This document shows positions 1-35,055 of a stretch of 35,055 nucleotides of DNA, piece by piece. This stretch comes from Bacteroidota bacterium (GTDB lineage: Bacteria; Bacteroidota; Bacteroidia; UKL13-3), in NCBI GenBank assembly GCA_034439655.1, contig JAWXAU010000176.1:1-35055 (forward strand). Reading direction: 5' to 3'. The notes under the pieces were generated by a model. It did no database searches. It was not told the origin of the DNA and worked only from the letters and a program-made list of their open reading frames with translations. The translations under genes and the position numbers were made by a program. Every line of letters begins with the position of its first letter. Position 1 is the stretch's first letter.

Positions 1-96
1 AGAGTTAAAACCGGAATTGTTAGTTAAGTAGTAAATAATGGCAAAAAAAATCGGCTGAAACGGTTGATTTTACTTGAAAGTATGGTTTAACTTCCG

Positions 97-152
97 CTAC
101 AAACCAAATCCGCCACAGGCGGAGAACTATTATAGTTTAAGAATTGGTATTA
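97..152 (+). repeat. Dispersed element, copy A (3' fragment)
   Basis: This 56-bp piece matches the reverse complement of the copy at the right edge of the window with only about two differences, and the copy at 13870-14037 less closely. It carries the small hairpin TCCGCC-ACA-GGCGGA (about 109-123) and ends in GGTATTA at 146-152, the terminal motif of the family. The 5' two-thirds of the element, including the large hairpin, is missing. The end lies inside the acetyltransferase stop codon (150-152, read on the minus strand). Confidence 0.8.
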
Positions 153-644
153 TACAGCCAATCCCCAAATTTCAAGATTGCATTTGCCATTATCTAACTT
201 GGCGATATTTGGCAAATTTCCCCATTGCACAAAACCAAATTTTCGGAATAACTTTATACTACTTTCATTCTGAGAAAATACAAAAGCTGTAATATTATCA
301 ATTCCCCACTGAGAGCAATGAGATATTGCATACTCCAATAACTGTTTTGCAATTCCTGAGCGGTGGTGTTGATATGAAACATATATACTCGCTTCCACAG
401 TGCCTCGATATGCACAGCGTCCATAAAAGCTCTTTAAGCAAAGCCATCCCATTATATTTCCTTCTTCATTCTCATAAACCCAAAATGGTCTCTCATTGGC
501 GGCAAAAGATAAGAACCACCCTTTTTTGTCATCAACCGTTTGCGGCTCCAAATCGGCAGTTGAAAGTCTTCCAGGGATACTTTCGTTATATATCGAAACT
601 ATCTCCGGTAGATCATTAATGGTCGCTTCCCTTATCATCTTCAT
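150..644 (-). CDS. GNAT-family N-acetyltransferase (phosphinothricin acetyltransferase-like)
   Basis: Probably transfers acetyl from acetyl-CoA to a small amine substrate in the cytoplasm; the true substrate is unknown. The 164-aa protein has the single-domain GNAT layout: an N-terminal IREATINDLPEIVSIYN strand-helix, then EASIYVSYQHHRSGIAKQLL (around residues 84-103), which holds the acetyl-CoA pyrophosphate loop (Q/R-x-x-G-x-G/A), then the FVFSQNESSIKLFRKFGF motif typical of the Pat subgroup. Length is normal for that subgroup (about 160-180 aa). The start codon overlaps the end of the upstream membrane-protein gene by 29 bp, so the two are probably cotranscribed; an ATG two codons in is equally possible. 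The TAA stop is contributed by the end of repeat copy A. The superfamily is certain; activity on phosphinothricin is not implied. Confidence 0.85.
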   Translation of the reverse strand: MKMIREATINDLPEIVSIYNESIPGRLSTADLEPQTVDDKKGWFLSFAANERPFWVYENEEGNIMGWLCLKSFYGRCAYRGTVEASIYVSYQHHRSGIAKQLLEYAISHCSQWGIDNITAFVFSQNESSIKLFRKFGFVQWGNLPNIAKLDNGKCNLEIWGLAV

Positions 645-900
645 CGTTATTGCTGTATTGCTTGTAAATATATAATGCAGTGACTCCCGCAGCTAATAGG
701 GCCAATACTTTCACCAAATTCCACGACTTCATGGTTTCGATACCTAAAATAATAATTGCTGCCAATATTACTATAAGTCGTGCATATAAAAATGCACGGC
801 TGTTAAATCGTTCTCCCCTTTGCCTCCTTCGCCACAAGAAAAACAGCACCATAATTACTAGGGTGCAAACAATTACTATTTGTTGGTTTTTGTCAAACAT
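616..900 (-). CDS. Small membrane protein of unknown function
   Basis: I do not recognise this 94-aa protein. It has a short N-terminus, a hydrophobic segment (about residues 8-23), a basic stretch WRRRQRGERFNSR that should face the cytoplasm, a second long hydrophobic segment (about 37-56), a third (about 61-79), and an acidic tail NNDEDDKGSDH. This predicts a two- or three-span inner-membrane protein. It lies immediately upstream of, and overlaps, the acetyltransferase gene. A perfect 16-nt palindrome sits directly before its ATG. Being conserved as an open frame and overlapping a real gene supports its being coding; no function can be proposed. Confidence 0.6.
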   Translation of the reverse strand: MFDKNQQIVIVCTLVIMVLFFLWRRRQRGERFNSRAFLYARLIVILAAIIILGIETMKSWNLVKVLALLAAGVTALYIYKQYSNNDEDDKGSDH

Positions 901-903
901 AAC

Positions 904-919
904 TTACTTTGCAAAGTAA
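904..919. promoter_or_regulatory. Perfect 16-nt palindrome upstream of the small membrane protein gene
   Basis: TTACTTTGCAAAGTAA is an exact dyad starting 4 nt before the ATG of the minus-strand gene at 900. It could be an operator. It also contains a near-match to the -7 box on the minus strand (TTACTTTG). A 16-nt AT-rich palindrome may also arise by chance. Confidence 0.3.
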
Positions 920-1072
920 AAGCAATTAGCACACATAACAATTATAATATCATACAGCCCATATTGTGTGGTAGCATCTTTTTGTTTTTACCATCAAGGG
1001 GTTTAAACAATTAATTTAACTTTGGGAGCATAGAATTTTTCAGCAGCAATTATAATTCATCGAGACTAATTA

Positions 1073-1100
1073 TTTGTAGCTATATAATTTGCTATATTTG
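1073..1100 (+). promoter_or_regulatory. Candidate promoter of aroQ
   Basis: TATATTTG (1093-1100) fits the Bacteroidota -7 consensus TAnnTTTG. TTTG at 1073-1076 lies 16 nt upstream, slightly closer than the usual 19-21 nt. Another -7-like box, TAACTTTG, lies at 1017-1024 without a well-spaced partner. The rest of the 901-1175 gap shows nothing else recognisable. Confidence 0.4.
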
Positions 1101-1175
1101 TATGCAATTTTGATAGCCACAAAACATGTTAAATCAATGTATCAAAGGCGATATTTTATATAATGCAAATAAAAA

Positions 1176-1613
1176 ATGACTAATAAAAGAATTCAGATAA
1201 TTAATGGCCCTAACCTAAATTTATTAGGGAAACGGGAGCCTGAAATTTATGGCTCAATATCTTTTGAACAGTATTTAGAAAAGTTGAGACCCCGGTTTCC
1301 TGAAATAGATATATTATATTTTCAATCGAATGTGGAAGGGGAAATTATAAACTGCTTACAGAAAGTAAATGACTATGATTCGGCTATCGTAAATTTAGCG
1401 GGCTATTCCCATACATCTATAGCCATTGCCGATACAATTAAAGCAATTAATAAATTGGTAGTAGAAGTGCATATATCTAATGTACATGCTCGTGAAGAAT
1501 TTAGACAAAAACTAATTACAGCTTCTGTCTGCAAAGGAGTGATTGCGGGTTTGGGGCTTGATGGTTATGAGCTTGCAGTGCGGTTTTGCATTCAAAATAA
1601 TTTTGCAGGATAA
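1176..1613 (+). CDS. aroQ: 3-dehydroquinate dehydratase, type II
   Basis: Catalyses the third step of the shikimate pathway, removing water from 3-dehydroquinate to give 3-dehydroshikimate for aromatic amino acid synthesis. The 145-aa length is that of the small dodecameric type II enzyme. The N-terminus carries the signature INGPNLNLLGKREPEIYG, with Arg20 and the catalytic Tyr25 on the flexible loop. AGYSHTSIAIADTI supplies His79, and HISNVHAREEFR supplies the catalytic His104 and substrate-binding arginines. The ATG gives the canonical short N-terminus. It appears to be monocistronic, since the tRNA genes that follow have their own promoter motifs. Confidence 0.97.
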   Translation: MTNKRIQIINGPNLNLLGKREPEIYGSISFEQYLEKLRPRFPEIDILYFQSNVEGEIINCLQKVNDYDSAIVNLAGYSHTSIAIADTIKAINKLVVEVHISNVHAREEFRQKLITASVCKGVIAGLGLDGYELAVRFCIQNNFAG

Positions 1614-1634
1614 GGGACAAAAGCCCTAATTTCG
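1602..1634 (+). promoter_or_regulatory. Promoter of the tRNA-Pro gene
   Basis: TTTG (1602-1605) is followed after 21 nt by TAATTTCG (1627-1634), a one-mismatch -7 box continuing into GCACC, the usual context for the phylum. The -33 box lies in the last codons of aroQ. The predicted transcription start falls about 15-20 nt before the mature tRNA. Confidence 0.6.
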
Positions 1635-1655
1635 CACCTCTTTAAAAAAAGAGAT

Positions 1656-1729
1656 CGGGATATGGCGCAGTCCGGTAGCGTACTTGCTTGGGGTGCAAGA
1701 GGTCGTGGGTTCAAATCCCGCTATCCCGA
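1656..1729 (+). tRNA. tRNA-Pro (anticodon GGG)
   Basis: The cloverleaf is complete. The acceptor stem is CGGGATA / TATCCCG. The D stem is GCGC/GCGT, closed with a G-T pair. The anticodon stem is CTTGC/GCAAG around the loop TTGGGGT, which places GGG at positions 34-36. The T stem is GTGGG/CCCGC with loop TTCAAAT, and the discriminator is A. CCA is not encoded. GGG reads the proline codons CCC and CCU. Confidence 0.95.
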
Positions 1730-1730
1730 C

Positions 1731-1759
1731 AACCCAGCTCCTAGGAGCTGGGTTTTTTT
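1731..1759 (+). terminator. Rho-independent terminator after tRNA-Pro
   Basis: A perfect 24-nt dyad (1731-1754; arms AACCCAGCTC and GAGCTGGGTT) runs into a T tract that ends at 1759. It begins one base after the tRNA discriminator region, so the transcript is short and single-gene. Confidence 0.92.
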
Positions 1760-1839
1760 ATGATTCCATTTAACTTTCAGACAGCCAGTGCTATGAAAAT
1801 AGATTATAAGACTAGCATGGATTATAAGATTTTAAGGGC

Positions 1840-1847
1840 TACATTTG
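1840..1847 (+). promoter_or_regulatory. -7 box of the tRNA-fMet gene
   Basis: TACATTTG matches TAnnTTTG and runs into GCACC, as for the tRNA-Pro promoter. It lies only 3 nt before the mature 5' end. No clear TTTG is seen at the usual upstream distance. Confidence 0.5.
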
Positions 1848-1850
1848 CAC

Positions 1851-1922
<72 letters not shown>

Positions 1923-1926
1923 CTTT

Positions 1927-1952
1927 AAGGTCGTATTTTTACGACCTTTTTT
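1927..1952 (+). terminator. Rho-independent terminator after tRNA-fMet
   Basis: The 9-bp stem AAGGTCGTA/TACGACCTT with a TTTT loop runs into a T tract (1949-1952) and starts 5 nt after the tRNA. It abuts the stop codon of the convergent beta-propeller gene. On the opposite strand it lacks a T tract, so it probably works mainly for the tRNA. Confidence 0.88.
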
Positions 1953-3234
1953 ATTTTGTAATGAGGCATTTCTCGGTATAATTTCCTTGCCTAAGTATAT
2001 ATAAACCGATGGGCAAATTATAGTCGTCCAAGTTATACTTATATATATTCTTGTGTACTATTTTACCATCCAAGGTATATATATCAAATACATAATTTTG
2101 ATTTGAAATAGTTGCTGGAATTGGCAAGTTTTTAGATGGTTGTAAAATAAACAATCCATTTGTCATATCAGAAGCTAAAATGATTCCTGAGGGCAAGTTA
2201 CAATAAAGAGCCCAACACCCCTTTAAACCTTTGTATTCGTTCACTTTGTTTTGTGGGTAGGTGTCATAAAACCCTGAAAAAACAGGGTTTTCAGGGTTAT
2301 CAATGCTCCATACAGTTACACCGTCCTGATAGGAGCTTAACCACAGCAATGTGTTTTTTATATATAAATTATGTGCGATGGCATTTGGGTGGCTACTTAT
2401 AGCAGTGATATAAAGCGGGCTGAGTACATTCTGAATATTATAGTTCTTGATACCCTTGCCATTGTTTTCGTCGGTAAAGAAAAGATAATTGTTGTAAACT
2501 ATTCCTGAATGACAATAGCCTTGACCGGGATATTGCGTAAGTGAATTTAATAACTTGGGTTTATTAATTTTGGTGATATCATATATATACAAACCGTTAT
2601 TTCCGCAAAAACAAAAAAGTGTATCATTAGCTATTGTAATATCGTGTACCATATCAAACATATATTGACCCGAACCATCTTTGGGTGCAACCAATGAATG
2701 TAACAAATATGGTTTCTCCGGATTAGAAACATCTAAAATATCGAGTGGATGAATTTGGTTTCCAATCCTATTTTTTGCAAGGAATAATTTATTGTTATAA
2801 GCATATAAGGTATGGCAATTTTGGGTAAGTGAATCGTTGCTATATACTAGTGAAACGGAATCTGGTAGAAACGAGAGGTCATAAATTTGAAGGGCTGCCT
2901 TTCCTTCATCGGCAACGGTATATAAATATTGGTTATTTATTGCGAAGTCTCTATCGATGCAGTTTTTGGAATAACCGGGTTTTGCTATTAAGAGTTTGGG
3001 AGCCGATACGTTAGTGATGTCGAAAAAATATATAGAATCAATACTGCCCAATATTGCATATTCTTTGTTGCTTCCTTGCTGATACCAGCCAATTACTTCG
3101 TTATACTGTTGTTCGCCAAGGGAGGACAAGCTATCATTGTCCCAACGAGACAAAAGATTGATATTCCAAGAAGTTTGAGAAAAGGAAAAGTTTTGGCAGC
3201 AGAGAAAAAAAAATATTAAATAAATGCGTTTCAA
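1951..3234 (-). CDS. Secreted LVIVD-repeat beta-propeller with T9SS sorting domain
   Basis: Predicted to be exported and anchored to or released from the cell surface; its ligand is unknown. The 427-aa protein starts with a signal peptide (KRIYLIFFFLCCQNFSFSQ, cleavage near Ser-Gln20). The body contains repeated blades of the LVIVD type: YFFDITNVSAPKLL, LDILDVSNPEKPYLL, LYIYDITKINKPKLL and VTVWSIDNPENPVF. The last 45 or so residues (FDIYTLDGKIVHK ... LPIGLYILR ... KCLITK) have the pattern of a type A T9SS C-terminal sorting domain. The only start that keeps the signal peptide is a TTG at 3234; no ATG exists before the mature domain. The gene begins 7 nt after the apaG stop, which suggests translational coupling. 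Confidence 0.85.
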   Translation of the reverse strand: MKRIYLIFFFLCCQNFSFSQTSWNINLLSRWDNDSLSSLGEQQYNEVIGWYQQGSNKEYAILGSIDSIYFFDITNVSAPKLLIAKPGYSKNCIDRDFAINNQYLYTVADEGKAALQIYDLSFLPDSVSLVYSNDSLTQNCHTLYAYNNKLFLAKNRIGNQIHPLDILDVSNPEKPYLLHSLVAPKDGSGQYMFDMVHDITIANDTLFCFCGNNGLYIYDITKINKPKLLNSLTQYPGQGYCHSGIVYNNYLFFTDENNGKGIKNYNIQNVLSPLYITAISSHPNAIAHNLYIKNTLLWLSSYQDGVTVWSIDNPENPVFSGFYDTYPQNKVNEYKGLKGCWALYCNLPSGIILASDMTNGLFILQPSKNLPIPATISNQNYVFDIYTLDGKIVHKNIYKYNLDDYNLPIGLYILRQGNYTEKCLITK

Positions 3235-3241
3235 GGAAAAA

Positions 3242-3628
3242 CTAGTTGAAACGATAGGGAGCTATCAGCTCGAATTCAGGGATTTCCACCTCGAATAATT
3301 TGCCATCCGATTTGCGTTCGAAAGTATAAGTGCCATGCATTTTGCCTATGTCGACAGTAAGGTGGCAACCAGATATATATTGATGGCTTTCGCCAGGCAT
3401 TAGTGAGGGTTGCTTACCTACTACGCCTTCGCCTTCTACTTCACGCTTTTGCCCTTGCCCATCAATAATATACCAATGCCTTTGGAGCAGTTGCACTTGA
3501 TAATCGCTAAAATTTTCGATGGTGATTTGATAAGCAAACTGAAAAATGTCAGGCCATGTTTGCATCGAAACTCCTTGGAATGCTTTAGACACAGTAATTT
3601 TAATGTCGTGGGTAATTGCTGTAGGCAT
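3242..3628 (-). CDS. apaG: ApaG domain protein
   Basis: This is a 128-aa single-domain ApaG protein, a fibronectin-III-like beta sandwich of unclear biochemical role, linked genetically in enterobacteria to Co2+/Mg2+ resistance and Ap4A metabolism. Diagnostic stretches are the N-terminal ITHDIKITVSKAF, then YQITIENFSDYQVQLLQRHWYI, the glycine-rich VEGEGVVGKQPSLMPGESHQY, and MHGTYTFE near the C-terminus. Length is normal for the family. The start ATG has an unusually good Shine-Dalgarno, and the beta-propeller gene follows 7 nt after the stop. Confidence 0.93.
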   Translation of the reverse strand: MPTAITHDIKITVSKAFQGVSMQTWPDIFQFAYQITIENFSDYQVQLLQRHWYIIDGQGQKREVEGEGVVGKQPSLMPGESHQYISGCHLTVDIGKMHGTYTFERKSDGKLFEVEIPEFELIAPYRFN

Positions 3629-3637
3629 AATTATATT

Positions 3638-3644
3638 CTCCTTT
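3638..3644 (-). promoter_or_regulatory. Strong Shine-Dalgarno of apaG
   Basis: On the minus strand AAAGGAG lies 9 nt before the apaG ATG. Most starts in this window have no purine-rich site, as is usual in Bacteroidota, so this one stands out and fixes the start. Confidence 0.6.
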
Positions 3645-3716
3645 GTTATTTCATTTATAATGTTTTACAGAAACTTTCTCAAATAAATAATGTTCAATTA
3701 TGAACATAAGACCACA

Positions 3717-4205
3717 CTAAACCAAAAAAGGTTGCATGTGTTTTTTCAACCATGTTTCCCCAAGGGGCTTAACCCAACTATTTTGTAAATCGGAAAGCCT
3801 TGATACAGTAAGATCGTAAGTGAAGTTTGCAGAAGTATACACTCCTGTTTTTAGTGTTGACATTTTTTCAATTTTAATTTTATTGTCCGAAACCATGGGG
3901 ATTTGCAAGCGGTTAAAAAAATCTAGCCCAAGTTGCTGCCCTACATTTTGTACAAAATGAACACTTTTGTCAATACCACAGCCGCTTGCAGCGTTAAAGG
4001 CCTCATTGGCTGCAAGAACCCAGAAATATTGGTGAAGCACACCTGCTTTTGCTTGCATGTCGTGGCCATGTACAGTCCACTGCTCGGTGAATTTGTCTGA
4101 TTCAGCATCAAGCCAAATGACTTCTCGATCAGTTAATTGCCTATCGGCGAAGTATACCCATACTCTACTATCAGCAGGTAGGTTTTTGAAATCGGAGATA
4201 TCCAT
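3717..4205 (-). CDS. Conserved Bacteroidota protein of unknown function (often mislabelled 'ABC transporter ATPase')
   Basis: The 162-aa protein matches from memory a family common in Bacteroidota, with the sequence blocks SRVWVYFADRQLTDREV, FTEQWTVHGHDMQA and FNAASGCGIDKSVHFVQ. Databases often call it an ABC transporter ATPase, but no Walker A (GxxGxGKS/T), ABC signature or Walker B is present, and it is far too short for an ATP-binding subunit. There is no signal peptide or membrane segment, so it is probably cytoplasmic. The conserved SGCGIDKS block, with a Cys, could be functional. It lies 88 nt upstream of apaG on the same strand and has a -7 box before its ATG. Function unknown. Confidence 0.8.
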   Translation of the reverse strand: MDISDFKNLPADSRVWVYFADRQLTDREVIWLDAESDKFTEQWTVHGHDMQAKAGVLHQYFWVLAANEAFNAASGCGIDKSVHFVQNVGQQLGLDFFNRLQIPMVSDNKIKIEKMSTLKTGVYTSANFTYDLTVSRLSDLQNSWVKPLGETWLKKHMQPFLV

Positions 4206-4221
4206 ATATAAAATATAACAT

Positions 4222-4229
4222 CAAAATTA
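4222..4229 (-). promoter_or_regulatory. -7 box for the 3717-4205 gene
   Basis: Read on the minus strand this is TAATTTTG, an exact TAnnTTTG match 16 nt before the ATG at 4205. No well-placed TTTG was found upstream. It is back to back with the plus-strand promoter at 4239. Confidence 0.45.
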
Positions 4230-4238
4230 CGCAAGATG

Positions 4239-4269
4239 TTTGTTCGATGTGCATTGGTGAGTAGTTTTG
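4239..4269 (+). promoter_or_regulatory. Promoter of the phosphosulfolactate synthase operon
   Basis: TTTG (4239-4242), a 19-nt spacer and TAGTTTTG (4262-4269) match the full Bacteroidota consensus. The predicted transcript starts near 4273-4276. This excludes the in-frame ATG at 4236 as the start and supports the ATG at 4302. Confidence 0.75.
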
Positions 4270-4301
4270 CGGCAATAATTATTTTTAATATACCTTACTT
4301 A

Positions 4302-5075
4302 ATGAATTTTAAATTAAAGAATTTACCCAAACGTGTTGCAAAGCCAAGGGAAAACGGCATCACGATGGTGATGGATAAAGGAATGGGGCTAAGAGAAACT
4401 GAAGACTTTTTGGAAATGGCCAGTAATTATGTGGATATTGTGAAACTAGGTTTTGGGACTTCGATGGTTTTGCAGAAGCTACAAGAAAAGCTCGACCTAT
4501 ATAAAGCCGCTGGCATACCTGTATATTTTGGAGGTACCTTGTTTGAAGCATTCATTGTTAGAAAGCAATTTGACGACTATATAAAACTATTGGAAAAATA
4601 CAAACTTGAATATGCTGAAATATCAGATGGGTCTATAGAATTTTCGCACGATAAAAAATGTGAGTTTATATATAAATTGGCTAAACATGTTATTGTGATT
4701 TCGGAAGTGGGCTCGAAAGATGCTGAAAAAATAATCCCACCCTATAAATGGATTGAACTCATGAAAAAAGAACTTGACGCAGGGGTTTGGAAAGTTATTG
4801 CAGAAGCTAGAGAAAGTGGGAATGTAGGTATTTTTAGGGGTACAGGCGAGGTTCGCTCAGGGTTGGTGGATGAGATTTTAACACAAATCCCATCCGAAAA
4901 AATTATTTGGGAAACTCCGCAAAAAGACCAACAAGTATATTTTGTGAAACTAATTGGTGCCAATGTCAATTTGGGAAATATAGCCCCTAACGAACTCATT
5001 CCTTTGGAGACATTAAGGATAGGGCTGCGGGGGGATACTTTTCACACATTTATTAAACAACATACTATCAAATAA
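4302..5075 (+). CDS. comA: Phosphosulfolactate synthase family protein (ComA-like)
   Basis: The family adds sulfite to phosphoenolpyruvate to make (2R)-phospho-3-sulfolactate, the first step of coenzyme M synthesis in methanogens; homologues occur in Bacteroidota and Bacillus, where the end product is less clear. The 258-aa protein has the (beta/alpha)8 family blocks: NGITMVMDKGMGLRETEDFL near the N-terminus, YVDIVKLGFGTSMVLQ, GIPVYFGGTLFEAF, YAEISDGSIEF, VISEVGSKD, VIAEARESG and WETPQKDQQVYFVKLIG. The start follows from the promoter at 4239-4269 and leaves out a hydrophobic false N-terminus. It heads a tight operon; the next gene starts 6 nt after the stop. Family assignment is strong, the reaction here is inferred. 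Confidence 0.88.
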   Translation: MNFKLKNLPKRVAKPRENGITMVMDKGMGLRETEDFLEMASNYVDIVKLGFGTSMVLQKLQEKLDLYKAAGIPVYFGGTLFEAFIVRKQFDDYIKLLEKYKLEYAEISDGSIEFSHDKKCEFIYKLAKHVIVISEVGSKDAEKIIPPYKWIELMKKELDAGVWKVIAEARESGNVGIFRGTGEVRSGLVDEILTQIPSEKIIWETPQKDQQVYFVKLIGANVNLGNIAPNELIPLETLRIGLRGDTFHTFIKQHTIK

Positions 5076-5081
5076 TAGTAT

Positions 5082-5411
5082 ATGAGAAATAAAATATTAC
5101 TATATATACTTTTTTATTTCTCAATTCATTATAATTGTTCGGGACAAAGCATGCCCGATAGTAATGCAAGCGGGGCCGTGAAATGGAAATATTATCGTAC
5201 CGAAACCAACTTATACGAAGAAGGAAAATTTGTTTCAGGTAGGAGAGAGGGTGTATGGAAATATTATAGTTTCAAGCATATATTATATAAAAAGGAAAAA
5301 TATATACACGGCCTCCGCAAATGGACTTATATATATCATTCAAACGGAAGAATGATTATATATATAAACCAAAAGGGTGAAGTGCAAAAACGCCCCGATT
5401 GTGGTTGTTGA
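5082..5411 (+). CDS. Small exported MORN-like repeat protein
   Basis: This 109-aa protein has a signal peptide (RNKILLYILFYFSIHYNCSGQ), so it is periplasmic, surface-exposed or secreted. The Cys in NCSGQ might be a lipobox, though the context is weak. The mature part has WKYYRTETNLYEEGKF, then GRREGVWKYY, then KKEKYIHGLRKWTYIY, spaced like MORN-type/YwqK repeats (G-x-x-x-G-x-W-x-x-Y). The C-terminus is RPDCGC. It lies between the sulfolactate synthase and the PLP enzyme (gaps of 6 and 19 nt) and should be cotranscribed. It may act independently of them; no biochemical role is known. Confidence 0.7.
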   Translation: MRNKILLYILFYFSIHYNCSGQSMPDSNASGAVKWKYYRTETNLYEEGKFVSGRREGVWKYYSFKHILYKKEKYIHGLRKWTYIYHSNGRMIIYINQKGEVQKRPDCGC

Positions 5412-5430
5412 GGAATTATAGTTCCAATAA

Positions 5431-6339
5431 ATGAGTACATATAATCATATACTTTTTAATGATGTTGCTGATTTTTTCGCAAGTAAATTACCTAGTGCCA
5501 TTGAGAAGATTGATTGTGAAATATACGCTAATGCAGACGTGGAAGTATATATAAAACGAGATGATTTAATTGATTCAGTGATATCTGGAAACAAATGGCG
5601 TAAATTAAAATACACCCTTCTCGATTGCATACAAAATGGTAAAAATCATATCCTCACTTTTGGGGGAGCTTACTCTAACCACCTGCCTGCTGTAGCTAAA
5701 GTATGTAATTCTTGGGGATTAAAATCAACAGCCTTTGTACGCGGGGAGGAGCTTTCGGCCAATAGTAATATACATTTGCAATATTGCAACTCACAAGTGA
5801 TGGAGCTTATATTTATAGAACGAATATTATATAAAAACAAAAAAACATTGGTGTCGCAATATTACAAAGACGAAAGCAATATATATATTGTAGACGAAGG
5901 CGGTCGTGGATTTTTGGGGGCAAAAGGTTGTGGAGATATTATAAACGAATTGGAGTGCACTTTCGACCATATATTTGTATGTGTGGGCACAGGAACCACT
6001 CTTGCAGGTATTGCAAATGCAGCGGCAATCAAATTTGCAAAAACTATAATCAATGGAATCGTAGTATTAAAAGGTGCCGAAGAAATAGAAAATGAAGTTA
6101 AGGAAATGACGACGCAAAACAATTGGGTGTTACATCATCAATTTCATGGTGGGGGTTACGGAAAAACATATCCCGAACTTGATTCATTTATTGAGCACTA
6201 TAAAAAAAAAACAAATATCCCTTGTGAGCTTGTATATACAGGGAAAATGTTTTATGCGATTGACCAATTAATAAAAGTGGGATATATAAAGAAAGGACAA
6301 AAGGTGCTGGCTATACACACTGGAGGCTTTGAGATATAA
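5431..6339 (+). CDS. PLP-dependent D-cysteine desulfhydrase / ACC deaminase family enzyme
   Basis: A fold-type II PLP enzyme of 302 aa. The cofactor lysine is Lys55 in SGNKWRKLKY. FGGAYSNHLPA follows as the substrate-carboxylate loop with the catalytic Ser. VCVGTGTTLAGI is the PLP-phosphate cup. The C-terminus (YTGKMFYAIDQL ... VLAIHTGG) closes the pocket. Family members split D-cysteine to pyruvate, H2S and ammonia, or open 1-aminocyclopropane-1-carboxylate; the sequence does not let me choose, and true ACC deaminases are normally longer (about 338 aa). Being downstream of phosphosulfolactate synthase, it may handle a sulfur-containing amino acid. This context argument is inference. Confidence 0.88.
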   Translation: MSTYNHILFNDVADFFASKLPSAIEKIDCEIYANADVEVYIKRDDLIDSVISGNKWRKLKYTLLDCIQNGKNHILTFGGAYSNHLPAVAKVCNSWGLKSTAFVRGEELSANSNIHLQYCNSQVMELIFIERILYKNKKTLVSQYYKDESNIYIVDEGGRGFLGAKGCGDIINELECTFDHIFVCVGTGTTLAGIANAAAIKFAKTIINGIVVLKGAEEIENEVKEMTTQNNWVLHHQFHGGGYGKTYPELDSFIEHYKKKTNIPCELVYTGKMFYAIDQLIKVGYIKKGQKVLAIHTGGFEI

Positions 6340-6346
6340 GTAGGTG

Positions 6347-6385
6347 TAACTTTGTAGAAGTATATTAACTTTTTTCTTAACTTTG
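6347..6385 (+). promoter_or_regulatory. Candidate promoter region of the 3-hydroxyanthranilate dioxygenase gene
   Basis: TAACTTTG occurs twice, at 6347-6354 and 6378-6385. The downstream copy is followed by GCCCAC and is 24 nt before the ATG at 6410. The TTTG of the first copy lies 23 nt before the second box and may serve as its -33 element. The location rules out translation from a TTG at 6383. Confidence 0.5.
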
Positions 6386-6409
6386 CCCACAAATATTACA
6401 AAATTCAAC

Positions 6410-6931
6410 ATGGCTATACAAAGACCCTTTCCCCTGAAAAAATGGATTGATGAACACCGTCATATGTTAAAACCTCCAGTAGGTAATGTGCAAGTTTGGC
6501 AAGATGCTGAGTTTATAGTAATGGTAGTGGGCGGCCCCAATAGCCGTAAAGATTATCATTATAATGAGGGCGAAGAATTTTTCTACCAAGTGGAGGGGAA
6601 TGTGGTAGTAAAAATAATTGAAGACGGCGTACCAGTGGATATACCAATAGATGAAGGTGATATTTTCTTATTGCCACCTCGCACTCCGCATTCTCCGCAG
6701 CGTGGCGAAGGCACAGTAGGCATAGTGATAGAAAGAAAAAGAGAAACTGCCGAACTTGATGGTTTTTTGTGGTACTGCGAAAACTGTGGCCAAAAACTAT
6801 ATGAAGAGTATGAATATGTAACAGATATTGTTGCACAATTGCCAGTCATTTTCGAAAAATTCTATAGCAATGAAATTAACTGTACCTGCCAAAACTGCGG
6901 TACTAAAATGGAGCGTCCAGTAAAAAGATAA
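6410..6931 (+). CDS. nbaC: 3-hydroxyanthranilate 3,4-dioxygenase
   Basis: A cytoplasmic Fe(II) cupin enzyme that opens 3-hydroxyanthranilate to 2-amino-3-carboxymuconate semialdehyde, the precursor of quinolinate and NAD or of 2-nitrobenzoate/tryptophan breakdown products. In the 173-aa protein from ATG 6410, the iron ligands His50, Glu56 and His94 lie in HYNEGEEFFYQ and PPRTPHSPQR, and the substrate-binding arginines correspond to Arg46 and Arg98. The C-terminus has two CxxC pairs (CENCG at 123, CQNCG near 163) that form the rubredoxin-like iron site of the bacterial dimeric form. It appears to be a single transcription unit. No other kynurenine-pathway gene is in the window, so NAD synthesis versus catabolism cannot be decided. 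Confidence 0.95.
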   Translation: MAIQRPFPLKKWIDEHRHMLKPPVGNVQVWQDAEFIVMVVGGPNSRKDYHYNEGEEFFYQVEGNVVVKIIEDGVPVDIPIDEGDIFLLPPRTPHSPQRGEGTVGIVIERKRETAELDGFLWYCENCGQKLYEEYEYVTDIVAQLPVIFEKFYSNEINCTCQNCGTKMERPVKR

Positions 6932-7060
6932 ACATATACTTAGGCAGACTGTCGACAAACAAATTTTGTTTGGTTCTTGTTATTTTATTATAATGGCATT
7001 TCGTGCAAAACTATTTCTGTATGGCGAATAAAAAAATAATTTTACCCCACTGCTCATCCT

Positions 7061-7068
7061 TAATTTTG
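7061..7068 (+). promoter_or_regulatory. -7 box of the PurF-like gene
   Basis: TAATTTTG followed by GCAGTGCCCC is an exact -7 match 16 nt before the ATG at 7085. No -33 TTTG is found at the normal distance. The preceding gap (6932-7060) contains only a weak AT-rich dyad at 6956-6972. Confidence 0.5.
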
Positions 7069-7084
7069 CAGTGCCCCAAAAAAG

Positions 7085-8971
7085 ATGAGCGACCCAATTA
7101 AACACGAGTGCGGAATTGCACTCATAAGGCTGCGTAAGCCTCTCGATTATTACCGACAAAAATATGGATCGGTATTATATGGCCTCAAAAAATTGTACCT
7201 GCTTATGGAAAAGCAACATAACCGTGGGCAAGACGGAGCAGGTGTGGCCACCATCAAGTTGAATCCTGAGCCAGGCTCGCATTATATTAATCGCCATCGC
7301 AGTAGCAACGGAAGTGCTGTGGCTGATATTTTTGCACATATATATAGTAATTTCCCCGAAAAGAAAGAAAAGGTAGATGATGCAGCATGGATGAAAAAAG
7401 AAATGCCTTATGTGGCTGAGCTTCTATTAGGACATTTACGATACGGTACACATGGCGTTAACAGTGAAGATAAATGTCATCCATTTATTAGAGAAAATAA
7501 TTGGATGAGCCGCACGGTGGTACTTGCAGGTAATTTTAACCTCACCAATGTTGATGAATTATTTGAACATTTGGTTGAGCTAGGGCAACATCCTATTGAA
7601 CGTGCCGATACTGTGACAGTATTAGAAAAGATAGGACATTTTTTGGACGAAGAAGTACAAGAACAGTTCCGCGGATTTAAATCAAAAGGATTCGATAATA
7701 ACCAAATTACGCAGCTCATCGCCGAAAGTATACAAATACAAAATGTATTGAAACGAGCAGTTACAAAATTCGACGGCGGGTATACCATTGCAGGAATGCT
7801 TGGGCATGGTGATGCTTTTGTAATGCGTGATCCTGCAGGTATTCGGCCTGCCTATTATTATGCCGATGATGAAGTGGTGGTGGTTACTAGCGAACGACCT
7901 GCTATCCAGACAGCTTTTAATTTGCCTGTTGAAGCCATTAAAGAAGTGCAACCTGGCCATGCATTGGTTATAAAAACTGATGGCTCGTATGCGGAGCATA
8001 AAATCTGTGAATCTGTCGAACGTAAATCCTGCTCGTTCGAGAGAATATATTTTTCCCGTGGCAATGATGCCGATATATATAAAGAACGCAAATTACTTGG
8101 AAGGTTATTATCACCCATCGTACTTAAAGCCGTAAACTACGATTTAACAAACACCGTATTTAGTTATATTCCAAATACTGCTGCTACGGCATTTTATGGG
8201 ATAATAGATGGCGTACTTGCTTGGCTTGATGAATACAAGAGAGAAGAAATATTGAAATGGGGGAGTGATATAACTTCAGAAAAACTGAAGCAGCTATTGA
8301 GTTTGAAACCACGCCGCGAAAAAATAGCAGTAAAGGATGCAAAACTTCGCACCTTTATTACTGATGATCAAAACCGCGACGATATGGTAGCTCATGTATA
8401 CGATGTTACTTATGGTATTGTAAAAGCAACAGATAACCTAGTTGTAATTGATGATTCGATAGTGCGTGGAACAACTCTTAGACAAAGCATCTTAAGAATA
8501 CTGGACAGGCTGGAGCCAAAGAAAATTATTATAGTTTCGAGTGCTCCACAAATTCGTTATCCCGACTGCTATGGTATTGACATGAGCCGTTTGGGCGAAT
8601 TTGTGGCCTTTCAGGCATTGATGGGATTGCTAAGAGAGCAGGGCAAGCAGCATTTGCTAGACGAAACCCATCAGGCATGCATAGATATGCTTCTATTGCC
8701 CAAAGAACAAAATAGGAATCTGATAAAACCTCTTTACGACCTTTTCACAGCCGATGAAATCACTGATAAAATTTCGGAGATAATAAAACCCAAAGATATA
8801 AATGCAGAAGTACAAGTTATATATCAAACTATAGAAAACCTGCACCAGGCTTGTCCACACAATTTGGGAGATTGGTATTTTACAGGGAATTATCCCACAC
8901 CGGGCGGTAACAAAGTAGTTAACCGTGCATTTGTAAACTTTATGGAAGGCAATAATGCAAGAGCGTATTAA
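7085..8971 (+). CDS. Large amidophosphoribosyltransferase (PurF) paralogue
   Basis: A class II glutamine amidotransferase joined to a type I phosphoribosyltransferase, as in PurF, which makes phosphoribosylamine from PRPP and glutamine. An eight-residue leader precedes Cys9 (HECGIALI), the Ntn nucleophile expected after propeptide removal. QHNRGQDGAG and LRYGTHG are conserved glutaminase loops. The PRPP loop VVIDDSIVRGTT is intact (about residues 453-464). At 628 aa it is about 120 residues longer than ordinary PurF (about 490-510) because of insertions around residues 60-110 and between the domains. The oxyanion-hole block that reads HNGNLTN in PurF is AGNFNLTN here (residues 148-155). This matches a long form I know from Bacteroidota. 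It may be the pathway enzyme or a paralogue; no purine gene is nearby. Confidence 0.85.
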   Translation: MSDPIKHECGIALIRLRKPLDYYRQKYGSVLYGLKKLYLLMEKQHNRGQDGAGVATIKLNPEPGSHYINRHRSSNGSAVADIFAHIYSNFPEKKEKVDDAAWMKKEMPYVAELLLGHLRYGTHGVNSEDKCHPFIRENNWMSRTVVLAGNFNLTNVDELFEHLVELGQHPIERADTVTVLEKIGHFLDEEVQEQFRGFKSKGFDNNQITQLIAESIQIQNVLKRAVTKFDGGYTIAGMLGHGDAFVMRDPAGIRPAYYYADDEVVVVTSERPAIQTAFNLPVEAIKEVQPGHALVIKTDGSYAEHKICESVERKSCSFERIYFSRGNDADIYKERKLLGRLLSPIVLKAVNYDLTNTVFSYIPNTAATAFYGIIDGVLAWLDEYKREEILKWGSDITSEKLKQLLSLKPRREKIAVKDAKLRTFITDDQNRDDMVAHVYDVTYGIVKATDNLVVIDDSIVRGTTLRQSILRILDRLEPKKIIIVSSAPQIRYPDCYGIDMSRLGEFVAFQALMGLLREQGKQHLLDETHQACIDMLLLPKEQNRNLIKPLYDLFTADEITDKISEIIKPKDINAEVQVIYQTIENLHQACPHNLGDWYFTGNYPTPGGNKVVNRAFVNFMEGNNARAY

Positions 8972-8996
8972 TAATAGTTGTGAGTTGCCAGTAGAG

Positions 8997-9036
8997 AGTT
9001 GTGAGACTTTTAAAGCTATCAAAATCTCTCACAACT
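8997..9036. repeat. Inverted repeat between the PurF-like and aminopeptidase genes
   Basis: The exact 10-bp arms AGTTGTGAGA (8997-9006) and TCTCACAACT (9027-9036) flank a 20-nt loop. A further direct partial copy, AGTTGTGAGTTGCC, lies just upstream at 8976-8989. No T tract follows, so it is not a typical terminator; it may be a decayed REP-like repeat. Confidence 0.5.
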
Positions 9037-9041
9037 GCGAT

Positions 9042-9076
9042 AAATCATTAAATCTAAATTCACCAAATCATTAAAT
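9042..9076. repeat. AAATCATTAAAT direct repeats before pepA
   Basis: AAATCATTAAAT occurs at 9042-9053 and 9065-9076 in the leader of the aminopeptidase gene, 5 nt before its ATG. The same octamer AAATCATT is tandemly repeated in the metK leader (33544-33567). Confidence 0.55.
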
Positions 9077-9081
9077 ATATC

Positions 9082-10533
9082 ATGGTTCCATTTAATACCG
9101 CGTCAATAAAAAAAACGACACAAAACAGTCGTAAAAATCCCGTTCTTATCTTAGCAAGCAAAAATGCTGATTGGGCTAAATTGGGTTTCAATGCACAAGA
9201 GATTGTATATATAAAAACGAAGATTAAAGATGAACAGGAGTTGATAGTTTTGAATGCGATTTCCGAAATTGTATATATTAGAACTATTATAGAAAGTAAA
9301 GACAAACCACAACATTATATAAACGAACAATATCGCAAAACTGGCAATACACTTTGTGGTTTACTCAACGCTGAGAAAATAGCTACCATTACTTTGAGCG
9401 GTGCTAAACAAGATGCTTCTTCTTTGCTATGTATTGCAGAGGGATTGGCTTTGAGTAGCTATCAGTTTTTGAAATATAAAAGCACAAAAAAAGTAAATTC
9501 GCTTAAATTAATTGAAATACTGTGCGATGGTATTACCGATAATGATATCGAAGAACTAAATTCAATTATTGAATCAACTTGTATTGCTCGCACTTTAGTA
9601 AATGAACCTCAAAACTTTCTTACCGCCACTGAGCTTTCAAAGCAAATTTCGGAGATGGGAAAGAAGGCAGGTTTTAAAGTAGAAGTATTCAATAAGGCAA
9701 AAATAAAAAGTTTGAAAATGGGCGGTTTGCTTGCTGTAAATTTAGGTAGCCAATTACCTCCTACATTTACCGTGATGGAATACAAACCCCGTGGTGCTAA
9801 AAACAAAAAACCGTTAATATTAGTAGGCAAAGGTGTGGTATATGATACTGGCGGACTTAGCTTAAAGCCAACACCCAATGGTATGGACACCATGAAGTGT
9901 GATATGGCAGGTGCGGCAGCAGTAGCCTCAACCATATATGGAATTGCTAAAATGAATCTTCCGTACTATGTTATAGGTTTGGTTCCTGCTACCGACAATC
10001 GTCCTGGTGAAAATGCATATGTTCCAGGAGATGTTATCACGATGATGAGCGGACATACTGTTGAGATGCTGAATGCTGATGCGGAAGGACGCATGATACT
10101 TGCCGATGCTTTGCATTATGCCAAGAAATATAAACCACAATTGGTAATAGATCTTGCCACACTTACGGGTGCAGCCGCAGCGGCCATTGGTCAGTATGGT
10201 ATTGTAGCTATGGGTACTGCCACCGAAGAACAAAAAAACAAACTAAAAGCCAGTGGTGAAAATGTATATGAACGCTTGGTTGAATTACCATTTTGGGATG
10301 AATATAAAGACTTGCTGAAATCGGATTTAGCAGATATGAAAAACATTGGAGGCCCAGTTGCTGGTGCCATAACTGCAGGCAAATTTTTAGAGTACTATAT
10401 AGATTACCCATGGATGCACTTTGATATAGCTGGATCCGCCTATACTTCATCGAACGATAATTATCGTGGCAAGAATGGAACTGGAAGCGGTGTGCGTTTA
10501 CTTATAGATTTTATTAAAAGCGGATTAAAATAA
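9082..10533 (+). CDS. pepA: Leucyl aminopeptidase (M17 family)
   Basis: A cytoplasmic hexameric dizinc/manganese exopeptidase that removes N-terminal residues and dipeptides in protein turnover. The catalytic C-terminal domain is complete: VGKGVVYDTGGLSLKP holds the metal-binding Lys and Asp, MKCDMAGAAAV follows, and NADAEGRMILADAL is the M17 signature with the Asp, Glu and catalytic Arg. IDLATLTGAA and GSGVRLLIDF complete the fold. The 483-aa length fits the family (about 480-500). The N-terminal domain is divergent, as is normal. The ATG at 9082 follows AT-rich direct repeats, and the thiolase gene starts 24 nt after the stop, so the two may share a transcript. Confidence 0.95.
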   Translation: MVPFNTASIKKTTQNSRKNPVLILASKNADWAKLGFNAQEIVYIKTKIKDEQELIVLNAISEIVYIRTIIESKDKPQHYINEQYRKTGNTLCGLLNAEKIATITLSGAKQDASSLLCIAEGLALSSYQFLKYKSTKKVNSLKLIEILCDGITDNDIEELNSIIESTCIARTLVNEPQNFLTATELSKQISEMGKKAGFKVEVFNKAKIKSLKMGGLLAVNLGSQLPPTFTVMEYKPRGAKNKKPLILVGKGVVYDTGGLSLKPTPNGMDTMKCDMAGAAAVASTIYGIAKMNLPYYVIGLVPATDNRPGENAYVPGDVITMMSGHTVEMLNADAEGRMILADALHYAKKYKPQLVIDLATLTGAAAAAIGQYGIVAMGTATEEQKNKLKASGENVYERLVELPFWDEYKDLLKSDLADMKNIGGPVAGAITAGKFLEYYIDYPWMHFDIAGSAYTSSNDNYRGKNGTGSGVRLLIDFIKSGLK

Positions 10534-10557
10534 ATTTTTCTAGAAATCATTTATCCT

Positions 10558-11760
10558 ATGCAAAAAGAAGTATATATAATTGATGCGGTTCGCACCCCGA
10601 TTGGTAAGTATGCTGGTGCTTTAGCAAATATTCGTCCTGATGATTTGGCTTCAGATGTAATTAAAGCCCTTATCAAACGCAATCCCAATTTCGATTTTGC
10701 CCAAACAGAAGATGTGATATTTGGTGCTGCCAACCAAGCTGGTGAAGATAACCGTAATGTGGCTCGAATGGCTCTATTGCTTGCAGGCTTACCCACACAT
10801 ATAGGTGGGGTTACAGTAAACAGGTTATGTGCATCGGGATTACAAGCTATCGTAGATGCAAGCCGCTCTATTAAAAGTGGAGATGGGGATGTATATATTG
10901 CTGGTGGTAGCGAGAGCATGACCCGTGCCCCCTTTGTGATGTCTAAAAGTGATAGTGCTTATGGAAGAAATCCTGAGATATATGATACTACTATGGGATG
11001 GCGTTTCACAAACAAAACTTTGAGTGAATTATATCTTCCATTTACAATGGGCGAAACTGCGGAGAATGTTGCAAAAAAATATAATATTAGTCGTGAGGAA
11101 CAAGACAGATTTGCATTTGAAAGCCAAAATAAATATCAGCGAGCACACGAGGTTGGTAAATTTGCCGATGAGATAGAACCTATACTATTGCCTCAAAAAA
11201 AGGGCGACCCTATTATTTTTAGCAAAGATGAGCATCCGCGTGCAACTAGTATAGAAGCACTAGCCGCACTGAAACCGGCATTTGCCAAAGACGGCAGCGT
11301 GACAGCAGGGAATTCATCAGGGATCAATGATGGAGCCGCAGCACTCATATTGGTATCCGGGGAATATGTGAAGGAGCATAACTTAAACCCCTTGGCTCGA
11401 GTAGTTTCAACTGCAGTTGCTGGGGTCGATCCCTCTATTATGGGCATGGGGCCAGTGCCTGCGGTGCAAAAGGCTTTGAAGCGTGCAGGGCTTTCAGTTA
11501 ACGATATTGGCTTGGTTGAACTTAACGAAGCCTTTGCCTCGCAAAGTTTAGCCTGTATTAAAGAATTAGGGCTTGATCCATCAATCGTTAACGTAAATGG
11601 AGGGGCCATAGCTTTAGGCCATCCACTCGGTTGTAGTGGAGCAAGAATTTCGACCACACTTATCCACGAAATTAAAAAGTGTCCAAATATAAGTTACGGC
11701 CTTGCTGCAATGTGCATTGGAGTGGGTCAAGGTGTTGCTGTTGTTTATGAACGGGGGTAA
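10558..11760 (+). CDS. Thiolase, probably 3-oxoadipyl-CoA thiolase type
   Basis: A degradative-type thiolase of 400 aa that cleaves a 3-oxoacyl-CoA with CoA or condenses two acyl-CoAs. The nucleophile is Cys91 in VNRLCASGLQ. NEAFA, GHPLGCSGAR (His) and MCIGVGQG (Cys) supply the rest of the active site. The blocks VIFGAANQAGEDNRNVARMA and IYDTTMGWRFTN resemble PcaF/PaaJ, the thiolases that finish the beta-ketoadipate and phenylacetate routes, more than acetoacetyl-CoA thiolases. No other genes of those routes are present here, so a general fatty-acid or acetyl-CoA role stays possible. The ATG gives the canonical KEVYIIDAVRTPIGK start. Confidence 0.92.
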   Translation: MQKEVYIIDAVRTPIGKYAGALANIRPDDLASDVIKALIKRNPNFDFAQTEDVIFGAANQAGEDNRNVARMALLLAGLPTHIGGVTVNRLCASGLQAIVDASRSIKSGDGDVYIAGGSESMTRAPFVMSKSDSAYGRNPEIYDTTMGWRFTNKTLSELYLPFTMGETAENVAKKYNISREEQDRFAFESQNKYQRAHEVGKFADEIEPILLPQKKGDPIIFSKDEHPRATSIEALAALKPAFAKDGSVTAGNSSGINDGAAALILVSGEYVKEHNLNPLARVVSTAVAGVDPSIMGMGPVPAVQKALKRAGLSVNDIGLVELNEAFASQSLACIKELGLDPSIVNVNGGAIALGHPLGCSGARISTTLIHEIKKCPNISYGLAAMCIGVGQGVAVVYERG

Positions 11761-11781
11761 ACTTATTGTTACCTAATGGTA

Positions 11782-11809
11782 TTGTAAAATGTTTTTTGCA
11801 ATAATTTTG
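11782..11809 (+). promoter_or_regulatory. Candidate promoter of the Ycf48/BNR-repeat T9SS gene
   Basis: TTG (11782-11784), a 17-nt spacer and TAATTTTG (11802-11809) resemble a Bacteroidota promoter. The ATG follows about 45 nt downstream at 11854. Confidence 0.45.
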
Positions 11810-11853
11810 GCCATTGAAATTATTTATTAACTCACCTAAAAATAACCATTAAA

Positions 11854-13776
11854 ATGAAACACGAACAAATTAAAAAATTAATCATTGCAGTTGCCTTATT
11901 CATTAACATAAGTGCATTTGCTCAGTTTACAGCTATCACTCCCACAGGTGGTTGTGCTAGCGGCGATCTTTACTCAGTTTACATGAAGGATGCAAACATT
12001 AGTTACCTGGCAGGATACAACTGCATTGTCAAAACCAGTAATGGAGGAAACACGCTAACTAATGTAGGTTCAGGCGTAAACACACCTTCCGATTACAGTT
12101 GGGGTAATTCCGATACAGCTTATTTTGCTAATGGAGACAATATAGTATACACTTACAATGCAGGTAATCAATGGTCCTATTTCCAACATCAACAATCCGG
12201 CTTGGCCAGTGATGTGCACGCTTTTTCTGGTTCGTATTTCATTATGGTTTGTAGCGATGGAAACATATATGAAACTATGGACGGCGGTACCACCTTTAAT
12301 GCACTTACATCGGGCACTACTTCTAACCTTAACTCCTTGCATTTTGTAAGCAGTAGTTTGGGATTTGCCTGTGGCGATGATGGTGTTATTGTTAAAACCA
12401 GCGATGGTGGCCAAAACTGGAGCAAGCTAACTTCGGGTACTACTGAGGTTTTGAAATATATTTGGTTTGCCGATAAAAATAATGGATTTGCCTGTGGTGA
12501 TGTAGGTACTATAATTAAAACCACCGATGGAGGAGCCAATTGGTCTAATATAGGAAGTGGGGTTAATACCCAATTGAACTGTATTAAAAATGCAGGTAAC
12601 TCTACCTCTACATACTATGCTTGTGGCGATGGCGGCACTATTCTGAAATCGACCGACGGCGGTAGTAACTGGACCAAACTTACATTGACCAATGTTTCTG
12701 ATATTTTAGAAAAACTATATTTTGTAGATTCTACTATAGGGTTTTGTGTGGGGTTGAATTATACCATTCTCAAAATGGATCCCTGCCCTACTGCCAAATA
12801 CAAAATTGACCAAAGCACTATTTGCACAGGGAGCCAAACAACCATGACCAACCTAAGCTCGGGTAGCAGCAATACTTACTCGTGGAGAATAAACGGTATG
12901 GAGTTTTCTACTGCTACCAATGCCCAATACACCTTTAATACGACGGGTACTTATGCCCTTACTTTGTATGCCAAATCGGCGGTGAAAGCCTGTGACGACA
13001 GCAGTTCGCAAACAGTTACTGTGTTGGACGCACCTGCCAAGCCAACCATATCAGGACTTACAACCTTGTGCCAAAGTGGGGGAACTATAACCTTATTATC
13101 GAGTGCTACTAACAACCAATGGACGGATGGTAGCGGAGCAGACATTAATGGCGAAACCAACCCATCGTTTGTTGTATCGACAGCCGGCACTTATAGGGTG
13201 AAAGCTGTGAACGCCAATACCTGCTATACGATATCGGATGCAATTACTATTACCAGCGTACCTGGCAAACCAGTACCTAACTTTAGTGCTACTGCTACTG
13301 CTAACAATATTTCTATTTCAAATACTACGAGCAATGGTGATTGGTATGGCTGGTACATTTCGGATGTGGGAACTACCGCCAACTATAAACTTATCTCTAG
13401 CATAGCAAACCCCACTGCATATATGGTTACGCAAGGGGCAGGCACATATTCTTTAAAACTTGTTTGCTCAAATGGGTGCGGGTCCGACAGTATGGTAAAA
13501 TCTGTAAGCACTACTTCCGGCATCAATGGTGCTGAACTGCAAGCTTCAATTGATGTATATCCTAACCCGGCCAATAATGTGCTGAATATTAAAACACAAT
13601 TGGGCGAAAAAACAGTACTGACCCTGTGCGACATAACGGGCAAAATAGTAAGCACCAAAACTATTAACCCCAATACACAAGAAACAATGAATATTGAGAG
13701 CCTCGACAAAGGGGTATACATGCTCTATTTCCAAAGTGGCGACCGACGTATGGTTCAGAAACTTGTGAAAGAGTAA
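11854..13776 (+). CDS. Secreted T9SS protein with Ycf48/BNR-like propeller and Ig/PKD-like domains
   Basis: Predicted surface or secreted protein of 640 aa; the binding partner is unknown. After a signal peptide (KKLIIAVALFINISAFAQ, cleavage near residue 23) come five or six repeats like GVIVKTSDGGQNW and GTIIKTTDGGANW, together with LGFACGDDG/NGFACGDVG. These are typical of Ycf48/Hcf136-type or BNR/Asp-box propellers. The region after about residue 310 has Cys-containing PKD/Ig-like segments (CTGSQTTMTNLSSGS, FNTTGTYALTLYA, then CQSGGTITLLSS). The last 75 or so residues (IDVYPNPANNVLNIKT ... LCDITGKIVSTKTI ... KGVYMLYF ... QKLVKE) form a type A T9SS sorting domain. A good terminator follows 34 nt after the stop. 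Confidence 0.92.
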   Translation: MKHEQIKKLIIAVALFINISAFAQFTAITPTGGCASGDLYSVYMKDANISYLAGYNCIVKTSNGGNTLTNVGSGVNTPSDYSWGNSDTAYFANGDNIVYTYNAGNQWSYFQHQQSGLASDVHAFSGSYFIMVCSDGNIYETMDGGTTFNALTSGTTSNLNSLHFVSSSLGFACGDDGVIVKTSDGGQNWSKLTSGTTEVLKYIWFADKNNGFACGDVGTIIKTTDGGANWSNIGSGVNTQLNCIKNAGNSTSTYYACGDGGTILKSTDGGSNWTKLTLTNVSDILEKLYFVDSTIGFCVGLNYTILKMDPCPTAKYKIDQSTICTGSQTTMTNLSSGSSNTYSWRINGMEFSTATNAQYTFNTTGTYALTLYAKSAVKACDDSSSQTVTVLDAPAKPTISGLTTLCQSGGTITLLSSATNNQWTDGSGADINGETNPSFVVSTAGTYRVKAVNANTCYTISDAITITSVPGKPVPNFSATATANNISISNTTSNGDWYGWYISDVGTTANYKLISSIANPTAYMVTQGAGTYSLKLVCSNGCGSDSMVKSVSTTSGINGAELQASIDVYPNPANNVLNIKTQLGEKTVLTLCDITGKIVSTKTINPNTQETMNIESLDKGVYMLYFQSGDRRMVQKLVKE

Positions 13777-13810
13777 AACAAGTAGCATAGAAACACAACA
13801 CTTTCACTAA

Positions 13811-13847
13811 AAATCCCACTTAACATGAGTTTTTGTGGGATTTTTTT
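13811..13847 (+). terminator. Rho-independent terminator after the T9SS gene
   Basis: The 9-bp stem AAATCCCAC (13811-13819) / GTGGGATTT (13835-13843) is followed by a T tract to 13847. Confidence 0.88.
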
Positions 13848-13869
13848 GTACACTTAAATTATCGATACC

Positions 13870-14037
13870 TAATACCGAAACACAATATACAATAGTCCCA
13901 AAAAAGGGGGACAAATCCCCCCACATCCCGATAATTATCGGGATTAAGTGGGGCTTTCGGGATGTAGTGCGGCATTACCATTCTAAAAACTAATCAGCCA
14001 TAGGCGGAGAACTATTATAGTTTCAGAAATGGTATTA
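13870..14037 (+). repeat. Dispersed structured element, copy B (full length)
   Basis: A 168-bp non-coding unit starts with TAATACC and ends with GGTATTA, a 7-bp terminal inverted repeat. It is about 85% identical by eye to the reverse complement of the copy at 34906-35055. It contains a weak hairpin (GTCCC/GGGAC, about 13896-13912). It then holds a strong one with CCCCAC (13919-13924), the palindrome ATCCCGATAATTATCGGGAT (13925-13944), a TAA bulge and GTGGGG (13948-13953). Last comes a hairpin near 13994-14008 that has an A-G mismatch here. It has no coding frame. It looks like a MITE- or REP-type element or a structured RNA. Confidence 0.8.
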
Positions 14038-14225
14038 TTTACAACTTTGGCATATAGGCACTCAAAACATGATTGATAACCAGATGCTTGTGGTTGTGCC
14101 CACCGCGGCGGATTCACCAACTACCGCCGTGCAGCTTACATTAGGAATACATAAATGCCGCAAATTTACATTAATGTAAAAAAAATTGGTGGAAAATTCA
14201 ACAATATATCTATTTTTAAGGATTG
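14038..14225. other. Rest of the 13777-14279 gene-free stretch
   Basis: Beyond the terminator and repeat copy B, this part holds a GC-rich dyad, CGGCGG (14106-14111) / CCGCCG (14124-14129) with a 12-nt loop, in otherwise AT-rich DNA, and the small palindrome TTTACATTAATGTAAA (about 14165-14180). I see no convincing coding frame, although short ones exist. The dyads may be remains of further repeats or regulatory sites. Confidence 0.4.
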
Positions 14226-14233
14226 TACTTTTG
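14226..14233 (+). promoter_or_regulatory. -7 box of the zinc-finger/SEC-C gene pair
   Basis: TACTTTTG is an exact TAnnTTTG match 46 nt before the ATG at 14280. No -33 TTTG is found at the normal spacing. The box makes translation from an in-frame TTG at 14223 impossible. Confidence 0.5.
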
Positions 14234-14279
14234 TGGTGTTAATGCCGAATATAAAGTAGGCATTTTAAATTTAGCCACT

Positions 14280-14960
14280 ATGACAGAAGAACTTATATCA
14301 GAGGGTAAATGCTTGTTTTGCGAAGCGGTATTTCCACAAAAAGAAATTGGGAAACATTTAGCAAAACACCTTGCTGAAATGCAAAAGGCAGATGTTAAGA
14401 AAAGTGTAGCAAGTTATTGCCATATTCAAATTGAAATAGGAGAAATGTTTCTGCAAATACTTGCAAAAAGTGATACTGAAATGGAGGAAATAGGCGTTTT
14501 TCTTCGAAATATTTGGCTTGAATTCTGTGGACACATGAGCGGTTTTGATCATAAAGATTTTGAAATAGAAATGGAAGATTTGGTAGAAACTGTTTTTGAA
14601 AATCGAACAAAACTGTCTTATGATTATGACTACGGTACAACAACCAGCGTATTTTTAAAGGGATTAAAAAAGTACAGTCTTTTCTTCAAAGAAAGTATAA
14701 TTCTTTTATCACGAAATGAGCCGTTAAATCTTATGTGTGCGACTTGTAACAAGGAGCCTGCTGTATTTTTATGTAGTACTTGCTATTGGAAACAATATGC
14801 ATTTTATTGTAAAAAATGTTCTACAAAGCATAAAAAAGTGTGCGACGATTTTGCAGATTATAGCAAGATGCCAGTCGTGAACTCCCCAAGGATGGGGCAG
14901 TGCGGCTATGAGGGAGGAAGAATAGATAAAAATAGAGACGGAACATATAAAAGCAAATAA
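14280..14960 (+). CDS. Zinc-finger protein with MM3350/pRiA4b-ORF3-like middle region
   Basis: The 226-aa protein opens with a classic C2H2 finger (Cys11, Cys14, His26, His30; C-x2-C-x11-H-x3-H), unusual in bacteria. The middle contains [18 protein letters not shown], resembling the (Y/F)xYDFGDxT signature of pRiA4b ORF-3/MM3350-like domains. The C-terminal third has a treble-clef-like Cys cluster ([16 protein letters not shown] ... [13 protein letters not shown]) and ends with [16 protein letters not shown], which I recall as conserved in similar proteins of unknown function. There is no signal peptide. It lies 16 nt before the TPR/SEC-C gene, so the two zinc-binding proteins probably work together. 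Nucleic-acid or protein binding is plausible but unproven. Confidence 0.75.
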
Positions 14961-14976
14961 ATATCAAAAAATCAGA

Positions 14977-16614
14977 ATGACAGACCAATATATAAAAAGT
15001 GGTTACCACATCACCACCGATCCTGATTTTCAAAATGAACGATATGGGAATGTGCCCGAATTGAGAGCACAGTTTGGTACCTTGTACTTTGAAGCTCAAG
15101 ATAAGCATGATAAAAAGATAATTGATAAACTCACTAACCTTATATTTAAGCATCCCAGTTCCCCGCAGCTTAAGAATTTTTTGTCTGCTGCATATAGCTT
15201 TCAAGGTAAATATAAGGCAGCCCTTGAAGTAAACCAAAGGATACTTGCCGAACACCCTGATTATTTATTTGGGAAACTAAATTTAGCCAATGAGTATATA
15301 CAAAATAGGGAACCTGAAAAGGTGCCTTCTATATTGGGGGAAACTATGGAATTAAAGGCCTTGTACCCTGATAGGGAATTATTCCACCTAGCTGAGGTAA
15401 CAGGCTTTTTAAAGACAGCAATAAGGTATTATACAGAAATTGAAGATTTGGAGGCTGCCGAAATTCGCTTAAATTTTTTGGAAGATATTGCACCATATCA
15501 CCCAGATACTGTTTCTGCAAAAGAATTCTTGGTCCCTTTGCTGTTAAAAAAGCCAGCAGGGCTTTGGGATGAAGACGAGAAAAACGATATAACGCCATTG
15601 TTTGAAACTATTGAACTACCTATGCAAACCATAGAGTCGCCTGTATTTAATCACCCCGCTATCAATGATTTATATAAATACGGTCTTAAGATTTCGCCAG
15701 AAATATTAAAAGAAATAGTAGACTTACCTCGTGAAACCTTGATTGAAGATTTAGAGAAAGTGCTACTGGATGCAGAAAAAAGATTTGAATATTTTGCTGA
15801 CATGGAATGGGAAGATGAAACACATCATTTCCCCTTCCATGCTGTATTTTTATTGAATGAAATTCATGCAGTTGAAAGTTTCCCCCGAGTTATATTATTT
15901 CTGCAGAATGACAGGGATTTTACAGAATTTTGGTTTGGCGACCACAGTACAGAAACTTTATGGAGGTGTTTCTTTGGCTTGGGTTTTACACAACTTGAAT
16001 TTTTAAAACAATTGCTTTTAAAACAGGGCGTTGATACATTTATAAAAGCATTAGCCTCAGAAGCACTGTGTCAAATAGCTTATCACTATCCCGAGAAACG
16101 AGCTGAAGTAGTAAATATATTTGGTCAGGTATTCAGTAAATCCAATGAAGCTCATAAAGAAGACAACCTAATTGATTCGCTTTTTTTGGGTTTAACTATT
16201 GGCGATGTAATTCGATTTGGGATGTTGGAATTGCTCCCTGCTATAAAACCACTTTATGAGAAAAACTATGTTGCAATTAGAGTAAATGGCACTTATGATG
16301 AACTTGTAAAACAAACGGCGGGGCAATCCTTCAGAGAGAGTTATGATACTGGTCAAGAAATATACGGAATCGTAGATTTGTATGCCCATATTTTAACTAC
16401 TTGGCCTGAATATAATGGGGATGAGGATTTTTTTGATGACGATGATGAAGAAGAAGATGATGGTGTATGGGCTGGAATTGATTCTAATTATAAATTCCCT
16501 CCGGTTAAACCCAATGTACCTGTGTTAAGGGCCGAACCAAAAGTTGGAAGAAACGATCCTTGCCCTTGTGGAAGCGGTAAAAAATATAAAAAATGTTGTG
16601 GAGGGAATTTATAA
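14977..16614 (+). CDS. TPR and DUF1186 protein with C-terminal SEC-C zinc motif
   Basis: The 545-aa protein begins with TPR-like helices (about residues 25-190; for example [22 protein letters not shown]). It then has a region resembling DUF1186 (about 240-450, with [17 protein letters not shown] and [18 protein letters not shown]). An Asp/Glu-rich linker ([12 protein letters not shown]) follows, and it ends in a SEC-C motif, [21 protein letters not shown] tails bind zinc and in SecA contact SecB and ribosomes; many other proteins carry them as binding modules. The protein is cytoplasmic by lack of signal or membrane segments. It is cotranscribed with the zinc-finger gene and ends 4 nt from the convergent nnr gene. 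Role unknown. Confidence 0.85.
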
Positions 16615-16618
16615 TATA

Positions 16619-18106
16619 TTATAGTAACCTTTTCAATACATACGGAATTTTCTCTGCCACCTCACCAGACAATATATATTCCTTTTCTTTAGCTAATTCA
16701 TCAGCGGCCAAGCCGTGGGTGAAAACTGCCGCCATTGCTGCATCCGAAGGTGTATAGCCTTGTGTGAGATTAGCAGCTATCATTCCAGTTAATACATCAC
16801 CACTTCCTCCCGTGGCTAAAATTGGATTTCCTGTACTGTTAAAATATATAGTTCCATCGGGTAGGGCAATAGAAGTATGAGCTCCTTTTAAAACTATTAT
16901 AATATGATAGCCTTTCGCCATTTGTATTTGCAGCTCGAGCCTTTGTTTTCCTGTTGTTCGCCGCGGCGAATTGCTATTACACAATCTTTCAAATTCTTTT
17001 ACGTGTGGTGTTATAATAGTATTGGGTGTTAATCTTTTTAACCAATGTTGTTGTGCTATTATATTTAATGCATCGGCATCAAATACAGTTGGAATGTTTT
17101 GTTGTAGTGCCCAATCAACAAGTGTTGTTGCATATTCATGTTGACCAATGCCACAACCACAAGCTATTGAATTATATTTTTCTATATTGGAATCTAACAT
17201 TTCTAGCCACAATGCTTCGGGCAATGCAGCGTGAAGTGCAAGCCTTTCGGTATCGGGCAAATGCACGCTGCATAAACCTGCACCACTGAGCAAGCACGAT
17301 TTTGCAGAGAGTATCGCAGCACCCGTCATACCGAGTGAGCCGCAAATTAATAATGCGTGGCCACGGGTTCCTTTATGTTCAAATTTCTGATGGTGTTTGA
17401 TAATGGGTTTTATATCACTAATTGTTATATAATGATAATTGGTAGCAATTTCTTTTTCATAGACTTTATCCAAACCGATGTCCAACACTTCAAAATGGTT
17501 GGCAAAATTTCCTGTATCAGGAAGGAGAAAAGATAATTTTGGGATTTGAAATGTGAGGGTAATATCTGCTTTTATTATGGCACCTTTATATAATGAAGTA
17601 TCACACAAATCTGCTGGCAAACCGCTAGGAATATCAATTGAAATTTTATTTGCTTTTTGTTTGTTTAAATGTATTATAAAATCTGCTATCCAACCTTCCA
17701 AGGGCGTTGATAGTCCTGAGCCGAAGATGGCATCTATTAAAATAGCATCTTTATCGAAAATTGGCCAATTGGCATTATTATCTGATATATGTTTTACTGC
17801 AATATTTTTAGACAAATCTTTAAACCAAAATTCAAAATCGGGGGATGCATTTGTGGCATGTTCTACTATATATAGTTCTACCGAAAAATTCATCATATTC
17901 AGAATTTTGGCGATCACCAAACCATCGCCACCATTATTTCCTTTGCCACAAATTATATGATATTTTTTTGAATGGGGGATATTTGCAAACAACCAGTGTA
18001 CACATTTTTCGGCTGCCCTTTCCATCAATAAATGAGAAGCAATAGGCTCGTGCTCGATGGTATATTTGTCCCAAGCTCTTATTTGGTCTGCAGTGAAAAG
18101 CTTCAT
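16619..18106 (-). CDS. nnr: Bifunctional NAD(P)H-hydrate repair enzyme
   Basis: Repairs damaged cofactor: the N-terminal epimerase (NnrE) interconverts R- and S-NAD(P)HX, and the C-terminal dehydratase (NnrD) restores NAD(P)H from S-NAD(P)HX using ADP or ATP. The 495-aa protein shows the epimerase loop GKGNNGGDGLVIA (near residue 56) and DAIFGSGL. The dehydratase half has KHEFKGTRGH-like residues (FEHKGTRGHALLICG), TVFDADALN, TPHVKEFERL and the signature GNPILATGGSGDVLTG near the end. The fusion order is the normal bacterial one. ATG at 18106 is chosen over a TTG at 18130 because that TTG lies inside the -7 box. Confidence 0.95.
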   Translation of the reverse strand: MKLFTADQIRAWDKYTIEHEPIASHLLMERAAEKCVHWLFANIPHSKKYHIICGKGNNGGDGLVIAKILNMMNFSVELYIVEHATNASPDFEFWFKDLSKNIAVKHISDNNANWPIFDKDAILIDAIFGSGLSTPLEGWIADFIIHLNKQKANKISIDIPSGLPADLCDTSLYKGAIIKADITLTFQIPKLSFLLPDTGNFANHFEVLDIGLDKVYEKEIATNYHYITISDIKPIIKHHQKFEHKGTRGHALLICGSLGMTGAAILSAKSCLLSGAGLCSVHLPDTERLALHAALPEALWLEMLDSNIEKYNSIACGCGIGQHEYATTLVDWALQQNIPTVFDADALNIIAQQHWLKRLTPNTIITPHVKEFERLCNSNSPRRTTGKQRLELQIQMAKGYHIIIVLKGAHTSIALPDGTIYFNSTGNPILATGGSGDVLTGMIAANLTQGYTPSDAAMAAVFTHGLAADELAKEKEYILSGEVAEKIPYVLKRLL

Positions 18107-18127
18107 TGGTTTTTTTGTTATGCAATG

Positions 18128-18135
18128 CAAATGTA
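18128..18135 (-). promoter_or_regulatory. -7 box of nnr
   Basis: Read on the minus strand this is TACATTTG, followed by CATTGC. It is an exact consensus match 21 nt before the ATG at 18106. No TTTG partner was found upstream. Confidence 0.5.
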
Positions 18136-18150
18136 CGAAATTAATAACTG

Positions 18151-18262
18151 TAAGTCTGAGTTAATCGAAGACCTAACTGTTTGTATGCTTCAATAATCCC
18201 GAAATTATCGGGACAACACGACAAACGAAAGTCAGCATGACAGACTTAACTCAGCATGACAA
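18151..18262. repeat. REP-like inverted repeat cluster between nnr and priA
   Basis: AGTCTGAGTTAA (18153-18164) is partly complementary to TTAACTCAG (18246-18254). Between them is the hairpin TCCCGA-AATTA-TCGGGA (18197-18213), similar to the core palindrome of the 168-bp element. The direct repeat TCAGCATGACA occurs at 18232-18242 and 18251-18261; its reverse complement, TGTCATGCTGA, resembles a motif I recall as widely scattered in Bacteroidota intergenic DNA. Confidence 0.6.
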
Positions 18263-18308
18263 ACTTGTCTGATAACGACAAACCTACAAATTCAAATAAG
18301 AAAGTTCA

Positions 18309-18316
18309 TAACTTTG
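18309..18316 (+). promoter_or_regulatory. -7 box of priA, close to the start codon
   Basis: TAACTTTG plus GCACTCAC directly precedes the ATG at 18324, with only 7 nt between box and start codon. Transcription would start within a few bases of the ATG, giving a leaderless or nearly leaderless mRNA. Confidence 0.5.
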
Positions 18317-18323
18317 CACTCAC

Positions 18324-20798
18324 ATGACAGATGAACTAATACCAACTGAAACCCTGTTTGTGGATGTGGTATTACCCTTCTACTTACCAGGTTTTTTCAC
18401 CTACCGTGTGCCACAGATTTTTGAGGCAGAGGTAGGTGTGGGCAAACGAGTGGTAGTTCAATTTGGCAAATCGAAAGTATATGCAGGTATTATAGTAGAG
18501 GTGCACCATCGGGTTCCTACATTGTACCAAGCTAAGTATATACAAGCGGTAGTTGATGACCAGCCTTTGGTAAGCGATATACAACTTGCCTTTTGGAAAT
18601 GGATGGCCTCTTATTATATGTGTACTACAGGCGAGGTGATGAATGCCGCATTGCCCGCAGGTTTGAAGCTAGAATCTGAAACGCGAATAATTTTGCGTGG
18701 TGATACACCAATCGATTATGAACAATTGAGCGACAAGGAGTATTTTATTATAGAAGCTCTCGAGGTTCAAAAGGAACTTAGCATCAAACAAATTGCGAAT
18801 ATACTGGATGTAAAAAATGTATACGCTGTAATCAAGTCGCTATTTCAACGTGAATTAATTTGGGTGAAGGAAGAGATTATCAAAACTTATAAACCCAAAG
18901 TAGTTGAGTATATCAAACTTTCTCAAGCATATGATAGTGACGAGGCTTTGCAAACATTATTTGCCCAACTGGAGAAACGTGCCGCCAAACAAGTAGATGC
19001 CTTGATGCAGTTTTTGCACCTGCGACAAACCTCGTCTACCATTCAGCGTATTGATTTGGCAAAAGCATTGGGAAATAGTACTACCATTAAAGCACTAATT
19101 GACAAAGGTATTTTCGAAACTTATATTATACAATCGGATAATGTAGAAAATAAAGATGCACTTGAAATTTCCAATTTTGAATTGAACGAAGGACAAGAGC
19201 AAGCATACAAACTTATATGCAAGCAATTATATACGGAGAATAAAGAAGTAAGTTTGATACATGGAGTAACGGGCAGTGGCAAAACACATATATATGTTAA
19301 ACTTATTGAGCAAGCCTTAAAAGAAGGCAAGCAGGTATTATATATGTTGCCCGAGATAGCCCTAACAGGGCAGATGATTGAGCGGTTGAAAAAATATTTT
19401 GGCAATCGTATAATGGTTTCACATTCTAAATTTAGTGAGAACGAACGCGTAGCTATTTGGAATAAATTGGCAACAAAAAAAGTAGATATTATATTAGGGC
19501 CACGTTCATCTTTGTTTTTACCTTATCACAATCTCGGACTTATAATAGTGGATGAAGAACACGAACCCAGTTACAAACAGCAAGAGCCTGCACCCCGCTA
19601 CCATGGCCGAGATTCGGCTATTGTGTTGGCAAAAATGCATGGAGCAAAAGTAGTATTAGGTTCTGCAACACCTGCTATCGAAACTTATTATAATACCACA
19701 ATTGGTAAATATGGTTTGGTAGAAATGCAAACCCGCTATGGAGGTGTAGCAATGCCCGATATGATATTGGCAGATGTGGCCGAAGCAAAAAAATATTTGC
19801 ATTTGAAAAAACATTTTACGCCAGAATTATTGGAAGCCATCGAATACACTTTAGATAAACATAAGCAAACTATTATATTCCAAAACCGTAGAGGATACGT
19901 GCCAGTACACGAATGTACCAATTGTGGGTGGGTGGCCAAATGTATACATTGTGATGTAGCACTCACCTATCATAAATATTCAGATTTATTGAAATGCCAT
20001 TATTGTGGTTATTCAGAAAAAGTAGTAATGATTTGCAAAGCATGTGGTTCAAAAGAGTTGACGCATAAAGGTTATGGAACTGAAATGATAGAAGATGATT
20101 TGAAAGAGCTACTTCCCAATGCAAGAATTGCTCGTATGGATTTGGAAACTACACGGAGCAAAACGGGTCATCAAAATATTATAAAAGATTTGGAAGAGAT
20201 GCGAACTGATATATTAGTGGGTACGCAAATGGTGAGCAAAGGCTTGGATTTTGAAAACGTGATTTTGGTGGGAATTATGAATGCCGATCAAATGTTGCAC
20301 TTCCCCGATTTTAGAGCCAATGAACGCACATTTCAAATGCTAGTACAAGTGAGCGGACGCAGTGGACGTAGACAAGAAAAAGGGAAAGTTATTATACAAA
20401 CATCTGCCAAAGAACATCCTGTTTTGGGCTTGGTATTGAACAATGATTATATAGGTTTATATCATAGTGAAATTGCACAAAGAGAGAAGCATATATTTCC
20501 ACCATTTTGCAGAATGATTAAATTAACTTTAAGACATAAGAATTATACAACAGCTGAACTTGCTGCCTATGCACTGGGATTATTATTAAAACAAAAATTA
20601 GGAAGTAGAGTGATGGGGCCTGAGAAACCTTATCAATCTAAGTTAAAAGATCATTATATATGGCATTTACTTATTAAAGTGGAGATAGGGAGCAATATAT
20701 CTATGAACAAAGTGAAAACGTATATAAATGAATGCCGCGAAGTGGTATCGGCGAAGTTTAAGAGCACTTATATAATTCCGGACGTAGACCCTTATTGA
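18324..20798 (+). CDS. priA: Primosomal protein N' (replication restart helicase PriA)
   Basis: A 3'-to-5' helicase that recognises stalled forks and D-loops and reloads the replisome. The 824-aa protein has the N-terminal 3'-DNA-binding domain (LPGFFTYRVP), Walker A GVTGSGKTHIYV (around residue 314), Walker B DEEHEPSYKQQ (about 411) and the HGRDSAIVLAK block. The two-zinc Cys insertion runs over residues 530-577 (CTNCGWVAKCIHC, CHYCGY, CKACGS), followed by GTQMVSKGLDFENV and QVSGRSGR. It is full length; Bacteroidota PriA is slightly longer than the 732-aa E. coli protein. The ATG at 18324 is the only start that keeps the N-terminal domain. Confidence 0.97.
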   Translation: MTDELIPTETLFVDVVLPFYLPGFFTYRVPQIFEAEVGVGKRVVVQFGKSKVYAGIIVEVHHRVPTLYQAKYIQAVVDDQPLVSDIQLAFWKWMASYYMCTTGEVMNAALPAGLKLESETRIILRGDTPIDYEQLSDKEYFIIEALEVQKELSIKQIANILDVKNVYAVIKSLFQRELIWVKEEIIKTYKPKVVEYIKLSQAYDSDEALQTLFAQLEKRAAKQVDALMQFLHLRQTSSTIQRIDLAKALGNSTTIKALIDKGIFETYIIQSDNVENKDALEISNFELNEGQEQAYKLICKQLYTENKEVSLIHGVTGSGKTHIYVKLIEQALKEGKQVLYMLPEIALTGQMIERLKKYFGNRIMVSHSKFSENERVAIWNKLATKKVDIILGPRSSLFLPYHNLGLIIVDEEHEPSYKQQEPAPRYHGRDSAIVLAKMHGAKVVLGSATPAIETYYNTTIGKYGLVEMQTRYGGVAMPDMILADVAEAKKYLHLKKHFTPELLEAIEYTLDKHKQTIIFQNRRGYVPVHECTNCGWVAKCIHCDVALTYHKYSDLLKCHYCGYSEKVVMICKACGSKELTHKGYGTEMIEDDLKELLPNARIARMDLETTRSKTGHQNIIKDLEEMRTDILVGTQMVSKGLDFENVILVGIMNADQMLHFPDFRANERTFQMLVQVSGRSGRRQEKGKVIIQTSAKEHPVLGLVLNNDYIGLYHSEIAQREKHIFPPFCRMIKLTLRHKNYTTAELAAYALGLLLKQKLGSRVMGPEKPYQSKLKDHYIWHLLIKVEIGSNISMNKVKTYINECREVVSAKFKSTYIIPDVDPY

Positions 20799-20949
20799 TA
20801 GTTACGAATTACGATTGAAAAAATTACGAATTGTTGCTTACGCCTGCAATCGCAACAATGCCCATGGTTGTGTGGTTTCACCAACCATTTGGAATAGGCA
20901 ATGGCTGTGTTTATGCACCGATGGCTATGATTCAGCAATAACCAAACTC
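20799..20949. repeat. Intergenic repeats between priA and the phosphate transporter
   Basis: TTACGAATTACGA and AAATTACGAATTG (20803-20833) belong to the same AATTACGAAT family as the inverted repeat after aspS. They are followed by a hairpin TTGTTGC (20831-20837) / GCAACAA (20852-20858) and then a dyad ATGGTTG/CAACCAT (about 20864-20889). No gene and no T-tract terminator are seen in this convergent gap. Confidence 0.5.
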
Positions 20950-22347
20950 TTATAATATAGTACGGAATAACCAAAAGAGTGAACCTGACAATAGCATACA
21001 AACAGGGAGGGTGAGAACCCAAGCAATTAATATATTTTTTACAGTTTTTGCTTGCAGATTTTTTACGCCTTTGGTGGCCACCATACTACCTGCTATACCT
21101 GATGATAATACGTGGGTAGTACTTACAGGAAGTTTAAAATAGCTTGCCAGACCTATGGTGACAGATGCCACAATCTCGGCACTTGCACCTTGTGAATAGG
21201 TGAGATGCTGTTTGCCAATTTTTTCTCCGATTGTTACCACAATTCGTTTCCAACCAATCATAGTGCCGAGACCTAAAGAAAGAGCGATAAGAATAATAAC
21301 CCATTCAGGTGCAAAATCCGTGTATTTTTTAAGTTCGCCAATACCGCTTTTTTTCAACTCTGCTTGGTTTTCTTCACTCAAATTAACATGGCCCCCTTTT
21401 ACAAGAGTTTCGAAGCTTTTGGATAAGACCAAGATATGTTTGCGATAACCAAATTTTACTGAATCAGCTTTTTGTGCCTCAACAGGGAGGTCAACCAAAA
21501 CTTCCAATTTTTTAATGCTCGAATGCATTTTATTATATTCTACGGTATCTTTTTCTCTTAATTGGCTTTTATCTATCATGGCAAATTTATCTTCTACTTT
21601 TACCAAAGCAGGTTTCATGTTATCCATTGTTAAGTTGTTATTGATGGCAAAATAACCAGGAACGATAGCTATCAGTATCAGCATCATTAAACCAATTCCT
21701 TTTTGACCATCATTCTGACCATGAAAAAAACTAACCAAGGTACAGGTTACTACCAATATTGCTCTAACCCATATAGGTGGTTTCTCGTTCGGGCCTGTTT
21801 CTTTAAATATAATATTCTTTTTGGTAAGCAGTCTGCGAAGGACGAACATTAGGAATATAGCTAAACTAAAGCCCACCAATGGAGAAACCAATAATGAAGT
21901 TCCTATTTTGCCCGCCTCTTTCCAATTCACTGCTTCCGCATCGTACATCATAGAGTAGCCTAAGCCGACACCTAAAATAGAGCCAATTAAGGTGTGAGAA
22001 CTGGAGCAAGGAATAGCCAAATACCAAGTGAAGAAGTTCCAAGAAATAGCGGTAATTAGCAATGCCATTATCATTCCAATATTGTGATATATATTGGGGT
22101 CAATCAAAGTTTCTAAGGGTAGCAGTGCTACGATACTAAGGGTAACGCCTATACCGCCAAAGAACACTCCGGCTGCATTCCACAATCCCGACCAAATGAC
22201 CGCTTGGGTTGGTTTTAACGATTTGGTATAAATTACAGTGGCTACCGCGTTGGCAGTATCGTGAAAGCCATTAATAAATTCGAATATGCAGGCACATAAT
22301 AGGCAAAGTATTAATAAAATGAGAAGTCCAGTACTTAAAGAAAACAT
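20950..22347 (-). CDS. pit: Inorganic phosphate transporter, PiT family
   Basis: A low-affinity inner-membrane phosphate (metal-phosphate) symporter. The 465-aa protein shows the twin PiT signatures: GFHDTANAVATVIYT near the N-terminus and its inverted-repeat partner GLASYFKLPVSTTHVLSSGIAGS near the C-terminus. Other markers are CSSSHTLIGSILG and FFHGQNDGQKGIG. About ten membrane segments are visible. A soluble insert of about 100 residues (around 245-345, charged and Lys-rich) separates the halves, as in long PiT members. ATG at 22347 is preferred; a GTG at 22368 adds seven polar residues and lies next to a poor -7-like TTTATTTG. No regulator or PhoU gene is adjacent. Confidence 0.93.
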   Translation of the reverse strand: MFSLSTGLLILLILCLLCACIFEFINGFHDTANAVATVIYTKSLKPTQAVIWSGLWNAAGVFFGGIGVTLSIVALLPLETLIDPNIYHNIGMIMALLITAISWNFFTWYLAIPCSSSHTLIGSILGVGLGYSMMYDAEAVNWKEAGKIGTSLLVSPLVGFSLAIFLMFVLRRLLTKKNIIFKETGPNEKPPIWVRAILVVTCTLVSFFHGQNDGQKGIGLMMLILIAIVPGYFAINNNLTMDNMKPALVKVEDKFAMIDKSQLREKDTVEYNKMHSSIKKLEVLVDLPVEAQKADSVKFGYRKHILVLSKSFETLVKGGHVNLSEENQAELKKSGIGELKKYTDFAPEWVIILIALSLGLGTMIGWKRIVVTIGEKIGKQHLTYSQGASAEIVASVTIGLASYFKLPVSTTHVLSSGIAGSMVATKGVKNLQAKTVKNILIAWVLTLPVCMLLSGSLFWLFRTIL

Positions 22348-22545
22348 ATTTGTGGTGATTAATTTCACTGCAAATAAATTAACTTAATATTTCCTAATTG
22401 TTAAGGAGCCTTGTTTTTTACAAAATGATTTGTGATGAGTGTCAAGAATGCCAAAAAGTGCTACATTTGCATGGTGGCAAATAAAAACGTAAAATTTTAT
22501 TAACCTGTATATCAGATATGTATCCATATATTATTATAATACCTA

Positions 22546-22577
22546 TTGACTTTGTTAGAATTGCTTTTCTACCTTTG
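22546..22577 (+). promoter_or_regulatory. Promoter of the acidic protein gene
   Basis: TTG (22546-22548), a 21-nt spacer and TACCTTTG (22570-22577) fit the consensus and give a leader of about 65 nt. A second -7-like box, TACATTTG, lies at 22462-22469 without a partner. The rest of the 22348-22646 gap shows nothing else. Confidence 0.55.
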
Positions 22578-22646
22578 AATTAATAAGGAATAAAAAGTGG
22601 CATTTTTTATATAAAATCTAAAACCAAAAACTAACCCAATAATAAT

Positions 22647-22907
22647 ATGAAAACTGTAAAAAATATGGGACTTTCGAGTTCGCATGATTTTGATGACGAT
22701 GATGGAGATCATAAACATTCAAAGAAAATTCACGTAGACCCTGATGATGATTTTGATAGCAATGAAGATTTGCCAGATGATGGTGGTAAGGATTTGCCGC
22801 CGATTATTGATGGTGAATTTGAGGAGCTAGACGATGATGAAGTAGATAAAGAATTCGACAGCAAAAAGCATTATGAAGATTTTGTTGAAGAAGACGATGA
22901 TGAGTAA
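22647..22907 (+). CDS. Small, extremely acidic protein of unknown function
   Basis: This 86-aa protein has about 35 Asp/Glu residues (25 D, 10 E, roughly 41%), in clusters such as HDFDDDDGDH, DPDDDFDSNED and FVEEDDDE, with few hydrophobic residues apart from LPPIIDGEFEEL. It is probably disordered and cytoplasmic; there is no signal peptide. Similar short acidic proteins can bind basic proteins, ribosomal parts or divalent cations, but nothing identifies the role here. A promoter precedes it, and the LuxE-like gene follows 27 nt after the stop. I recognise no family. Confidence 0.65.
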   Translation: MKTVKNMGLSSSHDFDDDDGDHKHSKKIHVDPDDDFDSNEDLPDDGGKDLPPIIDGEFEELDDDEVDKEFDSKKHYEDFVEEDDDE

Positions 22908-22920
22908 GCCTTGTTGTTGC

Positions 22921-22928
22921 TAAATTTG
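22921..22928 (+). promoter_or_regulatory. Possible -7 box before the LuxE-like gene
   Basis: TAAATTTG matches TAnnTTTG and lies 6 nt before the TTG start at 22935, in the 27-nt gap after the acidic protein gene. No -33 partner is visible at 17-23 nt, so an internal promoter is only possible. Confidence 0.3.
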
Positions 22929-22934
22929 TAGCCT

Positions 22935-23918
22935 TTGTACGAAGGCCATACTCATATAATTTCAGAAACGAACGAAAGCAATTTTGACGAATCAGCTTTA
23001 GAAGTTTTCAAATTTCAGTACCAACGAAATAATGTATACCATACTTTTTGTGATCTTTTAGGTAAAACTCCTCAGAATATTTCTGCGGTAGAAGAAATTC
23101 CTTTTTTACCTATCTCCTCTTTTAAGAATCATGATATAATAGTTTCAGAGATGGAACCGGAAGCTATATTTAGCAGTAGTTCTACTACAGGCACAGGGCA
23201 GAGTTTGCACCCTGTGGCTTCATTGCAATTATACGAAGATAGTTTTGTAAAAGGTTTTGAACGCTCCTATGGCCCTATAAGTAATTACTGCATTTTGGCC
23301 TTATTGCCCAGTTATTTGGACCGACAAGGTTCATCACTCGTTTATATGGCAAGTAAACTTATAGAAAAATCGAATAATAATGAAAGCGGTTTTTATATTG
23401 ATGATTTTCAAAAATTGTCAGAGACTATTGAAAAATGTGAAGCAAATAAGCAACCTACCATATTATTAGGGGTCACCTTTGCTTTGATGGATTTTGCAGA
23501 ACGCTTTCCAAAAAAATTAGCACATACCCTTATTATGGAAACTGGAGGCATGAAGGGTCGCCAAATAGAGATGCAGAAGGCAGAGTTACATCAATATTTG
23601 GGTAAACAGTTTGGCGTAGATAATATTCATTCAGAATACGGAATGACGGAAATGCTGTCGCAGGCATATTCAAAAGGCGACGGAATTTTTACTACTCCTC
23701 CTTGGATGAAAATTTTGATTAGAAGTGTCGATGATCCCATACAAATTTTAAGTAACGAAAAGTGGGGAGGCATTAATGTTATAGATTTGGCTAATATTTA
23801 TTCCTGTAGTTTTTTGGCTACCGATGATATTGGAAAAATACATCTTGATGGTACTTTTGAAACCGCTGGAAGGCTTGATAATAGCGATGTACGTGGATGT
23901 AGTTTATTATATATATAA
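22935..23918 (+). CDS. LuxE-like acyl-protein synthetase / acyltransferase
   Basis: LuxE enzymes activate a carboxylic acid as acyl-AMP and transfer it to a protein or carrier thiol; in luminous bacteria they feed the fatty-acid reductase. The 327-aa protein has the ANL-type phosphate loop SSSTTGTGQS (about residue 82), YCILALLPSYLDRQGSSLVYM, HTLIMETGGMKGR, HSEYGMTEMLSQAY (the A5-like motif) and LATDDIGKI ... TAGRLDN, all typical of the LuxE/PaaK-like group in Bacteroidota. No luxC or luxD is present, so bioluminescence is not implied. The only start that keeps the N-terminal FDESALEVFKFQYQ helix is TTG at 22935; an upstream in-frame stop lies at 22929-22931. It converges with the RsmI-like gene 2 nt away. 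Confidence 0.85.
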   Translation: MYEGHTHIISETNESNFDESALEVFKFQYQRNNVYHTFCDLLGKTPQNISAVEEIPFLPISSFKNHDIIVSEMEPEAIFSSSSTTGTGQSLHPVASLQLYEDSFVKGFERSYGPISNYCILALLPSYLDRQGSSLVYMASKLIEKSNNNESGFYIDDFQKLSETIEKCEANKQPTILLGVTFALMDFAERFPKKLAHTLIMETGGMKGRQIEMQKAELHQYLGKQFGVDNIHSEYGMTEMLSQAYSKGDGIFTTPPWMKILIRSVDDPIQILSNEKWGGINVIDLANIYSCSFLATDDIGKIHLDGTFETAGRLDNSDVRGCSLLYI

Positions 23919-23920
23919 TA

Positions 23921-24625
23921 TTATGACTGAAACAAAAATATTGCGGGCTTCTTGTGCAAGTCAGGCAATTTGTTTTTCCAATTTTCGACGGTGTTTGTTA
24001 TAATCGTTTCCTCAGGGCTCTGCAAATTATACGCAACACATAAGCGGGTTTGGGGTTTGAGGGTGGACAGTAAATCCTGTAGCATGGAATTATTGCGGTA
24101 AGGAGTTTCAATAAATATCTGTGTTGATTTATATTGCTGTGCGAGTTTTTCTAGTTCTTTTAATTTTTGGGAACGTGCATTTCGTTCAATAGGAAGGTAT
24201 CCATGAAACATAAAATTTTGACCATTTAATCCCGAGGCCATTAATGAAAGATATATAGATGATGGACCCGTGAGAGGCACAACAGTAATATTTTTTTGAT
24301 GGGCGATAGCTACAGCCTTCGCTCCGGGATCCGCAGTGCAGGGGAGGCCGGCATCACTCATCAATCCCACATCATTCCCTTTGTTGATTGCTGCCAAAAA
24401 ATCGGCAAATTCGCTCGCAGGTGTATGCTCATTCAATTCGTATATTATAATTTCGGAAAAATTCGTTTGCGGGTTGCATTTTTTGATGAATGCTCTCGCA
24501 GTTTTGGGTGTTTCAACTATATAGTGTTTTATTCGGTGAATAGTATCAATAACTTGTGGTGGCAAGGTTACAAGTTCGGCCTCTGGATGAAGCAGCACGG
24601 GGATAAGATATAATTTACCTGGCAT
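23921..24625 (-). CDS. RsmI-like SAM-dependent methyltransferase (tetrapyrrole methylase fold)
   Basis: RsmI methylates the 2'-O of C1402 in 16S rRNA. The 234-aa protein has the family layout: KLYLIPVLLHPEAELVTLPPQ at the N-terminus, DVGLMSDAGLPCTADPGAKAV (the SAM-site loop), VVPLTGPSSIYLSLMASGLNG, FMFHGYLPIERNARSQKLKEL and FIETPYRNNSMLQDLL. It differs from canonical RsmI by lacking the GTLYLVATPIGNLEDIT-like start and about 40-50 C-terminal residues. This short form is common in Bacteroidota, often beside a true RsmI, so its target is uncertain. It overlaps the upstream membrane-protein gene by 11 bp and is the last gene of the minus-strand series. Confidence 0.87.
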   Translation of the reverse strand: MPGKLYLIPVLLHPEAELVTLPPQVIDTIHRIKHYIVETPKTARAFIKKCNPQTNFSEIIIYELNEHTPASEFADFLAAINKGNDVGLMSDAGLPCTADPGAKAVAIAHQKNITVVPLTGPSSIYLSLMASGLNGQNFMFHGYLPIERNARSQKLKELEKLAQQYKSTQIFIETPYRNNSMLQDLLSTLKPQTRLCVAYNLQSPEETIITNTVENWKNKLPDLHKKPAIFLFQS

Positions 24626-25907
24626 GTGTTTTAAATTTTAGTTGATACATTGTGGCCGAAAGTAAGACCAATAAAAATGGAAGTATAATAATATGCAGTC
24701 TGTCGCCTTGGAAACATGATATCCCAGAAAGCACTAAAAAAAAGACACAAATCAAATTTAATATAAATAGTTCGCTTAGTTTTCGTTTTTTAAATAGATT
24801 AAATGTGTGAAATAAAAATAGCAGAAAAAGTAATAAAGTATATATTATATTTTCAACTTTACTTATATTATATAGTTGTGTTTTTAAAATCTGTTGGCTG
24901 TTATTATTAGTTTTTAACTCACTTATATTATAAGAACCATCTAACATATTGGGTACGAAGATATGATATAATAAGGCTTTAAAAATATTGTGGATATTAT
25001 GTGGTATCTGCTTGCCAATCTCTTGTTTGAGTGCACTATCGCATAATTGAGGGAACAACTGTGCTGGAGTATTATAAAGTATTTTATTGCGTTGGTTTTT
25101 GAGGTCAGAGAAGTCTTCTCCAGTTTCAAATGATTGTGATCGAGCCAACAAATACGCATACATTGTTTTTTGCCCAACACAATTATAGGAATACATAGGG
25201 TACGATTGATGTACCCATGCAGCCTGAATAATATATACAGCGATTGGAATTAAACTACTATAATTAATTCTGTATTTTTTTTGTTTGATATACGAATAGG
25301 TACTTTTAATTAGGAAGGTTCCACAAATAATTAAAACGGGATAGGTGGCAATAGGCTTTGTGAGTAGCAACAGCGACAGGCAAAGGTAGAATAATAGTCT
25401 ATAAGATTTAAGAAAAGACAATTGGTATAATCGAAAAGAAAGCAAGAGTAAGAAAATAAAAAACACTTCAGCAAGGGTTTCTGTAATTAAAGCTGTGTAG
25501 CCAGGGAATAGACATAATAGAAAGCAATATATACTTGCGTATTTAGTATTGGTATAGTGAGCTATGATATAATATAGTAATACAGACGATGAAAAATAAA
25601 ATATGAGATTTTCGACAACTCCACAAGTTACCAAAGCTGTATCGGAGAAGTTATCGATTAAAAAAAGCGGGAGGCCTAGTATTAATGGGTATCCTGATGA
25701 TAAAATAATATGTGGTTTAAAGCCTTTGGTATATAACAATTTGGCTGCATCTCGGTAACTTGTGGCATCAACTGACCAATAGGTAGAGGTATATATACTT
25801 TGCGATAAATCGAAAATGAGATGATATAAAAATATAAGTAACACTGCCCCAATGCCAGGCAAAAAAGCAAAAATTAATTTAGATTGGATTTTCCTATTCT
25901 TAAGCAT
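24615..25907 (-). CDS. Polytopic membrane protein, probably GT-C type glycosyltransferase (GT39-like)
   Basis: The 430-aa protein has about ten to eleven hydrophobic segments. After the first one, the loop SVDATSYRDAAKLLYTKGF holds an acidic residue in the place where GT-C enzymes have their catalytic Asp, followed by SSGYPLILGLPLFL. Such enzymes transfer sugars from polyprenyl-phosphate donors to proteins or lipids at the outer face of the inner membrane. The sequence is Leu/Ile/Tyr-rich and divergent. It overlaps the DUF2461 gene by 8 bp and the methyltransferase gene by 11 bp, which implies translational coupling. The donor and acceptor are unknown; the class call rests on topology and the loop. 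Confidence 0.7.
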   Translation of the reverse strand: MLKNRKIQSKLIFAFLPGIGAVLLIFLYHLIFDLSQSIYTSTYWSVDATSYRDAAKLLYTKGFKPHIILSSGYPLILGLPLFLIDNFSDTALVTCGVVENLIFYFSSSVLLYYIIAHYTNTKYASIYCFLLCLFPGYTALITETLAEVFFIFLLLLSFRLYQLSFLKSYRLLFYLCLSLLLLTKPIATYPVLIICGTFLIKSTYSYIKQKKYRINYSSLIPIAVYIIQAAWVHQSYPMYSYNCVGQKTMYAYLLARSQSFETGEDFSDLKNQRNKILYNTPAQLFPQLCDSALKQEIGKQIPHNIHNIFKALLYHIFVPNMLDGSYNISELKTNNNSQQILKTQLYNISKVENIIYTLLLFLLFLFHTFNLFKKRKLSELFILNLICVFFLVLSGISCFQGDRLHIIILPFLLVLLSATMYQLKFKTHAR

Positions 25908-26565
25908 CTGCCAGCGATTCGTTTAAGAAATCATCCAATGGCTTCATCGATTTCAATACTTGGAGTAGGTGTTTATATATATCAGGATTTTTGAAATCAG
26001 TATCTTTGATACTGTGAACCATTAAAAAACTTTTGTGTTTTAAATATTCGATAGCTTTATTCTGTGCATCATATCCTTTAGGTACCGAGCTTAGCGTTTC
26101 ACCTGTTAAGGTACCAAAATGTTTTTTGAAATCTTTGTGATTAATAATTTTCAAGAAACCAGCATGGTTATAATCAATTTCTTGCCTTATTTTTTTTAAT
26201 ACATCGGATTCGGGCATATACATACCACCAGCAAGCATCGATTTATTTCCTGGTTCTAAATGTATATAATAACCTGCCGACATCGATTTACGCCCACCCA
26301 TTGATATACCTGCTCCTATATTTGTTTTATAGGGTGATTTGTCTTTTGAGAATCGGATATCACGATTGATGCGGAATATACAATCTTTAGGTTCAAGACC
26401 AATAATACTCTTGTCCCATTTTTGGATATCACCTAATAATGTTTTGACAAACCCATTGAAATCTTTTTTTATAATTTCATATTGTTTGCGGTTGGCATCA
26501 AACCATTCTTTGGTATTATTTTCTTTGAGTTTTTTAAGGAATATAAATGTTTCTTTGAAGTTCAT
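25900..26565 (-). CDS. DUF2461 family protein
   Basis: The 221-aa protein matches the DUF2461/TIGR02453 family: KLKENNTKEWFDANRKQYE at the N-terminus, FRINRDIRFSKDKSPYKTNIGAGIS in the middle, and GYYIHLEPGNKSMLAGGMYMPES, the family's most conserved block. Length is normal (about 220-230 aa). It is cytoplasmic with no catalytic motif of known function. The ATG at 26565 is clear. The 12-bp repeat array lies 27 nt upstream of it, and the membrane-protein gene overlaps its 3' end by 8 bp. Confidence 0.9.
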   Translation of the reverse strand: MNFKETFIFLKKLKENNTKEWFDANRKQYEIIKKDFNGFVKTLLGDIQKWDKSIIGLEPKDCIFRINRDIRFSKDKSPYKTNIGAGISMGGRKSMSAGYYIHLEPGNKSMLAGGMYMPESDVLKKIRQEIDYNHAGFLKIINHKDFKKHFGTLTGETLSSVPKGYDAQNKAIEYLKHKSFLMVHSIKDTDFKNPDIYKHLLQVLKSMKPLDDFLNESLADA

Positions 26566-26592
26566 AATATATTATAGTTTTAACTGATTTTT

Positions 26593-26676
26593 TATGGTGA
26601 CATTTATGGTGACATTTATAGTGACATTTATAGTGACATTTATGGTGACATTTATAGTGACATTTATGGTGACATT
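26593..26676. repeat. Seven tandem 12-bp units next to the AlbA_2 gene
   Basis: Seven contiguous units of TATGGTGACATT or TATAGTGACATT (order G, G, A, A, G, A, G at the variable base) fill 84 bp, starting 1 nt beyond the AlbA_2 stop codon. On the minus strand one frame reads (NVTI) repeated. That frame is shifted by one from the AlbA_2 gene and stays open to a TAA at 26572-26574. In the gene's own frame the units read K-C-H-H/Y. Confidence 0.92.
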
Positions 26677-26677
26677 T

Positions 26678-28003
26678 TTATAGAGATCGTATTTCCCAAT
26701 GCCCGCCTTTGTTGCCTCCTAGCCTTTTAATTTTATTTTCGTCTTGTAGTTGTTTTAAGATTCTTTTGATCGTTCTTTCTCCTACATTAATTTTTTCTGA
26801 TAGTTCGCTAATTGTGATAGTTTCGTTATTGGCTATAAAGTACATTACTTTATCGGTTGAGGTTCCAATAGCTTTTGGAATAGTTGATAAAAATGGACGT
26901 TTAGCAGTATAATTAAATTCTATAATAAAACCAGATAAATCATACTTGAAAATAGGTTGTGGAACTTTTGCTTGCTTGCACTCATTAATAATTTTGATGG
27001 TACCTCTACCCCAAGTTTCAATTAGACCAGCACGAAAAAAGCAATTAGCAATGTCGGGATTAAAAGGACGAGATGGATGTTTCGTTTTTAAGCGTTCTAC
27101 TGTCCAATCATCGGGCAACTGTCCCTCATTCCAAATTATCAATTTATTGTTATATACACTTATTTGTATAGGATTGCCGCTACTATAGTCTTTATGAACA
27201 ATGGCATTGAGCAAGGCTTCTCGAATTGCAGCTTCAGGTACGGGGTATTGCTCCATTCTGTTTAATCCTTTGTATGAAATACTAGCTTTTAGATATTTGG
27301 TTAATAGTAAATCTACCGTCTTTTCAACTTGTTCAAAAAGATGCCCATGTATTTCATCCTGAAATGCTAAATCATCATCACTATTGAAAAAGCCGACTTT
27401 AACATAGGCACCGGTCACATATTTTTCTGGATCGGGATGGAAAAGTAAAGCAACAGCTCTCTTGTAATATATTTTGTCAGCTTTTAAGTGAAGCCTTTCT
27501 AATAATATATTGGGTTTATCTTTTAAGAATTCAATCGGCATCCGTTTGGTATCTGCAGCTTTAATTTTGAAATAATCAAAAGCTGATTTTGCCAATTCTT
27601 TTATTGTGATATTGGGCTGTGGAACGCTATCCCAGTGCTTGCCTTGTTTCTGTAAGATAAATTTATCCAATGCAGCACCTTTAAGTTCTTGTTTTGTACT
27701 GCCACTTCTGTAATGATACTGTCCTTTATAACTTACCGGAGAAGGATAAGGTTCAATAATAATTTCCAGATATTGCTTCTTGGTTTTTGTTTTAAGGTTT
27801 ACATTTACTAAAATACCAAGTATATCTTTTGTTTTGTTGGGTATTTCTTCTAATAATTTTTTAGGTTCTTTGAGGCCGGTTACGATGCCTTTATCACTAA
27901 TACCGATATATAATTTTCCACCATTAGCATTAGAAAAACCACAAATCCATTTGATGTATTCATCACGCCATGTTTCTTTATATTCAATATTTTGATTTTC
28001 CAT
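26678..28003 (-). CDS. AlbA_2/HATPase-type DNA-binding regulator with winged helix
   Basis: The 441-aa protein has an N-terminal Schlafen-type AlbA_2 domain (EYKETWRDEYIKWICGFSNA, then GGKLYIGISDKGIVTGL). A middle GHKL-type ATPase-like region follows, with REALLNAIVHKDYSSGNPI, YNNKLIIWNEGQLPDDW and FFRAGLIETWGRGTIKI. The C-terminal winged helix is ETITISELSEKINVGERTIK, followed by RILKQLQDENKIKRLGG. These proteins are often mislabelled RecG-like helicases; they are thought to be transcription or stress regulators. The family often carries tetrapeptide-repeat linkers, and a 12-bp array that could encode one follows this stop codon. It starts 19 nt after the stop of the TPR gene, so it is probably in the same transcript. 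Confidence 0.9.
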   Translation of the reverse strand: MENQNIEYKETWRDEYIKWICGFSNANGGKLYIGISDKGIVTGLKEPKKLLEEIPNKTKDILGILVNVNLKTKTKKQYLEIIIEPYPSPVSYKGQYHYRSGSTKQELKGAALDKFILQKQGKHWDSVPQPNITIKELAKSAFDYFKIKAADTKRMPIEFLKDKPNILLERLHLKADKIYYKRAVALLFHPDPEKYVTGAYVKVGFFNSDDDLAFQDEIHGHLFEQVEKTVDLLLTKYLKASISYKGLNRMEQYPVPEAAIREALLNAIVHKDYSSGNPIQISVYNNKLIIWNEGQLPDDWTVERLKTKHPSRPFNPDIANCFFRAGLIETWGRGTIKIINECKQAKVPQPIFKYDLSGFIIEFNYTAKRPFLSTIPKAIGTSTDKVMYFIANNETITISELSEKINVGERTIKRILKQLQDENKIKRLGGNKGGHWEIRSL

Positions 28004-28022
28004 TTGTGTGAATATTCATATA

Positions 28023-29858
28023 TTAATTCATCACGTCGCCCCTCAATTGTCTGAAGCGTTTACGTGCTTCTACGCTAAATACACTGCCGGGATAGTCGTT
28101 GAACAGTTTTTCGTAGAGCTCTTGGGCTTTGGGTTTATCGTTCAAATTGTTCTCATGTATTTCTGCGGCGTCGAACAATGCATTGTCGGCAAGTATATCA
28201 AATTTAAATACCGTAAAAACTTTATCTAAATTCTCCAAACATTCTGTCCATTTGTGTTCTTTACGAAACATTTTTGCTTTGGCATATAATATTTCATCAC
28301 TCAAACTATGCTGCGGAAAAATGGTATATATACTATCGAGTTTTTTATTCGCTTCATCAAATTTATTTTGGAATATAAGCAACTCAGCAGCGGCATACAT
28401 TTTCATGGCATCCTCAGTAGAGTCAAGCCCTGTATTGTCTTGGATGAGTAAAGATAATTCGATAGCGTTATTTGAGATAAGTTGCGAGGTGGCACTTTTT
28501 AATACTTCCAATTGCGATTGGGCCCATGCAAAATCGCCTTTATAATAGCTGAGTTTGGCATTGCGGTATTTAGCTTCCTGCCCTAGAGCATCTTCTGTAA
28601 AATCTTTATCAACTTGGCCATATAATAATACAGGTACATAATATTCGCCAATAAGTATATTGATATCGCCCAACATTAATTTGCAATCGGCTGCAAACTT
28701 AGCGGGCAGTCGCTGTGTTTCGAGCAAGGTTGTTAAAAGTTGAATTGCGGTATCGGGGTTGTTCAAATAGTAGGCTTCTAGCTCTGCCAATAATTTTACG
28801 GTGTTCATGGTATAATTATTTGCACCTTCAGCTCTTATATAATCTACACATTCTTTTTCAAAAATTATTATATCACCTTTGTCAAAATTTCCTGAATTAA
28901 TTTGTCTGTAACGAATATCAATCAGCAGTTCACGGGCATTATAATAGTTGGGTAATTCTTTGCCTAATGAAACCACATATTGAAGCATGGCACCTGCTGC
29001 TGCGTATGCCTTATTGTCGCGAGCTATATGGGCAAGTTGCATTACACGATTTCCATATAAGTTTTGCTTTTTGTCTATGGCTCGCACTTGTATAAAAGCT
29101 CCCATAAAATCGTGCTGTTGGACTGCAAACCATACCAACATTTCGAGGAACTGCTCATATCCAGCTTTTTCTTGTACTTTTTTGTTCAGTACATTTTTGA
29201 AAAGATTTGCATCGGCACTATCAGCCATATATTGTTGCAAGTTGCCTTGCACGGTTTCCATTTGGCTAATATCATTTTCGAGAGCGTCCAAGTATTCTTG
29301 GAACATTTTTTCTTTTTGGCCAGTAATACTATATAATAGCCCTAAGTCCATGCTGAAAAGCCCTTTGTCGTTTAATTCGGAGCGGCCTTTTTCATATACT
29401 TTAAAAGCCTCATTATACAATTTGCGTTTGATAAAAGCTTCTGCAGTTTTCTCATATTCAAATTTAACTGGTGCAATTCCTTTCAAAAGTTTTTCTAAAC
29501 TTTTATTGCCTTTGTCTTTTTTTGCCTGTAACTGTTGCAGCCAATATATATCTACTTTGAACTGTGGGTTGATTTCATATCTTTTTGATTGTTTTTTGGC
29601 CAGTATTTCTGCTTGATCTACCTTTTTAGTTTTAAGATAACAATCCATCAATCGCTCATATATAAATGGCGAACTGGGATTAGTTCCTATGAGGCTTTCG
29701 TATACAATGGTGGCTTTGTCGAATTCCCCATTTATATAATATTGGTTTGCCATTTGCTCATCGTTGCCTTGTGAAAGACCAAGCGTGGGCAGTAGCATCA
29801 GCATCATCAAAAGCATGCTAAATTTTTTGATATATATAATAAATGTTGTAATTTTCAT
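28023..29858 (-). CDS. Exported tetratricopeptide-repeat protein
   Basis: The 611-aa protein from ATG 29858 starts with a signal peptide or anchor (KKFSMLLMMLMLLPTLGLSQG) and then a chain of TPR units from about residue 35 to the end. Clear ones are ANQYYINGEFDKATIVYESL, PFIYERLMDCYLKTKKVDQAE, AEAFIKRKLYNEAFKVYEKG and ILYAKAKMFRKEHKWTECLENL. It resembles large periplasmic TPR proteins common in Bacteroidota; TPR arrays bind other proteins. A TTG at 29882 would overlap the membrane-protein gene by 11 nt; the ATG leaves a 13-nt gap and gives a better signal peptide. The AlbA_2 gene follows closely. Partner unknown. Confidence 0.88.
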   Translation of the reverse strand: MKITTFIIYIKKFSMLLMMLMLLPTLGLSQGNDEQMANQYYINGEFDKATIVYESLIGTNPSSPFIYERLMDCYLKTKKVDQAEILAKKQSKRYEINPQFKVDIYWLQQLQAKKDKGNKSLEKLLKGIAPVKFEYEKTAEAFIKRKLYNEAFKVYEKGRSELNDKGLFSMDLGLLYSITGQKEKMFQEYLDALENDISQMETVQGNLQQYMADSADANLFKNVLNKKVQEKAGYEQFLEMLVWFAVQQHDFMGAFIQVRAIDKKQNLYGNRVMQLAHIARDNKAYAAAGAMLQYVVSLGKELPNYYNARELLIDIRYRQINSGNFDKGDIIIFEKECVDYIRAEGANNYTMNTVKLLAELEAYYLNNPDTAIQLLTTLLETQRLPAKFAADCKLMLGDINILIGEYYVPVLLYGQVDKDFTEDALGQEAKYRNAKLSYYKGDFAWAQSQLEVLKSATSQLISNNAIELSLLIQDNTGLDSTEDAMKMYAAAELLIFQNKFDEANKKLDSIYTIFPQHSLSDEILYAKAKMFRKEHKWTECLENLDKVFTVFKFDILADNALFDAAEIHENNLNDKPKAQELYEKLFNDYPGSVFSVEARKRFRQLRGDVMN

Positions 29859-29871
29859 TTTGTGTGTTTTT

Positions 29872-30954
29872 CTAAAATTCAATATTATATTTTAGCATAA
29901 GTGGCAGATAAATTTCAGCAGCAATGAGTACCGTTATCAAAAACTCTTTCACCCAATACCATCGTGGCTGTAGCAAATAGTTGGCCACCAATATGGAAGT
30001 GGGGGCCATCATATATATTAAATCGTATTGTAGATTTTCGTAATCAATAAAAGCAATGGCTATTGTAACAGGAAATAGTATAATAATTATCCGCAACATT
30101 TTGCGAATCTTTAACATACTTTTATGAATATTTTCTTGCATTATTATAGCACCAGCAAGATACATTAATACCAACAGTCCCAATGGAATCCAAGTATAAT
30201 AATTGCCCCAATTGAGATCGTTTAATTTATAAAAATTCCTTGTTAATAGATCTATAGCAAAATTATGAGTTTTGAAAATATATAAGCAGGATGTCAATAT
30301 ATATATTGGTGTAATAAAACCTAATAGTGTAAGCAGCATTTCTCTTAAGTTAGGCACTCGTAATACCCCCAGTGCATATAAAATTAGCGGGAGTAAATAT
30401 ATGAGTTCGAAACGAAATAAGGTAGCCAACGAACAAATGAAACCCAGTTCAAATATATGTTTGTTAGCATACTCCGATTTATATATTACAAACAATTTCC
30501 ATATTGCAGCCAATACAAAAAAATTTGCAATTAATTGGGGTGATAATTGATTTGTTTGTGGTAAAGCTGCGGTCATCAATACAAAACTGAGTGCGGGCAG
30601 CCAAGAAAATTTTTCTAGAAGCTCAAACTTTTTAACGATCCAATTAATGAATATAGCTTGTAAAAGAATGATTAAGGTTGCAATTATATATTGAGCTTTA
30701 AGCGGAGTATTAGCAAACATTTGCATGAACGCATCCCCGAAATAATTATTGGTTTTTACGTCGATTGCGTTGGGTTCCAGTATATACATACCTTTTACAA
30801 TAAAAGCTAGGATAGCCAATACTGCCACCACCATAGCCCGCTGCGATTTGAATATAAAAACCATGAGTGCAAAGATATTATAAAACGGCAATTGCAGCGG
30901 CATGGTTTGTAAATGAAGTTTTGTTGCCATATTTTTGACAAATGGATAACACAT
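29872..30954 (-). CDS. Polytopic inner-membrane protein (DUF6427-like)
   Basis: The 360-aa protein has about nine to ten membrane segments (for example AMVVAVLAILAFIVKGMYI, IIATLIILLQAIFINWIV, WIPLGLLVLMYLAGAII). After the first segment, residues NAIDVKTNNYFGDAFMQMF form an outer loop. By layout and the Bacteroidota context it resembles the DUF6427 family, whose members often precede the TPR gene found here; no enzymatic motif is evident. ATGs at 30954, 30930 and 30903 are all possible, the last two giving more typical short N-termini. It begins 116 nt after the aspS stop and heads the six-gene minus-strand series. Confidence 0.72.
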   Translation of the reverse strand: MCYPFVKNMATKLHLQTMPLQLPFYNIFALMVFIFKSQRAMVVAVLAILAFIVKGMYILEPNAIDVKTNNYFGDAFMQMFANTPLKAQYIIATLIILLQAIFINWIVKKFELLEKFSWLPALSFVLMTAALPQTNQLSPQLIANFFVLAAIWKLFVIYKSEYANKHIFELGFICSLATLFRFELIYLLPLILYALGVLRVPNLREMLLTLLGFITPIYILTSCLYIFKTHNFAIDLLTRNFYKLNDLNWGNYYTWIPLGLLVLMYLAGAIIMQENIHKSMLKIRKMLRIIIILFPVTIAIAFIDYENLQYDLIYMMAPTSILVANYLLQPRWYWVKEFLITVLIAAEIYLPLMLKYNIEF

Positions 30955-31001
30955 CGAACGAACAAGAACCCAAACGGGTTACGGGAATTGTAAATAATTA
31001 C

Positions 31002-31072
31002 GAATTACGAATGTCGAATTACGAATGTGCTTTCGCCGTATGGCGTAATTCGTAATTTGAAATTCGTAATTC
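31002..31072. repeat. Long inverted repeat at the 3' end of aspS
   Basis: The left arm (31002-31026, built from GAATTACGAAT units) and the right arm (31048-31072) are complementary over about 25 bp with a few mismatches, around the loop GTGCTTTCGCCGTATGGCGT. The right arm includes the TGA stop codon region of aspS. No T tract follows on the minus strand. The same AATTACGAAT unit recurs at 20803-20833. Confidence 0.75.
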
Positions 31073-32828
31073 AACTTAGCAGTTTAATCCCAACCATATC
31101 CAACTCCTTGCTGTCAATAGGTCCTGGAGCATCAATCATTACATCGCGGCCTGAATTATTTTTCGGGAAAGCTATATAGTCTCTTATACTTTCGCTGCCG
31201 CCAAACAAACTACATAGTCTATCAAAACCAAAAGCAATTCCACCATGCGGAGGTGCACCAAACTCAAAAGCATTTAATAAAAATCCGAATTTTTCTTTGG
31301 TTTCTTCTGCGGTGAATCCCAATACCTCAAACATTTTTGATTGCAATGTCCTTTCATGTATTCTAATTGAACCACCACCTACTTCCACACCATTAATTAC
31401 CATATCATATGCATTTGCATTTACTGCTCCCGGGTTTGCATCGAGCATATCTAAATGTTCTGGCACAGGCGAAGTAAAAGGATGGTGCATAGCATACCAA
31501 CGATTATCATCTTCGTTCCATTCAAGTAAGGGAAAATCAAGTACCCACAAACATATATATTTATTGGGGTCACGCAATTCTAATCTATTACCCATCTCCA
31601 ACCTTAGGTCTCCCATGGCTTTGCGGGTTTTAGGTATTTCACCACAAAGTATTAAAATCAAATCTCCTGTCTTAGCATCGCAAGCTTTTGTCCATGCTTG
31701 TAATTTTTCTTGGTCGTAAAATTTATCTACGGATGATTTTACAGTTCCATCAATTTCCACTCTAGCATATATAAGTCCGCTGATGCCGCGGCGTGGGTCT
31801 TTCACCCATTCGGTAAGTTCGTCTAATTGCTTGCGTGTATATGTTGCGGCATTTTTTGCATTGATAGCTAATACAGTTTCTGCATTATCGAAAACACTAA
31901 ATCCAGCTCCTGAAACTAAATCTATTTCGCTACTTTTTAATTCGACAAATTTCATATCAAAACGCAAATCGGGTTTGTCGCAACCATAGTAACGCATGGC
32001 ATCTGCGTATTGCATACGCATCATGGTCGGTATGTCCACGCCTTTTACTTTTTTGAATAAATGACGCACCAAATTTTCGAATAAATTTAATATATCTTCA
32101 CGTTCCACAAAACTCATTTCACAATCTATTTGTGTAAATTCTGGTTGTCTATCGGCACGCAAATCTTCATCTCTAAAACATTTCACCATTTGAAAATAGC
32201 GATCCATTCCCGCCACCATTAATAATTGTTTAAATGTTTGCGGACTTTGCGGCAATGCATAAAACTGTCCTGGATTTAATCTACTTGGCACTATAAAGTC
32301 TCTCGCACCTTCAGGAGTGGATTTAATTAATACAGGAGTTTCTACTTCTATAAACCCTTTTTCATCCATAAAACTTCTGGTATACTTCATCATTTCGTGA
32401 CGCAGCATCAATTTTTCTTTTACGGGATTTCTTCTGATATCGAGATATCGATATTTCATCCGAAGTTCATCGCCGCCATCAGTTTCGTCTTCAATAGTGA
32501 AAGGTGGAGTGGCCGCTGCATTCAGCACTTTTAATTCTCTTACCTCAATTTCAATTTCGCCTGTGGGCAATTTCAAATTTTTAGATGAACGCTCACGCAC
32601 CCTTCCAGTAATTTGCAACACAAATTCACGACCGAGTTTACGTGCATGCTCGCACAATCCTGCGTTCACATCCATATTAAAAGTAAGTTGGGTGATGCCA
32701 TATCGGTCACGCAAATCGATGAAGGTAAGTCCGCCAAGGTCACGACTTTTTTGTAGCCATCCTGCTAGGGTAACGCTTTGTCCTGCTTCTGCTAGGGTTA
32801 ATTCTCCGCAAGTATTAGTTCTGTACAT
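31071..32828 (-). CDS. aspS: Aspartyl-tRNA synthetase
   Basis: Class II synthetase that charges tRNA-Asp. The 585-aa protein has the N-terminal OB-fold anticodon-binding domain ([23 protein letters not shown]), motif 1 around [20 protein letters not shown], motif 2 [20 protein letters not shown], the bacterial GAD insertion (about residues 275-415, including [13 protein letters not shown]) and motif 3 [13 protein letters not shown]. Length and the insertion identify the discriminating bacterial type. The ATG at 32828 gives the canonical [11 protein letters not shown] start. The leader has five TATAAAG heptamers, and tadA diverges upstream. Confidence 0.97.
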
Positions 32829-32836
32829 TGTGATAA

Positions 32837-32871
<35 letters not shown>

Positions 32872-32917
32872 TACTTGGTACTTGAACTGTTTGCTTATCC
32901 TTTAAAAAATTAGTTTG

Positions 32918-32925
32918 CAAAGTTA
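32918..32925 (-). promoter_or_regulatory. -7 box of aspS
   Basis: Read on the minus strand this is TAACTTTG, an exact match followed by CAAAC. TTTG on the same strand (32950-32953) is 24 nt upstream, slightly far. This gives a leader of about 85 nt containing the TATAAAG array. Confidence 0.5.
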
Positions 32926-32955
32926 TCTATTTAGTACCCACATTTGCAGCAAAAG

Positions 32956-33396
32956 ATGGAAGTTTTTAATGATGAATATTGGATGCGTGAGGCTGTGAAG
33001 GAAGCCCACAGGGCATTTGAAGCCGATGAGGTTCCGGTAGGTGCCGTAGTGGTTTGTAATAATCGCATCATTGGCAAAGGGCATAACCTCACGGAGCGAT
33101 TGCGTGATGTAACGGCCCATGCCGAGATGCAAGCTATTACTGCTGCGGCGAATTATTTAGGTTCCAAATTTTTGGAAGAATGTACGTTGTATATTACCCT
33201 CGAACCCTGTGTGATGTGTGCGGGAGCAATATTTTGGGCACGCCCTGCAAAATTGATTTATGGGGCAAGTGATCCTAAAAGAGGATTCTCATATTTAGGT
33301 AAAAATATTTTGCACCCGAGCACCAAAGTGGAACATGGATTAATGAGCAATGAGGCATCAGCACTGCTTAAAGTGTTCTTTCAGAAATTGAGGTGA
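32956..33396 (+). CDS. tadA: tRNA-specific adenosine(34) deaminase
   Basis: Deaminates the wobble adenosine of tRNA-Arg(ACG) to inosine. The 146-aa zinc enzyme has the cytidine-deaminase fold: HAEMQAI gives the zinc ligand His55 and the catalytic Glu57, and PCVMC gives Cys85 and Cys88. DEVPVGAVVV and GHNLTE are typical of TadA, and GASDPKRGF... followed by HPSTKVEHGLMSNE is the usual C-terminal block. Length is normal. ATG 32956 is preferred over an in-frame TTG at 32944, which falls in a -7-like CACATTTG (32941-32946 region). It diverges from aspS. Confidence 0.95.
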   Translation: MEVFNDEYWMREAVKEAHRAFEADEVPVGAVVVCNNRIIGKGHNLTERLRDVTAHAEMQAITAAANYLGSKFLEECTLYITLEPCVMCAGAIFWARPAKLIYGASDPKRGFSYLGKNILHPSTKVEHGLMSNEASALLKVFFQKLR

Positions 33397-33461
33397 AGTG
33401 CCAAATGATTCTCATAATTTAGCCAAGATAGAATATATACTATATTTATCTAGCGATATGT

Positions 33462-33492
33462 TTTGATTATTAAATGAATGGGCGTACTTTTG
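33462..33492 (+). promoter_or_regulatory. Promoter of metK
   Basis: TTTG (33462-33465), a 19-nt spacer and TACTTTTG (33485-33492) followed by CCCC are an exact full consensus. Transcription is predicted to start near 33497, giving a leader of about 80 nt with the AAATCATT repeats. Confidence 0.75.
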
Positions 33493-33529
33493 CCCCTCTT
33501 TTTAGCAGTATATTAGGACAGCAAAAAAT

Positions 33530-33567
33530 AATCATTAAATCGTAAATCATTAAATCATTAAATCATT
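33530..33567. repeat. AAATCATT octamer repeats in the metK leader
   Basis: Three exact tandem AAATCATT units (33544-33567) are preceded by AATCATTAAAT (33530-33540). They end 9 nt before the metK ATG. The same unit occurs twice in the pepA leader. Confidence 0.85.
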
Positions 33568-33576
33568 CAATAATAA

Positions 33577-34884
33577 ATGGCATATCTATTCACCTCAGAG
33601 TCCGTATCAGAAGGACATCCAGACAAAGTAGCCGATCAGATATCTGACGGACTTATCGACAATTTTTTAGCTTTCGATCCTGAATCGAAAGTAGCTTGCG
33701 AAACACTTGTGACCACTGGTCTAGTGGTAGTGGCAGGCGAAGTAAAATCAAATTCATACCTCGATGTGCAAAGCATTGTTCGCGATGTAATAACCCGCAT
33801 AGGTTATACCAAAAGCGAATATATGTTCGATGCCAATAGCTGTGGGATATTGAGTGCTATCCACGAGCAAAGTGCCGACATTAACCGAGGAGTAGATAAG
33901 AAAAACCGTGAAGACCAAGGTGCCGGGGACCAAGGTATGATGTTCGGTTATGCTACCAACGAAACCACCAACTATATGCCCTTGGCTTTGGATTTAGCCC
34001 ATATATTATTGCGTGAGTTGAGCGACCTACGTCGTGAAGGTAAGCAAATTAAATATTTGAGACCCGATACCAAAAGCCAGGTAACTATTGAATATAGCGA
34101 TGACCACAAACCTCAACGTATCGATACAATAGTGATAAGCACGCAGCACGATGATTTTGTAAAACCAAAAAGCAAAAGTGCAAAAGATGAAGTAGCTGCC
34201 GATAAAGCAATGCTTACAAAAATTCATGATGATATGGTGAATATTTTGATACCTCGCGTGACCAAAAAATATCCCGAGTATAAAAAATTCTTCAATAGCA
34301 AAATCACTTACCATATAAACCCAACAGGCAAATTTGTGATAGGCGGGCCACATGGTGATACTGGTCTTACGGGCCGTAAAATTATTGTAGATACTTATGG
34401 GGGGAAAGGTGCTCACGGAGGTGGTGCTTTTAGTGGTAAAGACCCCAGTAAGGTTGACCGTAGTGCTGCATACGCAACCCGTCATATTGCAAAAAATATG
34501 GTAGCGAGTGGCATGTGCGATCAGGTATTGGTTCAAGTAGCTTATGCTATTGGGGTAGCTAAACCTGTAGGTTTGTTTGTGAATACTTATGGTTCGAGCA
34601 AAGTGAAAGATAAAAAAGGCAAAGCCATGCATGATGGTGAAATTGCAACACAACTTATGGAAGTATTCGACTTGCGTCCTTATGCTATTGAGCAGCGTTT
34701 GAAATTGCGAGAGCCTATTTATTTAGAAACTGCTTCTTATGGACACATGGGCCGCAAAAATGAAATTGTTACCAAAACTTTCAGTAGCCCCGATGGTAAA
34801 AATATCACTAAAAAAGTGGAACTTTTCACTTGGGAAAAATTGGATTACGTAGACAAACTAAAAAAAGCTTTTGGCTTGAAATAA
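33577..34884 (+). CDS. metK: S-adenosylmethionine synthetase
   Basis: Makes SAM from methionine and ATP. The 435-aa protein has the N-terminal [18 protein letters not shown] block, [16 protein letters not shown] (the ATP/methionine loop), the signature [20 protein letters not shown] with the P-loop-like [15 protein letters not shown] following, and the C-terminal domain. It is about 50 aa longer than E. coli MetK, mainly through an insert around residues 190-235 ([18 protein letters not shown]), which I believe is usual in Bacteroidota. It has a strong promoter and AT-rich leader. No SAM riboswitch is evident. Confidence 0.97.
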
Positions 34885-34905
34885 CTTAGAATATATTATA
34901 ATATT

Positions 34906-35055
34906 TAATACCAATTCTTAAACTAAAATAGTTCTCCGCCTGTGGCGGATTTGGTGTGTAGAATGGTAATGCCGAACTACATCCCGAAAGCCCCGCTTAA
35001 TCCCGATAATTATCGGGATGCGGGGGATTAGTCCCTTTCTTTTGGACTATTATAT
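34906..35055 (-). repeat. Dispersed structured element, copy C (cut by the window edge)
   Basis: Starts with TAATACC at 34906-34912 and runs to the end of the window in the opposite orientation to copies A and B. On the minus strand it has the same order of structures: TAGTCC/GGACTA, then CCCCGC (complement of 35020-35025), the palindrome at 35000-35019, TAA and GCGGGG, then TCCGCC-ACA-GGCGGA and GGTATTA. Here the small hairpin is intact. The left end, which should carry TAATACC, lies beyond the window. Confidence 0.8.

Follow-up and report, generated by a model that had tools for sequence, protein, structure and literature searches.

The window analysed here, 35,055 nucleotides long, is the entire contig C176 of genome G000, a 3.50-Mb draft of 205 contigs which is 97% complete. 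The sequence-only reading had described a multi-hairpin element in three copies; all three exist, but only copy B is complete. Copies A and C are contig-end fragments, as the contig end cuts C and the end of an IS cuts A at position 97, and the family to which they belong numbers at least 200. The features of the three copies are as follows.

1 to 96, no strand assigned: end of an unrelated IS splitting copy A, with terminal CGGAAGTTAAACC reading from the IS end inward.
97 to 149, plus strand: copy A, the right-hand third of the element (most of unit 2).
150 to 152, plus strand: right flanking TTA of copy A, which on the minus strand doubles as the TAA stop codon of the adjoining GNAT-like ORF (150 to 644).
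13,870 to 13,872, plus strand: left flanking TAA of copy B, at the target-duplication position; a TWA precedes TACC in most copies.
13,873 to 14,034, plus strand: the complete copy B, TACC...GGTA, 162 nt, long form I, aligned end to end with the family consensus.
13,873 to 13,974, plus strand: unit 1 of copy B, a hairpin running from the left inverted repeat as far as TGCGGCA, into which a central GC-rich nested palindrome is inserted.
13,919 to 13,953, plus strand: central module of copy B, a CCCCAC/GTGGGG stem enclosing the 20-nt perfect palindrome ATCCCGATAATTATCGGGAT (13,925 to 13,944).
13,976 to 14,034, plus strand: unit 2 of copy B, a hairpin TACCATTCT...AGAAATGGTA with the apex (T)CAGCC-ATA-GGCGG(A).
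14,035 to 14,037, plus strand: right flanking TTA of copy B, at the target-duplication position.
34,906 to 34,908, minus strand: right-hand TWA flank of copy C, some 22 nt beyond the metK stop codon.
34,909 to 35,055, minus strand: copy C, long form, its left end lost to the contig end.

The likeness reported between copy B (13,870 to 14,037) and the inverted copy C (34,906 to 35,055) was confirmed by alignment (87.5% over 152 nt), as was that between A (97 to 152) and C, said to differ at two positions (96.4% over 56 nt). The TAATACC/GGTATTA ends are present as described, and so are the internal dyads, except that the third is imperfect in B (TCAGCC-ATA-GGCGGA), though perfect in A and C. Copy B has unlike flanks, TAA on the left versus TTA on the right, and as single-stranded DNA it folds well beyond expectation (z = -5.0 against shuffles, with 0 of 200 shuffles as good). 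Elsewhere in the window, a 12-bp repeat, TTTATRGTGACA, stands in tandem at 26,579 to 26,686, at the end of a minus-strand ORF (26,678 to 28,003). Further intergenic GC-rich palindromes of the type CCCGCCGCGGCGGG / CACCGCGGCGGA recur in the genome (window 14,098 to 14,115; L003, L092, L114, L130) and apparently form a separate short-repeat family.

The sequence-only reading had named few copies, or ends varying at random, as the outcome that would count against it. Genome-wide counts, which are based on pattern searches, gave instead 203 left ends at no more than three mismatches in the 3.5-Mb genome (reversed control pattern, 0), with conserved TACC...GGTA ends and a density of one copy per ~17 kb. 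A 50-nt core, again at no more than three mismatches, matched 102 times with none for the reversed control, and 43 were identical among the matches listed. When 40 of 335 first-look candidates were scored by BLAST of copy B, all 40 were confirmed as matches. Beyond this genome, the family consensus found no match in two genomes of the same genus, 21 from its family or 16 from its class; a degenerate end pattern did not rise above control in the congeners G001 and G002, and an exact 28-mer had no match in 84,980 species genomes, a set which may lack the source genome. Judged by AspRS, at 91-92% identity, the closest named genomes are MAGs that carry the label Bacteroidetes or Flavobacteriaceae. 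As more than 200 copies occur here and none was matched in the congeners or in the family and class genomes, the family seems to represent a recent, lineage-limited burst confined to one uncultured Bacteroidetes species.

Full copies are 117-163 nt long and non-coding, of the size (below ~500 bp) and copy number of a MITE, and are laid out as TWA, then TACC[GA]A...GGTA, then TWA, with imperfect terminal inverted repeats of ~25 bp (TACCGAAACTCAATATATAATAGT versus TACCAATTCTTAAACTATAATAGT). The flanks were compared in 84 full copies with distinct flanks, and 74 of these had TTA or TAA on both sides, the 3-bp TNA form of IS5/IS1031 (TTA/TTA 31, TAA/TAA 23, TTA/TAA 10, TAA/TTA 10, others 10). The left and right W agreed in 54 of the 74 and differed in 20 (31/10/10/23; one-sided Fisher p = 1.0e-4). 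This non-matching 27% is likely to have been caused by recombination between copies or by misassembly of the draft genome; at least two apparent mismatches (L026/L069 and L109) are composites whose outer flanks match. The element thus inserts with a 3-bp TWA duplication, and the search for target duplications that had been proposed also yielded an empty site: at L196, removal of the element and one TTA restores a DUF2306 protein, gap-free over 147 of 147 profile positions (E 2.4e-30). Two further gene interruptions, in a YkuD gene (L078, TAA/TGA flanks) and a Response_reg gene (L203), agree with this reconstruction. Copies have also entered intergenic spacers and one another: L226 is nested in the inverted repeat of another copy with TAA duplicated (..ATATAA, then TACC...GGTA, then TAATAGTCC..), and L097 and L087 have entered GGCATTAACATTC in the interior of other copies, again with TAA duplicated.

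The body consists of two adjoining hairpins, units of 53-102 nt with TACC...GGTA at each foot (unit 1 limits being TACC...GGTA/GGCA), and the short form, made up of unit 1 (TACCGAAACTCAATATATAATAGTCC...GGACTAAACATATTGTAGTTCGGTA) and unit 2 (TACCATTCT...AGAATTGGTA), folds into two adjacent hairpins over its full length (RNA z = -8.6). Hairpin modules vary among copies, giving forms of roughly 120, 133 and 162 bp. The centre of unit 1, classified in 126 copies, is the long nested palindrome in 70, CCCGAATGCTTTCGGG in 23, absent in 15 and CCCCGCAAGTTTGCGGGG or similar in five, the remaining 13 being variants of the named classes or unclassified. Unit 2 has the apex TCCGCC-NNN-GGCGGA in 112 copies; 13 others carry an AGTC-loop-GACT stem, the arms of which vary on both sides and the loops of which include both CAAA and TTTG. 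Among 47 long copies (mean pairwise identity 90%), the central palindrome, which is missing from short copies and in others is absent or swapped for different hairpins, is the best-conserved region at 97.7%, followed by the ends at 94-96%, with the 5' part of unit 2 lowest at 85%.

Single units, pairs and composites are all mobile. Unit 1 occurs by itself between TAA/TAA flanks (L114), and in five three-unit composites (L026, L096, L100, L109, L233) the outer TWA match; the moving unit is defined by the outermost TACC/GGTA pair, so that unit 1 alone, pairs and three-unit composites have all moved. L036, L037, L054, L059 and L237 are arranged differently: two copies are fused in tandem, unit 1 of one continuing at TTACC/ACCGAAAC into the left end of the next, with no TWA duplication. 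These fusions look like slippage at the repeated TACC and not insertion.

The high copy number, conserved TACC...GGTA ends, TWA duplication, nested insertions and clean empty-site reconstruction bear out the first of the identities put forward by the sequence-only reading: this is very probably a family of non-autonomous cut-and-paste DNA transposons (a MITE), presumably mobilised in trans and apparently confined to this species. That movement was by cut-and-paste and not copy-and-paste is something we infer from the families which make such duplications. An enzyme of the IS5/IS1031 (PIF/Harbinger-like) type, a DDE transposase that duplicates TNA/TWA, could have worked in trans on the TACC ends, and is favoured because the IS1031 group prefers TNA targets and makes a 3-bp repeat (PMC12016507) and PIF/Harbinger elements duplicate TWA (PMC4482050). 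Within the MITE reading this enzyme is our best guess, although one that could well fall either way.

The transposase with matching ends that the sequence-only reading had suggested looking for was not found, either by TIR pattern or by profile searches with four families (PF01609, PF13359, PF13586 and PF01797), nor was any IS with TACC...GGTA ends in the draft assembly. In two TIR pattern searches run with the MITEs masked, the only matches were nested copies, solo ends and copies interrupted by an IS. Two remnants, which we take to be IS4-like and IS1182-like, were found with PF01609; the matches to PF13359 and PF13586 were rejected as donors, as the ends of the ISs in question are (A)GACCTCTTTC and GGGTCTG. 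The IS5-like ISs found in this genome begin (A)GACCTCTTTC, GGGTCTGGTCAAAA or GGGTCTGCTCA, none of them with TACC, and so do not share the ends of the elements. Since no IS with matching ends was found, mobilisation by an IS5/IS1031-like transposase is a step that we infer, and the source transposase may since have been lost, be unassembled, or have come from a donor whose ends have drifted. Replication or cruciform errors at the stem tips could have added, removed and inverted hairpin modules, and the altered modules would then have spread, mobility needing the ends alone.

A variant of this scheme would make the hairpins themselves part of the mobility mechanism, with each TACC...GGTA unit recognised or extruded as a folded strand or cruciform, in which case copies would spread only while their stems stay paired. 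It would explain why stem tips have been exchanged whole for other self-complementary sequences, the two-sided stem changes (CCTAAAATAG/CTATTTTAGG, CCTATAATAG/CTATTATAGG, CCAAAAATAG/CTATTTTTGG) and the loops found in both orientations (CAAA/TTTG), but we consider it unlikely. The coexistence of several shapes makes it possible to follow the gain and exchange of hairpins in palindromic mobile DNA.

Folded strands are central to a further possibility, namely that these are REP/BIME-type palindromes spread by a RAYT (Y1 HUH transposase), which recognises single-stranded hairpins and leaves no target duplication. All units are indeed hairpins, the hairpin form persists despite sequence change, and two weak Y1_Tnp-like ORFs lie close to copies; both matches to PF01797, however, fall under the Pfam cut-off (20.2 and 18.9 versus 23 bits), and as copies recur every ~17 kb their closeness is weak evidence. 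Like REPs and BIMEs, the elements are palindromic, intergenic and of high copy number and have other ISs inserted in them (PMC1525189). REPs measure 20-40 bp and are associated with a RAYT (PMC3733652, PMC2817692), whereas the elements here are 117-163 bp long, with units of 53-102 nt on TACC/GGTA feet in place of a 20-40-bp palindrome with a GTAG or CGTC foot tag. Together with the TWA duplication and the reconstructed empty site, these differences make the REP/BIME identity which had been offered for the element very improbable.

Its third suggested identity, a structured RNA, here taken to include a riboregulator or terminator that selection maintains for the sake of the transcript, is a little less probable again. 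It would account for the strong folding and the mostly intergenic position of the measured copies, few of which separate a divergent gene pair: in raw counts from a simple ORF call, 74 copies with long flanks include 26 between convergent, 38 between co-directional and 4 between divergent gene pairs. The scarcity of the last is also as expected if promoter insertions are removed. Against it, an Rfam 15 scan of the window at the gathering threshold returned two tRNAs only, the 200 copies occupy unrelated contexts and interrupt some genes, and they were not found in congeners. The covariation of the unit-2 stem is modest, a C/T-G/T association with p = 1e-4 in a single 2x2 test which ignores the relatedness of the copies and was used in place of a covariation model because the hairpin classes do not align.

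That the family was inflated or made chimeric through misassembly of a draft (and probably metagenome-assembled) genome is the least probable reading, for although many contigs start or stop inside copies and 27% of flank pairs are non-matching, most copies have unique flanks on both sides, and repeat collapse cannot create matching duplications, gene disruptions or nested copies and would reduce, not raise, the copy count.

At least four other ISs have in turn landed in the MITEs, as has been seen before in palindromic repeats (PMC1525189). An ISL2-like IS with AGACCTCTTTCATAATT ends (examples at L053, L211-L217, L223, C12:27361 and C172:9506), a fragment of which in L210 matches DDE_Tnp_4, has 26 of its 66 junctions within elements, compared with 0.6% of random ANT sites in the window; ANT is found at 65 of the 66, and since a junction is one side of an insertion there may be fewer than 66 insertions. 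A second IS, CGGAAGTTAAA.., sits in copies (window 1 to 96, L082, L088, L099 and L151), the end seen in the window recurring in L082 and L099 and a related end in L088 and L151; the flanks of this end (CGGAAGTTAAAMCATACTTT), CTACAA and ATATAA, suggest a 6-bp duplication, and the gene of this IS lies beyond the contigs analysed. A third, GGGTCTGCTCA.., lies inside L142 and L143. In L128 (C83:1-3027), a frameshifted IS4-like IS with CCTATCGTGTGGACACA inverted repeats occupies ~427-1862, inserted in the apex of the GGCGGA hairpin. The DDE transposase adjoining the copy on C83 was considered as an autonomous parent and rejected: the IS to which it belongs is broken and IS4-like, has separate ends of its own (CCTATCGTGTGG) and came to lie in the hairpin apex by insertion.

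Elements of this kind are known; this family looks new, and so do the interchangeability of its hairpins and the way in which another transposon lands in it. In an uncultured Bacteroidetes bacterium, it seems to illustrate clearly a burst of non-coding transposons that is both recent and limited to one lineage. The family breaks assemblies, many contigs beginning or ending in copies, and its ~200 dispersed, similar repeats offer a substrate for recombination.

Amongst known systems, the IS1031 group of the IS5 family and PIF-Harbinger share the 3-bp TNA/TWA duplication (PMC12016507, PMC4482050), but the IS1031-group example ISLrh starts GAACCTGTCTAGTATCT, whereas the elements here start TACC and are non-coding. 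A recent lineage-specific burst is also seen in MITECca01 of Cardinium, likewise a member of the Bacteroidota, where 169 copies make it the most abundant mobile element of the genome (PMC9769881). MITECca01 differs in that an identified IS982 parent is still present, and none was found for the elements described here.

BOX elements of Streptococcus pneumoniae are modular, and the likeness to them is one of modularity and nesting; the modules here are hairpin tips exchanged within TIR-bounded units. Nested and clustered copies of BOX have been reported along with RUP and SPRITE (PMC10969869). There is also a resemblance in general build to the Correia (CREE), RUP and ERIC-type MITEs. Correia and RUP elements duplicate TA at their targets, unlike the 3-bp TWA duplicated here, and the body of two tandem hairpins, each with a TACC/GGTA foot, sets the present family apart from them. 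In other respects they are alike, all being non-coding, ~100-200 bp long, intergenic and of high copy number, with terminal inverted repeats, a short AT-rich duplication and a transcript that could form stems (PMC10969869).
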